Positions 1 through 64,000 of a DNA stretch of 64,000 nucleotides are shown here, in pieces. The stretch's first letter is position 1. Each line of letters opens with the position of its first letter. This DNA is from Deltaproteobacteria bacterium IMCC39524 (GTDB taxonomy: Bacteria > Desulfobacterota > Desulfuromonadia > Desulfuromonadales > BM103). The notes beneath the pieces are model-generated. The model searched no databases. It saw only the letters and a list, made by a program, of their open reading frames with translations, and was not told where the DNA came from. The stretch lies in NCBI GenBank assembly GCA_029667085.1, contig JARUHJ010000001.1:868001-932000 (forward strand). Reading direction: 5' to 3'. The translations under genes and the position numbers were made by a program.

Positions 1-666
1 ACTGCCCATGATGATAATCAAGGCGATAATCGGAGACCAGGTCAGATAAAAGAGCCCGACCGCTCCGATCAGGCCGAGAACCCATAATTTAGGGCTGATA
101 ACCCCGATAATCCGGCCACCGTCGAGGGGGGAGATTGGCAACAGGTTGAAGAGATTAAGCAAGAAGCCGGTTGTCGCCAGCGCATACCAGAAGGGGTTGC
201 CGGTTAGCATGCCGACTCCGGCACAGCCGATTGCGCCCAGGGTGCCAAGTAAAGGGCCGCCATAGGCCATCAGCGCTTCGGCAAAAGCATCTTTGGGCAT
301 CTGCTTCATACCAATAAATGCGCCCATAAAGGGGATAAACATAGGCGCCGTCGCCTTGATCCCCATCATCCTCAGGGCCACCACATGCCCCATTTCATGA
401 ATAAACAGCAACGCGACAAAGCCGACCGCGAAGGGCCACCCCCAGAACATAGCGTAGGCCCAAATGCTGATCAGCATGGTGATGAAGGTTTTGAACTTGC
501 CGACCTGCAGGATTACCGCGAGGTATTTAAGTTTACCGAAAACAAAAAAGAGCAACAGGCCGATTGGCCCGAACTTGCTCAGTAAACCCTTTTTAGCCGG
601 TGGTGGGGCAATCGGCTCAAAGGTAAATTGAACATCCTCTTTAGACTCTGACTGTGGATCACTCAT
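1..666 (-). CDS. Site-2 protease family (M50) membrane metalloprotease, 3' part missing
   Basis: The gene starts at an ATG at 666 and runs off the left edge, so about 222 N-terminal residues are visible. A Pro/Glu-rich cytoplasmic N-terminus is followed by several hydrophobic segments. The zinc motif HEMGH lies near residues 90-94, and a second-half LDGGR motif near 181-185 supplies the usual third metal ligand. HExxH plus a distant LDG is the signature of the M50/site-2 protease family, which cuts substrates inside or next to the membrane. The short N-terminus without a PDZ domain resembles the stand-alone SpoIVFB/YdiL-like group rather than RseP. The substrate cannot be told. It lies downstream of the ywbE unit, separated by a terminator. 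Confidence 0.9.
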   Translation of the reverse strand, partial: MSDPQSESKEDVQFTFEPIAPPPAKKGLLSKFGPIGLLLFFVFGKLKYLAVILQVGKFKTFITMLISIWAYAMFWGWPFAVGFVALLFIHEMGHVVALRMMGIKATAPMFIPFMGAFIGMKQMPKDAFAEALMAYGGPLLGTLGAIGCAGVGMLTGNPFWYALATTGFLLNLFNLLPISPLDGGRIIGVISPKLWVLGLIGAVGLFYLTWSPIIALIIIMGS

Positions 667-699
667 TTACATATCCATATTCAATAAAGCGGGGGACTC

Positions 700-727
700 A
701 AAAAGGACACTCTATTTTGAGTGTCCC
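700..727 (-). terminator. Intrinsic terminator of the ywbE unit
   Basis: An 8-bp GC-containing stem (GGACACTC at 705-712 with GAGTGTCC at 719-726) has a 6-nt loop. On the minus strand it is followed directly by TTTTTG. It lies 3' of the YwbE gene and just upstream of the protease gene. Confidence 0.75.
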
Positions 728-783
728 AGGTTCCAATGTCCAGGCCTCCAGGTGACGTGCCTTGTGAGGTCGGCCTTTAAAAT

Positions 784-984
784 TCAATCCGTCTCACACC
801 ACGACTTCACCCGACCAACCTGCCCATCTTCAAGCCGAACTTTGATGCCGTGAGAATGAAACGGGCTTTTGGTCAAAAGATCTTTAACCACACCCTGGGT
901 CAGCTTACCGCTACGTTGATCTTTTTTCAGAATAATCATAACCGCCATCCCAGGCGTGATCTCTTCGCGATGTTGTCCATTCAT
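784..984 (-). CDS. ywbE: YwbE family protein (DUF2196)
   Basis: This 66-residue protein has the highly conserved YwbE core: the N-terminal MNGQ, then VMIILKKDQRSGKLT, GVVKDLLT, and HGIKVRLEDGQVGRV. The family consists of single-domain small proteins widespread in bacteria, with no established biochemical role. The compact beta-rich pattern suggests a small barrel, but that is inference. The start at 984 follows the stop of a 34-residue Lys-rich gene by only 3 bases, so the two are almost certainly cotranscribed and translationally linked. Confidence 0.9.
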   Translation of the reverse strand: MNGQHREEITPGMAVMIILKKDQRSGKLTQGVVKDLLTKSPFHSHGIKVRLEDGQVGRVKSWCETD

Positions 985-987
985 AGG

Positions 988-1092
988 TTACTTCTTTGCA
1001 GCTTTCTTCTCTTGTTTTTCAGCCTTTTTTTCTTTCGGAGTTTTAGCCGAAGCTTTCTTTACCGCTTTCTTGCTGTCTTGACCCTTACCCAT
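988..1092 (-). CDS. 34-residue Lys/Ala-rich basic protein
   Basis: The frame starts with ATG at 1090-1092 and ends with TAA at 988-990. An AAGGAG Shine-Dalgarno sequence lies just upstream, with usual spacing. The product begins MGKGQDSKKAVKK, contains KTPKEKKAEKQEKK and ends AAKK. It has about 15 lysines, no hydrophobic core, and is probably disordered. Small proteins of this pattern occur next to YwbE-type genes in other proteobacteria as far as I recall. Binding to nucleic acid or ribosome is a guess from charge alone. The strong ribosome binding site and the 3-base spacing to ywbE support it as real. Confidence 0.7.
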   Translation of the reverse strand: MGKGQDSKKAVKKASAKTPKEKKAEKQEKKAAKK

Positions 1093-1361
1093 GGCTTTCG
1101 CTCCTTATTGTTTAAGATTATGGTGTGTATTCATCAACTAGCATCATACACTACAATCTGGAACGGGGAGTGGTTATTATAAAGCTTCATTGCAGCTGTT
1201 CCCTCCACCCTTAGCTCTGCAATGTCATACATATAGAATGGGACTTGATGTTTTCCAGTAACACACTACCTATGTGTCATCGAAATAAGCACTATCCTTA
1301 AGGCTGTCAGTTCTTCTATGGTGTCATAAGCACCTCTAAAAAAAGGAAAGGCGGTCATCCG

Positions 1362-2063
1362 TTGGCGCTACTACAAAAAACAAAGAAACCGAACAAGTTC
1401 AGGAAATCAGGAGGGATGACCATTCTCCACGAAGATAAGGATCTGCTCGTGGTCGAGAAACCTTCAGGACTGCTGACCGTCGGCACGGCACGGGACAAGG
1501 CGCGCACGGCCCACTACCTGCTTAATAATTATGTTCGCAAAGGCGACCCGAAGTCGCGCAACCGGGTGTACGTGGTTCATCGCCTCGACCAGGAGACCTC
1601 CGGGATTCTACTATTTGCCAAAAGTGAAAAGGCCAAGCAGTTCCTGCAGGAACACTGGGATGAAACCGACAAATACTATCTAGCCATAGTTCACGGCCGA
1701 TTGACGCCTCCTGAGGGCAAAATCTCCACCTATCTCGCCGAAAACAAAGCTCACAATGTCTACTCAACCGGTGACGTTACCAAGGGCAAGCTCTCTCATA
1801 CGGAGTACCGGGTTCTTCAGGAGACCAGGGAAAACAGCCTAGTAGAAGTTCATCTGCTCACAGGCCGCAAGCATCAAATCCGTGTGCATTTCGCAGAGCA
1901 GGGGCAACCTGTTTTGGGAGACCGGAAGTACGGCACCACCGCTCGGGCGGCGAAACGACTCGCTCTGCATGCCCGCACGATCAGCTTCCTTCACCCTTTT
2001 AACGGCAGGCGGATGAAATTTGATGCCGGGGTACCGGAGGATTTTGTCAGGATGTTAGGCTAA
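1362..2063 (+). CDS. RluA-family pseudouridine synthase
   Basis: This is a 233-residue single-domain RNA pseudouridine synthase. The catalytic motif HRLDQETSG (near residues 73-81) contains the catalytic Asp, and the TGRKHQIRVH and LHA...F-HP motifs of the RluA/RluC/RluD group follow. No S4 domain is seen, as in RluA or TruC-like enzymes. The start is uncertain. TTG at 1362 has an AAGG-type site about 8 bases upstream. The first ATG at 1416 gives a protein beginning MTILHEDKDLL, nearer the family norm, but its AGGAGGG lies too close at 1409-1415. The RNA substrate cannot be assigned. Confidence 0.88.
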   Translation: MALLQKTKKPNKFRKSGGMTILHEDKDLLVVEKPSGLLTVGTARDKARTAHYLLNNYVRKGDPKSRNRVYVVHRLDQETSGILLFAKSEKAKQFLQEHWDETDKYYLAIVHGRLTPPEGKISTYLAENKAHNVYSTGDVTKGKLSHTEYRVLQETRENSLVEVHLLTGRKHQIRVHFAEQGQPVLGDRKYGTTARAAKRLALHARTISFLHPFNGRRMKFDAGVPEDFVRMLG

Positions 2064-2293
2064 GGGTTTTCATATTCGTTGGCAAAGGCAAGCCGGTGCT
2101 TGTTACGAACAAAGCTAAAGAGTTACGGACTTATAAGTCAAACAACAGTTGTAAGTATTTAACGCAATTTACAAGGCTGAAGGGGATTAAGGGGTGGGGT
2201 CAATCTTAAAACTATCTGAACGCTGATTTTCACGGTGAATGCTGATCAAGCCAAAGGATAAATTCTCTTCTCTACGTGCTGAACTCCAAACAG

Positions 2294-2309
2294 CGGCTAT
2301 ACTTAGCCG
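2294..2309 (+). promoter_or_regulatory. Short perfect dyad upstream of the nitroreductase gene
   Basis: CGGCTA and TAGCCG flank a 4-base centre, and TATACT (a 5/6 match to a sigma70 -10 box) is embedded across the left arm and centre. No convincing -35 box is found 16-18 bases upstream. It could be an operator, but this is weakly supported. The rest of 2064-2356 shows no gene. Confidence 0.3.
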
Positions 2310-2356
2310 AACGATCCTATTATCTGAGGAGTACATTTCTGTAAGGAGGACGACTC

Positions 2357-2962
2357 ATGGACACTTTTGACGCTATTTACCAACGTCGCGCAATCAAGCA
2401 TTTTGACCCTGAGCATCAATTGACTAATGAAGAAGAAAACAAAATTCTTGAGGCGGCCATTCAGGCCCCCACCAGTTTCAACATTCAACATTGGCGGTTT
2501 GTGATTATTCGCGACCCAGCCTTGCGACAGAGAATTCGCACTGAGTTTGGCAATGATCAAGCCCAGATGACCGATGCCTCCCTTCTTATCATTATGACTG
2601 CGGATACCATGGCCTGGGCTAAAGAGCCAGGCCGTTACTGGCAGAACGCGCCACAAGAGGTATGCGACCTGCTGGTAAACTGGATGGGCCCATTTCATGA
2701 AGGACGTGAGTGGTTGCAGCGTGACGAAGCACAGAGATCAATCGGCCTGGCGATGCAGACGATCATGCTCTCTGCGAAAGCAATGGGCTATGACTCCTGC
2801 CCAATGATCGGTTTTGACATTGATAAGGTCGCAGAATTAATCAACTTGCCAGACGACCATGTTATGGGCCCAATGGTGGCCATTGGTAAAAAAACCAAGG
2901 AGTCCTGGCCAAAGCCTGGTCAATTACCTCTCAACCAGTTAGTTTTTGAAAATTCTTTCTAG
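2357..2962 (+). CDS. Nitroreductase family protein
   Basis: The 201-residue product has the FMN-binding nitroreductase pattern: an N-terminal IYQRRAIKHFDP, then APTSFNIQHWRFVII, a central helix region, and the C-terminal GYDSCPMIGFD and VAIGKK segments. Such enzymes use NAD(P)H and FMN to reduce nitro compounds, quinones or enals; the substrate here is unknown. AAGGAGG lies 8 bases before the ATG at 2357. The TAG stop at 2960-2962 lies inside the left end of a palindromic repeat element, so the C-terminus is defined by the repeat. Confidence 0.93.
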   Translation: MDTFDAIYQRRAIKHFDPEHQLTNEEENKILEAAIQAPTSFNIQHWRFVIIRDPALRQRIRTEFGNDQAQMTDASLLIIMTADTMAWAKEPGRYWQNAPQEVCDLLVNWMGPFHEGREWLQRDEAQRSIGLAMQTIMLSAKAMGYDSCPMIGFDIDKVAELINLPDDHVMGPMVAIGKKTKESWPKPGQLPLNQLVFENSF

Positions 2963-3126
2963 TGTCGTGCCAATGATGAAAAGACGTAAAGACAACGCCG
3001 TAGTTTTTTGTGCCAGCAAGGCATGTCTTGAGTCACATAGTTGTAACTACGTGGATTAAGACATAACGAAGCAGGCGCGGAAAGGAACAAGTTGGATGCG
3101 TCAGTTTGTCGTTGACGCGGCACTAG
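2959..3126. repeat. MITE-like palindromic element with terminal inverted repeats
   Basis: The ends match as imperfect inverted repeats: CTAGTGTCGTGCCAA at the left and TTGACGCGGCACTAG at the right. The interior holds a strong hairpin at 3025-3062 (GTCTT...AAGAC, 14 of 18 pairs plus wobble). The outer arms are also partly complementary, so the whole 168 bases can fold as one long hairpin. A short relative of the right end is found at 63890-63926. No open frame is present. The left end contains the TAG stop of the nitroreductase gene. Confidence 0.7.
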
Positions 3127-3145
3127 GTTGGCTTTTCTTTAAATG

Positions 3146-3177
3146 CATGGCCGCACGATACTGATCGTGCGGCCATG
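3146..3177. terminator. Perfect 14-bp hairpin
   Basis: CATGGCCGCACGAT at 3146-3159 pairs perfectly with ATCGTGCGGCCATG at 3164-3177 around a 4-nt loop. The downstream T-tract is weak, so it may act as a terminator for the nitroreductase transcript or as an RNA stabiliser. Together with the repeat element it fills most of the gap 2963-3305; nothing else is seen there. Confidence 0.6.
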
Positions 3178-3305
3178 TTATTGAAGACCCCTCCCATTAA
3201 AAATATTACCGCCCCATCTCCGGCAATGTTCCCTTGCTAAATCACCGTCACCTTTTATCCTTTAGTAAAGGTTCCGGATCACTACTATTCCAAGAAGGAG
3301 TGCCT

Positions 3306-4079
3306 ATGGTCGACCGATTGCAGATCACCAAAAACTGGTTACCGCGCTACACCGGAATGCCGCTCGATAACTTTGGCGAGTACATTTTGCTGACCAACTT
3401 CAGACACTATGTCGACATGTTCGCGGAAATGTTCTCCTGCGATATCCACGGTGAAAGTAAACCAATGCAGGCGGCAACCAACAGTGATGGCCTGACCATT
3501 GTCAACTTCGGCATAGGCTCAGCGAACGCTGCCACCATCATGGATCTGCTCAGCGCCATACAGCCCAAGGGAGTGCTGTTTCTCGGCAAATGTGGAGGAT
3601 TGAAGAAATCATCGGAAATCGGTCACTTCATACTGCCGAATGCCGCAATTCGCGGGGAAGGGACCAGTAACGATTATTTCCCGGCCGAAGTACCGGCGCT
3701 GCCCTCGTTCAAACTACATAAATTTGTTTCCGAGAAAATTCTCGAACTCGGTCACGAGTACCGAACGGGCGTAGTTTACTCGACCAATCGACGTATCTGG
3801 GAACACGACCAGAATTTTATGGAAAAGTTGCAAAAGATGACCAGCATCGGCATCGACATGGAAACCGCGACGATCTTTATCGTCGGACACTACAATGTCA
3901 TCGCTCGCGGTGCCCTGTTGCTGGTCTCGGATGTGCCCCTCACCCCCGAAGGCGTCAAAACCGAAGAGTCAGACCTGATGGTGACTCAACGATGGGCTGA
4001 CAGCCACTTGAAGATAGGCATTGATGCAATGACCGAAATTGGGGAAAAGGGAGAGAAAATCAAGCACTTTCAGTATTAA
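3306..4079 (+). CDS. amn: AMP nucleosidase
   Basis: The 257-residue protein belongs to the purine nucleoside phosphorylase-like fold. It matches the short AMP nucleosidase type, which hydrolyses AMP to adenine and ribose 5-phosphate. Visible signatures are IVNFGIGSANAATIMDLL, VLFLGKCGGL, the IRGEGTSNDYF segment and GIDMETAT, the nucleoside-binding Met-Glu region. The reading frame is open back to 3234, but AAGGAG at 3294-3299 points to the ATG at 3306 (MVDRLQITKNW). It lacks the long N-terminal domain of E. coli Amn, as in Bacteroidetes-type enzymes. It converges with lhgO, with 73 bases between the stops. Confidence 0.88.
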   Translation: MVDRLQITKNWLPRYTGMPLDNFGEYILLTNFRHYVDMFAEMFSCDIHGESKPMQAATNSDGLTIVNFGIGSANAATIMDLLSAIQPKGVLFLGKCGGLKKSSEIGHFILPNAAIRGEGTSNDYFPAEVPALPSFKLHKFVSEKILELGHEYRTGVVYSTNRRIWEHDQNFMEKLQKMTSIGIDMETATIFIVGHYNVIARGALLLVSDVPLTPEGVKTEESDLMVTQRWADSHLKIGIDAMTEIGEKGEKIKHFQY

Positions 4080-4152
4080 AGACAAGAGACTCCCTATCGT
4101 TTTAAAGAGCCAGGGATCAAACGTGAGCCATCAGCGGCCCCTTCTTGTCCGG

Positions 4153-5358
4153 CTATGTTATTGTCGCCATGACCTGGTCAGCAATATGCTCTGCGATACT
4201 CAAAGAGGCCGTTGCTGCCGGTGAAGGAGCATTGAGAACGTGCACCATGCGCCCTTCCGTCTGGATGCAGAAATCATCGACCATCCTGCCCTCGTTATCA
4301 ACGGCCTGGGCACGCACGCCGCTGCCACCTGACACCAGGTCACTTTCCCGGACTTCGGGCATAAGCCGCTGCAGGCTTTTCACGAACTGTTTTTTCGAGA
4401 AAGAACGTCTGTATTCCTCAATCCCCGTCTTCCAGAAACGGGCCGACAATTTCCAGAAACCAGCAAACGCAAAAGTGCCAGCCAGATCGGGCAATGAAAT
4501 ATCACTGCGTCGATAGCCTTCGCGCTGCCAAGCCAATACGGCGTTCGGCCCTGCTTCGACAGTGCCATCGATCATACGCGTAAAATGGACGCCGAGAAAC
4601 GGCATCAACGGATCTGGCACCGGGTAGATCAAATGATTCACAAGCTTGCTGCGCTCCGGTTTGAATTCATAGTATTCACCGCGGAACGGGATGATCCTTA
4701 ACTTTGGGCGGAGCCCGGCCAGACGAGCAATCTGATCTGCGTGCAGACCGGCACAATTCACCAGGCTGCGGGCTTCAAAGGTTTTGTGACCACTATGGAT
4801 CAGGTAGCCATCCTGCTTCGTTTGAATCTTCGAGACCGGTGAGTTCAGGTGAACCACACCACCACGAGACTGAAAAAGTTCAGCGAGCTTCTGCGTAACA
4901 CGAACATAGTCAACGATTCCGGTCTGTGGCACAAACAAGCCGGCAACTCCTCGAACATGCGGCTCATGCTCCTGCAATTGAGCCACTGAAAGCCTTTGCA
5001 AACCCTCAAGACCATTCGCTTTCCCTCGGCGTTCCAGCTCCTCCAACGCGGGCAATTCTGTATCATCAACAGCAACAACGACCTTGCCACAACGCTGATG
5101 AGGGATGTCATAGACATTGCAAAAGCGGTAAAGAGCCTCTCGCCCAGACGCGCAGGTTTCCGCTTTCATGGAACCAGGCTTGTAGTAGAGACCGGCGTGG
5201 ATCACACCACTATTGTGGCCGGTTTGATGAGATGCCAGGCTTGCTTCTTTCTCTAATAGAGCTATTTTCAGATTGGGATTGCGGGAGCTGATCGCAAGTG
5301 CAGTGGCACAGCCTACGATGCCTCCGCCAATGACAACCAAGTCGATGTTTGTGCTCAT
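4153..5358 (-). CDS. lhgO: L-2-hydroxyglutarate oxidase
   Basis: This 401-residue FAD enzyme of the DAO family begins with a Rossmann dinucleotide motif (VVIGGGIVGCATAL, residues 8-21). SHQTGHNSGVIHAGLYY follows, and the C-terminal GSGVRAQAVD segment is typical of LhgO/YgaF. The family oxidises L-2-hydroxyglutarate to 2-oxoglutarate and feeds electrons to the membrane quinone pool, a metabolite-repair role. Length matches the family (about 400). GAGG lies about 9 bases before the ATG. It appears monocistronic, between amn (convergent) and the terminator of the RhlE-like gene. Confidence 0.9.
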   Translation of the reverse strand: MSTNIDLVVIGGGIVGCATALAISSRNPNLKIALLEKEASLASHQTGHNSGVIHAGLYYKPGSMKAETCASGREALYRFCNVYDIPHQRCGKVVVAVDDTELPALEELERRGKANGLEGLQRLSVAQLQEHEPHVRGVAGLFVPQTGIVDYVRVTQKLAELFQSRGGVVHLNSPVSKIQTKQDGYLIHSGHKTFEARSLVNCAGLHADQIARLAGLRPKLRIIPFRGEYYEFKPERSKLVNHLIYPVPDPLMPFLGVHFTRMIDGTVEAGPNAVLAWQREGYRRSDISLPDLAGTFAFAGFWKLSARFWKTGIEEYRRSFSKKQFVKSLQRLMPEVRESDLVSGGSGVRAQAVDNEGRMVDDFCIQTEGRMVHVLNAPSPAATASLSIAEHIADQVMATIT

Positions 5359-5430
5359 ATGACTGAAGACCTCACAAGTTAAAGTGTTGTATCAGAAGTT
5401 AACCACAAAACATTATTATTACAACGAAAG

Positions 5431-5460
5431 CGGGGAGCACTAATGATTAAGTGCCCCCCG
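5431..5460 (-). terminator. Probable terminator of the RhlE-like gene
   Basis: The 10-bp arms at 5431-5440 and 5451-5460 pair with one mismatch (CGGGGAGCAC with GTGCCCCCCG). It lies 40 bases past the helicase stop. The following T-run on the minus strand is short (CTTTCGTTG), so strength is uncertain. Confidence 0.5.
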
Positions 5461-5502
5461 TAAGAGTTTCGTTTCGATTTGATTGAATGTGAACAGGCTG
5501 AC

Positions 5503-6870
5503 CTACTTAATCGTTTTCGTCCTGCTCAATCGGCGACCGACCTTGGGCGCAGGGGACTTGGTGTCAGCTTTACCCCGTCGACCTGTTGTGGTCTTGGTCG
5601 GAGACTTGGCTTTCGCAGGTTTTGCTGCGGCCTTTTTGGTCTTTGCAGGAGATTTCGCCTTGGCAGATTTTTGTTTAGATTTGGACGCGCCCTTGGCTTT
5701 TTTCCCGGGTTTCGCCTTGACTCCTCGCTTGACTGCAATCACGGGGAATTCGGCAATTGATTCCTGCGGAATGGCATATTCAAGCAGCTTTTCAATTTCC
5801 ACCAGCCGTGCCTGCTCAGCAGGGCAAACCAGCGAAATCGCAACACCATCTTCCCCTGCCCGGCCGGTGCGACCGATCCTGTGTACGTAGTCTTCCGGGA
5901 CCTGGGGCAACTCGTAATTAACAACGTAAGGCAGATTTGCAATATCAAGCCCGCGTGCGGCGACATCAGTTGCCACAAGCACACGTACTTCACCCTTCTT
6001 GAATTCTGCCAGGGTCCGCGTTCTGATCGACTGACTCTTGTTGCTGTGGATGGGGGCGGCCTTGATCCCGTCAAAGAGCAACTCGTCGGTCAACTTATCG
6101 GCACCATAGCGGGTGCGCGTGAAAACAAGAACCTGGCTCCAATTGCCCTTACGGATCAGATGCGAAAGCATTTCACGCTTGCGACTGCGCTCAACCGGAT
6201 AGATCGCCTGGGTGATCGCATCAGCAGCGATGTTACGGCGTTCGACTTCGATCCTTCGTGGTTGATCGAGCAGTTCGTCAGCAAGCTGCTTGATGCTCTT
6301 TGAATATGTAGCCGAGAAGAGCAGGTTCTGTCGATCTCCCGGCAGGAATTCCGCCACCCGAAGGATGTCATCAATAAAGCCGAGGTCGAGCATGCGATCC
6401 GCTTCGTCCAGAACCAGGAATTCAATTTCGTTAAGTTTGATCGTGCCACGTTCAGCGTGATCCAGAAGCCTGCCTGGCGTTGCGACCACAATATCAACAC
6501 CCCGGTCCAAACGCTCCATCTGCGGCCGGATGTTGACACCACCGTAGATCTTGATGGAACGCAAAGACAGACGACGACCGTAGTTCTGCATCTGCTCGCT
6601 GACCTGGGCGGCAAGCTCACGGGTAGGAACCAGAACCAGGGCCCTGGGATGCCGGCGCTTTTTGTAGGTGGTCGTTTCACTCAGCATCTGCACGATCGGC
6701 AAAGCAAATGCGGCTGTTTTGCCGGTACCGGTTTGAGCGCCGGCAAGCAAATCGCAACCTTCGAAGATGACCGGGATCGCCTGACTCTGGATCGGGGTCG
6801 GTGTTGTGTATCCTTGTGTTGCAATCGCGCTCAATAGTTCAGCGCGCAGACCGAGCGAAGAAAATGACAT
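5503..6870 (-). CDS. rhlE: DEAD-box RNA helicase, RhlE-like
   Basis: The 455-residue protein has the full DEAD-box set: F-x(n)-Q motif ([11 protein letters not shown], 22-33), Walker A AQTGTGKT (45-52), [13 protein letters not shown] ([10 protein letters not shown]), SAT, the [12 protein letters not shown] segment and [10 protein letters not shown]. The core most resembles RhlE-type ATP-dependent RNA helicases, which remodel ribosomal and mRNA structure. The last 75 or so residues form a Lys/Ala/Pro/Ser-rich basic tail of histone H1-like composition, a common RNA-binding add-on. AAGGA lies 8 bases before the ATG. It is divergent from the BAT operon. Confidence 0.9.
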
Positions 6871-7070
6871 CAGAAAAGTCCTTACACCCCCCTTTACAGG
6901 AGTAGCGTCTTACTTATAAGAAAATAGAAAACAACAGTGACCGGGACATTAGCCGATTGACCCGACACTGTCAATTAAGCGATGTTCCATCAATTGCTAA
7001 GATCAATCTCGCCCTGCAGTGCAAGAAGTGTTAGTTTGTCCAGTCACAGAGAAAAGGCCAGTAAACCTGC

Positions 7071-7099
7071 TTGATTTTCAGATGATTTTTTTTTATAAA
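7071..7099 (+). promoter_or_regulatory. Sigma70-type promoter of the BAT operon
   Basis: TTGATT at 7071-7076 and TATAAA at 7094-7099 are separated by exactly 17 bases. This predicts a start near 7106 and a 40-base leader before the moxR ATG. The rest of the divergent gap 6871-7145 shows no gene. Confidence 0.65.
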
Positions 7100-7145
7100 T
7101 TTACTCCAAAAAAAATTTTCTCACTTAAAAAACAAGGGCTTGAAC

Positions 7146-8117
7146 ATGAATGAAATCCAGGCTGTTTTTTCTGATCTGTCGAATTCGTTAAGCACCCAGG
7201 TCCTCGGACAACCACACCTGATCGAGCGCCTGCTGATTGCCTTGCTGGCCGATGGCCACCTGCTCGTTGAAGGTGCTCCGGGGTTGGCCAAAACCCGTGC
7301 CATTCAGAAACTTGGCGAACATATAGAAGCAAATTTTCATCGCATCCAATTCACGCCGGATCTCCTGCCTGCAGACCTGACCGGTACCGACATTTTTCGA
7401 CCACAGGACAGCAGCTTCGTGTTTCAACCCGGGCCGCTCTTTCACAACCTGATCCTGGCAGACGAGATCAATCGCGCCCCTGCCAAGGTCCAGTCTGCAC
7501 TACTCGAAGCGATGGCCGAACGTCAGATTACCATCGGCCAGACCAGCTACCCACTCGACGATCCGTTTCTGGTTATGGCGACCCAGAACCCGATTGAGCA
7601 GGAAGGCACCTATCCGCTCCCTGAAGCGCAGCTCGACCGTTTTCTGCTGCATGTGATGGTCGGTTACCCGCAGGTTGCAACGGAACAACAAATCCTGAAC
7701 CTGGCACGCAACGAAGCGAGAAACGGCAGAGCGGCAAAAGAGGAAAAAGCTGCGCAGCTCAGCAACAGGCAGTTACAAGAAGCCCGCTCACAGGTTCTGG
7801 ATCTCTACCTGGCAGACAACCTCGAAGAATACTTATTGCAGCTGGTGCTGGCCACCCGACAGCCTGAACCTTACGGCGAGGATCTGGCCGGCTGGATCCA
7901 GTACGGTGCCAGCCCCCGGGCAAGCATTGCCCTCGATCGTTGCTCGCGGGCACGCGCATGGCTGGCAGGTCGGGATTTTGTTAGCCCGGAGGATATCCAG
8001 TCCCTCGCCTTTGACGTCCTGCGTCACCGGGTGCTGTTGACCTATGAGGCTGAAGCCGAAGGAGTTAACGTCGATCGCCTAGTTGCTGAACTGATTGCCC
8101 GGGTTCCGGTGCCCTGA
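7146..8117 (+). CDS. MoxR family AAA ATPase (BAT operon)
   Basis: This is a 323-residue AAA+ ATPase of the MoxR type. It has the characteristic Walker A GAPGLAKT (near 39-46), Walker B LILADEINRAPAKVQSALLEA, sensor segment ATQNPIEQEGTYPLPEAQLDRF and the C-terminal lid. MoxR proteins act with VWA-domain partners as chaperones for metal insertion or complex assembly, and VWA genes follow here. A TTG at 7140 is in frame, but AAGGG suits the ATG at 7146 better. It is the first gene of a six-gene operon; 11 bases separate its stop from the GTG of the next gene. Confidence 0.93.
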   Translation: MNEIQAVFSDLSNSLSTQVLGQPHLIERLLIALLADGHLLVEGAPGLAKTRAIQKLGEHIEANFHRIQFTPDLLPADLTGTDIFRPQDSSFVFQPGPLFHNLILADEINRAPAKVQSALLEAMAERQITIGQTSYPLDDPFLVMATQNPIEQEGTYPLPEAQLDRFLLHVMVGYPQVATEQQILNLARNEARNGRAAKEEKAAQLSNRQLQEARSQVLDLYLADNLEEYLLQLVLATRQPEPYGEDLAGWIQYGASPRASIALDRCSRARAWLAGRDFVSPEDIQSLAFDVLRHRVLLTYEAEAEGVNVDRLVAELIARVPVP

Positions 8118-8128
8118 GGACTTTGTCC

Positions 8129-9073
8129 GTGCAACACTCCCCGAAAATATCCAGACCGCCGGAAGTCAGTATCAACCTGGCCGATCTGATCGCCTTGCGC
8201 GGTAAAAGTCGCGGTTTTTCCCTGCGCCCCGGCCAGATCCGTGCTGCGCAGAACGGTGCCTATCTGAGTCGGGTGCGAGGACGCGGCATGGAGTTCGCTG
8301 AAGTGCGCGGCTACCAGCAAGGCGATGATGTACGCAGCATCGACTGGCGGGTCACGGCACGCCAGGGCAAGCCTCACACCAAGCTATTCCAGGAAGAACG
8401 TGAACGGGCGGTGTTGCTCGCCGTCGATTATCGACGTCCGATGTTTTTTGCCACCCGTGGTTCGTTCAAGGCGGTGCAGGCATCGAAACTGGCGGCACTC
8501 CTGGCCTGGCGATCCCTGCAACAGGGTGACCGGGTGGGTGCCTTTCTCTTCTCTGAAGAACGCCAGTGCGAACTACGCCCGCAGCTCGGCAAAGCCGGCG
8601 TGCTCACCTTGTTAAGGCAAATGGTGGCAGACCCGGCCTGGCAACGCCCCTTGCACCAGCCCTTTGAACCACAGCAGCGGCTCGCCCAGACCCTGATGCG
8701 CCTGCGTCGGGTCGCACGCCCAGGCAGCCTGATTTTACTGTTGAGTGATTTTTCCCAATGGGACGAACAGGTTGAGAAGCAACTAAGCCTGCTCAGTCGA
8801 CATAACGACCTGGGTCTAATCTTCTGCCATGACCCACTCGAGGCAGAGCTGCCTCCTGCCGGCAGCTACCGGGTCAGCGACGGCAGAAATGATCTGACCA
8901 TGAGCACCCTTGATCGTTCCGGCCGCGACCATTATCGCGACAAATTCGCACAGCACCTTGAGACTATTGAGCAGTTTTGCCGTCAGAGGCGCAGCCTGTT
9001 TCTGACCTGCGCCACCAACCAGGCCCCACTGGACTGTCTGCAGCAGGATTTACTTAAGCGAAGCGGAGGCTGA
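8129..9073 (+). CDS. DUF58 domain-containing protein
   Basis: The 314-residue protein shows the DUF58 core: FAEVRGYQQGDDVRSIDW followed by VTARQGKPHTKLFQEERE, then a VWA-like second half (LLLSDFSQWD). DUF58 proteins sit between MoxR and VWA genes in BAT-type clusters and are thought to share their assembly role. The frame opens at a TTG at 8123, but GAGGA at 8116-8120 lies 8 bases before a GTG at 8129, chosen as start. The next gene begins one base after the stop. Confidence 0.9.
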   Translation: MQHSPKISRPPEVSINLADLIALRGKSRGFSLRPGQIRAAQNGAYLSRVRGRGMEFAEVRGYQQGDDVRSIDWRVTARQGKPHTKLFQEERERAVLLAVDYRRPMFFATRGSFKAVQASKLAALLAWRSLQQGDRVGAFLFSEERQCELRPQLGKAGVLTLLRQMVADPAWQRPLHQPFEPQQRLAQTLMRLRRVARPGSLILLLSDFSQWDEQVEKQLSLLSRHNDLGLIFCHDPLEAELPPAGSYRVSDGRNDLTMSTLDRSGRDHYRDKFAQHLETIEQFCRQRRSLFLTCATNQAPLDCLQQDLLKRSGG

Positions 9074-9074
9074 G

Positions 9075-9587
9075 ATGCCATCAGTGCCCTTCTCCCCTGA
9101 CACTCTGCCTTTACGCGATATTCACCTGCCACCGGCGATCTCATGGTGGCCCCCGGCTCCCGGATGGTGGCTGCTGTTGCTCGTACTGCTCCTGTTGATT
9201 GCCGCACTCTACGCCCTATTCCAACGACGACAGCGCAAACAGTTACAGCGTCTAGCGCTCTTTGAATTGGAAGAACTTCAACGCCAACACAGTAAGTTTG
9301 AGAACCCGCTGCAGCTGCTTGAGGGGTTGTCCCGTCTGCTTCGCCAAGCAGCAATCCTGCACTTCCCGCAGAACCACTGTGCAGGCCTGGTCGGTGAAGA
9401 CTGGCTCCGTTTTCTTGATCAGCAGCTTGAGGACCGACTTTTCTCTCAAGGGCCAGGTCGACTCTTGGCCGAAGGCCCTTACCTGCCGCGGATCGAGCAG
9501 ATGGACACTGAAGCACTGTTGGTCCTCTGTCGCAGATGGCTGCAACAGCTGCCACCGGCACCGAAACCGCAGGGGAGACGAAGATGA
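9075..9587 (+). CDS. DUF4381 membrane protein
   Basis: The 170-residue protein opens with LRDIHLPPAISWWPPAPGWW, the hallmark of DUF4381. One strong membrane helix follows (near 32-48, LLLLVLLLLIAALYAL), then a basic helix and a cytoplasmic helical domain. The family is known from BAT/aerotolerance operons and has no defined biochemical function. The ATG lies one base after the DUF58 stop. Its own stop overlaps the ATG of the next gene, indicating translational coupling. Confidence 0.88.
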   Translation: MPSVPFSPDTLPLRDIHLPPAISWWPPAPGWWLLLLVLLLLIAALYALFQRRQRKQLQRLALFELEELQRQHSKFENPLQLLEGLSRLLRQAAILHFPQNHCAGLVGEDWLRFLDQQLEDRLFSQGPGRLLAEGPYLPRIEQMDTEALLVLCRRWLQQLPPAPKPQGRRR

Positions 9588-10582
9588 TCGAGTTTGTCTG
9601 CCCCTGGGCGTTCCTGCTGCTGCCTCTGCCTTACCTGGTCCATCGCCTCTTCCCCCCGGCGCTGGCCGCTGAAGAAGCCGCTCTCTGGGTTCCTTCTTTA
9701 CAACCATTTGTCGACAACCGTCATCAACGCAGTCGGCGGCGCTGGCCATGGTGGCTGCTGATACCGATGCTCTTCTGCTGGTTGCTGCTTGTAACGGCAA
9801 CAGCTCAGCCGCAATGGCTCGGTGAGCCCTTGGAGTTGCCGGTCAGCGGCCGCGACCTGGTGATGGCGGTCGATCTTTCCGGCAGCATGAAAACTGCCGA
9901 CTTTGTCCTTGAAGAAGAGACCGTCGACCGCTTGACAGCACTCAAAAAAGTGGCCGTTGAGTTCATTCGCCGTCGTCAGGGAGACAGAATCGGCTTAATC
10001 CTGTTTGCTGACCAGGCCTATGTACAAACCCCTTTGACCTTCGACCGGCAAACCATAGAAAAGCTACTGCTCGAAGCTGTGTTAGGACTGGCTGGAGAAA
10101 AAACGGCCATCGGTGATGCCATTGGTCTAGCCGTCAAACGCCTGCAAGAGGCAAAAGCAAAACAAAGGATTTTGATCCTGCTCACCGACGGCGCAAATAC
10201 CGCTGGCCAGGTCAGTCCCATCAAGGCAGCGGAGCTTGCCGCAAGAGAGGGCCTGAAAATCTACACCATCGGCATCGGCGCAGACGAGATGACGGTGGGG
10301 TCCTTCTTCTTCAAACGCACCGTCAACCCTTCTGCCGATCTCGATGAGAAGAGCTTGCGCAAAATCGCCGAGCAAACCGGCGGCCGTTATTTCCGTGCCC
10401 GTGACACTGCTGAGTTGGAACAGATTTACGCCATGCTCGACGAACTGGAACCTGTGGAGAAAGACCAGGAAATATTTCGCCCGGTCACTGCGCTCTATTA
10501 CTGGCCGCTCGGCCTGGCGCTGTGCGGTGCGTTGTTGCTTGGGCTGATCGATCAGGGACGACAGCGTTGGGGGTGGCGATGA
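9584..10582 (+). CDS. batA: VWA domain protein, BatA-like
   Basis: The 332-residue membrane protein has two N-terminal hydrophobic segments, a von Willebrand factor A domain and a C-terminal helix (ALYYWPLGLALCGALLLGL). The metal-ion-dependent adhesion site is complete: DLSGSM near residue 97, the PLTFD segment with its Thr, and LLTDGAN. The frame extends upstream to 9536, but GGGGAG before the ATG at 9584 and the ATGA overlap with DUF4381 fix the start. BatA-type proteins expose the VWA domain to the periplasm and act in the BAT complex. Exact partners are inferred from the operon. Confidence 0.9.
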   Translation: MIEFVCPWAFLLLPLPYLVHRLFPPALAAEEAALWVPSLQPFVDNRHQRSRRRWPWWLLIPMLFCWLLLVTATAQPQWLGEPLELPVSGRDLVMAVDLSGSMKTADFVLEEETVDRLTALKKVAVEFIRRRQGDRIGLILFADQAYVQTPLTFDRQTIEKLLLEAVLGLAGEKTAIGDAIGLAVKRLQEAKAKQRILILLTDGANTAGQVSPIKAAELAAREGLKIYTIGIGADEMTVGSFFFKRTVNPSADLDEKSLRKIAEQTGGRYFRARDTAELEQIYAMLDELEPVEKDQEIFRPVTALYYWPLGLALCGALLLGLIDQGRQRWGWR

Positions 10583-12405
10583 ACCAGTTTCATTTTCTAC
10601 GCCCGGACTGGTTCTGGTTTCTGTTACCAGTGGCCTTGCTGCTGGTCTGGCTTTGGCGACAACAATTGCGTAGCCGCAACTGGCAGGCGGTCTGCGATCC
10701 TCAGCTGCTCCCTTACCTGCTGCTCGGTCGTTCCCAAAGACGCCGCAACTGGCCGCTTCACCTGATCATGATCGCGCTGTTACTGGCAATCATCGCCTTG
10801 GCAGGGCCGACCTGGGAGCGCCTGCCGCAGCCACTTTTTCGCCAGAATTCAGCCTTGGTGATTCTGTTCGACCTTTCAGCGTCCATGAATGCTGCTGATC
10901 TCAAGCCGAATCGACTGATACGGGCTCAGTTGAAGATCACCGACATCCTTCGTCAGCGTCGGGAGGGGCAAACCGCCCTGGTGGTCTTTGCCGGTGACGC
11001 CTTCATCGTGACTCCATTGACCGATGACAGCAAGACGATCGAAGCGCTGCTCGACAGCCTGGAGCCAGGCCTGATGCCAGTCCTTGGAAGTCGCCCTGAC
11101 CTGGCCATCAAGCAGGGACAACGCTTGTTGCAACAAGCCGGGCTGGCAAAAGGAGCTCTGCTGCTGGTCACTGACGACGATCAAACAGGCAAAGCACTGG
11201 GTGTGGCCAAGCGCCTGCAGCAGAGCGGATACCGTCTGTCAGTCCTCGGAATCGGTACAGAAGCGGGCGCGCCGATCCCTCTCAAGGACGGTGGTTTTTT
11301 CAAAGACAGCAACGGGCAGGTTGTTTTGCCGCGCCTCAACCCTGCAGCGCTGCGCGAACTTGCACAAGCCGGTGGCGGTATTTACCAGACCATCCGGGTC
11401 GACAATCAGGATTTAAAACAGTTGCTGGCGGCCTCTTTACAAAGCAAGCTAGCAATCGACCAGCAGCGGAGTGAACAGCTTGGCGACCAGTGGAAAGAAG
11501 CCGGTGTCTTGCTGCTCTGGCCGTTGCTGTTACTGACCGCATGCGCTTTCCGACGCGGCTGGTTGACAATTTTCATCTTCTGCACCTTGCTGACTCAAAC
11601 GGCGCAAGCGTTTGACTGGCAACAGCTCTGGCAGCGCTCTGATCAGCAGGGCGCTCAGGCTTTTGCAGAAAAAGACTATGCAAACGCAGCAGAGCAGTTC
11701 CAAGACCCGCGCTGGCAGGCCAGCGCTCAGTACCGGAACGGCAACTACGCTGAAGCCGCCAAGTTGCTGGAGCAGGCAGAGAGCGCAGATGACTGGTACA
11801 ATCGGGGCAACGCGCTAGCCAGGAGCGGACAGTTGGCCGAAGCAATCAGCGCCTACGATGAAGCCTTAAAGCTCAACCCTAAAGACCAGGATGCATTGGC
11901 TAACAAGCATCTGGTCGAAGACGCTCTTGAGCAACAGCAACAACAGTCTTCATCTGAAAACAACGAGCTTTCATCGCAGAACGATGAATCGGCATCAAAA
12001 AACAGCGAATCGTCACCGCAGAACGGTGACTCCTCCTCAGAACAGTCGGAGTCCGGTTCTGATCAGAAGGATAAAGAGTCCGATGCTGATTCAACTCAGG
12101 AGGACGGAGCGCCATCATCTCCGAATCAGGAACAGAATCCTGCAGACTCAGACAATTCAGAGACTGAAGAATCCGGACAACAACAGCCGAAAGCTCAAAC
12201 GGCACAGCAGGAACAGCAGAAATCTGAACAAGCGTCCCCAGAAGCGGCCGAGGAGATGGATAGCCAAGCCTCTACGGAGGAGCAGCGAGCGGCCCAGCAG
12301 TGGCTGCAACGCATTCCAGATGATCCGGGTGGACTGCTGCGCCGAAAATTTCTCTACCAATACCGCCAACGACAAGAGCGACAAACGAGTGACAAGCCAT
12401 GGTAA
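10579..12405 (+). CDS. batB: VWA plus TPR protein, BatB/BatC-like fusion
   Basis: The 608-residue protein combines what are often separate genes. Residues 1-75 hold two membrane helices. A VWA domain with an intact site (DLSASM, PLTDD, LVTDDDQ) follows to about 290. Two more hydrophobic segments come near 315-345, then TPR-like repeats (NRGNALARSGQLAEAISAYD). Residues about 454-557 are a low-complexity Ser/Asn/Gln/Glu/Asp tract. The C-terminus (PDDPGGLLRRKFLYQYRQR) is conserved in BatB/BatC-type proteins. The ATG at 10579 overlaps the preceding stop; the frame is open further upstream, but without a good site. Confidence 0.9.
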   Translation: MNQFHFLRPDWFWFLLPVALLLVWLWRQQLRSRNWQAVCDPQLLPYLLLGRSQRRRNWPLHLIMIALLLAIIALAGPTWERLPQPLFRQNSALVILFDLSASMNAADLKPNRLIRAQLKITDILRQRREGQTALVVFAGDAFIVTPLTDDSKTIEALLDSLEPGLMPVLGSRPDLAIKQGQRLLQQAGLAKGALLLVTDDDQTGKALGVAKRLQQSGYRLSVLGIGTEAGAPIPLKDGGFFKDSNGQVVLPRLNPAALRELAQAGGGIYQTIRVDNQDLKQLLAASLQSKLAIDQQRSEQLGDQWKEAGVLLLWPLLLLTACAFRRGWLTIFIFCTLLTQTAQAFDWQQLWQRSDQQGAQAFAEKDYANAAEQFQDPRWQASAQYRNGNYAEAAKLLEQAESADDWYNRGNALARSGQLAEAISAYDEALKLNPKDQDALANKHLVEDALEQQQQQSSSENNELSSQNDESASKNSESSPQNGDSSSEQSESGSDQKDKESDADSTQEDGAPSSPNQEQNPADSDNSETEESGQQQPKAQTAQQEQQKSEQASPEAAEEMDSQASTEEQRAAQQWLQRIPDDPGGLLRRKFLYQYRQRQERQTSDKPW

Positions 12406-14108
12406 TGCGACACATATATTCTCTCCTGATCCTGTTACTTTTACTGGTACTGAGCCCGGCGTTAAGTCTTTCCGCCCAGCTTAAGGCTGTTCCTGACCGG
12501 ACCCGGGTTGGGCTGGATGAAAGTTTCAACATGGAGCTGCGCGCAGACGGCAGCCTTGACGGCGATCCGGATTTAAGCGTACTGGATCAGAATTTCGAGC
12601 TACTGGGCCGCTCCCAGTCTTCGCAGATGCAAATTATCAACGGAGACTTCAGCCGCTCAACGGTCTGGAGCCTTACCCTAATGGCACGCAGCGCCGGCAG
12701 CAAAGAGATCCCGGCCCTCTGCGTTGGCAGCGATTGCAGCAAACCGATCAAAATTGAGGTCCTGCCAGCCGGAAAGAGCAACACCCTGGCCGGTGCGAAT
12801 GATCTGCTTCTCGAAGTTGCCACCGAGCCAAACAAGGTATGGGTGCAATCACAGGTTCTCTATAAGGTCAAGCTGCTAACCCGTCTCAATTTCCTGCAGG
12901 CCAGCCTCAGTGAACCGGAGCCAGTCGGCATCGAAGCGGTGGTACAGAAGCTCGGCGAGGATCGCAACTATGAAACCGAGCGCGATGGCTTACTTTACCG
13001 AGTTTTCGAACGCGATTATCTTATTTTCCCGCAACAAAGTGGCCAGCTAAAAATTCCGCCGGCACGCTTTACTGCACAGGTCGCAGATGGTGGCCGACGC
13101 AGCCTTGACCCTTTTAACCAGAGAACCAGGCAGATCCGTAGGAGCTCTGAAGAAATCAACATTGAGGTGCTGCCGGCGGCAGAAGCCGAAGGACGCAGTT
13201 GGCTGCCGGCTAGAGAACTGCAACTGGAAGACGATTGGCAAAATCCTCCGCGGCTAACCGTTGGTGAACCGGCAACCAGAACGATTACCTTGAGCGCCAT
13301 GGGCGTGCCCGCGGCACAACTGCCTGCTCTGAAAATTGACGTTCCTGACGGCTTTAGAAGCTATCCTGACCAGCCAAAACGAGAGGACCAGTTAAAAGAG
13401 AACGGTGTGCTCGGCATCCTGCAGGAGAAGCTGGCCCTCGTGCCGACCCGTCCAGGCACACTCCGCCTGCCTGAGATCAAGATCGACTGGTGGGACCTGG
13501 ACGATGAGCGCTGGCATCAAGGGCGGTTACCGGCGCTGGACGTTGAGGTCCTGCCGGCAACAAACCAACCTGCTGTCACCGCCACTCCGCCTGCGGTTCC
13601 ACAACAAGAGCCTTTGCCGCAAGAAGACAAACCACAGGTGGAGGTTCCCACCTTACCAACGTCCGAAGAACACGGGTTTTGGCCCTGGCTGAGTATGGCG
13701 CTCGGTGGCGGTTGGTTTTTGACGCTGCTGTTTATCGTCAAGGGGAAACTGGTGAAGCGCAATCAGGAGAACAAACAGGAGCAGCAAGAAGATAGACCGG
13801 ACCTCAAGACAGCACGAAAGAGATTAGATCAAGCCCTTGCCTCGGGCAACCCGGCGCTCATTCGCAGTGCAATGCTCGATTGGGGGACTGCCCTCTTCCC
13901 GAAGCAGCGGCCCGGCAATCTGGAAGAGCTGGCGGCTCTCTGCGGCGAACCACTCAAGCAGAAACTGGAACTGTTCAGCAGAAGTCTTTACAGCCGCGAG
14001 AGCAACGATTGGGATAGCCATGGGCTGAGCGCAGCAGTGCAAGAGGTACAACAAAAGGCGACGAAAGCTGAGAACCACAAAAAGCTGCCACCACTGTATC
14101 CGCATTAG
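12399..14108 (+). CDS. batD: BatD-like protein (oxygen-tolerance family)
   Basis: The 569-residue protein has a signal peptide (LLILLLLLVLSPALSLSAQ), repeated beta-rich extracytoplasmic domains and one membrane helix near 445-465 (GFWPWLSMALGGGWFLTLLF). A charged cytoplasmic C-terminal domain ends it. This is the BatD architecture that closes BAT operons; the family was linked to aerotolerance in Bacteroides. The ATG at 12399 overlaps the end of the VWA/TPR gene by 7 bases; a second ATG at 12405 is equally possible. No terminator is seen before the next gene. Confidence 0.88.
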   Translation: MVMRHIYSLLILLLLLVLSPALSLSAQLKAVPDRTRVGLDESFNMELRADGSLDGDPDLSVLDQNFELLGRSQSSQMQIINGDFSRSTVWSLTLMARSAGSKEIPALCVGSDCSKPIKIEVLPAGKSNTLAGANDLLLEVATEPNKVWVQSQVLYKVKLLTRLNFLQASLSEPEPVGIEAVVQKLGEDRNYETERDGLLYRVFERDYLIFPQQSGQLKIPPARFTAQVADGGRRSLDPFNQRTRQIRRSSEEINIEVLPAAEAEGRSWLPARELQLEDDWQNPPRLTVGEPATRTITLSAMGVPAAQLPALKIDVPDGFRSYPDQPKREDQLKENGVLGILQEKLALVPTRPGTLRLPEIKIDWWDLDDERWHQGRLPALDVEVLPATNQPAVTATPPAVPQQEPLPQEDKPQVEVPTLPTSEEHGFWPWLSMALGGGWFLTLLFIVKGKLVKRNQENKQEQQEDRPDLKTARKRLDQALASGNPALIRSAMLDWGTALFPKQRPGNLEELAALCGEPLKQKLELFSRSLYSRESNDWDSHGLSAAVQEVQQKATKAENHKKLPPLYPH

Positions 14109-14165
14109 ATCCCTGGACAAGAGCATGTCTTTAAACCCTGCATCAAGATAAGGAATTAAACTTAA

Positions 14166-15047
14166 ATGGGGATTGCCAAACACCCATCACGCCTCAGCTT
14201 GCCCTTTATTGACAAGCCCTACCCTGCGATCCTGGAGTTCCTGATGCAAAGGTTCCCCAAGGTCGGCATGGCTGTGTGGGAAGAACGCATCCTCAACGGC
14301 AAAGTCCTTGACGATGCCGGAGCACCGATCACTTTAGAAACACCTTATGTCCCTCAGAAGAGACTGTTTTATTACCGGGAGGTCGCAGAGGAGCCACTGA
14401 TTCCTTTACAGGAGAAGATCCTCTTTCAAAATGATGAGCTCCTGGTTGCCTGTAAACCGCCTTTTCTGCCCGTTACGCCATCAGGCCCTTATGTCAACGA
14501 ATGCCTGCTCAATCGCTTGCGCCGCAAAACGGGCAACAGCAGCCTGGTCCCCTTGCACAGGATCGACCGTGAGACCTCGGGCCTGGTGCTGTTTTCCATG
14601 AACAAGGAAACACGTGGGCTCTACGGAGGACTTTTTCTGTCCAGAACAATTGAAAAGACTTATGAAGCGCTTTCCGAAGTATCTTTTTCCACGGAGAGGA
14701 AGGACTGGACTGTTGAGAACAGGCTGGTTGACGATGACATCTGGTTCCGCAGCAAGGTTGTTCCAGGCGTTGTGAACGCCAGGTCCAGAATCAAACGGGT
14801 GTCATACCGCGACAACAAAGCACATTTTCTACTCTACCCGATCACAGGCAAGAAACATCAGTTAAGGGTCCATATGAGCGGGCTGGGATTCCGTATCATG
14901 CACGACCGCTATTACCCCGAGCTGCTGGACAAACAGGAAGACGATCTGAGCAACCCTTTACAATTGATCGCCCGTCGGGTCAAGTTTACAGATCCCGTTT
15001 CCGGGGAAATCATGGAGTTTGAATCCGATCGTCAATTGCTCTTATAG
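14166..15047 (+). CDS. RluA-family pseudouridine synthase
   Basis: The 293-residue protein has an N-terminal region resembling a diverged S4-like domain (FLMQRFPKVGMAVWEERILNGKVL), then a catalytic domain. The catalytic motif is HRIDRETSG, and the downstream motif is TGKKHQLRVHMSGLG. It belongs to the RluA superfamily of tRNA/rRNA uridine isomerases; the target base cannot be named. It follows batD by 57 bases and may be read from the same transcript, with no evident functional tie. Confidence 0.87.
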   Translation: MGIAKHPSRLSLPFIDKPYPAILEFLMQRFPKVGMAVWEERILNGKVLDDAGAPITLETPYVPQKRLFYYREVAEEPLIPLQEKILFQNDELLVACKPPFLPVTPSGPYVNECLLNRLRRKTGNSSLVPLHRIDRETSGLVLFSMNKETRGLYGGLFLSRTIEKTYEALSEVSFSTERKDWTVENRLVDDDIWFRSKVVPGVVNARSRIKRVSYRDNKAHFLLYPITGKKHQLRVHMSGLGFRIMHDRYYPELLDKQEDDLSNPLQLIARRVKFTDPVSGEIMEFESDRQLLL

Positions 15048-15280
15048 AGGTTTCGGTATCTTTAACCCACAAAACTATGACCATCAAGGCAGTCCTTAAT
15101 AGCCTTTCTCGTAAAACAGAGGTTGTAAGTAATTTCGCGATTCAGTCAACTGAGCGGCCAAAACAATGTGGGAGGACAAATAAGATTGTCACCTGTTTGA
15201 CCTCTGCTAACTGTTTGGTATATTTGAGAACATGCAAGCGACACTGTTTCAATAGTGGCAGTAAGGACCTAAGGGGAAAC

Positions 15281-15628
15281 ATGAGAATGGAATCAATAAT
15301 TAACAAGGTACTCGTAGTAGCTGTTCTGTTACTTACTCAGCCATTGACAACGACTCTCGTGACCGCTGATGAACTCCCCGACTTCTTACAGAGTAAGGGC
15401 GGTGTCATCTACCCAATCACAGGTGACTCAACACAAGAAGTTTTCCGCACTCCTCCCTTTGCCACGGATTACCTCAAGCCCGGAATGCTCATAGGCGTTT
15501 TACCTAACGACTGCAAATCTGCCAGCCGGGGAACGATTGGAGATTATTACATGTGTCATCATGATTTAGCTCTCAAGCCTGAGGAGCAGGAAGGCAAAAC
15601 CGTCTACAGAGTAATCGAGGTCAATTGA
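15281..15628 (+). CDS. Small exported protein of unknown function
   Basis: AAGGGG precedes the ATG at 15281. The 115-residue product starts MRMESIINK and continues with a hydrophobic core (VLVVAVLLLTQPLTTTLV). It has a plausible signal-peptidase site near TADE, giving a mature protein of about 85 residues. That part has two cysteines (DCKSA and MCHHD) suited to a disulphide, and no domain I recognise. The frame is open back to 15077, but that part has no site or coding character. The flanks 15048-15280 and 15629-15864 show nothing else. Confidence 0.65.
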   Translation: MRMESIINKVLVVAVLLLTQPLTTTLVTADELPDFLQSKGGVIYPITGDSTQEVFRTPPFATDYLKPGMLIGVLPNDCKSASRGTIGDYYMCHHDLALKPEEQEGKTVYRVIEVN

Positions 15629-15864
15629 TTCTATTGTCGTTAGTAAATGCACTCCTCATAACTTACTATTAGCAATAATGCCTCAATCCATCCAGAACAC
15701 TTCTTATTGATCACCTCGCAGCGAATCCCTGGATAGCCAAATCGAAGCAAGCTTTAAAGAAATTCTCCCTCTTCAGTATTTAACGGATAATTTCTCTTTA
15801 TCTTTTGTCAGAACCTGACGCACACTACCCACTGTTTAGCCTGCGCATCCGAAAGGTCAAAAGA

Positions 15865-17013
15865 ATGGTAAAAAGCGAACAGCGCCCCATGCTGCGTTTC
15901 CTGATCGTACAGACAACAGCCTCGGTCGTCGGCCTGCAGTGTTGGATGATCCTGTTCAACAACTTCGCCGTGGAAATTGCCGGCCTCGACGGTTTTCAGG
16001 TCGGAGTCATCGGTTCGGTGCGTGAAATTCCAGGTTTCCTGGCCCTGCTCGCTGTTTTCGTCATGCTGGTGATCCGTGAGCATCGCCTTTCAGCCCTCTC
16101 CGTTATTTTTCTCGGCGTCGGCACAGCTTTGACAGGGTTCTTCCCCAGCTTCACCGGGTTGATCATCACCACACTGATCATGAGCTTCGGCTTTCACTAT
16201 TACGAAACAACCAACCAATCGCTGACGCTGCAGTATTTTGACAATGCCACATCACCTCTGATCTTCGGCAGGCTACGCAGCCTTGCCGCAGCGACCAGCA
16301 TCCTTGTCGGTTTACTTCTGTTCCTGATGGGTCTCGCATTCAGTTACAAGGTCATGTTCTTGTTGGTGGGGAGTTTGGTCGCTGTTGCGGGGATATGGGG
16401 GTTGTTGCAGGATCCGACTCACCGGAACCTGGTGCCGCAGCATCGCAAGATGATCCTCCGGCGAAGATACTCTCTCTACTACTTTCTCACCTTTATGGCC
16501 GGCGCCAGGCGTCAGATCTTCATGGCCTTCTCGGTTTACCTGCTGGTGAAGGTTTTCGAGTGTACGGTCACCGAGATCACCCTGCTGTTCGTTGCCAACA
16601 ACGCGGTCAACTTCTTTTTAAGCCCGCTTATCGGTCGCGCCATTGTCCGTTTCGGAGAACGTCGAGTGCTGTCGGTTGAGTATGGCGGTCTGATCGCCAT
16701 CTTCCTGATTTATGCATTTATTGATATCAAGGGGGTGATTGTGGCGATGTACATCCTCGATCATATCCTGTTCAACTTCTCAATCGCGATCCGCACCTAC
16801 TTCCAGAAGGTCGCAGACCCACAGGATATAGCGCCAAGCATGGCGGTGGGCTTCACCATCAACCACATCGCGGCCGTGGTCATGCCGGTTATCGGTGGCG
16901 CCCTATGGATGGTTGATTACCGCATACCTTTTGTCGTCGGGGCCATTTTCAGTATGGTTTCCCTGTTGGCCGTGCAGCGTATTCCCAACGCTCAAAGAGT
17001 TACCAGTGACTAG
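15865..17013 (+). CDS. Major facilitator superfamily transporter
   Basis: About 382 residues with roughly twelve hydrophobic segments in two halves joined by a basic cytoplasmic loop (HRNLVPQHRKMILRRRYSLYYF). This is the MFS layout for a proton- or ion-coupled carrier. Substrate is not evident; the loop and short length resemble drug-efflux-like members. The frame opens at a TTG at 15805, but GAAAGG sits 8 bases before the ATG at 15865. The stop overlaps the convergent thioesterase gene by 4 bases. Confidence 0.85.
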   Translation: MVKSEQRPMLRFLIVQTTASVVGLQCWMILFNNFAVEIAGLDGFQVGVIGSVREIPGFLALLAVFVMLVIREHRLSALSVIFLGVGTALTGFFPSFTGLIITTLIMSFGFHYYETTNQSLTLQYFDNATSPLIFGRLRSLAAATSILVGLLLFLMGLAFSYKVMFLLVGSLVAVAGIWGLLQDPTHRNLVPQHRKMILRRRYSLYYFLTFMAGARRQIFMAFSVYLLVKVFECTVTEITLLFVANNAVNFFLSPLIGRAIVRFGERRVLSVEYGGLIAIFLIYAFIDIKGVIVAMYILDHILFNFSIAIRTYFQKVADPQDIAPSMAVGFTINHIAAVVMPVIGGALWMVDYRIPFVVGAIFSMVSLLAVQRIPNAQRVTSD

Positions 17014-17420
17014 GTCTCGAAGGCGTCAACCTTCTCTATAAAAACCGCATCAAGACGTCTTGGCTTTCGCTTCTCATAATCAAAACAGATCAGCACAGTC
17101 TCCCCTTCGGCGGTCGCTTCGCCATCACGCTCTATCCGGTAGCACATTGTAAAAGACGAGCGGCTGACATTGGTGATCCTCGCCCCGATCAACAGCTCAT
17201 CACCGAGGAACATTTCGGCCAGATACTTAACATGGGCTTCCGGAAGGATGATGCCGCAACCCTTGCCGATATCCATTTCCGAGTAATCGCCTAGGTTTTT
17301 CAGGTAAGCGATACGGGCATCCTGGAAAAAATTCAGCACGGCGGAGTTCGCAACGTGTGCGCCGTAGTTAACATCGACGACGCGAACGGTGTAAGGGATG
17401 ATGAAATTGAATCCGTCCAT
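17010..17420 (-). CDS. Acyl-CoA thioesterase, hotdog fold (YbgC/FadM-like)
   Basis: The 136-residue single hotdog domain contains VRVVDVNYGAHVANSAVLNFFQDARIAYL. This matches the 4-hydroxybenzoyl-CoA thioesterase group, where the Asp in VDVNYGAHV is catalytic. LPEAHVKYLAEMFLGDEL and the basic C-terminus also fit. It probably hydrolyses a short or aromatic acyl-CoA. It lies 34 bases downstream of mutM on the same strand. Confidence 0.85.
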   Translation of the reverse strand: MDGFNFIIPYTVRVVDVNYGAHVANSAVLNFFQDARIAYLKNLGDYSEMDIGKGCGIILPEAHVKYLAEMFLGDELLIGARITNVSRSSFTMCYRIERDGEATAEGETVLICFDYEKRKPRRLDAVFIEKVDAFET

Positions 17421-17454
17421 GGAGACTCCGTCTTTGATTGTTTATAAGGTGCAG

Positions 17455-18270
17455 TTACTTTTGACAACTGGGGCAGTAAAAAGTTGAACGCTGCCCGAGT
17501 ATGATCTGTTTGACGAGCGAACCACAAGCTTTGCACTTCTGCCCTGACCGCCCGTAAACTCGTAGTTCCTGCGTAAAATATCCCGGTTTACCTTCGCTGT
17601 TTGCGAAATCCTTGATCGTGGTGCCCCCTGCAGCAATGGCTTCAGAAAGAATGCCTGTAACGGCCTGAATCAAGCGTTCGTAGGCAGCCTTACTGACTTT
17701 ACCAGCAGGTCGAGCGGGAGCAATGCAGGCGCGATAGAGCGCTTCACTGGCGTAGATATTTCCTACGCCGACCACAACATGAGCATCCATCAGAAACGGC
17801 TTGACCGCAACTTTTCGGTTACGTGACAGTTTATGGAGATAGGACGCATTGAATTTACTATCGAACGGTTCCGGACCCAGGGCCGACAAACGAATATGTT
17901 GCAACGGATCGGCAAGGGTCCAGAGGATGGAGCCAAAACGCCGTGGGTCGTTGTAACGCAAGGCAGTGCCATCGGTAAAAATGATTTCGACATGATCATG
18001 CTTACGTTTTTCTGTTTGCATGGAGTCGACCCGCAGATGTCCGGTCATGCCGAGGTGCACAATCAAGGTGCCTGACGAGAAGGCAAACAGCAGGTACTTG
18101 GAACGCCGGCCAACAGCACCAATTCTCTGGCCAGGCAAGAAGCTTATCAGTTCCCGGGGAACAGGCCAACGCAAGGAACCGTTGTAAATCAGAACCTGCG
18201 CGACGACCTTATTGGCTACCAGCGGCTCAATGCCGCGGCGGGTGGTTTCTACTTCTGGAAGTTCAGGCAT
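17455..18270 (-). CDS. mutM: Formamidopyrimidine-DNA glycosylase
   Basis: The 271-residue enzyme begins MPELPEVETTRRG, where Pro2 (after Met removal) is the Schiff-base nucleophile and Glu3 is catalytic. The helix-two-turn-helix (GVGNIYASEALYRA) and a C-terminal zinc finger with four cysteines (CKACG...FYCPSC) are intact. It excises 8-oxoguanine and formamidopyrimidines and cleaves the abasic site. The region just upstream of the start (18280-18304) carries one of the ACGAGGAACG repeats. Confidence 0.96.
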   Translation of the reverse strand: MPELPEVETTRRGIEPLVANKVVAQVLIYNGSLRWPVPRELISFLPGQRIGAVGRRSKYLLFAFSSGTLIVHLGMTGHLRVDSMQTEKRKHDHVEIIFTDGTALRYNDPRRFGSILWTLADPLQHIRLSALGPEPFDSKFNASYLHKLSRNRKVAVKPFLMDAHVVVGVGNIYASEALYRACIAPARPAGKVSKAAYERLIQAVTGILSEAIAAGGTTIKDFANSEGKPGYFTQELRVYGRSGQKCKACGSLVKQIILGQRSTFYCPSCQK

Positions 18271-18276
18271 AACAAA

Positions 18277-18304
18277 CCGTAACGAGGGACGAGGAACGTG
18301 TGAC
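18277..18304. repeat. ACGAGG-type dispersed repeat
   Basis: The stretch GTAACGAGGGACGAGGAACG and following bases resembles sequence at 30952-31026 and 41640-41665. It lies between mutM and the WbuC gene. Confidence 0.5.
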
Positions 18305-18315
18305 GAGATAAATAT

Positions 18316-18792
18316 TCAATAATTTCCTTCGACAACCTTGGCCAAGGCAGAAAGATAATCGCCAACCTCTGGAGAATTTTCTTTGGGCGCCCAGGGAGCG
18401 AAGTCCTTATCTGACATAGCGACATAGGGGCCGGGCTTGGTTTCGAAGAAGATGCTGCCCGGTTCAAGGACTACGATCGAATGCCACTCCCCGGCCGGCA
18501 GATCGATCGCCAGGGTGTCGCAGCCATCGCCGAAAGAGATAACCTGTTTGACCTCGCCGTCGTCATCAAAAACAACCATTGCCAGCTTGCCGCGTATAGC
18601 CATGAAGCATTCGGGTTTCGGTGGATCGGTGTGACGATGCGGGCGGATGTAGGTGCCGGGTTCCATGGCAATGAAAAGCCGTTGACAAGGATCGGCATAG
18701 TCATCATGCAGATTGAGGTTCTTGCGCAGGCGCTCTGATCCCGACGCTTCGAGACTTAATTGATCGAGAACCTTATGGCTGATGATTTTCAC
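18316..18792 (-). CDS. wbuC: WbuC family cupin metalloprotein
   Basis: The 158-residue cupin carries YIRPHRHTDPPKPE and GEWHSIVVLEPGSIFFETK, the two metal-ligand motifs of the WbuC family. WbuC genes are common in O-antigen and polysaccharide gene clusters; their reaction is not established. ugd and galE lie only 2-4 kb away on the same strand, consistent with a sugar-related role but not proof. The start ATG at 18792 is 11 bases from the stop of the YchJ-like gene. Confidence 0.85.
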   Translation of the reverse strand: MKIISHKVLDQLSLEASGSERLRKNLNLHDDYADPCQRLFIAMEPGTYIRPHRHTDPPKPECFMAIRGKLAMVVFDDDGEVKQVISFGDGCDTLAIDLPAGEWHSIVVLEPGSIFFETKPGPYVAMSDKDFAPWAPKENSPEVGDYLSALAKVVEGNY

Positions 18793-18803
18793 TTGCCGCC
18801 TCT

Positions 18804-19235
18804 TTAGAAAATCGTTGATGGATCACGCTTGGCGAAGTCGGAGAAGCTTATTGAATGCGGATCTTCGGGAAATTCATCTTGGGTCACCTTTTGTCCGCGA
18901 TGATAACGCCAGGACATCTCTTCACGATGCAGCCAGGCAAGTTCAACAAATTGCTGCACGGCCCCCTGCACTTTCATCTCCATGAGAAAGATAACCTGGC
19001 CCTCGTCTGCACTCTCCTGTTCTTGCAAAACCTGACAACGGGTTATCTCATAATCCGCCCCCAGGCTAGCCTTACCGAATTCGAGATAATCATCACGATC
19101 AGGAAACTGACGACGAAAGTTTGATTCAGAATGGTAGGTGTCGAAGATAAAACCGAAATCACCACGCGCGAAGGCTTCGCTGCGGGCGATGATAAGGTCT
19201 GAGGGTGAGTATGTAGAAAGGTTGTTTTCAAACAT
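18804..19235 (-). CDS. YchJ-like (UPF0225 middle-domain) protein
   Basis: The 143-residue protein has the YchJ core: SPSDLIIARSEAFARGDFGFIFDTYHSES at the start, FVELAWLHREEMSWRYHRG near the end. This NTF2-like domain normally sits between two SEC-C zinc motifs in YchJ. Here both Cys-rich SEC-C motifs are absent, so it is a stand-alone middle domain. Function is unknown. It lies between wbuC and the permease gene on one strand. Confidence 0.75.
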   Translation of the reverse strand: MFENNLSTYSPSDLIIARSEAFARGDFGFIFDTYHSESNFRRQFPDRDDYLEFGKASLGADYEITRCQVLQEQESADEGQVIFLMEMKVQGAVQQFVELAWLHREEMSWRYHRGQKVTQDEFPEDPHSISFSDFAKRDPSTIF

Positions 19236-19294
19236 TTTTGAAATCCTGCGAAAAGCGGGGGTTGGGTTTTAATCTTACCTCTTACCCCCTAAAA

Positions 19295-20137
19295 CTAATC
19301 CTTTATCCTCGGGTCCATAGCGTCGCGAAGCCCCTCACCCAGGAGGTTGTAACCAAGCACTGTAATCAGAATCGCCATGCCGGGGAAAACGGAGAGCCAC
19401 CATGCGGTGCCGAGGGTTTGTTTACCGGAAATCAGCATGTTGCCCCATGATGGTGTTGGCGGCTGCACACCGATACCGAGGAAAGAGAGTGCGCTCTCGG
19501 TCAGGATGGCACCTGCGACACCAAGCGTTGCTGAGACCAGTACGGGAGAAATCGCATTGGGGAGGATGTGGCGAAAAATAATCCGGGCATCTTTTGCCCC
19601 TATCGCTCTTGCCGCAAGAACAAAATCACGTTCACGCAGGGAAAGGAATTCAGCGCGCACCAGTCGCGCAACCCCCATCCAGCTGGTCAAGCCGATAATA
19701 ATCATGATGTTCCAGATGGACGGTTTAAGGAAGGCAATGACCGCGAGAATCAGGAAGAAGGTCGGGAAGCAGAGCATGATATCGACAAATCGCATAATTA
19801 ATGCGTCGATCCAGCGACCGTAATAACCAGCCATTGCGCCAAGCAGGATACCGATAAAGGTAGCGATACCGACAGCCACGAAACCGACTAACAGGGAGAT
19901 TCTTGCACCATAAAGGATGCGGACCAGAACGTCTCGACCGAGGTCGTCGGTACCGAGAGGATAAGCGAGGCCAGGTGGCTGCAATCTGTGGGCAATATCG
20001 ATAGCCCCTGGGTCACGGCCGATAACCGGCGCTAGAATGGCGAGAAAAAACATAGCCAGCACAATAGCTGCACCAGCCATGGCCATGCGGTTGCGCCTTA
20101 AGCGCAGCCAGAGAACTTCACGAAAAAAAGTGGACAT
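19295..20137 (-). CDS. DppC-type ABC transporter permease (orphan)
   Basis: The 280-residue protein has an N-terminal DppC helix, the PLGTDDLGRDVLVRILYGARISL segment, six membrane segments in all and the EAA loop RAIGAKDARIIFRHILPN. These define the DppC/OppC permease of peptide or nickel ABC importers. The usual partners (a DppB permease, two ATPases and a binding protein) are not in the neighbourhood. Upstream by 18 bases is the MshEN protein, and downstream is the YchJ-like gene. It must either work with products encoded elsewhere or be the remnant of an operon. Confidence 0.88.
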   Translation of the reverse strand: MSTFFREVLWLRLRRNRMAMAGAAIVLAMFFLAILAPVIGRDPGAIDIAHRLQPPGLAYPLGTDDLGRDVLVRILYGARISLLVGFVAVGIATFIGILLGAMAGYYGRWIDALIMRFVDIMLCFPTFFLILAVIAFLKPSIWNIMIIIGLTSWMGVARLVRAEFLSLRERDFVLAARAIGAKDARIIFRHILPNAISPVLVSATLGVAGAILTESALSFLGIGVQPPTPSWGNMLISGKQTLGTAWWLSVFPGMAILITVLGYNLLGEGLRDAMDPRIKD

Positions 20138-20155
20138 TACAACCTCTGGGGTGCA

Positions 20156-20878
20156 TCACATCAACTCGTCCAGATCTTCAGGACCAATTAAATCTCGATC
20201 AAGAAGAATGCGGACGAGGTTCTCATAACGATCTTCAAGTTTCTTCAGAGCTACCATGTAGTGGCCCATATCAGGGACAGGCGCCGCAGGTGGTACAATC
20301 GGTGCGGGTGCGGGTGCAGGTGCAAGTATCGTCTCAGGCTCCGGGATCGGCATTACAGGAACAACAGGTTGTGCAGGTTTAGGAGGTTCGGCAAGATCCT
20401 CCAGTGCGAAATCGAGTTCTTCCTGATCGTCCACCTCGGGTCCATAATACTTTTCTATGGCAGAGGTGATCGCTTCCTCGGAAGCAAGCGCCGGCTTGAT
20501 TCGGCATCCCGTCATGAATTGCAGTGAATCTGTCACCATGAGATTCGTCGGATCAGTCATGGCGACGACAAGGTGTATGCTACCGTTTATTTCTTTTTGC
20601 TCGACTGGAAGGACATGAAACTCGCGGGCTTTTTCCTGAGGGATGTAAGCCAGAACAGCCTCGGGGATTTTTCGCCCGAAAAGTTCTATCTGCGGAAGGT
20701 CAAATTGTCGGGCGAGAAAGTCCTGGAGCTTATCTTCAGTGAGATAACCGAGCTTTATGAGCGACTCACCGAAACGCCCTCCCCAATGGCGTTGATAAGA
20801 CAAAGCCGAATTCAGCTGGAAATCATCGATAACCCCTGCCTGTTTGAGGATTTCTCCAAGCTTGAGATTCTTGGTCAA
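20156..20878 (-). CDS. Free-standing MshEN (GspE N-terminal) domain protein
   Basis: Of 240 residues, the first 150 form a GspE/PilB N-terminal domain. Two copies of the MshEN nucleotide motif are visible: KLGEILKQAG...LNSALSYQ at 6-28 and RFGESLIKLG...LQDFLARQ shortly after. In MshE this pair binds c-di-GMP. No ATPase follows. Instead there is a Pro/Ala-rich linker (about 165-205) and a C-terminal coiled helix ending LIGPEDLDELM. The start is a TTG at 20878 with AGGAG about 7 bases upstream. It may be a c-di-GMP receptor acting through protein contacts. Confidence 0.75.
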   Translation of the reverse strand: MTKNLKLGEILKQAGVIDDFQLNSALSYQRHWGGRFGESLIKLGYLTEDKLQDFLARQFDLPQIELFGRKIPEAVLAYIPQEKAREFHVLPVEQKEINGSIHLVVAMTDPTNLMVTDSLQFMTGCRIKPALASEEAITSAIEKYYGPEVDDQEELDFALEDLAEPPKPAQPVVPVMPIPEPETILAPAPAPAPIVPPAAPVPDMGHYMVALKKLEDRYENLVRILLDRDLIGPEDLDELM

Positions 20879-20972
20879 AACAATCTCCTGAGTAACTTAG
20901 GTCAAAAATAGACTGACTTTAATAGCTTATAACTGATCATCGAGAAATACACCATAGTATAGTCTACCAAGT

Positions 20973-22307
20973 TCACCTGCGACCGATACCGAAATATTCG
21001 AAGCCCTCGTCTTTCAGGCTCTGCGGGTCGTACTGATTACGACCATCGAAGACAACCAACTGCTTCATCATCTCTTTCATCGCCCGGAGATCAGGATGGC
21101 GGAACGGCTTCCATTCGGTGACAAGGGCCATGGCATCGACATCTTCAAGAGCTTCGTACTGGTGACGAACCAGCGTGATGGAACCATTTGCGAACCATTG
21201 CTCTGGCAATTCGTTGCGGGCGGCTTCAAGTGCTTCCGGATCATAAGCTTTCACGCGCGCACCGGCTGCGAGAAGCTCTTCCATGAGAACGACCGCCGGA
21301 GCTTCGCGGATGTCGTCGGTGCCGGGTTTAAAGGCTACACCCCACAACCCGAAAGTCAGGCCGCTAAGGTCTTCACCGAATCGGGCCGTTATCTTTCTGA
21401 ACAGGACGTGCTTCTGGTCCTCGTTACGCTCATGCACAGCCTGCAGAACCACTGACTTATAATCGTTCTCACCGGCCGTATGGATAAGAGCCCGGACATC
21501 TTTAGGGAAACAGGAACCACCATAGCCGCAACCGGGATAGATAAAAGAATAGCCGATACGGCTGTCGGAACCGATACCAAGACGAACGTTCTCGACATCG
21601 ACACCGAGGCGATCACAGAGATTGGCAACTTCATTCATAAAAGAGATTTTGGTGGCCAGCATGGCATTGCCTGCGTACTTGGTCATTTCGGCATCTTTGA
21701 CACCCATAAACAGAATCCGGTCATGGTTGCGACTGAAATCTTTGTAAAGCTCTCGCATAACCTCACGAGAACGGTCGGAAGCCACACCAACAACGATACG
21801 GTCCGGCTTCATAAAATCTTCGACTGCGGCGCCTTCTTTCAGAAACTCCGGGTTACTAACGACATCAAAGGGGACATCTACCCCGCGCTTGTCGAGAGCC
21901 TGGCTGAGTGCAGCATGAACCTTCTCTGCGGTACCCACCGGAACGGTTGATTTGGTTACAACGACAGCGTAGTCAGAGAGATTGGTGCCGATCTCATCGG
22001 CAACTCCGATGACATATTTTAAATCAGCAGAGCCATCTTCACCAGGGGGCGTTCCCACAGCGATAAAGACGATCTCCGTATCCACCATTGCCTCGGCAAG
22101 TGAAGTGGTAAAGAGCAGACGCCCTTCCTCATGGTTCCGCAGCACGATCGGTTTCAGGCCCGGCTCGTAAATCGGGATACAGCCTTCTTTGAGCTTGGCC
22201 ACTTTTTCTGCATCAATATCGACGCATGTAACCCTGTGACCCATTTCAGCAAAACAGGCACCCGTCACAAGGCCGACATATCCGGTTCCAACAACAGCAA
22301 GTTTCAT
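20973..22307 (-). CDS. ugd: UDP-glucose 6-dehydrogenase
   Basis: The 444-residue protein has an N-terminal NAD motif (VVGTGYVGLVTGACFAEMGH) and the active-site segment FIYPGCGYGGSCFPKDV with the catalytic Cys. The C-terminal UDP-binding domain includes GVAFKPGTDDIREAPA. It oxidises UDP-glucose to UDP-glucuronate for polysaccharide synthesis. The frame is open to 22331, but GGAG 7 bases before the ATG at 22307 and the family start MKLAVVG fix it. galE lies just upstream, and the two probably form a nucleotide-sugar unit. Confidence 0.95.
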   Translation of the reverse strand: MKLAVVGTGYVGLVTGACFAEMGHRVTCVDIDAEKVAKLKEGCIPIYEPGLKPIVLRNHEEGRLLFTTSLAEAMVDTEIVFIAVGTPPGEDGSADLKYVIGVADEIGTNLSDYAVVVTKSTVPVGTAEKVHAALSQALDKRGVDVPFDVVSNPEFLKEGAAVEDFMKPDRIVVGVASDRSREVMRELYKDFSRNHDRILFMGVKDAEMTKYAGNAMLATKISFMNEVANLCDRLGVDVENVRLGIGSDSRIGYSFIYPGCGYGGSCFPKDVRALIHTAGENDYKSVVLQAVHERNEDQKHVLFRKITARFGEDLSGLTFGLWGVAFKPGTDDIREAPAVVLMEELLAAGARVKAYDPEALEAARNELPEQWFANGSITLVRHQYEALEDVDAMALVTEWKPFRHPDLRAMKEMMKQLVVFDGRNQYDPQSLKDEGFEYFGIGRR

Positions 22308-22317
22308 TTTTAACTCC

Positions 22318-23641
<1,324 letters not shown>

Positions 23642-24538
23642 CTACTCGTACCCGAATTCCTTCATCATACGGCCGGAAGAAGTCCAGTTCTTCTGGACCC
23701 GGACAAAGAGCTGAAGGTGAACCTTGACGCCCAGCATACGCTCAATCTCTTTACGAGCGCCCTGGCCGATCTGCCGGAGCATGGTGCCGCCCTTGCCTAT
23801 CAGGATGCCCTTTTGCGAATCGCGCTCAACATTGATGACAGCGTCGATACCGACCATGTTCTTGACCGGGTTTTCCTGAAAGCGCTCGACCAGGATTGCC
23901 ACACCATAGGGGACTTCATCCTTGGTGCGCATGAGGATCTGCTCGCGAATCATTTCTGCAACGATAAAACGCTCGGGAACATCTGTAAGCTGGTCTTCAG
24001 GGTAGTAGCGCGGACCCTCGGGCAGCAGTTGCGGGATCTCGTTCATCAAGGCCTCGACGCCGTCCCCTTTCAAAGCAGAAATCGGTACGATCGAAGCAAA
24101 TGGACAGATTTTGCTGTAAGCCGCGATCAAGGGGAGTAGCTTATCCTTGGGGATCGTATCGATCTTATTGATTACGAGCAGCACCGGCCGTGTACTTTTT
24201 TCCAGCAACTTGGGAATCATAGGGTCGGTATCAACGGGGCGGTCAGCCTCGACCAGCCAGAGCACCACGTCTACATCGAGGGCTGCTGAACGAGCCTGAT
24301 CGACCATGTAGCGATTCAGCGGCGAATGTGCCTCATGAATGCCTGGCGTATCGACGAAGAGAACCTGGGCATTTTCAAGGTTCTGGATACCGAGGATACG
24401 ATTGCGTGTCGTCTGGGGTTTTGGCGACGTGATCGCAATCTTCTGACCGACGATATGATTCAACAGCGTTGATTTGCCAACATTAGGACGACCGATAATA
24501 GCGACAAAACCGGAATGAAATTTTTCTTCTGCAGCCAT
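23642..24538 (-). CDS. era: GTPase Era
   Basis: This 298-residue protein has a GTPase domain with G1 GRPNVGKST (16-24), G3 DTPG and G4 NKID, followed by a C-terminal KH domain (GILIGKGGTMLRQIG). Era binds 16S rRNA near its 3' end and helps mature the 30S subunit. It is the last gene of the rnc - radical SAM - era unit; its start shares a base with the stop of the radical SAM gene. Confidence 0.97.
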   Translation of the reverse strand: MAAEEKFHSGFVAIIGRPNVGKSTLLNHIVGQKIAITSPKPQTTRNRILGIQNLENAQVLFVDTPGIHEAHSPLNRYMVDQARSAALDVDVVLWLVEADRPVDTDPMIPKLLEKSTRPVLLVINKIDTIPKDKLLPLIAAYSKICPFASIVPISALKGDGVEALMNEIPQLLPEGPRYYPEDQLTDVPERFIVAEMIREQILMRTKDEVPYGVAILVERFQENPVKNMVGIDAVINVERDSQKGILIGKGGTMLRQIGQGARKEIERMLGVKVHLQLFVRVQKNWTSSGRMMKEFGYE

Positions 24539-25545
24539 TAGTGGCCTCCCTGGACGTTATGATCGAACAATTGCAAGTCGACGTCAGACGTCCTCAATGA
24601 TTCTCGTGCGACGCTTTGATCAGCGCTAATAATTATATTCGGGTTGCTCTGTTTGAGCCATTCACGATTTTCACAGCGATGGCCAAGCGCATCGCTCAGG
24701 TCTGAAGGGTTAACGGTAAGATTATTACCATGCTTACCAGCATGACTGAGTGCGCGTCGCCATAACCGGGAACGAACCAGTTGCCCGAAAGCCGGATGAT
24801 ACGGACCAGCAAGCAAGTTCGCCTCCAGTTGCGGATCACTCTGCAACCCCAGGCGGATAATCGGCACACCATGTTTTCGGCAGAGCAGCAGCATATCGGC
24901 ACAAAGGTCTATCGCCCGGTCCAGAGGCCAGGGCGTAAAGTCACCAGCCCTCCAGAGTTCGGCCAGTTCCGTGCCTTCAACAACAACTGTCGGATAGATG
25001 CGCAGAAATGACGGTTGCAGATCAATGGCCTGCTGCAACGATCGCATGGCTTCTGCACCATCACCTCCGGGCAAGCCGGGCATCAACTGAACACCGACCC
25101 GAAAGCCTGCAGCCTGGCAGGCCTGAACCGAGCTAAAGTTATCTACATCGGTATGCCCACGCCCGGAATTCGCCAAAACTGCGTCGTTAAAACTCTGGCA
25201 GCCGATTTCAACAGTTGTAACACCTGCGTCACTCAACCGCGCCAGGGTCCTGGCATCCAGCGCGTCCGGCCGGGTGGAAATCCGTACCCCGGAAACCCGG
25301 CCGGAGGCAATATGACAAGTGGCCGTGTCCAGGTAAAGAGTCTGCTGCTCTTCTGGCAACGAGGTAAAGGTGCCGCCGTAAAAGGCTATCTCACCGTCAC
25401 CTTGCTCCGGCAATACCGTTTCAAGCCAAGCGCCAACAGTTTCGGCAGAAGGGACATCAGCGTGGCTGGTCGAACGATCCTGGGCACAGAAGAGACAACG
25501 GTGTGGACATCCCGCATGGGGAATAAAAACCGGGTAAATTTTCAC
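24538..25545 (-). CDS. Elp3-like radical SAM protein without acetyltransferase domain
   Basis: The 335-residue protein has the CxxxCxxC cluster motif at Cys13, Cys17 and Cys20 (GCPHRCLFC). Downstream come AFYGGTFTSL, ISTRPDALD and GCQSFNDAVL, which match the radical SAM half of Elp3. The C-terminal GNAT domain of true Elp3 is missing, so tRNA carboxymethylation is unlikely as such; function is unknown. The GTG start overlaps the rnc stop and its end overlaps the era start, a tight arrangement conserved in related genomes as far as I recall. Confidence 0.85.
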   Translation of the reverse strand: MKIYPVFIPHAGCPHRCLFCAQDRSTSHADVPSAETVGAWLETVLPEQGDGEIAFYGGTFTSLPEEQQTLYLDTATCHIASGRVSGVRISTRPDALDARTLARLSDAGVTTVEIGCQSFNDAVLANSGRGHTDVDNFSSVQACQAAGFRVGVQLMPGLPGGDGAEAMRSLQQAIDLQPSFLRIYPTVVVEGTELAELWRAGDFTPWPLDRAIDLCADMLLLCRKHGVPIIRLGLQSDPQLEANLLAGPYHPAFGQLVRSRLWRRALSHAGKHGNNLTVNPSDLSDALGHRCENREWLKQSNPNIIISADQSVARESLRTSDVDLQLFDHNVQGGH

Positions 25546-26258
25546 GTTTCTTCACTCAGTGCAACCAATGCCAACTCTGCTGCAGCCTGCTCAGCGCTTT
25601 TTTTGGTGCGCCCCTGCCCTGAGCTGATGACAGTATCGTCAAGGATCACTTCAACAAGGAAAATACGTTCATGGTCTGGCCCGGAAGCATCTGCCACCTT
25701 ATAAATCGGCAAAGCACGTTGCGAAGCCTGCAACATCTCCTGAAGGCGACTTTTAAAATCCTGACCTTCAACTTTCGAGGCTTCTTCCAGCATCGGCACA
25801 AAAAGCGGCAACACGACAGCCCTGGCCGCATCAAAGCCGCCATCGGTAAAGACAGCTCCGATCAGGGCCTCAACGGCATCTGCCAGCAAACTCGATTTTT
25901 CACGCCCTCCGCTACGTTCCTCACCCTTACCCAGGAGCATGGCAGAGCCTATATCGAGAGAAGATGCAATACGTGCCAAACCAGGCATGGAAACAACTTC
26001 GGCCCTGATGCGCGTCAGTTGACCTTCCGGAGCCTGCGGGAGCGTGGTCATCAGGTACTCGCTGGTGACCAGGTCAAGAACTGCGTCGCCAAGAAATTCA
26101 AGCCGTTCATTGTCCGGCAGGTTTTCTACTTGGTATTCATTGGCAAAAGATCGGTGCGTAAGCGCTTCGGTGAGCAGAGCTTTGTCATGAAAAGAGTGCC
26201 CCAGGGACGCTTCCAGTTTCGGCCAATACTTTTGTACTTCGCTCACAAACACCTTCAT
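25542..26258 (-). CDS. rnc: Ribonuclease III
   Basis: The 238-residue enzyme has the catalytic signature ERLEFLGDAVLD at 51-62, a second acidic helix (ADAVEALIGAVFTDGG) and a C-terminal double-stranded RNA-binding domain (from about 155). It cleaves structured rRNA precursors and other duplex RNA. The ATG at 26258 has a weak ribosome site, and two in-frame GTG codons a few residues later are alternatives. It leads the rnc - radical SAM - era unit and is divergent from tmk. Confidence 0.96.
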   Translation of the reverse strand: MKVFVSEVQKYWPKLEASLGHSFHDKALLTEALTHRSFANEYQVENLPDNERLEFLGDAVLDLVTSEYLMTTLPQAPEGQLTRIRAEVVSMPGLARIASSLDIGSAMLLGKGEERSGGREKSSLLADAVEALIGAVFTDGGFDAARAVVLPLFVPMLEEASKVEGQDFKSRLQEMLQASQRALPIYKVADASGPDHERIFLVEVILDDTVISSGQGRTKKSAEQAAAELALVALSEET

Positions 26259-26503
26259 TCCAAACTCACTCGATCAGTTTTTTATCGTGATTAATTCACC
26301 GCAACAGGAGTATGAGACGACACCGCTATCACGGCTTTCCTCAAGACTAAAGAGCGGCTGTGATTCAAACAGCTTAAAAGCGAGACATACTACACTAACT
26401 ACCTGCATATATCAATTGCGCCTGACCACAAATCACTATACTATAACGATTCTTTTTAAATCTTCGCACCGATGCCACTAATTTCAAGCTAAGTAGCTGT
26501 TTT

Positions 26504-27151
26504 ATGTCTTTTTTTATAACTTTTGAAGGGATCGAAGGAAGCGGCAAAACAACCCAGTTGCGCCACCTTCACAAGCACCTTCAGGATCTGGGCTATCAGA
26601 CGGTCGTCACCAGGGAGCCAGGAGGCTGTAGCATCTCTGACACCATCCGCGCCCTGCTCCTCGATCCGGAGAGCATCAATATGGCCTCGCGCACGGAGCT
26701 CCTGCTCTACAGTGCGGCACGTGCCCAGCATGTCGATGAATGCATACAGCCCGCATTGAAGGAAGGTAAAGTTGTCCTCTGCGACCGCTTTGCCGATGCA
26801 ACCACCGTTTACCAGGGCGCCGGTCGTGGTCTTGACATGAAACAGCTCGAAGCGATCAACAACTTCGCAACCAATGGCTTGACTCCCGACTTGACGCTGC
26901 TGCTCGATTATCCCGTAGAAGAAGGCTTGCAGCGCGCCAGGAGTCGTAACTGCTCCGAGAGTATGGAGGCAGAAGGCCGCTTTGAGCTTGAAGCCCTCAC
27001 CTTTCACCGTCGCATCCGCGAAGGGTATCTCGAATTGGCAAACAAAGAAGAGCGTTTTCATGTGATTGACGCCCTTGGCGATGTGGTCAATGTTTCCAAA
27101 CGCATAAGAGCTGTCGTAGATCGTTTTCTTGCCATCAGGAGTTCCGCATGA
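26504..27151 (+). CDS. tmk: Thymidylate kinase
   Basis: This 215-residue kinase has a P-loop (EGIEGSGKTTQ, near 8-18), CDRFADATTVYQGAGRG with the substrate-binding DR motif, and a lid region with Arg residues. It phosphorylates dTMP to dTDP. Its stop overlaps the start of holB by 4 bases. The Tmk-HolB-RicT order is conserved in many bacteria. The 245-base gap to rnc shows only weak promoter-like sequence (TATACT and TATAAC near 26437-26447). Confidence 0.96.
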   Translation: MSFFITFEGIEGSGKTTQLRHLHKHLQDLGYQTVVTREPGGCSISDTIRALLLDPESINMASRTELLLYSAARAQHVDECIQPALKEGKVVLCDRFADATTVYQGAGRGLDMKQLEAINNFATNGLTPDLTLLLDYPVEEGLQRARSRNCSESMEAEGRFELEALTFHRRIREGYLELANKEERFHVIDALGDVVNVSKRIRAVVDRFLAIRSSA

Positions 27152-28116
27152 CTTTCGACCAGATTCTCGGCCACGAACGCCAGAAGGAGATCCTGAACCG
27201 AGCCCTGGCAAGCGGCCGACTGGCCCACGCCTACCTCTTTGCCGGCCCGGACGGTATCGGCAAACGTCTCATGGCAATGGCCCTGGCACGTGCCATCGTC
27301 TGCGAGGAACAGCGCGGCTGCGGCAACTGTCTCGCTTGTCGCAAAATAGATCACCAGAACCATCCCGACCTGCACATTCTTGAACCTGACGGCAAGGCAA
27401 TCAAGATTGAGCAGATTCGTGCCTTTCAAAGAGAACTGAACTTCAAACCTCTGGAAGCACCGCGAAAAATCTGTATAATCGAACAGGCGGACACCATGAC
27501 CGTCGGTGCAGCAAACGCCTTGCTCAAAACCCTGGAAGAGCCCCGTGGTGACACCTTATTAGTCCTGCTGAGTTCACAACCAAACCGACTCCTTGAAACG
27601 ATCCGTTCTCGCTGCCAACCCCTACCCTTCAACCGCCACCCGAATAGCCGGATACAGGCGGAGTTGGAGAAACAATTAGGCATCGCGTCGGAAGAATCCC
27701 ACGTTCTTGCCGCCCTTTCCGAAGGCAGTTTCAAAAAAGCCTTTGGTAAAGATCGAGATCTTTACCTGGAACAACGCCGCGTTCTGCTAAAAACCTTGAC
27801 GGGGTTATCCTCAGGAAGTATCTTGCCAACTCTGGATTTTGCCGATCAATTAGCAGCAGACAAGACCATTTTGCCAGACATCCTGGAGATTTTTCAGGCG
27901 TTTTACCGTGACGTTCTCATGACCCTGCAAGGTCGTGGTGATGAAGAACTGGTCAACCTTGACCTCAGGGAAAAGATTCATAAAGTTTCAGCCCGTGAAG
28001 ACGTTTCGACGATCCTCGCCAAACTCGATGCCTTAATCGAGGTTCGCCGCCAGCTGGACCGTAACGTCAATCGTCAACTGGCGATGGAAGTTTTACTCCT
28101 GAAATTGGCGGCTTGA
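27148..28116 (+). CDS. holB: DNA polymerase III subunit delta'
   Basis: This 322-residue clamp-loader subunit has GPDGIGKRLMAMALA, a diverged Walker A as expected for delta'. It also has a Cys4 zinc module (CEEQRGCGNCLAC) and the AANALLKTLEEP and RSRC motifs. It is part of the clamp loader that places the sliding clamp on DNA. It overlaps tmk by 4 bases and is 52 bases upstream of ricT. Confidence 0.94.
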   Translation: MTFDQILGHERQKEILNRALASGRLAHAYLFAGPDGIGKRLMAMALARAIVCEEQRGCGNCLACRKIDHQNHPDLHILEPDGKAIKIEQIRAFQRELNFKPLEAPRKICIIEQADTMTVGAANALLKTLEEPRGDTLLVLLSSQPNRLLETIRSRCQPLPFNRHPNSRIQAELEKQLGIASEESHVLAALSEGSFKKAFGKDRDLYLEQRRVLLKTLTGLSSGSILPTLDFADQLAADKTILPDILEIFQAFYRDVLMTLQGRGDEELVNLDLREKIHKVSAREDVSTILAKLDALIEVRRQLDRNVNRQLAMEVLLLKLAA

Positions 28117-28168
28117 ACACCAACCTGTTCCTACTGAACAAGTCATAACAACTGACTATAGAGATCCC

Positions 28169-29404
28169 ATGACACGTATCGTTCCACTGAAATTCCAGCA
28201 GGCTGGTCGCCAATACAAGTTCAACGCCCAGAGCCTTGAGCTTAAAGCTGGTGACAAGGTGATCGTCGAGACCGATCGTGGTCGCGCAATGGCCATTGTG
28301 GTTATCCCTCCGCGTGAAATCCCTGACAATGAAGCTCCGGAAGGTCTCAAGAACATTTTGCGCACCGCCACGGAAGAAGACCTGGCACTGGCAGAGACCA
28401 ATACTTCCAGAGAGAAAGACGCCTATCGGCACTGCGTGGAGAGAATCAAATCCCGTAAGCTGGAGATGAAGCTGGTCCGTGCAGAGTACGCCTTCGACGG
28501 CTCAAAGATCATCTTCTACTTTACTGCTGATGGTCGTATCGACTTTCGAGAGCTGGTCAAAGACCTGGCCCACTACTTTCACACGCGCATAGAAATGCGT
28601 CAGATTGGTGTTCGCGACGAGGCGAAACTGGTTGGTGGCCTGGGAATTTGCGGCCGGGAGCTCTGCTGCTCAAGCTTCCTCACCCAGTTCAACCCAGTCT
28701 CTGTGAAAATGGCCAAGGAGCAAGGACTCGCTCTCAACCCGACTAAAATTTCCGGGCAGTGCGGCCGCCTGCTCTGCTGCCTTGGTTACGAGTTCGAGAC
28801 TTACACTCAGCTAAAAAAAGGCATGCCGAAGCAGGGCAAAAAAGTTATGTGGCAAGATCGCGAATGCGAGGTCACACATCAGAACATTCTTCGTCAGCAG
28901 GTCACCTTACGCGACCGCGAAGGCAACAGTACCGTCGTGACGATGGAAGAGCTGCGTACCGGCCAGCCAAATCAGCCTGCAGAGACTGAAAAATCAGGAG
29001 AGTCGCATACCACCCGCCTGAACAAGGGCAAACCACAGGGGCAAAGATCACAAGGTCAGAAACCCCAGGATCAAAAAGCTCAGGGACAACGTTCTCAGGG
29101 TCAGCGGCCCCAGGGACAGAAATCACAGAGCCAACGGACTCAGGGTCAAAAGCCCAAAGGACAAGGCGGCCAGGAGCAATCGACCAGGAAGCAACCCAAC
29201 AGGGGACAGAAACCGGCAAACAGACCGGCCAGTCCTGAAGCGCAAAAAGCGGAACAAGTCAGAAAGCCAGATGAGAAGCAGGATAAACAGAATTTAAGCG
29301 CGAATGAAACAGCTGGGAGCAAGCCATCAAGCAGACGTCGCAGGCGCGGCAGACGCAGGCCTCGTAGTGGCGGCAAACCTGACCCGAGCAAGCAGGGAGA
29401 ATAG
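28169..29404 (+). CDS. ricT: PSP1 domain protein (RicT/YaaT-like) with basic repeat tail
   Basis: Residues 1-270 are a PSP1 domain. Its Cys-rich core is GICGRELCCSSF and SGQCGRLLCCLGYE, the cysteines that bind an iron-sulfur cluster in the Bacillus RicT complex. RicT there works with RicA and RicF and RNase Y in mRNA processing; no ricA or ricF is visible here. The last 140 residues are low complexity: imperfect 6- to 7-residue units of the type GQRSQ, GQKPQ, GQKAQ, then a very basic end (RRRRRGRRR). This tail is probably disordered and RNA-binding. It sits between holB and metG. Confidence 0.88.
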   Translation: MTRIVPLKFQQAGRQYKFNAQSLELKAGDKVIVETDRGRAMAIVVIPPREIPDNEAPEGLKNILRTATEEDLALAETNTSREKDAYRHCVERIKSRKLEMKLVRAEYAFDGSKIIFYFTADGRIDFRELVKDLAHYFHTRIEMRQIGVRDEAKLVGGLGICGRELCCSSFLTQFNPVSVKMAKEQGLALNPTKISGQCGRLLCCLGYEFETYTQLKKGMPKQGKKVMWQDRECEVTHQNILRQQVTLRDREGNSTVVTMEELRTGQPNQPAETEKSGESHTTRLNKGKPQGQRSQGQKPQDQKAQGQRSQGQRPQGQKSQSQRTQGQKPKGQGGQEQSTRKQPNRGQKPANRPASPEAQKAEQVRKPDEKQDKQNLSANETAGSKPSSRRRRRGRRRPRSGGKPDPSKQGE

Positions 29405-29406
29405 TC

Positions 29407-30945
29407 ATGTCGGATGAGAAACACTTTTACCTGTCAACACCGATCTATTACGTCAATGACGTTCCCCATATCGGTCACGCCTACACAACTCTGGCTTGCG
29501 ACGTGCTGGCTCGCTACAAGCGCGCACGCGGTTATGAGGTCAGTTTTCTGACCGGTACCGATGAGCACGGTCAGAAAGTCGAGAAAGCGGCTCAAGCCAA
29601 GGGAGAAACGCCCCTTGAGCTCGCCGATCGCGTGGTCAAACGCTTTCAATCGCTCTGGGACAAGCTCAACATCTCGAATACTGATTTCATCCGGACATCT
29701 CAAGAGCGCCACAAGCTGGCCGTTCAGGAGATCTTCCGCAACATTGAGGCCAAGGGAGATATTTACCTTGGTGAGTATGAAGATTGGTATTGCACACCAT
29801 GCGAGACCTTCTGGACCGAGACCAACCTGCTCGACGGCAACTGTCCTGACTGCGGTCGGCCGACTGACAAACTCAAGGAGGAGTCCTATTTCTTCCGTAT
29901 GAGCAAATACCAGGAGCAGCTCCTCGCGCATATCGAAGCCAACCCGGACTTCATTCAACCGAAGAGTCGTCGCAACGAGATATTAAGCTTTATCCGTGAA
30001 GGACTGCGTGATCTGTCTATCTCAAGGACAACCTTCTCCTGGGGAATCCCGGTCCCGGGCAATGACAAGCACGTCATTTACGTCTGGTTCGACGCCCTGA
30101 CCAACTATATTAGTGCTCTTGGTTACCCGAATGACAATGAGGGTGAGTTCAGCAAGTTCTGGCCTTGCGACGTACACGTTATCGGCAAAGACATTCTGCG
30201 CTTTCACACTGTGTACTGGCCAACCTTCCTCATGGCGGCCGGTATCCCTTTACCGGAAAAGGTCTTTGCCCACGGCTGGTGGACGGTCGAAGGACAGAAG
30301 ATGAGCAAGAGTCTGGCCAATGTGGTTGAGCCGAACATGCTGATCGACAAATATGGTGTTGACGCCATTCGCTACTTCCTGTTGCGCGAAGTGCCTTTTG
30401 GTCTGGACGGTGATTTCTCACATACCGCCCTCGTCCATCGCATCAACTCTGACCTCGCCAACGACCTCGGCAACCTGGTCAGCCGCTCCACGGCAATGCT
30501 CAACAAGTACTTTAAGGGTGAGCTTACAAGCCTAGGAGAAACAGAGGATATTGATAAAATCCTTCAGGACAAATTCACCAAGCAGGTCAAAGTGATTGAC
30601 GGTCATATGGAAGCGCTCGCCTTCAACAAGGCGTTGCAAGCGATCTGGGAGCTGGTCAGCGCTGCCAACAAGTATATTGATGACTCAGCCCCCTGGACCC
30701 TGGCTAAAGATGAGGTACAACGAGAACGCCTCGGTTCGGTCATGTACAATCTTCTCGAAGCTGTCCGCATGATCGGCCTGCTGGTTACTCCATTCATGCC
30801 GGAAACCGGAGCCAATATAGGCAAAATCCTCGGCGTTGACCCAGCAGACCAATTACTTGAGGAACACGATTCCTGGGGTCTCCTGAAGCCAGGCACAATC
30901 ATTGAGAAGGCCGCCCCACTCTTCCCCAGGATTGAAACTGAATAG
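29407..30945 (+). CDS. metG: Methionyl-tRNA synthetase
   Basis: The 512-residue class I synthetase has HIGH at 21-24 (PHIGHAYTT), a zinc-binding CTPC...CPDCG insert, and KMSKS at 298-302. It ends after the anticodon-binding helical domain and lacks the C-terminal Trbp111-like dimerisation domain found in E. coli MetG, the usual short form. It starts 2 bases after the ricT stop and precedes the TatD fusion gene. Confidence 0.96.
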   Translation: MSDEKHFYLSTPIYYVNDVPHIGHAYTTLACDVLARYKRARGYEVSFLTGTDEHGQKVEKAAQAKGETPLELADRVVKRFQSLWDKLNISNTDFIRTSQERHKLAVQEIFRNIEAKGDIYLGEYEDWYCTPCETFWTETNLLDGNCPDCGRPTDKLKEESYFFRMSKYQEQLLAHIEANPDFIQPKSRRNEILSFIREGLRDLSISRTTFSWGIPVPGNDKHVIYVWFDALTNYISALGYPNDNEGEFSKFWPCDVHVIGKDILRFHTVYWPTFLMAAGIPLPEKVFAHGWWTVEGQKMSKSLANVVEPNMLIDKYGVDAIRYFLLREVPFGLDGDFSHTALVHRINSDLANDLGNLVSRSTAMLNKYFKGELTSLGETEDIDKILQDKFTKQVKVIDGHMEALAFNKALQAIWELVSAANKYIDDSAPWTLAKDEVQRERLGSVMYNLLEAVRMIGLLVTPFMPETGANIGKILGVDPADQLLEEHDSWGLLKPGTIIEKAAPLFPRIETE

Positions 30946-30951
30946 AACCGG

Positions 30952-31026
30952 AACGCGCTACGTGGCACGAGGAACGCGGAAAAGCTTTTTGACTTCCTCG
31001 TCCCTCGTTCCGCGTCCCTCGTAACG
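30952..31026. repeat. ACGAGGAACGCGG inverted repeat between metG and the TatD gene
   Basis: ACGAGGAACGCGG at the left and CCGCGTCCCTCGT at the right can pair across about 45 bases, with further CTCGTCCCTCGTTCC in between. This is the same family as at 18277 and 41640. It fills nearly the whole 91-base gap. Confidence 0.6.
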
Positions 31027-31036
31027 GAAATTTTTC

Positions 31037-32428
31037 ATGAATAAGTTAACTACCCCACTCGTTGATTCCCATGCCCACCTGGACGCCAAACCTTTCACCG
31101 AAGATCTGGATACAGTCATCGAACGTGCTCGCGAGAATGGTGTTGAGCACATTCTGACTGTTGGATGTGACCTGGAAAGTTCGCGATCCAGTGTAGACTT
31201 GGCTCTGCGCTATCCCAATATCTATGCCAGCGTCGGCATTCACCCTCATGACGCCAACACAGTCAATGACAGCGTCATGGATGAGCTCAGCCGCATGATC
31301 GAATCGGTGGGAAAGGTTGTTGCTGTCGGGGAGACGGGCCTCGACTTTTACCGCGACCATTCACCGCGAGAACAACAGAGAAGTTCGTTCCGCAGGCATA
31401 TCCAGATGGCGAAAGAAGCAGGTAAACCGCTGATCATTCACGATCGTGATGCACACGACGAAGTCATTCAGATCATGCAGGAGGAGAATGCCGCAGTTGC
31501 AGGAGGTGTCCTTCACTGCTTCTCCGGAGATCTCGAGATGGCACGCAAATGCCTGGAGATGGGGTTTTACATCTCCTTTGCGGGTCCGTTGACCTACCCT
31601 AAGAACGAAGCTTTAAGAGCCATTGCGCAGGCCTTGCCGATCGACAGGATGCTGGTAGAGACCGATTGCCCTTACCTGTCGCCACAGGGATGGCGTGGTA
31701 AACGCTGTGAACCAGCTTACGTCAGGACCACGGCAGAAAAGCTTGCCGAGATTAAAGGTTTGACGATTGAGGATGTCGCCCGCATCACCAGCCTTAACGC
31801 CTGGCGACTCTTTGGCATAGGCAAAGTCGACCAAAGCACGCGCATTGCCTACGTGATTCGCAACAGTCTCTATCTCAACATCACCAACCGCTGCACCAAC
31901 AGCTGCACCTTCTGTGCAAAGTTCAATGATTTTACCGTCAAAGGCCATCAACTCTGCCTGGAGAGGGAGCCGAGCGTGGAAGAGGTCATGAACGCTATCG
32001 GTGACCCTTCTCCCTACGACGAAGTTGTCTTTTGCGGCTACGGTGAGCCTTTGCTGCGGCTCGACCTGGTTAAGGAAGTCGCAGCTGCCATGAAGCAGAG
32101 CGGCGTCACCGTGCGCATCAACACCGACGGTCAGGCCAACCTGGTTCATCACCGCAACATCCTGCCGGAGCTTGCCGGACTGGTCGATTCGGTCAGCGTC
32201 TCACTGAATGCGCCCGATGCAGAAACCTACCAGAAGGTTTGCTGTTCAGCGTTTGGTGAGCAGGGTTATGCGGCACTCAAAGACTTTTTGCTTGAGGCCA
32301 AGAGACATATCCCTTCGGTTACGGCAACGGCTGTCACCCTGCCTGGCATAGACATCGAGGCCTGTCGTAAGGTTGCAGATGAGTTACAGGTGGAATTTCG
32401 CGAGAGGATTTACAACGAAGTCGGCTAA
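31037..32428 (+). CDS. TatD-family metal-dependent hydrolase fused to a radical SAM domain
   Basis: Residues 1 to about 258 are a complete TatD nuclease: DSHAHLD, VGETGLDFYRD, HDRDAH, LHCFSGD and VETDCPYLSPQG carry the metal ligands. After a short linker, residues 275-463 form a radical SAM domain with CxxxCxxC at Cys286, Cys290 and Cys293, then FCGYGEPLLR and SVSLNAPD. In other genomes a TatD-associated radical SAM protein is a separate neighbouring gene; here they are one chain. TatD proteins are 3'-5' exonucleases or related hydrolases; the radical SAM reaction is unknown. A strong terminator follows. Confidence 0.9.
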   Translation: MNKLTTPLVDSHAHLDAKPFTEDLDTVIERARENGVEHILTVGCDLESSRSSVDLALRYPNIYASVGIHPHDANTVNDSVMDELSRMIESVGKVVAVGETGLDFYRDHSPREQQRSSFRRHIQMAKEAGKPLIIHDRDAHDEVIQIMQEENAAVAGGVLHCFSGDLEMARKCLEMGFYISFAGPLTYPKNEALRAIAQALPIDRMLVETDCPYLSPQGWRGKRCEPAYVRTTAEKLAEIKGLTIEDVARITSLNAWRLFGIGKVDQSTRIAYVIRNSLYLNITNRCTNSCTFCAKFNDFTVKGHQLCLEREPSVEEVMNAIGDPSPYDEVVFCGYGEPLLRLDLVKEVAAAMKQSGVTVRINTDGQANLVHHRNILPELAGLVDSVSVSLNAPDAETYQKVCCSAFGEQGYAALKDFLLEAKRHIPSVTATAVTLPGIDIEACRKVADELQVEFRERIYNEVG

Positions 32429-32457
32429 AATCAAATTTTCTTGAAAAGCAAAAATCA

Positions 32458-32493
32458 ACGGGGGCTGCATTTAAAAATGCAGCCCCCGTTTTT
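32458..32493. terminator. Strong intrinsic terminator between convergent genes
   Basis: Arms at 32458-32472 and 32475-32489 (ACGGGGGCTGCATTT and its complement) form a GC-rich stem flanked by A-run and T-run. It can therefore stop transcription from both sides: the tmk-to-TatD operon and the transporter gene. Confidence 0.85.
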
Positions 32494-32600
32494 ATATATG
32501 ACACACCGAAGGATGAATATTAATGACGCATCGGGGAGAAAAAATGGCAAACCTATGGTAAATAACCAGGAAGCATAGCCTACATTCAGCTACCAAGAAC

Positions 32601-34859
32601 TTATGTATCGCCGTCCTGCAATTCGACTTTTTCAGGAGTCACCAGATCGCCAAGGAAGAGACTGCCATTATGCACAAAGAAGCAGCTCTGGAACCCTTCA
32701 GCCAACTCATCCAGACGCTCCGCGTAAGCGTCTTCTTCTCCTTCGTCAGGAGTCGCCAGACCTAGAAGAACAGCATCGGCCTTGCCACTTTCACGGTGCA
32801 TGATATCAACAACACTTTCATCCTCATCTTTCACCGTGACTTCAACATCTGCCTGAATGCGAATTTCTGGGATCAATTGCGCGAGAAATCTTTCGGTCTG
32901 CGCTTTCATCAGTTCGTTGGAAGCAATACTCAGTATCCGAATCCGGGCATTACGCCAATCGGCATTACGGGTTAGGAGGTACGCGAGCAAGAGCAACAGG
33001 TCACCATTACGTTTAAGCCCACCCCACCAGACATGGATTTCCTGAACCTGACCTTCCCGGAAGTCATTCAAAGGACTGACCTTACCAAGGATCAGGCTTT
33101 GGTTAAGATGTTTGAGTGGTCTGAGCAAGCGCAGGAAGTTAACCAGTCGTTCACGATCATCAGGCCAACCGACCAACAACGTATTGCTTTCCATGCCAGC
33201 AATCCCATTGGATTGAGCAACCGTGAGAATGCCTCGAACCAGGTTCTGAACAATATTCACCTCACCAAAAGCTATGATGCGATGTTTTTTAAGAACATTA
33301 TTAATTTCCTTTTGTCGCGCCCTGACATCGACGTCAAGATCTATAATATCTCCATGATAGAGTTCGCAGATAGAGACAACACCGCGGTTCTCTGCGAACC
33401 AGGCGCCGAAGCGAGCCAGGTCCAGACGCTTCTCAACGTTACTGACAAAAACCAGTATATGAGGACGCCAGTTGCGAACCGTCATAGGACGATCATTGAG
33501 TTTGACCAGAGCCCAGCGGATCAGCGATTCATAGAGATCACGTCTGACATCGCCCCAGGAGTCCTTACGAACACGTCTTTTCAAAAGAAGCCAAATCATC
33601 AGCTCTATCGTTACGGCAAAAATCGTTGCGGGCCAGTGAATCAACAACATCACTCCAAAACAACCGATACCGCCGACCAGGCTGAGAGCCCAGTGGATAT
33701 TCATGGTTGGACGCCACGAAGGGTTACCGGAGAGGTATTCGAGTGCAGCGACCAGGTTGATCGTGCCATACACGCTCAAGAAGAACATGGTCGCAACCGT
33801 TGCGACCGTATTGAGATCACCCAGAAATACTGCTGCAAGGCTCAGGGCGAGAGTCAGGAACATTCCGGCCTTGGGCTCTGTTTTCTTCTTCGCAGAACCT
33901 GAGAACCAACGAGGCACAAGCCTGTCCATCGACAGGGCTTGCAGCGTACGGGGAGCACCCAGCATAGAACCAACGGCCGATGAAAAGATCGCCCCCCAGA
34001 GACCGGGCAGGATCAACCATGGGCCAAGGATGGCGATGCGGTTCCAAATTAATGGATCGGACGTCAAACTGGCAGCATCAGCACTGAAATAGAGAAGGAC
34101 AGGAACGATCAGGTAAACCAGTAGACCGACCAGGGTTGCCGAAACAGTGCCACGAGGAATTGCACGGCGCGGATCAGCCAGATCACCAGAGAGGCTCAAG
34201 CCAGCCATGATGCCGGTGACGGCAGGGAAGAACACGGCAAAGACCAGCCAGAATCCTGCGGGAGGAAGAGTGATCACATGACTTGCTGGCGTGCTGACAC
34301 CTTCTCCCCAGATCGTACCGGAGGCCAGCGCCAGCAAAGAGATGCCAATCAGAACCATGACCGGCACCTGCAAACGTAGTGCAAAGGCAGCCCCCTTTGA
34401 AGACAGCAAAGCAACCAGGACAATAATCAGGAAGGCGGCCATGGGGACAGGCAGGCCAGGCCAGACAAAGGTTAAAGACTCGGCAAGACCGAAGGCATAG
34501 AGGGTTACCGACAGGGCTTGGGAGATATAAAGAGGAAAACCGATAGCGCCGCCGACCTCGAGACCGAGGCTACGGGAGATCATATAATAAGCACCACCGA
34601 CACCGACATGACTGTTGGTGGCAATGGCCGAAAGGCTCAGGGCTGTTAACAGCGTAATGCAATTGGCGAGCAAGACAATCAGGAGCGTTTTCAGCAGACC
34701 GACCTGACCGACCACCCAACCAAAGCGCAGGTACATGATGACGCCGAGGATCGTCAGTATGGTCGGGGTAAAGACGCCGAGAAAGGTCCCCAGTTTACCC
34801 GCACTGGACGGTGTCCCTTTGGGTAAGGAAAGCTTGTCAGCTGGTTTTGCCGTTGCCAT
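32601..34859 (-). CDS. SLC12-like amino acid/cation-chloride transporter
   Basis: The 752-residue protein begins with an APC-superfamily core of about twelve membrane segments (PTILTILGVIMYLRFGWVVGQVG and GGAYYMISRSLG are typical of SLC12 cation-chloride cotransporters). A long cytoplasmic C-terminal domain of about 300 residues follows, also as in SLC12. Bacterial members have been proposed to carry ions with chloride or amino acids; the substrate here is open. The frame extends to a TTG at 34877, but GGAGA precedes the ATG at 34859 (MATAKPADKL). Its stop lies 108 bases from the terminator. Confidence 0.85.
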   Translation of the reverse strand: MATAKPADKLSLPKGTPSSAGKLGTFLGVFTPTILTILGVIMYLRFGWVVGQVGLLKTLLIVLLANCITLLTALSLSAIATNSHVGVGGAYYMISRSLGLEVGGAIGFPLYISQALSVTLYAFGLAESLTFVWPGLPVPMAAFLIIVLVALLSSKGAAFALRLQVPVMVLIGISLLALASGTIWGEGVSTPASHVITLPPAGFWLVFAVFFPAVTGIMAGLSLSGDLADPRRAIPRGTVSATLVGLLVYLIVPVLLYFSADAASLTSDPLIWNRIAILGPWLILPGLWGAIFSSAVGSMLGAPRTLQALSMDRLVPRWFSGSAKKKTEPKAGMFLTLALSLAAVFLGDLNTVATVATMFFLSVYGTINLVAALEYLSGNPSWRPTMNIHWALSLVGGIGCFGVMLLIHWPATIFAVTIELMIWLLLKRRVRKDSWGDVRRDLYESLIRWALVKLNDRPMTVRNWRPHILVFVSNVEKRLDLARFGAWFAENRGVVSICELYHGDIIDLDVDVRARQKEINNVLKKHRIIAFGEVNIVQNLVRGILTVAQSNGIAGMESNTLLVGWPDDRERLVNFLRLLRPLKHLNQSLILGKVSPLNDFREGQVQEIHVWWGGLKRNGDLLLLLAYLLTRNADWRNARIRILSIASNELMKAQTERFLAQLIPEIRIQADVEVTVKDEDESVVDIMHRESGKADAVLLGLATPDEGEEDAYAERLDELAEGFQSCFFVHNGSLFLGDLVTPEKVELQDGDT

Positions 34860-34913
34860 GTAATCTTCTCCAAACAACAGTTAGCAGAAATGCCGAGCCT
34901 TAGCGACAGCGGG

Positions 34914-35765
34914 TCAGAAGATCAAAGATTCAATCTCAAGAGCTTTACCGCGGTTCTTTTTTTCCTCGACCGGCAAGACATCTTCACTCGGCCAGAGTCC
35001 GCTGATAAGAGTGTCAGCATAACCGTTCACCAGGCCGGCGTCGAGCATCGTTTGTCGTGTCTGTTCAGCAGGGTAACTCAGGCGATGCCATTCGCACTTG
35101 ATCATATTATCGACAAGATCAATCACCAGGTACCAGCCATCCGTAGTGCCATCATTCGCCGGCAAGCCGATAACCCCGGCGTTAAGCCACGCCCTCCCCT
35201 CGATCATCTGGCCAAATGGGATACCGCAATGGCCTGTAAGCAAACCATCAATACCCTGGCTGAGAAGGCTCAATTCAGCAGCTTTCTCTGCCTCAGGCGT
35301 CGAAGCAAAGAGAAATTTGTTAATCGATTCAACACCGCCATGCACACATGAGAAACGTTGGGAACCAAGCTGAAAGGTCAACGAAACAGGCAGCTGACCC
35401 ATCCACGACCTGTTGCCCTCGGATATTCTAGCATCGGCATAACGAAACCATTGCTCAGAAAGAGCAGAACAGGTACTCCCCGCTTCGAAGCCGCAACCAC
35501 AATCAAGAGCCCGTGAAGCGAACGACTCTTCACAGTTTCCCAACACGACATGAACACCCCACTCACGAATCAGATTGACGGTTTCTTCCGGCTCGGCACA
35601 ATAAGCCACCAGGTCGCCGGTGCAAACAATACGTTGTGGCGGGATAGCCAGTTTTACAGCGACGTCACGCAGTGCGCGTGTCGCAGCAAGGTTGCTGTAC
35701 GGACCTCCGAAAATCAACAAAGGTCCTTCCAGCACGCCAAGGTTTTGAATACGGGGCAGATTCAT
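34914..35765 (-). CDS. Metallophosphoesterase-family protein with altered metal site
   Basis: The 283-residue protein aligns with YfcE/MJ0936-like phosphoesterases but differs at key positions. The usual D-x-H-G-N is GGPYSN (20-25). GD is kept (TGDLVAYC, 49-56). GNH is GNCEE (76-80). VHGG is kept, and GHTH is replaced by GHCGIP. A Cys-rich stretch (CGCGFEAGSTC, 89-99) is added. Similar GGPYSN/GNCE proteins exist in other proteobacteria as far as I recall, so this is a subfamily rather than damage. The ATG at 35765 overlaps the stop of the upstream symporter gene. Confidence 0.75.
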   Translation of the reverse strand: MNLPRIQNLGVLEGPLLIFGGPYSNLAATRALRDVAVKLAIPPQRIVCTGDLVAYCAEPEETVNLIREWGVHVVLGNCEESFASRALDCGCGFEAGSTCSALSEQWFRYADARISEGNRSWMGQLPVSLTFQLGSQRFSCVHGGVESINKFLFASTPEAEKAAELSLLSQGIDGLLTGHCGIPFGQMIEGRAWLNAGVIGLPANDGTTDGWYLVIDLVDNMIKCEWHRLSYPAEQTRQTMLDAGLVNGYADTLISGLWPSEDVLPVEEKKNRGKALEIESLIF

Positions 35766-37141
35766 GCTTTTACCCGACAGTTGGCGGCACGATTGATCAA
35801 GCCACCCAGCCAATAAGAAAGACAACCAAGGACAAGGATGGAAATACAGATATAGAGCAGCTTGGTATATTTATGGAGGTCACCCAGCAATGCCGAGTGT
35901 CCACTCGACTCGGTGAAATAGAGTGCTGCACCACTGAGAGCCAGGACAAAGGTAAAGAGATAACTCCAAACCGGGATATCACTTCTTCTGCCCCAAAGAG
36001 AAAAAAAGACCACTGGCGCCAGATACATCGATGCCGTGCCACTCACAGCAACTGCGCTGAACAGATCTTTATTGCCCGTGAACACCAGAAGGAGACCGAG
36101 AAGCATAAAAACAGCCATAACCATGCGGCCATTGCGGAGGCTCATACGAAGAACGCCCATGTCTGAAGCAACCAATTTGGCAGAACTGGAAAGAGTGCTA
36201 TCGAGGGTCGACATCGCCGAAATAATCAGGCAACCACTGAAAACCAACATGGGCCACTCGCCGAGCAGTCGCATCAGAGCATCGTTCATCGATTCTCCAC
36301 TTATGGCGTTGGCTCCCGCCAATACACCCATGCAACCGAAGGTCAAAATGCAGAGGAAACTGATCCAGCAGGCATGGAAAAAGCTGCGTCGGGTCGTTTC
36401 GCGATCGGCTAGAAAACCACGATCCATCATAACCGGATCGTGCATCGGGTAGCTCCAGATCTGCAGCAAAGCAACAACCATCAGAACAGGCCCGGGTTGA
36501 GTCATTTCGAAAGGCTTGAACCAGAGGTCATTAAAGGCAACAGCGTTACTGTTTATCACCAAAAAGACCAACATCACCAAGGTTCCGAGGAACAGGATCA
36601 TCTGAAAAAGATCTGTTCTCAGCGATGCGCGCAAGCCACCCACCATCGAGTAAAAGAGCGTGACACCGGCAAAAGCGAGAATGGTCAGAGTGTAGCTATT
36701 CGATCCGGCGGCACCAAAAAGGATACCGATGACCAGGAGGTTGGCAAAGACCTCGCTGATCAACCTGACGCCAATCACGAAATTGTAGCATCCAGTTCCC
36801 CAGGTCCCGAAACGGGCAGCGAGGAAAGACTGAACACTGTGGAAGCCATGTTCAAAGCGCAGACAATCAACAATACGGCCTCCGGTCATAAAAGAGAAAT
36901 AATAGAAGGCGTATGCCAGGGTCCCCCAGATTCCGTAGTAAAAGCCCAGGATTGCGGCGTTCAGAAGAGAGCGGGCAAATATCCAGGTCGTGACTTGGGA
37001 AAACACCAAGGTCAGCAAACCGGGCTGTTCACCAGAGGCACTCAAACCCTTGAAAAAAGAACCCTCTGTTTGCGCTTTTGGAGAGAGTAAAACCGAACTG
37101 ATAGCAACAAAACCAGCCAAAGCGGGTAAGACGTAATCCAA
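35762..37141 (-). CDS. Sodium:solute symporter family protein
   Basis: This 459-residue polytopic protein of the SSS family has about thirteen hydrophobic segments. Signatures include ATTWIFARSLLNAA-like first helices, GGLRASLRTDLFQM and ISAMSTLDSTLSSSAKLVASD, the sodium-site helix. It would import a small solute with Na+; the solute cannot be named. It overlaps the phosphoesterase gene by 4 bases, so the two are coupled. Its own start faces the 480-base RNA-rich gap. Confidence 0.88.
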   Translation of the reverse strand: MDYVLPALAGFVAISSVLLSPKAQTEGSFFKGLSASGEQPGLLTLVFSQVTTWIFARSLLNAAILGFYYGIWGTLAYAFYYFSFMTGGRIVDCLRFEHGFHSVQSFLAARFGTWGTGCYNFVIGVRLISEVFANLLVIGILFGAAGSNSYTLTILAFAGVTLFYSMVGGLRASLRTDLFQMILFLGTLVMLVFLVINSNAVAFNDLWFKPFEMTQPGPVLMVVALLQIWSYPMHDPVMMDRGFLADRETTRRSFFHACWISFLCILTFGCMGVLAGANAISGESMNDALMRLLGEWPMLVFSGCLIISAMSTLDSTLSSSAKLVASDMGVLRMSLRNGRMVMAVFMLLGLLLVFTGNKDLFSAVAVSGTASMYLAPVVFFSLWGRRSDIPVWSYLFTFVLALSGAALYFTESSGHSALLGDLHKYTKLLYICISILVLGCLSYWLGGLINRAANCRVKA

Positions 37142-37242
37142 GGTGACTCTCCTCAGTTAATCTGTATTTAGGACTCGTTAGTAAAGATTGAACCAACGAA
37201 TATTACTTGAATTAAGTCATCGAGCAAGAGTTTAAATCATTA

Positions 37243-37370
37243 TTTGCAGTCATCGTGACCTGATCTGTCACCCAAGATCAGTTCAGTTTGAACTCAGTGG
37301 GGGAGGCACTTATTCCACAAAGCATTGACCACCAGGGTCTCCTCCTTGGTGGTCATTTTATTTAATTTTT
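37243..37370 (+). ncRNA. Candidate small RNA 1 with anti-SD terminator loop
   Basis: A possible weak promoter (TTGAAT at 37207-37212, 18-base gap, TTTAAA at 37231-37236) precedes a stretch with small inverted repeats (CTGATCT...AGATCAG near 37260) and a GGGGGAGG. It ends in a 9-bp hairpin, arms 37326-37334 and 37347-37355, followed by TTTTATTTAATTTTT. The 12-nt loop GGGTCTCCTCCT carries a sequence complementary to Shine-Dalgarno sites. No open frame of note is present. Confidence 0.45.
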
Positions 37371-37374
37371 CCTA

Positions 37375-37402
37375 TTGACATATCTGACCAAAATGGTATT
37401 CT
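37375..37402 (+). promoter_or_regulatory. Sigma70-type promoter for candidate small RNA 2
   Basis: A perfect TTGACA (37375-37380) is separated by 16 bases from TATTCT (37397-37402). The predicted transcript start is near 37409. Confidence 0.6.
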
Positions 37403-37408
37403 ATTAAT

Positions 37409-37500
37409 CGGAACTTGATTCTTCATGTTCTACCTCCTAAGCAAAACCCATAGAAACCCGTTGCCCCACAGTCTCCCTCCTGAGCTGTGGGGCTTTTTTT
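37409..37500 (+). ncRNA. Candidate small RNA 2 with two anti-SD motifs
   Basis: From the promoter to the end of the T-run is about 92 bases. The 5' part has an unpaired TACCTCCTAA. The 3' hairpin has perfect 9-bp arms GCCCCACAG (37463-37471) and CTGTGGGGC (37485-37493), then seven T. Its 13-nt loop TCTCCCTCCTGAG closely resembles the loop of the hairpin 120 bases upstream. The layout is that of a base-pairing regulatory RNA aimed at ribosome-binding sites. It could instead be a leader plus terminator of unknown use. The remaining 37501-37621 holds only the leader of the dehydrogenase gene. Confidence 0.55.
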
Positions 37501-37621
37501 CTTAAATATCAAAGTCAGAGGAAATATTACTTCTCTGCCAGGCTGTAATGCAAAATGATTGTACGAGAGTTATACTGGTTTCAGCTGTTTTTATTTGAGA
37601 ACCCTACCAAAGGATACCGCT

Positions 37622-38680
37622 ATGTTTAAAGCCAAAGCCTATTCAGCTTCCAGCGCCACCTCACCGTTGGCCCTCGACAGCATCCAGCGCCGCGAGCCCA
37701 TCGAAAGTGATGTGCAGATCGAGATACTGTTCTGTGGCATTTGCCACTCTGATCTGCATACAGCACGTAACGAGTGGAGTAGCGTTATGCCCACGACCTA
37801 TCCCTGCGTGCCGGGTCACGAAATTGTCGGACGGGTCATTAAAGTCGGCAGTAACGTCAAGAATTTCAAACCGGAAGAAATCGTCGGGGTCGGCTGTTTG
37901 GTCGATTCAGACCAGTCTTGTCCCGCGTGCCAGGCCAATGTCGAACAGTTCTGTCCCGACTCAACTTTCACTTACAACTCACCGGACAAACACCTCGGCG
38001 GTGTGACATACGGTGGTTACTCAGAGAGTATTGTTGTCGATGAGAAGTTTGTGCTCAAGGTTCCCGGCAACCTGAAACTGGCCGGGGTTGCGCCACTATT
38101 GTGTGCTGGGATCACAACTTATTCACCGATCCGTCGTTGGGGCGACATCAAAGGGAAGAAGGTCGGCGTGGTCGGTCTTGGTGGCCTCGGACATATGGGG
38201 GTCAAGTTCGCCAAGGCATTTGGAGCCCATGTGGTTGTCTTTACGACCTCACCGAGCAAAAAGGACGATGCTGTGCGTCTTGGTGCAGATGAAGTCATCA
38301 TCTCTACCGATGCAGAACAAATGAAGAAACACGCCGGCAGCTTTGACTTCATTCTTGACACCATCTCGGCCGATCACGACATCAATGTTTACTTGGGTAT
38401 GCTGACCATGGACGGTACAGTCACATTGGTCGGCGCACCTGAGAAGCCGTTAGCCGTCTCTGCTTTCGCCTTGATCTTCGGCCGCAAAAACCTCAATGGC
38501 TCGCTGATTGGCGGGATTAAGGAAACCCAGGAGATGCTTGATTTTTGCGGCGAACACAACATCACATCCGACGTCGAGGTTATTCCCATCCAAAAGGTCA
38601 ACGAAGCCTATGAGCGTTTGGTCAAATCAGATGTGAAGTACCGCTTCTCCATCGATATGGCTTCTCTAAAAGCAGAGTAA
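37622..38680 (+). CDS. Zinc-dependent alcohol dehydrogenase (YahK/CAD-like)
   Basis: The 352-residue medium-chain dehydrogenase binds catalytic zinc through CGICHSD and PGHEIVG. It has a structural-zinc region (CLVDSDQSCPACQANVEQFC) and a Rossmann motif (GLGGLGHMGVKFAKAFG). The cinnamyl-alcohol/YahK group reduces aldehydes with NADPH, and that is the likely activity. The frame opens at 37559, but AAAGGA precedes the ATG at 37622 (MFKAKAYSA). A hairpin terminator follows directly. Confidence 0.92.
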   Translation: MFKAKAYSASSATSPLALDSIQRREPIESDVQIEILFCGICHSDLHTARNEWSSVMPTTYPCVPGHEIVGRVIKVGSNVKNFKPEEIVGVGCLVDSDQSCPACQANVEQFCPDSTFTYNSPDKHLGGVTYGGYSESIVVDEKFVLKVPGNLKLAGVAPLLCAGITTYSPIRRWGDIKGKKVGVVGLGGLGHMGVKFAKAFGAHVVVFTTSPSKKDDAVRLGADEVIISTDAEQMKKHAGSFDFILDTISADHDINVYLGMLTMDGTVTLVGAPEKPLAVSAFALIFGRKNLNGSLIGGIKETQEMLDFCGEHNITSDVEVIPIQKVNEAYERLVKSDVKYRFSIDMASLKAE

Positions 38681-38686
38681 ACGAAA

Positions 38687-38724
38687 ATGGCCACCTGGTT
38701 CAACTCCGGGTGGCCATCTTTATT
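38687..38724 (+). terminator. Terminator of the alcohol dehydrogenase gene
   Basis: ATGGCCACC (38687-38695) pairs with GGTGGCCAT (38709-38717), followed by CTTTATTT. The remaining 38725-39008 has no credible gene; a 62-codon frame there lacks coding character. Confidence 0.75.
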
Positions 38725-39008
38725 TGTCAGGATCAACAAGAATTAGGTCTTTCAGCCAATCCCCTGACACCCTGGAACAATATAGAAATACAAACAAGAA
38801 ACCTTCTTCTTTAACCTCGATCTATGAGTGTGTATACTTGGAAAGTTAATATTTATGTTGGATTATGGAATTCAGTTAAAAAGTCCGATGCCATCACAAA
38901 GGGTGCAGCCGTTTTCATAACAGGCGGAACGTCCATACAAAGATGTCGACCGACAGCTTTCCATAACGACAACAATCACAGAGGGCTTCCCAAAAAAATG
39001 GAGAAACA

Positions 39009-39509
39009 ATGATGAAGAAATTGGCACTTGTCTTATTAGGCTGCTTTATTGCCACGGGGGCGCTTGCAGAGACCCAAGGTTTCCAATTGAGTTTAATTCC
39101 TGATGTCGCCATTCATGCTAAAACCACCCACATCAAGGGTGTCTCTCTCAGCATTTGGGGAGAAAATCCCCAAACTGCTTTAGCCCTCGGTGTTGCCAAC
39201 GGATCCACCGGCGAAAGTTCAGGGATTTCTCTCGGCTTGTTAGCGAATTATGCAGAGAGCTATGAAGGAGCGCATCTCGCATGGATTGCGAATTACTCTT
39301 CTGTGAAGTTCACCGGCCTGCAACTGGCCGCATTCAACTATGCTGAGAGATTAAATGGTCTCCAACTTGGGTTTATAAATTTTGCAGCGTCCACTGACAA
39401 AGGAGTTCAAGTAGGATTGATCAACTTCATGAGAAGCACGCAAACATGGTTCACCAATTTCCCTGACGAGCTTGCGCCCGCTATGGTCTTTGTCAACTGG
39501 CGCTTCTAG
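39009..39509 (+). CDS. LA_2272-type surface repeat protein
   Basis: The 166-residue product starts with a clear signal peptide (MMKKLALVLLGCFIATGALAE). The mature part consists of degenerate repeats of the form GLQL-a-x-N-x-A: GVSLSIWG, GISLGLLANYAE, GAHLAWIANYSS, GLQLAAFNYAE, GLQLGFINFA, GVQVGLINF. This is the pattern of the LA_2272 family, predicted to form a beta-solenoid or barrel-like surface structure of unknown role. GGAG lies 7 bases before the ATG. It stands alone. Confidence 0.75.
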   Translation: MMKKLALVLLGCFIATGALAETQGFQLSLIPDVAIHAKTTHIKGVSLSIWGENPQTALALGVANGSTGESSGISLGLLANYAESYEGAHLAWIANYSSVKFTGLQLAAFNYAERLNGLQLGFINFAASTDKGVQVGLINFMRSTQTWFTNFPDELAPAMVFVNWRF

Positions 39510-39680
39510 TGCTCGGCGTTCATAAGTTTTTCCAAGGTAGACAATTATAAAATGGGGTCATGGTAGCAACCGTTACAAAACACTAAAGCCCTCGATCTTC
39601 GGACCGGGGGCGTAAGATAAAATCAGGTACTGCCTGCTAAGTCCCGAGTACCTCACATTATGCTTTATACAAAACAAAAA

Positions 39681-39703
39681 GGGCGCCCCGATAAGGGACG
39701 CCC
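39681..39703 (-). terminator. Terminator of the cold-shock gene
   Basis: GGGCGTCCC and GGGGCGCCC (minus strand; one mismatch, 5-nt loop) are followed by TTTTTGTTTT. It lies 32 bases past the stop. The interval 39510-39680 has only a short AGGTACT/AGTACCT hairpin near 39626-39655 and no gene. Confidence 0.8.
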
Positions 39704-39734
39704 ATTTGTATTTGTCTGAATCAGAAGGTCTGGA

Positions 39735-39935
39735 TTAGATCTTCTCGACGTTCGACGACTGAGGACCTTTATCGCCTTCGGTCACATCAAAGCTGACGCG
39801 ATCGCCTTCGCCGAGAGTTTTGAAACCCGAGCCCTGGATCTGTGAAAAGTGGACAAAAACGTCAGGACCGTTGTCCTGCTCGATAAATCCAAAACCCTTA
39901 GCTTCGTTGAACCATTTTACTGTACCTTCAGCCAT
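39735..39935 (-). CDS. cspA: Cold-shock family protein
   Basis: The 66-residue single cold-shock domain has RNP1 (KGFGFIEQ) and RNP2 (VFVHFSQI). The protein binds single-stranded RNA/DNA and acts as an RNA chaperone. GGAG lies upstream of the ATG. The gene has its own promoter and a leader of about 165 bases, longer than usual, as in cold-inducible csp genes. Confidence 0.95.
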
Positions 39936-40102
39936 CTTGTAACTCCTTCGCTCCCTGTTGGGGAGATGTTCTGTTGTGCAAATTCGCCTGCTTAAAATAA
40001 AAAAGCACTCAGCCTAAACATAGGTCGTGAGTGATTTGTTTCAAACTGACTACCTTTAATCTGTCTGTCGAGCAATGGAATAAATACACAAACTTATTTA
40101 GA
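39936..40102 (-). promoter_or_regulatory. Long 5' leader of the cold-shock gene with terminator-like hairpin
   Basis: The leader runs from the predicted start near 40102. It contains a hairpin at 40006-40033 (CACTCA/TGAGTG outer stem, CCTA/TAGG inner stem), followed on the minus strand by CTTTTTTATTTT at 40005-39994. About 60 bases separate this from the start codon. It resembles an attenuator or an early-terminated leader RNA. Confidence 0.55.
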
Positions 40103-40108
40103 TTGGCA

Positions 40109-40137
40109 TTTCTAACACACCACACTAAGGCCGTCAA
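40109..40137 (-). promoter_or_regulatory. Sigma70-type promoter of the cold-shock gene
   Basis: On the minus strand TTGACG (40137-40132) and TAGAAA (40114-40109) are separated by exactly 17 bases. Confidence 0.65.
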
Positions 40138-40194
40138 CCTATTTATATAATTTTTAAACGTTTTTTATCAGTCGAAAGAAAAACAATCAGGGTC

Positions 40195-41535
40195 TCACAA
40201 CAGCCTTGCGTGGAGAGACTCATCCTGCCAGCAAACGGCTTTGACCATGACACATTGTCCAGAAAGAGCTGCCTCTCCAGAGAACCGGATATCGAGATAA
40301 TTTCGTGACACTCCCTTGAGGAGGCCCTCTTTCTCACCGGACTCAACAACGATTTCCAATTCTTCACCAATAAAACCTTCTGCGAAGGAACGGTGTTTTT
40401 CTGCCGCAAGCTGACGCAGCCGTTCGGCTCTTGCCTTGCTGACGTCGCCCGTCACCTGATCGGAATAACCGGCAGCCGGGGTTCCGGGACGTTTACTATA
40501 AGGGAAAACATGCAAACCCGTCATGGGTAAGCGAGAGATGAAGTTATAGGCGCTCTCAAATTCCTCTTCTGTCTCACCGGGAAACCCGGTAATCACATCA
40601 AGACAGATCGCTGCGTCAGGTATTGAAGCTCTGACTCTTTCGAGCAATTGTCCGAAAAATTCCGTGTTGTAGGTTCGCTTCATGCGCCGCAGAACATGGT
40701 CATTGCCTGCCTGTAAGGGGATGTGCAAGTGCTGGCAAATGACCTGTGAGGAAGCAACCGTTTCGAGTAACTCCTCTGTCAGTTCTGTGGGTTCAATTGA
40801 GCCCAACCTTAAACGACGGATACCTGTTTCGACTTCGATCCTGCGCACTAGATCGTTCAGGCTCATGGGAGTGTCCAGATCCGCGCCGTAGCCACCGATA
40901 TGAATTCCGGTCAGAACGATCTCCTGGAAGCCGGCAGCAACCAGACCATCGATCTGCTGCAGAATCTCATCCGGAGGCGCTGAACGACTGGCACCACGGG
41001 CATAAGGAATGATGCAGTAGCTGCAAAAAGCATCGCAGCCATTCTGGATCTGTACAAAAGCACGACTACGACCCGAGAAAGTCGTCAAAGGAGGCAGACA
41101 GACTTTCTCGACCTGGCGGATATCAGAGACAACTACAGCTGTTGTCTCTTGATCTTCCGTGAGGTAATCAAGAAGACTCTGTTTCTCTTCATTGCCAATC
41201 ACCAGGCTCACACCTGGGAGCTCTTGCAAGGCTTCCGGGTCGACCTGAGCATAACAACCGGTGACAACCACCCGACAGGCGCCGTTAAGCTTGCGGGCGC
41301 GACGAATCAGGTTGCGTGACTGGGCGTCGGTCGCGTTGGTCACCGTACAGGTATTGACGATAACCAGGTCCGCACCCTCATCAAAAGGGACAACCTGGTA
41401 GCCCGCAGACTGCAAAGACTCCTGCATCGACGCAGATTCAAACTGGTTGGTTTTGCATCCCAGGGTTGCGAAGGAAACGGTGGCGCGTGGCGTGTGGCGC
41501 GGGGCAGGATGTTCATTTTTGTCAATTGAGGACAT
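40195..41535 (-). CDS. mtaB: tRNA t6A37 methylthiotransferase MtaB
   Basis: This 446-residue radical SAM enzyme of the methylthiotransferase family has N-terminal cluster cysteines (LGCKTNQ, VNTCTVTN, VTGCYAQVD). The radical SAM motif is CDAFCSYC, and a C-terminal TRAM-like domain follows. It converts t6A to ms2t6A at tRNA position 37. Homologues start within a few residues of VSFATLGCK. Here about 20 extra residues (SIDKNEHPAPRHTPRAT) precede it, partly encoded by GCGCCACACGCCACGCG repeat sequence, and no closer start codon exists. It follows mnmA by 135 bases. Confidence 0.92.
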   Translation of the reverse strand: MSSIDKNEHPAPRHTPRATVSFATLGCKTNQFESASMQESLQSAGYQVVPFDEGADLVIVNTCTVTNATDAQSRNLIRRARKLNGACRVVVTGCYAQVDPEALQELPGVSLVIGNEEKQSLLDYLTEDQETTAVVVSDIRQVEKVCLPPLTTFSGRSRAFVQIQNGCDAFCSYCIIPYARGASRSAPPDEILQQIDGLVAAGFQEIVLTGIHIGGYGADLDTPMSLNDLVRRIEVETGIRRLRLGSIEPTELTEELLETVASSQVICQHLHIPLQAGNDHVLRRMKRTYNTEFFGQLLERVRASIPDAAICLDVITGFPGETEEEFESAYNFISRLPMTGLHVFPYSKRPGTPAAGYSDQVTGDVSKARAERLRQLAAEKHRSFAEGFIGEELEIVVESGEKEGLLKGVSRNYLDIRFSGEAALSGQCVMVKAVCWQDESLHARLL

Positions 41536-41668
41536 ATTTACTTGTCTATTGCATCAAAACAGAAAGATTTCTTTTGCTCTCTCTGCGTCTTTCAAGGGAG
41601 TTCTTAGCGTCTTTGCGTTACGTTTTTGCTTTAAGTTTTTCCTCGAACCACGATCCGCGTTCCTCGCC
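41536..41668. repeat. Mixed repeats between mnmA and mtaB
   Basis: CTCTGCGTCTTTCAAGG and TTAGCGTCTTTGCGTTACG (same family as 23450-23641) are followed by ATCCGCGTTCCTCGCC (ACGAGGAACG family). They fill the gap between the two tRNA-modification genes. Confidence 0.55.
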
Positions 41669-41670
41669 TT

Positions 41671-42756
41671 TCACGATTCAATACACCCACCACCCAGAAC
41701 ACGGTCACCATCATAAAAGACTGCGGCCTGACCAGGAGTGACTCCGCTCTGCGGCTCTTTGAAATCAACCCGAACGGAGCCATCATCCAGGAGTGTGATC
41801 AGTGACGGAACTTCTTGGTGTCTGTAACGGATACGGCAAGCCGCCTCAAGAGGCTCTTTGGGAACATCAATCAGCCAGTTGATATCAACAACGTGGCAGT
41901 GGGACATGGCAAGATGTTCTTTTTCACCAACGATGACTTTACGGTTCTCCGAGTCGATACCGACGACATAGAGTGGCTGCGGCCAGGAGAGGCCAAGACC
42001 GCGACGTTGACCGATCGTATAACGGTAGGTTCCCTGGTGCTGCCCCAACGTTTTGCCGCCGACATGAACGATATCGCCGTTCATGGCACCGGATCCTCGC
42101 TGTTCTTCTAAAAAACGGACATAATCGCCGTCCGGTACAAAACAGATATCTTGACTTTCCGCTTTCTCGGCGACTTTAAGCCCAAGTCGCGTAGCCTGGC
42201 CACGCACCTCATCCTTGGTCATGCCGCCCAGGGGAAAACGGACATACTGCATCTGCTCCTGAGTCAAGGTATAGAGAAAGTATGTTTGATCCTTGTTAAG
42301 GTCCTGCCCTTTCTTTAAGACCGGGCCATCGTCGCCCTCTACCAGTTGGGCATAATGACCCGTCACCAGGTAATCAGCCTGAAGTTCCAGAGCTCGACGC
42401 AGGAGTATTTCAAACTTGAGGACCTGGTTGCAGATGACACAGGGGTTAGGTGTCCGGCCATTAAAGTAATCATCGCAGAAACGATCAATAACCTGCTTTT
42501 CAAACTGTTTCTCGAAGTTGACAACATAGAAAGGGATATCGAGAGATTCAGCAACCCGACGCGCATCATATACATCGTCAAGGGAACAACAAGAGCCAAA
42601 ACTCTCGCCATGTTCATCGGTAAACTTGGAATAGTCCCAGATCTGCATCGTCATACCGACCACCTCACAGCCCTGCTCTTTAAGCAAAGCCGCAGCGACC
42701 GACGAATCGACCCCGCCACTCATGGCAACGACAACTTTTTTTCCTGGCTCAATCAT
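41671..42756 (-). CDS. mnmA: tRNA-specific 2-thiouridylase MnmA
   Basis: The 361-residue enzyme has the PP-loop [12 protein letters not shown] (10-21) for ATP, catalytic Cys in NPCVICNQ and second Cys in [10 protein letters not shown], and the C-terminal beta domain. It makes 2-thiouridine at tRNA position 34 with sulfur passed from cysteine desulfurase. That fits its place as the last gene after iscS and iscU. The gap to iscU holds a palindromic repeat. Confidence 0.96.
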
Positions 42757-42770
42757 TATAAAATCCAGCT

Positions 42771-42874
42771 ATAAGGCTGTAAGCTTTAAGCCGTAAGCAG
42801 TAAAGCAATAAGGCTGCAAGGCTGCAAGTTTAAACCTTACAGCTTACAGCCCTAAAGCCCTACAGTTAACAGCT
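42771..42874. repeat. GGCTGTAAGC palindromic repeat between iscU and mnmA
   Basis: The arms GGCTGTAAGCTTTAAG (near 42775-42790) and CTTACAGCTTACAGCC (42836-42851) are complementary at 15 of 16 positions. Further GCTGCAAG and CCTACAG units lie around them. A large hairpin within the isc transcript is predicted. Confidence 0.65.
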
Positions 42875-42883
42875 TGTTTTCGG

Positions 42884-43252
42884 TTAACCATTCTCCGCTT
42901 TGTAGTTTTTTATCGCTTCGTGTAAAGCATCAGCGGCCAGGTTAGAGCAATGCATCTTCTGTGCAGGGAGACCATCGAGAGCCTCTGCTACAGCCTGGTT
43001 GCTCAGTTCAAGAGCCTCGTCAATGGTCTTGCCGATCGCCATCTCCGTCACCATCGAGGAGGTAGCAATGGCTGCACCGCAACCAAAGGTCTTGAACTTG
43101 ACGTCCTGGATAATATTGTCTTCAACCTTGAGAAAGATCTTCATGATGTCGCCACAGGAAGCGTTACCAACCTCGCCGACCCCGTTAGCATTTTCAATCT
43201 CACCCACGTTACGCGGGTTGGTGAAGTGATCCATAACTTTATCTGTATACAT
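42884..43252 (-). CDS. iscU: Iron-sulfur cluster scaffold IscU
   Basis: The 122-residue scaffold has the three conserved cysteines: GNASCGD, FKTFGCGAAIATS and KMHCSNLA. It begins MYTDKVMDHFTNPRNVG as in NifU/IscU proteins. Clusters are built here with sulfur from IscS. It follows iscS by 37 bases. No hscA, hscB or ferredoxin gene follows, unlike the enterobacterial isc operon. Confidence 0.95.
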   Translation of the reverse strand: MYTDKVMDHFTNPRNVGEIENANGVGEVGNASCGDIMKIFLKVEDNIIQDVKFKTFGCGAAIATSSMVTEMAIGKTIDEALELSNQAVAEALDGLPAQKMHCSNLAADALHEAIKNYKAENG

Positions 43253-43289
43253 ATATTTTCTCCTTCAATAAATCGTGATAATAGTCTGA

Positions 43290-44504
43290 TTAGATTCTGC
43301 GTACCGTTTCACAGGTCTCGCAACCTTCGGCAGTTCTTCCACAATTATATAACGGGCTCATATCGCGGAGACGCTGCACTGTCGCCGGCAGCACTTCCAG
43401 GACTTTATCAATTTCTTCTGCGGTGGTTTCAGGCCCGAGGCTGAAACGTGTGCTCGAATGGGCCAGAGTGACTTCTACGCACATCGCACCCATAACGTGG
43501 GAAGGTTCAAGAGAACCTGAGGTGCAGGCAGAGCCCGACGAGGCCGCGATACCGAACATATCGAGGTTGAGCAGGAGAGATTCCCCCTCGATGTAGGCAA
43601 AGCTGACGTTCAGCGTATTTGGCAAGCGATCATCACGATCAGGCGTACCGTTCAACTTGATATCCGGAACCTGGTTCAAGACACCGTCTTCCAGTCGATC
43701 ACGCAGGGCGCGAACACGTTTGTAATAATCCTCTTGTTCAGCAGCGGCCATCTCACAGGCTTTCCCAAGACCAACGATTCCGGCAACATTCTGGGTTCCG
43801 GCGCGACGGTTGCGCTCCTGGTGACCACCGTGCATGAAGTTCTTCATGCGTGTGCCGCGGCGGATATAAATGGCTCCAACCCCCTTGGGGGCTCCGATCT
43901 TGTGTCCCGAGATCACCAGCAGGTCTACATTGGCTTTCTGCACATCAACAGGGATCTTGCCGACCGCTTGCACCGCGTCGGTATGGAAACGAATATTGTA
44001 CTTTTTGGCGATTCTGCCGATCTCTTCGATCGGGTAAAGGTTACCGGTTTCGTTATTGGCCCACATGATCGAGATCAGAATGGTCTTGTCGGTAATCGCT
44101 TTTTCAAGATCGGCCAGATCGAGCTGTCCGTCTTTACTGACCGGCAGATAGGTCACATCGTAGCCATCCTTTTCCAGAGCCTGGCAGGTCTCCAGAACAG
44201 CTGGATGCTCAACCGACGTGGTAATGATGTGATTGCCTTTTTCTTTAAGAGGGTCAAGAGACCCTTTAATCGCCATGTTGTCCCCTTCGCTGCCACAGGA
44301 GACAAAAACAATCTCTGCCGGAGAAGCGTTGATCAGAGAAGCGACCTGCTCTCGGGCTTTTTCAAGAGCACCGGAGACTTGCCGACCCGCCCAATGGACG
44401 CTCGAAGGGTTGCCGAACTGTTCCTTATAAAAGGGCAGCATGACCTCAAGTACTTCGGGCCTCACTGGCGAGGTGGCATTATAATCCAAGTAAATCTGGT
44501 TCAA
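43290..44504 (-). CDS. iscS: Cysteine desulfurase (IscS/NifS type)
   Basis: The 404-residue PLP enzyme begins NQIYLDYNATSPVRPEV. It has the PLP lysine in VISGHKIGAPKG and the catalytic Cys327 in SGSACTSGSLEPSHV. It strips sulfur from cysteine for cluster assembly and tRNA thiolation. The C-terminus adds a Cys-rich tail (CGRTAEGCETCETV) not found in E. coli IscS. It lies between iscR (19 bases) and iscU. Confidence 0.95.
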   Translation of the reverse strand: MNQIYLDYNATSPVRPEVLEVMLPFYKEQFGNPSSVHWAGRQVSGALEKAREQVASLINASPAEIVFVSCGSEGDNMAIKGSLDPLKEKGNHIITTSVEHPAVLETCQALEKDGYDVTYLPVSKDGQLDLADLEKAITDKTILISIMWANNETGNLYPIEEIGRIAKKYNIRFHTDAVQAVGKIPVDVQKANVDLLVISGHKIGAPKGVGAIYIRRGTRMKNFMHGGHQERNRRAGTQNVAGIVGLGKACEMAAAEQEDYYKRVRALRDRLEDGVLNQVPDIKLNGTPDRDDRLPNTLNVSFAYIEGESLLLNLDMFGIAASSGSACTSGSLEPSHVMGAMCVEVTLAHSSTRFSLGPETTAEEIDKVLEVLPATVQRLRDMSPLYNCGRTAEGCETCETVRRI

Positions 44505-44523
44505 CGGTCAATCCTCCGAAAGT

Positions 44524-44946
44524 TTAATGCTTTAGTTTACTCTTGGCCTCAGCGGTGAGGTCATCAAGAGTTATCGATGAGAGAAATTGTCGAATTTTTT
44601 CACCGAGGCCGTGCCAGACGTTGTGAGTGACGCACTGCTCATCACAGGCACAACCTTTTTGCTGATCCATGCAGGACACCGGCACCAGGGATTCCTCGAC
44701 ACTGTCAATGATTTCATCGACCTGAATGTCCTTCGCCGGTCGAGCCAGCAGGTAACCACCACCTGGGCCACGAACACTCTTGACGATCTGGCCGCGGCGT
44801 AGTTTAACGAAAAGTTGTTCAAGATAAGTCAGGGAAATACTTTCACGTAGTGAAATATCGCGCAAAGAGACAGGCTGGCCTTCTGAATGCAGGTTCAGGT
44901 TAACCATAGCCCTGACTGCGTATTGAGCTTTTGTTGACATGCGCAT
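44524..44946 (-). CDS. iscR: Rrf2 family regulator IscR
   Basis: The 140-residue winged-helix protein starts MRMSTKAQYAVRAMVNL, with the recognition helix around SISLTYLEQLFVKLR. The cluster ligands are Cys92, Cys99, Cys105 and His108 (CMDQQKGCACDEQC-VTH). Spacing is 7-6-3 rather than the E. coli 6-6-3, and there is an extra Cys101. It should sense [2Fe-2S] status and repress its own operon; a matching operator lies upstream of cysE at 45828-45852. Confidence 0.93.
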   Translation of the reverse strand: MRMSTKAQYAVRAMVNLNLHSEGQPVSLRDISLRESISLTYLEQLFVKLRRGQIVKSVRGPGGGYLLARPAKDIQVDEIIDSVEESLVPVSCMDQQKGCACDEQCVTHNVWHGLGEKIRQFLSSITLDDLTAEAKSKLKH

Positions 44947-44952
44947 CTTGTT

Positions 44953-45744
44953 CTATGCCTCACTCTTCTCCGTTTTACGGGTACGAGTGGTTGTTGCTTT
45001 AGTCGTCGATTTCTTTGCAGGAGCCTTCGCTGTTGCCTTGGCAGCAGTACTTTTTGCCGTAGCCCGTTTCGCCGCAGGTTTTGATTCAGCCTTTTCCAAT
45101 CGGCTGCTCAAAACCTCAACCTTCTTTTCAAGGGCACGGATCTGGTCAAAAAGACAACTGATCGCCTTGGCTTCGGGGTCGGGCATTTTGCCATGTTCAA
45201 GGTCGGGACGCGCCTCCTCAACCTTCTTCTCCTGCTGCATAACCACGCGGCCAGGGATACCGACAACGGAGGAGTTCTCCGGGACTTCTTTAACAACAAC
45301 CGAGTTAGAGCCGATTTTGGAGTCTTTACCAACGGTAAAGGGGCCGAGAACCTTGGCACCTGAACCGATGACAACATTGTCGTCAATGGTTGGATGGCGC
45401 TTGACCTTATCCCAGGTTACGCCACCGAGGGTCACGCCATGATAAAGGGTGACGTTGTTACCGATTTCAGCTGTTTCACCGATGACCACGCCCATACCGT
45501 GGTCGATAAAGAATTTCTCGCCTATTTTTGCACCAGGATGAATTTCAATTCCGGTCAGGAAACGACCGATGTGGGAGGTAAACCGACCGAAGAAGTAGAG
45601 CTCATGGGTCCAGAACCAGTGAGCGACACGATAGAACCAAACTGCGTGCAGGCCTGGATAGCAGAAGATAATCTCGAGGACACTCCGTGCGGCAGGATCC
45701 CGATCGAATACTGAATAGATGTCTTCACGAATCTTGGCAAACAC
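44953..45744 (-). CDS. cysE: Serine O-acetyltransferase with basic tail
   Basis: A GTG at 45744 is preceded by GGAGGAGGT at 7 bases and gives [21 protein letters not shown], the normal start of short CysE enzymes. The frame is open far upstream, but that part is antisense to other sequence. Residues 1 to about 170 hold the helical domain and left-handed beta-helix ([31 protein letters not shown]). It then adds a coiled coil ([19 protein letters not shown]) and a tail of about 45 residues rich in Ala, Lys and Thr ([16 protein letters not shown]). It makes O-acetylserine for cysteine synthesis. It leads the isc unit, 6 bases before iscR. Confidence 0.93.
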
Positions 45745-45783
45745 TTTAGGTACCTCCTCCACGTCCCGTTTCCTGTAAAAATA

Positions 45784-45802
45784 CCGGCACATCTTCTGCC
45801 GG
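45784..45802 (-). terminator. Hairpin with T-run in the cysE leader
   Basis: CCGGCA and TGCCGG arms with a 7-nt loop are followed on the minus strand by TATTTTTA. It may terminate ilvA transcription. It also lies inside the predicted cysE leader, downstream of the promoter, so partial attenuation is possible. Confidence 0.55.
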
Positions 45803-45819
45803 CTCAAGAGCATGGTTAA

Positions 45820-45852
45820 CGGATAGCATACCTGAGTAAAACTGTCAATTAC
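45820..45852 (-). promoter_or_regulatory. cysE-isc promoter overlapped by an IscR type 1 operator
   Basis: A perfect TTGACA (minus strand, 45848-45843) is 17 bases from TATCCG (45825-45820). The 25 bases 45828-45852 match the published type 1 IscR consensus at about 21 of 25 positions, including TTGAC at one side and TCAGGTAT at the other. As in E. coli iscR, the operator covers the -35 region. Confidence 0.65.
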
Positions 45853-45865
45853 TTTTCTAGAGATA

Positions 45866-47374
45866 TCAGAGGAATAGCAGGTAAGCCTGGTTGTCAGACT
45901 CCTCGACATAACGGTAGCCGAGATTGTCGAGAAAAGACTGCAATAGTGGCTCTTGACCAGGAGGAATCTCCAGGCCGACAAGCACTCTGCCGAAGTCACC
46001 ACCCTGCGTGCGGTAGTGAAACAGGGAGATGTTCCAGTCAGCACCCATGGCGGTGAGAAAACGAGCTGTCGCTCCGGGTCGTTCGGGGAACCAGAAACGG
46101 AACAGGCGTTCACTGCAGGCATCTGTGGAGCGACCGCCAACCATGTAACGGACATGGGTCTTCGCCAGCTCATTATCTGTCAGGTCGACATTCACAAAGC
46201 CATGAGAGTCCAACTGTTTGCTAAAGAGCTGTCGCTGCTCATCGCCATCAACAGCAATACCGACAAAGATATAAGCGGATTCCCGCCCGGACAGGCGGTA
46301 ATTGAACTCGGTAATATTTCTCTCGCCTACGACCTCGCGGCAGAAGCGGAACAAGGAGCCGGGCTCCTCTGGAATGGTGACTGCAAAGAGGGCTTCCTGT
46401 TTCTCACCACTCAGAGTACGTTCAGCCACGTAACGCAGGCGATCAAAGTTCATATTGGCGCCAGAGTTGATCGCGACCAGGGTCTGACCTTTGATCTCCC
46501 GCTCGCGGACATACTTTTTAAGGCCCGCCAAAGCTAGAGCACCGGCAGGTTCGACGATGGAACGGGTTGCCTGGTAGACACTTTTTATAGAGCTGCAAAT
46601 CTCGTCGATATCGACACGGATGATTTCGTCAACATGATGACGACAAAGCTCGAAGGTCAACTTGCCGACTTCGCGAACGGCAACACCATCGGCAAAGATG
46701 CCGACAGAATCAAGCTTGACCCTGCGTCCGGCATCAAGAGACTGGCCCATGGCATCACTATCCACCGGTTCGACACCAATCACCTTAACGTCCGGGCAGA
46801 GCGCCTTGAGAAAGACCGCCATCCCGGCAAGCAAGCCACCGCCGCCGACAGGGATAAAGACCGCGTCCATATTCCCGGCGCTTTGCCTCAACAGTTCATT
46901 GGCAACGGTTCCCTGGCCGGCGATCACCAGCTCATCATCGAAGGGCGGAATAAAAATCATGCCTGACTGAGCTACGAGCAGGGCGCAGTGCTCAGCAGCT
47001 TCCGAGTAATTATCGCCATAGAGGACAACTGTCGCGCCATAGGATTTAACGGCAGAAATCTTGATGGCGGGGGTTGTCATCGGCATTACGATAGTCGTCT
47101 TTATCCCCAGCTTCTGCCCGGAGAAAGCCACGCCCTGAGCATGGTTCCCGGCTGAAGCGGTAATCACTCCCCTGCCCCGCTCCTCTACTGTGAGGTTAGC
47201 AATCCGGTTATAGGCCCCACGCAGCTTGAAGGAAAAAACCGGCTGCAGATCTTCTCGCTTGAGCAGGATGCGATTATTCAAAGCCTGTGAGAGAACAGCT
47301 GACTCCTCGAGCGGCGTCTCAATGGCGACTTCATAAACCTTGGAAGTCAGTATTTGTTTCAGCAGCTTTTGCAT
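45866..47374 (-). CDS. ilvA: Threonine dehydratase (biosynthetic)
   Basis: The 502-residue PLP enzyme has the lysine in [12 protein letters not shown] (Lys50), the [14 protein letters not shown] loop and [10 protein letters not shown]. The C-terminus carries two ACT-like regulatory domains ([19 protein letters not shown] and [16 protein letters not shown]), as in the isoleucine-inhibited E. coli enzyme. It makes 2-oxobutyrate from threonine for isoleucine synthesis. The cysE promoter begins just past its stop. Confidence 0.95.
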
Positions 47375-47533
47375 GTGTTTAAGTGCTCAGACTTGAGAAG
47401 TTATGTTTAGATTTGCCGACTGAGAATAAGCTTAACATCCGACGATTTCAAGAAAAAGGATTGTTTCGACAATTTACCTGTCATTTAAGCTCCAAACTTA
47501 TGCTCCGACTTAACGTTAAACAACACTTAATTA

Positions 47534-47562
47534 TCGACAATTGTATACAGTTTAGCTATACT
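47534..47562 (+). promoter_or_regulatory. Sigma70-type promoter of the fumarase gene
   Basis: TCGACA (47534-47539) and TATACT (47557-47562) are 17 bases apart. The spacer contains TTGTATACAG, close to the TTGTATACAA dyad bound by some GntR-family regulators. The leader is about 65 bases. Confidence 0.65.
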
Positions 47563-47634
47563 TCCAATCGGTTTCCGTCCGGGGTCACAGCTTCCCGGAG
47601 AATATATTTCATGTCGTTCTAAAGGAGAGAAATC

Positions 47635-49257
47635 ATGCCGGAATTTTTTTACCAGAACCCTCTTCCCGTTGAGGCGGACAAAACCACTTACTGCAAGATT
47701 GAAGGCTCGGAGAAGTATGTCAGCACCGTCAACTTTGACGGCAAGGACATTCTCAAAGTTGATCCGGAAGCAATCACAGTCCTCGCTAACGCGGCCATGA
47801 AGGACGTCTCCTTTCTGTTGCGCAAAGAGCATAATGACCAGGTTGGCAAAATCTTGACCGACCCCGAGGCCTCGCGCAACGACAAGGGTGTCGCTATGGC
47901 CTTCCTTAAGAACGCAATGGTCGCAGCCCAGTTCGACCTGCCAACTTGCCAGGACACAGGCACGGCCACTGTCGTCGCCAAGAAAGGTCAACAGGTCTGG
48001 ACCGGCGTCAATGACGCCGAGTACATCTCCAAAGGCATCTACAAGACCTACACCGAAGAGAACCTGCGCTACAGCCAGACCGTAGCTCTAGATATGTACA
48101 AAGAGAAGAATACCGGCACCAACCTGCCGGCCCAGATCGACCTATTCGCCACGGAAGGTGACTCCTACAAGTTCCTCTTCATGGCTAAAGGCGGCGGTTC
48201 TGCGAACAAGACCATGCTTTTCCAGGAGACCAAGGCGCTGCTCACCCCTGAGAAACTCTTTGACTACCTGGTGGCCAAGATGAAAACGCTGGGCACAGCG
48301 GCCTGCCCTCCTTACCACCTTGCATTCGTCATCGGCGGCACCTCAGCCGACGCAGTCATGAAGACAGTCAAGCTGGCGACCGCCAAGGAACTTGACGGCC
48401 TGCCAACTGAAGGTAACGACCACGGTCAGGCCTTCCGTGACATCGAACTTGAAGAGAAGTTGCAGAAAGCTGCCCAGGAACTCGGCATTGGCGCCCAGTT
48501 CGGCGGCAAGTACTTTACTCACGATGTCCGCGTCATTCGCCTCCCTCGTCACGGCGCCTCCTGCCCTCTCGGCATGGCTGTTTCCTGCTCTGCAGACCGT
48601 AACATCAAAGCCAAGATCACCAGGGACGGTCTTTTTGTCGAAGAGATGGATCGCGATCCGGGTCGTCTGCTTCCCGAGCAGTACCGCATGGCCAAGCACG
48701 AGCATGGCACCAAGCTCGACCTGAACCAGCCAATGGAGAACATCCTTGCCGAGCTGACCAAACTCAAGTGCGGCGACGCTCTACTCCTCAATGGCACCAT
48801 CGTGGTTGGGCGCGACATCGCTCACTCCAAGTTCAAGGAAATCCTTGATAGCGGGCAGCCACTCCCTGAGTACCTCAAGAAACACCCGATCTACTATGCT
48901 GGCCCGGCCAAGACTCCACCAGGACGCCCTTCCGGATCTTTCGGCCCCACCACCGCGGGACGTATGGACTCTTACGTTGGCCTGCTCCAGGAAAACGGCG
49001 GCTCTATGGTCATGATCGCCAAAGGCAACCGCTCTCAACAAGTTACTGATGCCTGTGCCAAGTTCGGTGGTTTCTACCTCGGCTCTATCGGTGGTCCGGC
49101 CGCCCTGCTCGCCGACGAGAACATCACCAAGGTCGAATGTATCGACTTCCCGGAACTCGGCATGGAAGCCGTCTGGAAGATTGAAGTCCAGAACTTCCCG
49201 GCTTACATTCTGGTTGATGACAAAGGGAATGACTTCTTCAAGCAGTTGGGTCTCTAA
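47635..49257 (+). CDS. Class I (iron-sulfur) fumarate hydratase
   Basis: The 540-residue single-chain enzyme matches E. coli FumA/FumB in length. Cluster and active-site segments are [44 protein letters not shown] and [13 protein letters not shown]. It interconverts fumarate and malate in the citric acid cycle with an oxygen-sensitive [4Fe-4S] cluster, fitting an anaerobic lifestyle. AAAGGAG precedes the ATG. It is monocistronic, with its own promoter and terminator. Confidence 0.96.
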
Positions 49258-49276
49258 AGATTCACCTCATAACGAC

Positions 49277-49307
49277 AAAAAAGCCCCGGACTCTCCGGGG
49301 CTTTTTT
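49277..49307. terminator. Strong bidirectional terminator
   Basis: AAAAAAGCCCCGGA and TCCGGGGCTTTTTT are perfectly complementary around CTC. It separates the convergent fumarase and lrgB genes. Confidence 0.9.
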
Positions 49308-49345
49308 GTGTCTTCAGTTTTCAATTCACAACGGGTGGCACAGAA

Positions 49346-50035
49346 TCACCAGTGCCCTGCAATCGCCATCAAAATTGGCAGCAGGAAGGTTGTCATCAAG
49401 CCATTCAAGCCTATCGCCAGGCCAGAAACAGCACCGGACAGGCGATCAACCTCAAGCATTCTTGCGGTACCGATACCATGAGCAGAGGTCCCAACGGCCA
49501 ACCCGGTTGCCACCGGTGAGGTTATCCCTATACGCTTGCAGAATTCCGGGCCGCAAACAGCCCCTATGCAACCAGTCAGTACAACGAGAGCCGCAGTTAA
49601 AGGTGCAATGCCGCCGATCTTTTCCACGATACTGATCGCAATCGGTGTTGTTACAGATTTTGGTGCCAACGAGAGGATGACTTCGCGACTACCACCAAGA
49701 ATCCAGGCGAGACCGCATGCAGACAAGATAGAGGCCAGCGAACCGGCAAAGACCCCCATCATGATCGGTCTCTTGCGTTTCCAGATCTCTTCACGGCGTT
49801 GATAAAGGGGAATCGCGAGAGCGACCACAGAGGGCCCAAGCAAGAAAACCAGGATATCGCCGCCACGTGCATAATCACGGTATTCTATTTTACAGAGCTG
49901 GAGCAGGAGGATAATCGCAACGATCGAAACCAGCACCGGATTAGCCCAGACCTTACCCACGCGTCGATAGAGTTTCTGCGATAGCAGATAGGTGACAAGA
50001 GTGAGAGTGATACCGAACAAGGGGGTCTCAAGCAT
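49346..50035 (-). CDS. lrgB: LrgB family protein
   Basis: The 229-residue membrane protein has about six to seven hydrophobic segments. The conserved LrgB/CidB motifs are LGPSVVALAIPLY, LAPKSVTTPIAI, TGCIGAVCGPEF and GTSAHGIGTARMLE. The family works with LrgA-type holin-like partners and is linked to murein hydrolase control or glycolate/pyruvate transport. The frame extends upstream, but GGGGGAG precedes the ATG at 50035, which overlaps the end of lrgA by 8 bases. Confidence 0.9.
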   Translation of the reverse strand: MLETPLFGITLTLVTYLLSQKLYRRVGKVWANPVLVSIVAIILLLQLCKIEYRDYARGGDILVFLLGPSVVALAIPLYQRREEIWKRKRPIMMGVFAGSLASILSACGLAWILGGSREVILSLAPKSVTTPIAISIVEKIGGIAPLTAALVVLTGCIGAVCGPEFCKRIGITSPVATGLAVGTSAHGIGTARMLEVDRLSGAVSGLAIGLNGLMTTFLLPILMAIAGHW

Positions 50036-50390
50036 CTTCTCCCCCATCATCGTCCGTTGAAGGCTCCAGCTTCTGGGCAATTTTTCCGGTGACCGCCATG
50101 ACCACAAAGGTACTCAAAACAGTAGCAACGGTAATCGGCAACCATTCGGCAGCTATCAGATCGCCATAAACCATGACGCCGACACCGGCAGGCACAAAGA
50201 ACAAAGCCATGTTTGACAACAGCAGTTCTGCGGCCTCTTCAAACCACTTGATATCAACCAGCTTTGTCGTCAAGCCCAGGAGGAGAAAACCCATACCCAG
50301 CACATTGCCGGGAATCGGCAAGTCAAAAAGACGACTAACGGCTTCACCACTGAACTGAAAAAGCAGCAGGAGTGTCAGACCACGCAGCAT
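50028..50390 (-). CDS. lrgA: LrgA/CidA holin-like protein
   Basis: The 120-residue protein has four hydrophobic segments and the family motifs PIPGNVLGMGFLL and NMALFFVPAGVGVMVYGD. It is the holin-like partner of LrgB, encoded in the usual order with overlap. The start lies 2 bases from the stop of the TPR gene upstream, so all three may be cotranscribed. Confidence 0.9.
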   Translation of the reverse strand: MLRGLTLLLLFQFSGEAVSRLFDLPIPGNVLGMGFLLLGLTTKLVDIKWFEEAAELLLSNMALFFVPAGVGVMVYGDLIAAEWLPITVATVLSTFVVMAVTGKIAQKLEPSTDDDGGEDA

Positions 50391-50392
50391 GC

Positions 50393-51178
50393 CTAGGACT
50401 CACCCTTCAGCCCATCGATCAGAGCGGAAACTTCCGCACAAATCTCTTGCGACGCCGGGCTTGTCTCAAGCTTGAGGAATTCCTTAAAACAGTGCACGGA
50501 CTCCTGAACCTGTTCCTGATCAAGGCAGATATTACCAAGGGTCAGGTATGCAAAAGAGAACTCAGGGTCAAGGGTAACGGCACGGCGACAGTGCTTTTCG
50601 GCTTCCTGCAGATCGTCATTGTCGTAATGGTATTCCGCCAGGTTGAAATGGCCCTGAGGATCTTCGGGATCCAGAGCCAGCGCTTTTTCAAAACATTCAC
50701 GGGCTTCATCATTACGCCCCGTGGCAAAACAGACATCGCCCAGAGAGTTCAAGGCAAACACTGACTCAGGACTCTGTTTCAACGCTTCTCGATAACACGC
50801 TTCGGCTTTATCCATACGCTCTTGATGGTAATGGATCAAGCCAAGACTGACCCTGGCATCAACCTGATCAGGAGCCCGTGAGACAACGCTTTCATAAACT
50901 TTGCAGGCATCGTCAGGCCGACCGAGCTCAAAATAAAGGTCACCAAGGTCATATTGCAGATCAAAATCATCCGGCAACTGGCCGGCAACGTCCTCGAGGA
51001 CAGAAACAGCCTCTTCGAGGTGACCGGCTTCAATCAGGGCTTCACCAAGCAACGCCTTGGCATCACTGTTGTCACCCTGCTCCTGCAAAAACCTCTTTAA
51101 AATCCGCACAGCTTCTTCAGCTTCACCATTTTCAAGAGCTTGCTCGGCCCGGCTTAACGATATTTGTTCATCGGTCAT
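50393..51178 (-). CDS. Tetratricopeptide repeat protein
   Basis: The 261-residue protein is almost entirely TPR units. Repeats such as VDARVSLGLIHYHQERMDKAEACYREALKQ and PQGHFNLAEYHYDNDDLQEAEKHC follow each other at about 34 residues, seven in all. There is no signal peptide or membrane segment, so it is probably a cytoplasmic scaffold. Its partner is unknown. It lies 2 bases upstream of lrgA. Confidence 0.85.
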   Translation of the reverse strand: MTDEQISLSRAEQALENGEAEEAVRILKRFLQEQGDNSDAKALLGEALIEAGHLEEAVSVLEDVAGQLPDDFDLQYDLGDLYFELGRPDDACKVYESVVSRAPDQVDARVSLGLIHYHQERMDKAEACYREALKQSPESVFALNSLGDVCFATGRNDEARECFEKALALDPEDPQGHFNLAEYHYDNDDLQEAEKHCRRAVTLDPEFSFAYLTLGNICLDQEQVQESVHCFKEFLKLETSPASQEICAEVSALIDGLKGES

Positions 51179-51214
51179 TTATTTGCTCCTTATATTTTCA
51201 GTTCAAAAAGCTTA

Positions 51215-51250
51215 AACAATTTAACGCGGAGGCGCAAAGTGCTCAGAGAA
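51215..51250. repeat. Single GCGTCTTTGCG-type repeat
   Basis: TTTAACGCGGAGGCGCAAAG is a diverged member of the family at 23450-23641. It lies between the TPR gene and the DUF512 gene. Confidence 0.45.
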
Positions 51251-51274
51251 TAACAACATAATTTTACAGGATTC

Positions 51275-52573
51275 TCACCCAAGCTCCATACTTAAGGTGT
51301 CAAGCATATCCCAAAGGCCCCATGGGTCTGCAGCAAAAACTTCAGTCTGTTTATCGAAACGCTCTACAAGATCATCAATGCTCACGTCATCGAGGAAAAC
51401 CTCTTCACCCTCTCGAAGCATGACATCAGGGATCATTAGAATGTCACCTAAGTCTTGTTCAGCCAGTTGAGCAAGTAAATCCTGACCAGTCAAAAGACCT
51501 GTAACAGTTACATGGCCACTAAAAAAATCGTTTTTGATAACATGCACACGCAAATCAAAGCCGCATTTGTCGGCAAGCCTTCTAGCAAAGGCTTTAATAT
51601 CATCGGCTGCGGAGACCCCGGTCACCATACTGATGGGCGGGAGATCCAGGGGCTCTGCGATATCGAGGACCTCGTCGGCCTGTGATCTGAATTGTGGAAT
51701 CAAACCAACGCCATTCTCAACCTGGGACAGCTCTTCGTACACAGAGAGGGAGGGGAAGTCTTTCTCAGCTTTCAGGTAAAGTTCGTCGGCAGCAAAGATG
51801 AAACGTGTACCAAGCATCTCAAGCAGGTGCCCCTGTGTGGCTTCAACCCATTCAACCAGATCAAGAGCTTCCTGACGCGTATGTGGTCGCAGTTCAGGAA
51901 GCCGCTGCCGGTGGCCGGTTAACCCGACAGGTACAACAGCAAGAGATTTCACACCGGGCGCAAGGGCAACCAACTCTCTGCAGGTTTGAGCCAGCTGTTC
52001 TCCATCATTGATCTGCGGGCAAACTACCACCTGGGTATGCACCTCGATGCCCCCTGCCACCAACTGTTGCAGAATCGGCATAACATCCGGTGCAGGGTTG
52101 CCCAGCAGCTTCTGTCGCAACATATGATCGGCGGCGTGGACAGAAACGTACAAGGGTGACAACTTTTTATTGAGGATTCTCTGCAGGTCTTGTTCAGACA
52201 GGTTGGTCAGCGTCACGTATGCGCCGTAAAGAAAGGAGAAGCGGTAATCCTCATCCTTGACGTAGAGGGTTCGACGCATGCCACGCGGTAGTTGATGGAC
52301 AAAACAAAAGACACAATTATTACCGCACTGTTTAGGTTCCGGATGCGGAAGGACCAGGCCAAGAGGCTCCTCTGAATCGTGCTCGATATCAAGCACCCAC
52401 GGATCCCCGGAGGCTCTTTTCAATGCGACATGGAGCGACTCTTTGGGTTCTTCGATCAGGTAATCGACCAGGTCGTTAACAGGCTCGCCATTAACTGCAA
52501 CAAGACTGTCTCCAGCCTGAATTCCCAGTTCATTAGCAATACTGCCAGCTTCTACCGATAATATTTCAAGCAT
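51275..52573 (-). CDS. PDZ/DUF512 iron-sulfur protein
   Basis: The 432-residue protein has an N-terminal PDZ-like domain (residues 1-70). A CxxxCxxC motif at Cys83, Cys87 and Cys90 (QCGNNCVFCF) resembles a radical SAM cluster site. The C-terminal DUF512 domain contains MVTGVSAADDIKAFA and VKNDFFSGHVTVTGLLTG-type sequence. The family is widespread in anaerobes, often near the GTPase Der, and its function is not established. It stands alone, with the hfq terminator upstream. Confidence 0.88.
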   Translation of the reverse strand: MLEILSVEAGSIANELGIQAGDSLVAVNGEPVNDLVDYLIEEPKESLHVALKRASGDPWVLDIEHDSEEPLGLVLPHPEPKQCGNNCVFCFVHQLPRGMRRTLYVKDEDYRFSFLYGAYVTLTNLSEQDLQRILNKKLSPLYVSVHAADHMLRQKLLGNPAPDVMPILQQLVAGGIEVHTQVVVCPQINDGEQLAQTCRELVALAPGVKSLAVVPVGLTGHRQRLPELRPHTRQEALDLVEWVEATQGHLLEMLGTRFIFAADELYLKAEKDFPSLSVYEELSQVENGVGLIPQFRSQADEVLDIAEPLDLPPISMVTGVSAADDIKAFARRLADKCGFDLRVHVIKNDFFSGHVTVTGLLTGQDLLAQLAEQDLGDILMIPDVMLREGEEVFLDDVSIDDLVERFDKQTEVFAADPWGLWDMLDTLSMELG

Positions 52574-52611
52574 TGTTAGACCTGCTGTTTCAAATTATTT
52601 CACGAAAAGAC

Positions 52612-52649
52612 AAAGGCCCCAGGCCAGAGCTTTCCGGCGAGGGACCTTT
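52612..52649 (-). terminator. Terminator of the mutL-miaA-hfq unit
   Basis: On the minus strand AAAGGTCCC and GGGGCCTTT pair with one mismatch, with inner GCC/GGC pairs. CTTTGTCTTTT follows. It lies 26 bases past the hfq stop. Confidence 0.7.
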
Positions 52650-52674
52650 ATTGTGTCTATCGACCAGATAAAAA

Positions 52675-52908
52675 TCAGTCGCGACCACCATGAAGGCGGA
52701 AATTACCGTCTGCGGAGGTGATCGAAGTGATGGCATGTTTGTAAAGCAAGAGGTCACCGCTGCTGTCTACCAAAACACAAAAGCTGTCAAAAGACTTAAT
52801 ATGGCCCTTGAGTTTTTCGCCAGACATCATGGAAATTTCCACAACGACTCTCTCTTTACGTGCCTGATTAAGATATTGATCCTGGATATTGAATGGTGAT
52901 TTTGCCAT
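52675..52908 (-). CDS. hfq: RNA chaperone Hfq
   Basis: The 77-residue Sm-like protein starts MAKSPFNIQDQYLNQARKE with an AAGGAG site upstream; the frame is open further, but not coding. Sm1 spans SGEKLKGHIKSFDSFCVLV. Sm2 is YKHAITSI, where the YKH of the proximal RNA site is kept. The linker between them reads DSSGDLLL instead of the usual KNTVSQMV, a modest divergence. Hfq brings small RNAs to mRNAs, which matters for the small-RNA candidates at 37.2-37.5 kb. It is the last gene after mutL and miaA, a common order. Confidence 0.96.
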   Translation of the reverse strand: MAKSPFNIQDQYLNQARKERVVVEISMMSGEKLKGHIKSFDSFCVLVDSSGDLLLYKHAITSITSADGNFRLHGGRD

Positions 52909-52924
52909 AACAACCGCTCCTTTT

Positions 52925-53866
52925 CTAAATGCAATAGAATTCATCAATCATTTTCCGAATTGTAACAAAGTCGACACAGGATTCAAGCCAAATCATTGAT
53001 TTGTCTTTACGAAACCAGGTTAATTGTTGTTTTGCATAGCGTCTTGTTGCTTGCTGCAGACTATCGAGAGCCTCCTCATATGTCATCGTGCCACTCAACA
53101 GAGCGAAAGCCTGACGATAACCGATAGTACGCAAGGTCTTTAGAGCAGGATCATAGCCAGCTTTCAACAAGGACTCTGCTTCTTCCAGCAATCCCTCTTC
53201 AAACATGACTTTGGCTCGCTGGTTGATTCGCTGGTACAGGGCGTCTCGATCCATGTGTAAACAGATCTTGATGGTTCGATACGGCTGGCCTCTAAAGCCA
53301 TGGTCATCCTGCAGAGACGATAAGGGCTTTCCTGACTGCTCATACACTTCCAGGGCACGGACAATCCTGATCAGATCATTGGGGTGCAAACGGGCGGCAG
53401 ACTCAGGGTCCACCCTGGCAAGTTCTGCATGCAGCACCGAACGACCTTCTTTCTCAGCCCGCGCTTGCAGATGCTCACGAAACGCCTGATCAGCTGAAGG
53501 CGCATCCAGAAGCCCTTCCGTAAAAGCCTTGATATAGAGACCCGTACCGCCAACCAGGAAGGGCCGTTTATTCCTTTGTGTAATGTCTTTTACGAGAGGT
53601 TCAGCATGAGCCAAAAAGTGAGCAGCGTGAAACTCTTCATCCGGCCAGGCCACATCGATCAGGTGATGCCTGGCCCTTTGCTGTTCCTCAAGAGTCGGCT
53701 TTGCAGTGCCGATATCCATGAAGCGAAAGACCTGGCGGGAATCTGCAGAAATGATCTCACCGTCAAAGGCCTCTGCCAACTGCAGGGCGAGGACCGTTTT
53801 TCCCACAGCTGTCGGTCCGCATATAACAGGGAGCACCGGTCGCTTGTCAATTTCAGTCGACACCAT
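52925..53866 (-). CDS. miaA: tRNA dimethylallyltransferase
   Basis: The 313-residue enzyme has the P-loop GPTAVGKT (17-24), the catalytic SADSRQVFRFMDIGTAKP segment and LVGGTGLYIKAF. It adds a dimethylallyl group to A37 of tRNAs reading U-starting codons. Its ATG overlaps the mutL stop by one base (TAATG), giving translational coupling. The gap to hfq is 16 bases. Confidence 0.96.
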   Translation of the reverse strand: MVSTEIDKRPVLPVICGPTAVGKTVLALQLAEAFDGEIISADSRQVFRFMDIGTAKPTLEEQQRARHHLIDVAWPDEEFHAAHFLAHAEPLVKDITQRNKRPFLVGGTGLYIKAFTEGLLDAPSADQAFREHLQARAEKEGRSVLHAELARVDPESAARLHPNDLIRIVRALEVYEQSGKPLSSLQDDHGFRGQPYRTIKICLHMDRDALYQRINQRAKVMFEEGLLEEAESLLKAGYDPALKTLRTIGYRQAFALLSGTMTYEEALDSLQQATRRYAKQQLTWFRKDKSMIWLESCVDFVTIRKMIDEFYCI

Positions 53867-55668
53867 TAGCCTCGATGGAAGAGTTTCTCAACTTCGCGTT
53901 TTGACAGACGATGCATAATCGGCCTCCCGTGTGGACAGCAGCTACCGAACTCAATGGCAGCGAGATCATGTAACAATTGTTGCATCTCACTCTGGGATAG
54001 AGCCTGATTGGCGCGCACCATACTGTGGCAGGCAAGGACGGCCAGAACACGCTCTATCTCATCATCAAGTTGAGCGGCACGACCGATCTCATTCAATTCA
54101 GCAGCCAGATCACGCACAAGACGTTCGACATCGACATCCGCAACCAGGGCAGGCACTGACTTCACCGTAAAAGATCGTCCTCCGAAGGCTTCAACCTCAA
54201 AGCCGAAGCGAGCGAAATCGTCGAGATTATCTGCCAAAACAGCCGCCTCACGGTGTTCCAGCTCAAGGACCATCGGGAAGAGCAAGGCCTGGCTCTCGAT
54301 GCCATCAGATGCCAACTGCTTACGAAGCCTCTCAAAACCGATACGCTCATGAGCAGCGTGCTGATCGATCAGAACCAGCTCGTCGTCAGCCTGACACAAC
54401 AGATAACTGTTCAGGTACTGTCCAATCAGGCGCCAACCTTCAGGTAGTGACTGCGTCTCCTGGCGGCCTGTCGACCAACCGTCAATTTCACCCTTAACCG
54501 TCGAAACCGCGGCAATAGTCGGTACGCTAGCGACTTTTTCGTTAAAGGCTGCCAGCGATTCCTGCACGCGCTCGCGATAAACCCGTTGTTCTGGCGTTTG
54601 CGGAGCAGAGGTAACGGGAGGGGGGCTAAAAGAAGAGGGTTGAAATGCACTCGAAACGCGAGCAGGTTCGAAAGAGACCTGCTGCAAGCGGTCACGCAGT
54701 GAAGTTACGATAAAATCATGCACCTGCTGCTGATTGCGAAAGCGGACCTCATGCTTGGTTGGATGGACGTTAACATCGACGGACTCAGGCGGCATGTCGA
54801 TAAAGAGCACTGCGATCGGATAACGTCGTTTTTCCAGTAAAGACCGATAGGCTTCAAGAATGGCGTGTTGAACAACCCGGTCACGGACAAAACGACCGTT
54901 GATATATGTATAGATATTGTTTGTTGATGAGCGGCTGATACCAGGAGTTCCTAAAAGTCCGACCAGCATCTCGCCGTTTCCGGAATCCGCCTCTACCGTC
55001 AGCAAATCAGAAGCAACATTGCGCCCCAGCATGGCTGCCGCACGTTCTTCCAGACGGTTGTGACGATACGCCTCAAGAACATTGCGGCTATTATGCAAGA
55101 GGCGAAAATGAATATCCGGCCGCGACAAAGCCAACCTTGAGACGACATCCGCGATGTGGCCAAATTCAGTTTCATCTTTACGCAGGAATTTACGTCGTCC
55201 GGGCGTGTTGAAGAAAAGATTGCGAACTTCAACGACCGTACCGGGAGTGACACCGACGGCATCCGCCTGGCGGATTGTGCCACCTTCAGCGTAAATCTGC
55301 CAGCCGGTTTCATCATCAACAGAGCGGGTTGTAAGACGTAAGCGGGTCACAGATGCGATGGCCGGGAGAGCCTCACCACGAAAACCCATGGTGTGCAGAG
55401 CAAAGAGATCCACGGCACTGGAGACCTTGCTGGTGGCGTGACGCTCGAGGCAAAGGAAGGCATCATCCTTCTTCATGCCGTAACCGTTGTCAGTGACTTT
55501 GATCAGGGCTTTACCGCCCTTCTCTATCTCTACAAAGACTTCGCTGGCGGAGGCGTCAAGGGAGTTTTCTATCAACTCTTTCACAACCGAAGCCGGCCGC
55601 TCAACCACTTCACCGGCGGCGATCTGATTAGCGAGGTTTTCAGGTAATATCTGGATTCTGTTTTTCAT
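53866..55668 (-). CDS. mutL: DNA mismatch repair protein MutL
   Basis: The 600-residue protein has an N-terminal GHKL ATPase (AAGEVVERPASVVKELIENS, VTDNGYGM, GFRGEALPAIASV). The C-terminal dimerisation domain contains DQHAAHERIGFE near residue 435, the metal-binding endonuclease motif DQHA-x2-E-x4-E. This MutL should therefore nick DNA itself, as in bacteria without MutH. CPHGRP near the end is a further conserved metal motif. No mutS is in the window. Confidence 0.96.
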   Translation of the reverse strand: MKNRIQILPENLANQIAAGEVVERPASVVKELIENSLDASASEVFVEIEKGGKALIKVTDNGYGMKKDDAFLCLERHATSKVSSAVDLFALHTMGFRGEALPAIASVTRLRLTTRSVDDETGWQIYAEGGTIRQADAVGVTPGTVVEVRNLFFNTPGRRKFLRKDETEFGHIADVVSRLALSRPDIHFRLLHNSRNVLEAYRHNRLEERAAAMLGRNVASDLLTVEADSGNGEMLVGLLGTPGISRSSTNNIYTYINGRFVRDRVVQHAILEAYRSLLEKRRYPIAVLFIDMPPESVDVNVHPTKHEVRFRNQQQVHDFIVTSLRDRLQQVSFEPARVSSAFQPSSFSPPPVTSAPQTPEQRVYRERVQESLAAFNEKVASVPTIAAVSTVKGEIDGWSTGRQETQSLPEGWRLIGQYLNSYLLCQADDELVLIDQHAAHERIGFERLRKQLASDGIESQALLFPMVLELEHREAAVLADNLDDFARFGFEVEAFGGRSFTVKSVPALVADVDVERLVRDLAAELNEIGRAAQLDDEIERVLAVLACHSMVRANQALSQSEMQQLLHDLAAIEFGSCCPHGRPIMHRLSKREVEKLFHRG

Positions 55669-55700
55669 ATAAGACCCTTTCGTGAGAACAGAAAGGAAAA

Positions 55701-55724
55701 GCCGGTTCAGAGAACTGAACCGGC
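55701..55724 (-). terminator. Terminator of the TPR/ExeA unit
   Basis: GCCGGTTCAG and CTGAACCGGC pair perfectly around 4 bases, and TTTTCCTTTC follows on the minus strand. It lies 22 bases past the ExeA-like gene and just before mutL. Confidence 0.8.
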
Positions 55725-55745
55725 CGCATAGCTTAAGAACTAGGG

Positions 55746-56648
55746 TTATTGTTTTTGTTCGAGCTTGTCGAGCATGTTTTCAATTTCGGAAAGCTCATCT
55801 TTTATTATTGCTCGCGGTAGTTCCGAAAGAGGGTGCTGCAGGAGGCCGAGATCTCCGGCCACGCTATGAGCGATTCGGGAGTCGACTTTGTGCATTTTAC
55901 GCAGATAGGCCTCAAAAAGACAGTTGTCACTGATGGTGTTAATCAGTCGAGGCACACCACCTGCGTAGCGATGAATCAGGGGAATGACCTCAGCATCATA
56001 GAGGACCTCCTTGGCACCAGCAACTTGAAGACGATGCTTGATATAAGAAGTCGTCGTTTCAACAGTCATTGACTTGAGGTGATATTTGACGGCGACTCTC
56101 TGGGCAAGTGGTTCATCAAGGGCCAGGCAATCTTCCAGCTCCGTCAAGCCGAAGAAAACAATATTAAGCAGCTTCTTGCCCGGAATCTCCAGGTTGAGCA
56201 AGCCACGGAATTCTTCCATCAGCTCACGACTTTGCAACATCTGCGCTTCATCAATCAGGACGACCGCGCGCCGCCCTTCATCCTCGATCTCAAGTAAACG
56301 CGTATAAAGTTGCTTGAGTAGCTTGAGACGATCACCAGCCGGTTCGTCGACTCCGAGCTGAAGCGCGATACGGGTCAGAATCCACTCAGGAGTGATCCCG
56401 GAGTGAACCATAACCAGCAGCGAAGATTCGTAACGATCTTCTGGCAAATTATCCAGCATACGTCGGGCCAGAGTTGTCTTGCCCGTGCCAACACCACCAA
56501 CCAGGACGGCCAGCCCTTTGTTGGAGTCAACGGCATACATTAGTCGCAACAGCGCCTGACTGTGCAAGTCACTATTATAATAAAAACGTGCGTCGGGTGC
56601 GTTGGAGAAGGGCTCCCGATCCAATCCATAATGCTCCAGGTAACTCAT
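55746..56648 (-). CDS. ExeA/GspA-like AAA ATPase
   Basis: The 300-residue ATPase begins MSYLEHYGLDREPFSNAPD, the classic ExeA/MshM-type start. Walker A is GGVGTGKTT (51-59) and Walker B is VVLIDEAQML. A sensor region and GGVPRLINTISDNCL follow. ExeA-type proteins help assemble secretion or pilus machinery through the cell wall. The C-terminal peptidoglycan-binding domain of full ExeA is missing. It follows the large TPR gene by 21 bases, suggesting a joint role. Confidence 0.88.
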   Translation of the reverse strand: MSYLEHYGLDREPFSNAPDARFYYNSDLHSQALLRLMYAVDSNKGLAVLVGGVGTGKTTLARRMLDNLPEDRYESSLLVMVHSGITPEWILTRIALQLGVDEPAGDRLKLLKQLYTRLLEIEDEGRRAVVLIDEAQMLQSRELMEEFRGLLNLEIPGKKLLNIVFFGLTELEDCLALDEPLAQRVAVKYHLKSMTVETTTSYIKHRLQVAGAKEVLYDAEVIPLIHRYAGGVPRLINTISDNCLFEAYLRKMHKVDSRIAHSVAGDLGLLQHPLSELPRAIIKDELSEIENMLDKLEQKQ

Positions 56649-56669
56649 AAGCTAACTACACGCTCCAGG

Positions 56670-59234
56670 TTAAACATAGGAAACACGATCACGATTCCCT
56701 TGTGGGCCGTCATCAATATCTTTTTCGTCAAGACCAAGCTCACGACGTAAGTTCTTGACAAGATCTGCAACATCTCTAAAGAAAGAATCTTTCTCCGCGA
56801 CCAACTGGAAGAATTCAAGCGCCTCCAGCAGCTGACCGTTCATCTGGAGAAGCATGCCCAGCTCAAAGTGAAGAGACATGCGCCCTTCTTCAGAGAGGCC
56901 TTCATGAGCAAGACCGGCCTTGAATGCGTCCATTGCAGCGGCTGTTTCGCCTGCTTCCATATGACATTGGCCTGTCAGAGTAATGCAATCAAGGGCGCGG
57001 GACGATGAGCTCGCCGCTTTCTCAAATTCGGCAATAGCATCATCATAAAGGCCCATCTCTTTATAGGCAATACCGAGATTGAAGTGAGATTCCGTATCGG
57101 AAGAGTCGATCTCCGAAACCGTTTTCTGTAACAGCTCATCATCGGCGGCAGCATTGCCGCTGATGGAGTCGAGGAAGTCTGTTGCGGCAAGGAAATCATC
57201 ATCCTGCAGGTCAGACATGATGTCGACAAAATCAATCGCTTCGGGTTCTGCTTCTGTAGCGAGACGACTCTGGTTGATTGCATCTATCTTCGACTGTAGT
57301 TCAGGCAACTCAGGGAGGTGCTCCATCAGGGGCTGCAAGACCCTCTCGGCATCATCGTACAATCCCTGCTGAAGGTAAAACTCGGCTTCTTCCAGCTCAG
57401 AAACAGTATTGATCCCTGAAACAAAAGCTACCCTTTCAGCAGGCGATGCAGCGGCAAGCGGTTCCACTTCTTCGAGCGGTTCAACATCCTCAAGGACATC
57501 GAGTTCCTCAACGTCTTCAAGGACCTCCAGTTCCTCAACCTCCTCGAGGACTTCGAGTTCTTCAATCTCGTCTAACTCTTCGAGCTCTTCCAGATCCTCG
57601 ACCTCTTCGAGCTCTGCAGCAGTCTCGATTTCTTTCAGTTCGTCAAGGTCTTCAAGGATTTCAAGTTCGTCAGTATCATCCAGAGAGCCGACAGGTGCAG
57701 CGTCAAACGTACTGTCAAAGGGCTCAAGAGGCGCATCGCTTTCAACACCGTCAAATTCGGGATCAACGTCAAGTGAAAGTTCTTCCTCTTCTTTGGCAAC
57801 CTCTTCTTCGGCGACCTCTTCTCCGAAGGAAAGCTCTTCGTCAAAGTCAAGATCCAGATCTCCCATGTCATCAAGATCGATCTCAACTTCTACTTCTAAC
57901 TCATCGTCTTCCCCAACATCCGGAAGTGATACGTCAGCATCTTCAGTTGTGGCCCCCTCAAGTTCCAGTTCGGGACCGTCAAGGTCCAAATCCAGGTCCA
58001 GGTCGAGTTCAACGTTTTTAGCGGCAACCTTTTCTGCGGGCTGATCCTCGTCAGACTCGTCGGCGACAAGGTCGGGGACTTCGACATCATCGGGGACATC
58101 TTCACCGACCATATCGAGAGCTTCCACGTCGTCAATCGCCTCATCGGTCAAGGCCGAGTCAGCGATCTCCTCAGAAGCTTTAGACGTTTTTGACGACGTC
58201 TCTAGATCATCCAGCTTTGAGGTTTCACCAACAGCCTCATAAATAACAGCAAGCGTGTCAGTAACAACCGTATCACCGCCCATAAGGGCTTTCAGTTCTT
58301 CATAAAAACCTTGCAGAACAAAGACGCGTTCTGCTTGGAAGAAGGAATCTTTCCATTCTTCCAGGCGATCTCGAGCACTCTCAGGTTCGCCGGCATCAAT
58401 GCAGAGACGAACGTAACTTTCACGAAGGTCAAGATCTTCACCGATGAGTTTCAGGAGATGTTTGAGAGTGAGACGTGCGTTGGAATGATCCCTGTTGGCA
58501 ACATAGGCTTCCGCCAGGTAGCGATTAACAATAGTGTCTTCAGGAGACTTCTTAAGCAATCCCTTTAAAATCTGAATCGCCTTGTCTGCAGAACCGGTAT
58601 TGATAAAAGCCAGTGCAAGGGGGATTCTTGAGCTGCCATCTTCGGGGCAGATGTCCAGAAAGCGTTCGTAGAGCTTGACGACCTTGAGATGTTCCCCTTT
58701 TTCACTGATAGGCTCAATGATCGACAGAAAACGTTTCAGGGCTTCATCATGTTGGCCCGAAGCCTTGTAGCACTCTGCAATTTTAGCCGCAAAGTTTAGA
58801 TTCTCGGGGTCAAGCTCAAGCATCTTCTCAAGAACTTCGATCGATTCCCGGTACATCTGGTTCTTTTCGTAGAAAGAGATCAGATTGCGATACTCTGTCA
58901 GAGCATTACCGATCAACCCCTGATTTTCATTGAGTTCTGCCAGGCGGAGATAGATATCAACTCTGGAAGCGTCAATCTTCTGCATTTGTTTGAACAACGC
59001 GATGGCTTTAAGATAAAAGCCCGTCTCAGTGTAATGCTTCGCAACAACTTCATACTCAGCTAAGGCATCTTCGCTTTTGTTATCGCGACTAAGCAATTCG
59101 GCGAGCTTCTGCCGATTGCGCACGTCTTTAGGAAAAGTGTCGACAAGTTTTCTATACTCGCCGATTGCTTTTGGGAGTTGCCCCTTAGAAATGAATTTCT
59201 GGGCATTTGCGAGGAGTTTATCTTTATTAGCCAA
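56670..59234 (-). CDS. Large TPR protein with acidic low-complexity centre
   Basis: Of 854 residues, the first 320 or so are TPR repeats (starting KLLANAQKFISKGQLPKAIGEYRKL). Residues about 365-600 are extremely acidic, with runs such as LDLDLDLDL and repeated units like EELEVLEDVEEL. The C-terminal 240 residues return to TPR (FNLGIAYKEMGLYDDAIAEFEKA). No membrane segment is seen. FimV-like and myxobacterial TPR proteins share this look. Together with the ExeA-like gene downstream, a role in polar or envelope assembly is possible, by inference only. Confidence 0.85.
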   Translation of the reverse strand: MANKDKLLANAQKFISKGQLPKAIGEYRKLVDTFPKDVRNRQKLAELLSRDNKSEDALAEYEVVAKHYTETGFYLKAIALFKQMQKIDASRVDIYLRLAELNENQGLIGNALTEYRNLISFYEKNQMYRESIEVLEKMLELDPENLNFAAKIAECYKASGQHDEALKRFLSIIEPISEKGEHLKVVKLYERFLDICPEDGSSRIPLALAFINTGSADKAIQILKGLLKKSPEDTIVNRYLAEAYVANRDHSNARLTLKHLLKLIGEDLDLRESYVRLCIDAGEPESARDRLEEWKDSFFQAERVFVLQGFYEELKALMGGDTVVTDTLAVIYEAVGETSKLDDLETSSKTSKASEEIADSALTDEAIDDVEALDMVGEDVPDDVEVPDLVADESDEDQPAEKVAAKNVELDLDLDLDLDGPELELEGATTEDADVSLPDVGEDDELEVEVEIDLDDMGDLDLDFDEELSFGEEVAEEEVAKEEEELSLDVDPEFDGVESDAPLEPFDSTFDAAPVGSLDDTDELEILEDLDELKEIETAAELEEVEDLEELEELDEIEELEVLEEVEELEVLEDVEELDVLEDVEPLEEVEPLAAASPAERVAFVSGINTVSELEEAEFYLQQGLYDDAERVLQPLMEHLPELPELQSKIDAINQSRLATEAEPEAIDFVDIMSDLQDDDFLAATDFLDSISGNAAADDELLQKTVSEIDSSDTESHFNLGIAYKEMGLYDDAIAEFEKAASSSSRALDCITLTGQCHMEAGETAAAMDAFKAGLAHEGLSEEGRMSLHFELGMLLQMNGQLLEALEFFQLVAEKDSFFRDVADLVKNLRRELGLDEKDIDDGPQGNRDRVSYV

Positions 59235-59362
59235 GAGTTTTTCCGATTAGAAAAATAACAATTTACATAAGTTGTAACTCTAAACCAAAAAGGCTCAACA
59301 TGTCAAGCTATGAGAGCCCTGTTAGAACATGAATTCTCTTTTGAAATCAGTTAAATAGACAA

Positions 59363-60763
59363 TCAACCACAAGAAAGAATTCGCGGCTCAAGACGACCTT
59401 GGATTGACTTGAATTCTGCTGCCTTCTCATCGTACCCTTGTCGGCCCATTAGAGCGTAGGTGAAAAGCTTACCTTCTTCCACTCCGGGCTGATCGAGAGG
59501 GTCAACATCAAAAAGATAACCTGCGAAAAGAGTCTGCACTTCAAACAGGAACAGCAGTGCCCCAACAGTCTCCGGAGTGACCCCCGGAAGTCTGATCGTA
59601 CAGTTTGACCGGCCGTTCCTGGTGAGAGCTGCGGCAGTCGCCTGTTGCTCCACGCCGATGAGTTCGCCAAGGGAATGACCTTCAAGGTAAGCCATCTGCG
59701 GTGAAGCCTCGTAACCCGGTAAAGGAAGATCCCGATCAAAGCTGTCAAGGGCAACAAAAGTGACGACCTTATCGAAAGGCCCTTCCATATAAAGCTGGAC
59801 CTGGGAGTGCTGATCTGTTGAGCCAAGAGCATTCACTGGGGTGGGCCCGACATTTCGTAAAGTGCCGTCTGTACCGAATTTTTTACCAAGACTCTCCGCC
59901 CATAATTGCCGGAACCAGTCTGAAATATCTCTCAACCGGTCGCTGTATGGCATCAACACTGAGATCGTCAACCCTTTCTGATAGGCAAGATATTGAAGAG
60001 TTGCGTTCAGGTAAGCCGGATTTGTCTTCAGGTCATCGTGGCAGAGATGTTCTGAAAACTCACTCGCACCCTTGAGTAGCTGTCTGATATCAACACCAAC
60101 ACAGGCCAAAGGCAACAGGCCTACAGGCGTAAAAATGCTGAACCGGCCACCGACACCTGCCGGGATAGCGCAACTGCGATAGCCTTCTCGATCAGCCAAT
60201 TCACGCAGGACGCCTTTTTTGGGGTCGGTAATCAGCACAAAGTGTTTGCGATAAGAGGCTCCGACAGCATTTTCAAGCCAGCGCCGAGCAACCAGAAACT
60301 GACTGGTTGTCTCCACAGTTGTGCCGGACTTGCTGATCACCAGGAAACAGGTTCGCGCTGGGTCACAGAGATCGAGATGCGCCGAAAAACCATCAGGGTC
60401 AACGTTGTCGAGAACAAACAGCCTCGGCAAATCACCTCGTTGCTCTTTGTCCTTCAGGTTGTGGCCGTAACAGAGTGCGTTAAAAACGGCCGTGGTACCG
60501 AGAGCAGACCCCCCTATTCCAAGCACCACAAGATTATCGAACTGCTCCTGGATCTCTTTGGCAAGGGAGAGCACTTCAGTAATCATGGCCTGATCATTCG
60601 GCAGGTCAAAGAAGGGCAACTCACCAGCATCGCGCCGTTTCTGGATCAGTTGATGAATGGCCTTGGTCTGAACGGACAGTTCGGCGAGTTCTTCGTCGTG
60701 GACACCGTAGTCTGAGCCAATGGCAACCTTCATCATATTGGTGTAATCAAGTGATATCGACAT
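59363..60763 (-). CDS. pgi: Glucose-6-phosphate isomerase
   Basis: The 466-residue enzyme has VLGIGGSALGTTA, VISKSGTTVETTSQFLV, GVGGRFSIFTPVGLLPLA and the active-site GSTDQHSQVQLYMEGP. It is the short form (about 450-470 residues) common in Firmicutes and Geobacter rather than the 550-residue E. coli form. It links glucose 6-phosphate and fructose 6-phosphate. The frame opens at 60787, but AGGGGGA precedes the ATG at 60763. Confidence 0.95.
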   Translation of the reverse strand: MSISLDYTNMMKVAIGSDYGVHDEELAELSVQTKAIHQLIQKRRDAGELPFFDLPNDQAMITEVLSLAKEIQEQFDNLVVLGIGGSALGTTAVFNALCYGHNLKDKEQRGDLPRLFVLDNVDPDGFSAHLDLCDPARTCFLVISKSGTTVETTSQFLVARRWLENAVGASYRKHFVLITDPKKGVLRELADREGYRSCAIPAGVGGRFSIFTPVGLLPLACVGVDIRQLLKGASEFSEHLCHDDLKTNPAYLNATLQYLAYQKGLTISVLMPYSDRLRDISDWFRQLWAESLGKKFGTDGTLRNVGPTPVNALGSTDQHSQVQLYMEGPFDKVVTFVALDSFDRDLPLPGYEASPQMAYLEGHSLGELIGVEQQATAAALTRNGRSNCTIRLPGVTPETVGALLFLFEVQTLFAGYLFDVDPLDQPGVEEGKLFTYALMGRQGYDEKAAEFKSIQGRLEPRILSCG

Positions 60764-60857
60764 AATTTCCCCCTGCAAGCTGTCCATCCACCACAGATGA
60801 GCCTGCGTCAGACGCGCAGCCAGGTTCGCACGGCTGCCATGAACACGAAGTTAATTC

Positions 60858-61580
60858 CTATCCTTTTTTATTCAACCCCTGTAAACGCTTAACCTCTCGT
60901 TCAGAAAGCAGACGTTTCTGCCCGGGAGCAAGATTATCCAGAGTCAAAAAGGCGTAGCCAATACGGACCAGCCGACTGACTTGATACCCCAGGGCCTCAC
61001 ACATGCGACGGACCTGACGATTGCGACCTTCATGAATAATCAACTCAAACCAGCTGTGATTGCCACTGATCCGCAGATTGACAAGTTTAGCCGGCGACGA
61101 CATGCCGTCCTCAAGTTCAACACCTTCTTCGAGCTGACGCTTTGAAGCGTTGGACAGTTGCCCACGCACCTTGACCAGGTAGCGTTTATCCACCTGGTGG
61201 CTCGGATGAGCCAAACGATTAGCCAAAGCACCATCGTTGGTTAACAGCAGTAAGCCAGAGGTGTTGATATCCAGGCGACCGACAGGAAAGAGACGTACGC
61301 CAAACTCTTTGACCAGTTCCGTGACTACAGGACGGCCCTCTGGATCACTTAAAGTTGTCACTGTTCCCAGAGGCTTATTGATCAGAACATAGACAAGTTT
61401 TTCAGCCGACTGCAGCGGTTTGTCATCAACCAGAATAACCGCAGCCTGGCCGTCTGCCTTTTCGCCGATAACTGCGACATGACCATCGACACGCACCCTG
61501 CCCGCCGCAATCAGTTCTTCAGCACGTCGACGGGAGCAATAGCCCGCTGCGGCGATTATTTTTTGCAGGCGTTGCTGCAT
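60858..61580 (-). CDS. RsuA/RluB-family pseudouridine synthase
   Basis: The 240-residue protein has an N-terminal S4 domain (RLQKIIAAAGYCSRRRAEELIAAGRVRVDG) and a catalytic domain. The motif is GRLDINTSGLLLLTNDG, followed by EGRNRQVRRMCEALG. It modifies rRNA; RluB (23S) is more likely than RsuA (16S) from the start sequence, but this is not certain. It is upstream of pgi on the same strand. Confidence 0.9.
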   Translation of the reverse strand: MQQRLQKIIAAAGYCSRRRAEELIAAGRVRVDGHVAVIGEKADGQAAVILVDDKPLQSAEKLVYVLINKPLGTVTTLSDPEGRPVVTELVKEFGVRLFPVGRLDINTSGLLLLTNDGALANRLAHPSHQVDKRYLVKVRGQLSNASKRQLEEGVELEDGMSSPAKLVNLRISGNHSWFELIIHEGRNRQVRRMCEALGYQVSRLVRIGYAFLTLDNLAPGQKRLLSEREVKRLQGLNKKG

Positions 61581-61642
61581 AGTTTCAATTCAAACAAAAG
61601 CACATAAAGGTAGCATCTGGCTACGGGGACAAGAAGCATGGA

Positions 61643-62596
61643 TTAGTGCTGCAGCGCAGCGAAGAGCAAACGATGCAGCACTTCGGAAAGCTCGGTGTTG
61701 TCCTCTCCCTTGCTGAACATCTCTGTCAGGTCTGAGAAGACACCACAATAGTGATTCACCAGGCGAGGCTTGTCAGTGGCCAGGTTAAACACCAGAGAAT
61801 CTTGACCACTCAGGCTCAGAGTCGCGACTTCTTTGGCGTGATCCAGAGCGACAAGACCATTTTCGTAACGCAGTCGCGTGGTTTTATAGTTCTTGCCAAG
61901 AGTCCAGTTGGTATCAACCATGCCATAGGCAATATTATTCTGCTCAACAAAACTATAAACAGCCAGCCCCTGGACTTGGGAGCATGCCAATGAAGGGATA
62001 ACGGTCATTCGACCATCCACCAATTCCATAGAATTCGGATCGATCAATCGGGACAGTGCGCTCAAGCCACTAATACCGCTATCCGACCAGGCGCCAGCCT
62101 TACCAACCGCGCCCAGGGTTAGCTTGCCATCAATGTAGTAGGGGTCGGCGAAACAAGTATCAAACCCAAGCAGGGCACCGAGATCAAAATTACGGGCGTC
62201 ACGTTGTTCGCGCCACCAATCAACTTCACGGCCATAGGCAGGGTGAAAAGCAGTGTAGAGTGGCAGTTTACGCGTGCGTGCGGCTGTTAACAGAGCATCC
62301 ATCTCGGACTGGCTGGTACAGATAGGCTTCTCCACAATCGCAATACGGTCAGATTCGATAACCCGCATGGCGACTTCGAAATGGCTGGGCGTCGGAGTCG
62401 AAACGAGGAATGCATCAGCCTTCGATTTGTTGAGCAACTTTTCCAGGTTGTCATGGAAATTAACACTCCCCGGCAATTCCTCGGCTTTATTCGCATCCAG
62501 ATCATGCGCATCAACCAGTTTGATTCCCGGCGTATGGGTAATGGCCTGCATCTGGTAGTTGGCAATCTTACCGATTCCAATCAGCGCTATCTGCAT
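61643..62596 (-). CDS. Gfo/Idh/MocA family oxidoreductase
   Basis: The 317-residue protein starts MQIALIGIGKIANYQMQAI with a Rossmann NAD(P) site. VSTPTPSHFEVAMRVI and IVEKPIC (the EKP motif) are the family's cofactor and catalytic signatures. YTAFHPAYGREVDWW follows in the substrate domain. The family oxidises or reduces sugars and inositols; the substrate here is unknown. It stands alone on the minus strand. Confidence 0.88.
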   Translation of the reverse strand: MQIALIGIGKIANYQMQAITHTPGIKLVDAHDLDANKAEELPGSVNFHDNLEKLLNKSKADAFLVSTPTPSHFEVAMRVIESDRIAIVEKPICTSQSEMDALLTAARTRKLPLYTAFHPAYGREVDWWREQRDARNFDLGALLGFDTCFADPYYIDGKLTLGAVGKAGAWSDSGISGLSALSRLIDPNSMELVDGRMTVIPSLACSQVQGLAVYSFVEQNNIAYGMVDTNWTLGKNYKTTRLRYENGLVALDHAKEVATLSLSGQDSLVFNLATDKPRLVNHYCGVFSDLTEMFSKGEDNTELSEVLHRLLFAALQH

Positions 62597-62714
62597 AAGT
62601 TCATGCTCCTGTCTGTGTCATTCAATAACAATTCCGAATCAGCTTTATAGCATTTCCGGGGAATAAATTCGAGCCCCTGTTTTGCTCACAGCTCGCTTTA
62701 AAGACTCACTTACT

Positions 62715-63812
62715 TCAGCCAAGCAGAGAATCCAGGGCATCAAATTCAAAACGCTTGTCGGCAAGTTCCATAATCAGGTTAATTTTCTGAGTGTCCATGG
62801 CATTAAGTTTGGAAACGTCATCAGTGATGGTATTGAAGACATCTGCCGTTGTGCGGGTCGTCCTCATATAGGGGATGCCACTATTATCAAGAATTTTCTG
62901 TGTGATCGCACTGATTTTGGCAACACCGGGGATAACCAGCCCGGCAAGCAGGTGCCGATATTCGGGCAGGTTGTACATATTAGCCAGGGTCACCAATAAT
63001 TCATCACGGCTGCTGGTCACCGTCACCAGAGAAGACTCCTTCAAAAGCTCCGTGACACGTTGTGTAGCAGCAGAACCGATCTGGACATGGTGGGCAATTT
63101 GTCCTGCAGCCTCCTGATTACCATGTAAGGGAACATCGAGGACCTGACTGATACGGCGAAGGGTCGGGTTGGCGAGAATTGGCTGGTAGTTAAAACCACC
63201 GACAACCTTGAACGTTTCCTTCGCAAAAGCGAGCTCCAGGTAGCGCAGCGTTTTTTCACGCTTCTCGGGAATAATTTTATTGACCAGAACCGCGCGAACA
63301 TCAGCCTGCTCTTTCTCAAACAGAGCAAGGTTCATGTACGCTGAATCGACAACGTTGCCAACGCCACCACCAGTCACCATAACGACCGGTGCGTCAGCAA
63401 TCTTGGCAACACGTGCGTTTGAGAAGCCCAGAACCGAGCCGACTCCGGTATGTCCGGCACCCTCTATAATCAGAAAATCATTTTTGCGGTCCAGTTCGTC
63501 TATGGCGTCGAACATTTTCCGCTCCATATCGGCGCCGGAGAGCTCACCCTCAAGTAATTTCTGGGTGTCGCCGGGGTGAAGGACCAGCGGTGACATCAAA
63601 GAGAGGTCATCCTCAAGACCAAAGACTTCAGCCATCAGGGCGGCGTCTTTATCCACAACCATGCCATTTCTGGCGATTGATGGCTTGGGACCAAAGGGTT
63701 TTATGAAACCGACCCTCCTGTATTTTTTACGTGCCATATACATGAGGGAAAGGCTGGTCGTGGTTTTACCACTATTCTGCCCAGTTGCAGCAACAAAGAC
63801 CTTGCGGGCCAT
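62715..63812 (-). CDS. BioD-like ATPase with DRTGG domain
   Basis: The 365-residue protein has a dethiobiotin-synthetase-like N-terminal half with P-loop ATGQNSGKTTTSLSL (8-22), VVDKDAALM and IIEGAGHTGVGSV. A C-terminal DRTGG domain follows (LVTVTSSRDELLV, AGLVIPG, IPYMRTTRTTADVFNTI). The same two domains form the N-terminus of long phosphotransacetylases; here they stand without the catalytic domain. A sensory or regulatory role is inferred. The gene begins 110 bases from the partial gene at the right edge. Confidence 0.85.
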   Translation of the reverse strand: MARKVFVAATGQNSGKTTTSLSLMYMARKKYRRVGFIKPFGPKPSIARNGMVVDKDAALMAEVFGLEDDLSLMSPLVLHPGDTQKLLEGELSGADMERKMFDAIDELDRKNDFLIIEGAGHTGVGSVLGFSNARVAKIADAPVVMVTGGGVGNVVDSAYMNLALFEKEQADVRAVLVNKIIPEKREKTLRYLELAFAKETFKVVGGFNYQPILANPTLRRISQVLDVPLHGNQEAAGQIAHHVQIGSAATQRVTELLKESSLVTVTSSRDELLVTLANMYNLPEYRHLLAGLVIPGVAKISAITQKILDNSGIPYMRTTRTTADVFNTITDDVSKLNAMDTQKINLIMELADKRFEFDALDSLLG

Positions 63813-63889
63813 ATAAGCTCCTAAAAATGTCGCGAATGGCGCTTGTCGAGAAAAAAACTATGTCGCTCGTGCTGTGCGCAAACCAAAGG

Positions 63890-63926
63890 CTAGTGTCGTG
63901 TCAACGATAAGCTGACGCGGCACTAA
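63890..63926. repeat. Short palindromic repeat related to 2959-3126
   Basis: CTAGTGTCGTGTCA and TGACGCGGCACTAA are imperfect inverted arms around nine bases. The sequence matches the right end of the 2959-3126 element, read in reverse, at about 24 of 30 positions. The TAG stop of the right-edge gene lies in its right arm. Confidence 0.65.
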
Positions 63927-64000
63927 CCTCTTTCCTTAACCAGCTTTGACACTGCACGGAACTGCTCGTGCGTTGATTCCTGGAGCATCTGGAACATAAC
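63923..64000 (-). CDS. 3' end of an unidentified gene
   Basis: The minus-strand frame from the window edge encodes MFQMLQESTHEQFRAVSK and then LVKERG before TAG at 63923-63925. The residue pattern is that of a coding amphipathic helix. Only 25 residues are visible, too few to identify. It would be transcribed in the same direction as, and upstream of, the BioD-like gene. Confidence 0.5.
   Translation of the reverse strand, partial: VMFQMLQESTHEQFRAVSKLVKERG

Follow-up and report, generated by a model that had tools for sequence, protein, structure and literature searches.

The question raised by this locus is whether two terminator-like hairpins, lying close together in a gene-free gap of Deltaproteobacteria bacterium IMCC39524, belong to small regulatory RNAs (sRNAs) and whether they are related to each other. 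The gap of 480 bases is part of the 64 000-nucleotide stretch of DNA analysed here (the window). It separates a 459-amino acid open reading frame (ORF) on the minus strand (start at 37141), which has no Pfam match at 1e-3, from a zinc-type dehydrogenase gene (37622–38680) whose best NCBIfam match, the aldehyde reductase Ahr, is under its cut-off. An initial annotation had described the hairpins as tandem sibling sRNAs, each with a 9-bp stem and an anti-Shine–Dalgarno loop. Both lie within the gap as claimed, on the plus strand at 37326–37355 (hairpin 1, unit 1) and 37463–37493 (hairpin 2, unit 2), and both fold far better than shuffled sequences (z = −5.9 and −6.3, respectively). Hairpin 2 has the 9-pair stem, with three further pairs, and the loop CCUCCU. 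The description does not fit hairpin 1, which folds into 12 pairs and leaves a 6-nt loop, UCUCCU, so that its CCUCC is partly in the stem. The promoter proposed for unit 2 (TTGACA at 37375, a 16-base spacer and TATTCT) and the 92-nt stretch assigned to its transcript (37409–37500) were found as described. Consensus scans restricted to the stretch gave two promoter-like matches against 1.5 expected and two terminator-like matches against 1.8 expected, hairpin 2 not being among them; neither count is above chance. The signal beyond chance for unit 2 comes from the sRNA family described below. No match to Rfam 15 at gathering score is present in the window; the best weak match, ftsZ-DE over hairpin 1 (E = 0.047), is far under the cut-off.

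Unit 2 (37375–37500) is a copy of an apparently undescribed multicopy family of sRNAs of about 90 nt. A covariance model trained on 29 copies, the window copy among them, scores 37409–37500 at 105.4 bits (E = 4.4e-23). In its own genome the model has 26 matches at E ≤ 0.01; 12 of them exceed 80 bits, and the remaining 14 are partial, truncated or divergent. The copies of this genome are 61–98% identical (mean 75%). The siblings that the initial annotation expected do exist for unit 2, and they are located elsewhere in the genome, not in tandem. With 37220–37520 as a DNA query, 19 of 40 related genomes gave matches below 1e-10 and 35 gave them at E ≤ 1, many of the order-level matches being weak; many genomes match repeatedly. 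With the covariance model, 84 of the 136 genomes of the order match at E ≤ 0.01. They comprise all 22 genomes of the same taxonomic family, with 2 to 27 matches each, and 62 genomes of other families, with one to three weaker matches each except for one genome with seven. Among 277 genomes of the class, 52 match at E ≤ 1e-4 (22 from the same family, 26 from the rest of the order and four from outside the order). Named genomes, scanned with an exact pattern, gave 46 stretches, and 43 of these come from records with Desulfuromonadales, Desulfuromonas, Geobacteraceae or Deltaproteobacteria in the title. Among the three remaining records, one of unclassified Proteobacteria has a complete copy; those of Bacteriovoracaceae and Desulfarculus have no terminator matching a loose pattern. 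When 13 related loci were compared with Rfam, no sRNA family was matched and one tRNA was the only match. A literature search returned no description of such an sRNA family among the matches listed.

The conservation of the family was analysed on 99 unique full-length copies retained from 243 matches, copies not near full length being left out. Three divergent copies (L256_1071m, L180_3834m and L098_1432m) were set aside to give a set of 96, and were kept for the tally of promoter dyads. Mean column identity reaches 0.74 across the gene; the flanks, compared ungapped, average 0.28 on either side. In the 96 copies, 94.8 per cent of the cells of a two-helix structure are standard pairs, against 91.8 per cent after shuffling and 39.3–51.5 per cent for slid partners, the tested structure being derived from the same sequences and so having an advantage over the slid ones. 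Compensatory change is far more frequent than in shuffled data: 34 cells are altered on both sides, against 5.4, and none of 500 shuffles is as high (93 of the 96 rows are distinct). The two-sided changes fall in five of the seven pairs of the 5′ stem and five of the nine pairs of the terminator stem; RNAalifold, applied to the first 29 copies, gives the terminator stem only. The second exposed CCTCC that had been noted near the 5′ end is a family feature: 91 of the 96 copies have it among their first 45 bases. A strict CCTCC is found in the 3′ part of 75 copies and in both parts of 71; the 3′ part lacks it in 20 copies that have the 5′ motif. Stems kept around a freely varying loop, the pattern named beforehand as adverse to a regulatory RNA, are the opposite of what unit 2 presents, its stems changing in compensation and CCUCC being mostly kept. 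The compensatory stem changes, together with the kept CCUCC and promoter, point to selection on the RNA. These data support unit 2 as a conserved sRNA gene, ending in a terminator, that carries two anti-Shine–Dalgarno motifs and has real siblings, its transcription being predicted from the sequence.

All parts of this gene lie on the plus strand. The sigma-70-type promoter (37375–37402) is conserved in the aligned copies, with a −10 element that is TATTCT in the window copy and TAAKAT in most others. Embedded in it is an operator-like dyad of 25 bp (ATATCTGACCAAAATGGTATTCTAT, 37380–37404; pattern match with two mismatches, 0 expected), the right half of which is degenerate in the window. In the RNA itself, a CCUCC linker joins a 5′ stem-loop to a terminator hairpin with a T7 tail (37463–37500); both stem-loops covary, and the terminator loop carries CCTCC at 37476–37480. 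The stretch TTCTTCATGTTCTACCTCCT (37419–37438) is the reverse complement of AGGAGG-TAGAAC-ATGAAGAA. More generally, the motif TCAT-N5..8-CCTCC, found in 76 of the 96 copies (N5 in 24, N6 in 41, N7 in 10 and N8 in one) and absent in this register from 20, is the complement of GGAGG-N-ATGA, that is, of a whole translation start site with its natural spacing. Features of the Hfq type are the U7 tail of the terminator and the hfq gene, which is in the window as the initial annotation had stated (Pfam-matched part at 52708–52887, minus strand; PF17209, 80 bits against a cut-off of 27).

We propose that 37375–37500 encodes a trans-acting sRNA of a large sibling family. Each sRNA, probably acting with Hfq, would lay UUCUUCAU-N-ACCUCCU over AGGAGG-N-AUGAAGAA start sites, and this pairing would block ribosome loading; the terminator loop may provide a second anti-Shine–Dalgarno contact. 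Such start sites would be typical of proteins beginning with Met-Lys-Lys, many of them secreted. The pattern AGGAGGN{4,8}ATGAAGAA occurs at 17 places in the genome and at one in a backward-read control. Twelve of the 17 places are sRNA copies (one truncated), and five are starts of other ORFs (18, 45, 106, 144 and 274 amino acids), four of which have a signal-peptide-like start by eye. The pairing of the window RNA with all five, which were picked for their complementarity to the sRNA, is better than the mean of shuffled targets, and only L269 (−33.2 kcal/mol) and L278 (−26.1 kcal/mol) beat all 200 shuffles. The ORF start at L269 is AGGAGGTAACAATGAAGAA. The five ORFs are candidate targets only, and their repression is predicted from pairing energies.

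The dyad between the −35 and −10 elements is common to all 99 promoters (consensus ATACCTGACCAAAAAGGTAATATAT). Positions C9 and G17 are invariant, T6 and A8 are each kept in 98 copies, and A replaces G at position 7 in 16; TAACC half-sites occur in some copies. With at most two mismatches, the pattern TAYCTKACYNNNNNRGTMAGRTA is found at 12 places in the genome and at none in a backward control. Eight of these places are strong copies, out of the 12, and a ninth is a truncated copy; of the remaining three, one precedes a malate synthase-like gene, another a metallo-hydrolase-like gene, and the last is inside an ORF; the window copy, too degenerate for this pattern, is among the strong copies missed. 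The dyads at L129:1501–1523 and L122:1501–1523, before genes called malate synthase-like and metallo-hydrolase-like from family matches under cut-off, might mark further members of the regulon. The layout of the sRNA dyad resembles the type 1 site of Escherichia coli IscR. A similar layout is seen in the GAC-N7-GTC core of RisR, an Rrf2 protein of Myxococcus, in the available part of its description (PMC9973013).

A related dyad (GTAATTGACAGTTTTACTCAGGTAT, 45829–45853, minus strand) lies in the window in the promoter of an operon composed of cysE, an iscR-like gene, a cysteine desulfurase gene (iscS) and a NifU/IscU-type scaffold gene (iscU). The IscR-like Rrf2 protein (44524–44946, minus strand), a candidate regulator of the sRNAs, has IscR as its best-matching family (NCBIfam TIGR02010, E = 4e-48) with 162.6 bits, below the cut-off of 207.55, and the Rrf2 superfamily above its cut-off. 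The comparison was extended across the order to 30 loci out of 58 genomes with a match, of which L300 was left out, its upstream DNA being absent. In 28 of the 29 loci, which are related by descent, the top match of the sRNA dyad matrix within 1.5 kb upstream of iscR is at the promoter before cysE; permuted matrices pick it at a mean of 0.5 and a maximum of 17 of the same loci, and none of 500 reaches 28. The exception is L289, where the isc site is outscored by a neighbouring dyad of the same promoter and ranks second. The sRNA and isc consensuses are identical at 19 of 25 positions (0 of 200 000 shuffles), the left and right half-sites differing between the two kinds of promoter. A dyad of sRNA strength was not found directly before each Rrf2 gene; it was found one gene upstream, before cysE. 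An IscR-type regulator is thus the best candidate for the sRNA promoters, because the sRNA matrix picks the isc promoter so consistently. It stays a candidate, because the loci share descent, the half-sites differ, the protein does not reach the IscR cut-off and the genome has further Rrf2 genes above the Pfam cut-off.

One of these other Rrf2 genes has a dyad of its own (TTGACAATATTTGTAAT) just upstream (L133), and the same sRNA family, with the same action, might be controlled by a second Rrf2 protein or by a repressor of another family, in which case the signal would not be Fe–S status. The TAACC half-sites and the two own sites before the malate synthase-like and metallo-hydrolase-like genes, which are not obvious Fe–S genes, would suit such a regulator. 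We nevertheless consider it unlikely, given that the sRNA matrix selects the isc promoter in all loci but L289, where the isc site is second. The reading that we prefer, and regard as probable, is that unit 2 is a trans-acting sRNA of a sibling family that masks start sites and carries the operator of an IscR-like regulator, the regulator, Hfq and the targets being assigned by prediction. The operator would be bound by the IscR-like protein encoded in the isc operon, and the siblings would be transcribed together once the operator is vacated; the proposed consequence is that the sRNAs rise when iron or Fe–S clusters are short. In RyhB-like systems, shortage of iron or clusters releases a repressing sRNA, and the regulator is Fur. 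If IscR control holds, the present family would follow the same iron-shortage logic without Fur, and it differs in its many copies and its general anti-start-site motif.

Streptococci, Listeria and Bacteroides are already known to have sibling sRNAs that mask start sites, five to fifteen of them in a genome (PMC3091779, PMC4132741, PMC11697453), and the following comparisons refer to the available parts of these reports. The CiaRH-dependent csRNAs of streptococci combine anti-Shine–Dalgarno and anti-AUG motifs, CAU being present in 53 of 61 csRNAs (PMC3091779). Like the present family, they comprise several similar sRNAs in each genome that answer to a single regulator (here a candidate), and they share its two stem-loops and the combination of both motifs. 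The present family differs in its lineage, in its 12 strong copies, in having no Rfam match here and in its candidate regulator, which is IscR-like and not CiaR; its anti-AUG lies in the 5′ hairpin, whereas that of csRNAs is wholly unpaired. The multicopy, LisRK-dependent LhrC sRNAs of Listeria carry UCCC in three places (PMC4132741) and likewise repeat a C-rich anti-Shine–Dalgarno motif in a single-stranded stretch and in the terminator loop; here CCUCC stands in two places, with CAU, and sequence kinship was compared through Rfam only. The FopS sRNAs of Bacteroides, with 12 to 15 copies per genome, repress translation near start codons (PMC11697453). They too form a large paralogous family acting near start codons, as predicted here, and differ in the phylum and in the RNA-binding protein RbpB; the available text of the report does not mention a Shine–Dalgarno motif for FopS. 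As far as could be tested here, what is new is the lineage, together with the set of motifs, the number of copies and the IscR-like dyad; the kind of RNA, sibling anti-start-site sRNAs, is already known.

Part of the family is accompanied by a dispersed REP-like repeat, scattered in the own genome, which has a GGCCACC...GGTGGCC hairpin with conserved sequence upstream of it, and a tail resembling TCAGGGTCAGTAAGAATT. The left part of the repeat is found upstream of 36 of 98 sRNA copies and the tail after 23 of 99, with both in 20. In relative G009, homology of the dehydrogenase begins at 37507, just past the terminator, and no sRNA match was found upstream of the dehydrogenase in the stretch examined; in relative G005 the sRNA and the dehydrogenase are together. 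These associations, and the truncation of some own copies, could be explained if the unit were a selfish or structural REP- or MITE-like repeat with a chance promoter and terminator and no regulatory function. This is quite improbable, as no repeat is detected upstream of 62 of the 98 copies, the stems change in compensation while CCUCC and the promoter are conserved, and most other matching genomes of the order have weaker related matches in one to three copies. Copies of the family come and go, perhaps with the repeat. No sRNA copy was found in viral contigs with the exact pattern, and no match in phages or plasmids with blastn.

A more far-reaching version, to which we give slightly less than even weight, is that an Fe–S-sensing IscR directly represses a greatly amplified battery of sRNAs, each mimicking the complement of a start site, that loss of Fe–S clusters silences many secreted and envelope proteins simultaneously and that the copies are gained and lost with the REP-like element. 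On that reading, the strength of the response could evolve by copy number, since copies come and go with the element. The Desulfuromonadales have a family with 12 strong copies in one genome and, at E ≤ 0.01, as many as 27 matches in another, and with promoters that look like the target of an Fe–S regulator. Its copy number varies among close relatives, which makes it possible to test why a bacterium would maintain one sRNA in many copies.

Unit 1 is best read as the truncated end of the REP-like repeat, unrelated to the sRNA, and its CCTCC as a chance variant. The left part of the repeat, with hairpin 1, matches at 37308–37352 (plus strand; repeat profile positions 67–111, E = 6e-5). This match ends at flank position 288, and 27 of the 36 matches upstream of sRNA copies end at 285–289 of 300; about a third of the copies are preceded by a repeat end like hairpin 1. 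On the transporter side, synteny with two relatives stops at 37304 and 37297. The loop of the repeat hairpin is often GGGTTCGATCC. The 39 repeat extracts, taken from the stretches examined in the own genome, represent 37 distinct hairpins, and CCTCC is present in none of the 37 others; among 24 hairpins upstream of sRNA copies, caught by a hairpin pattern and fewer than the 36 repeat-profile matches, only that of the window has it, and no relative that keeps a CCTCC loop in hairpin 1 was found. A tandem pair of sibling sRNAs, as suggested by the CTCC-rich apical sequence of both window hairpins, is hardly tenable in view of these counts and of the fit of hairpin 1 to the repeat profile and not to the sRNA covariance model, which scores 37409–37500 and reports nothing at hairpin 1.

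A small minus-strand protein (AGGAGGTAGAACATGAAGAA...), favoured by a perfect Shine–Dalgarno sequence and an ATG, has a negligible probability and was ruled out: the 70 testable of 99 copies are spread over all three frames (33, 19 and 18), and 33 of the 70 stop within 15 codons. A CsrA sponge was set aside, the loops of the transcribed strand showing CCUCC and not GGA motifs by eye, and integron cassettes were dropped once ORFs on both strands and scattered hairpins were seen.

Some sRNA copies (L223, L224 and L024; contigs C14, C5 and C7) stand beside proline-tRNA-like fragments by eye, some at contig ends; ARAGORN reports no tRNA beside the copies on C5, C7 and C14, and the fragments are possible island junctions. 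A second match to the sRNA model in the window (49240–49308, 16.7 bits, E = 0.054) is probably due to chance. Divergent relatives without the dyad promoter occur in the own genome or in other families (L055, L056, L057, L058, L065, L086 and L020); they have an upstream part with TGTGGCAG, then CTTC...CCTCC and a similar CCTCC terminator. Another copy of the repeat hairpin and tail follows the dehydrogenase gene at 38686–38760 (plus strand), where, as at L191–L227, the repeat, a REP- or MITE-like element about 200 bases long, shows its GGCCACC hairpin and TCAGGGTCAG tail.
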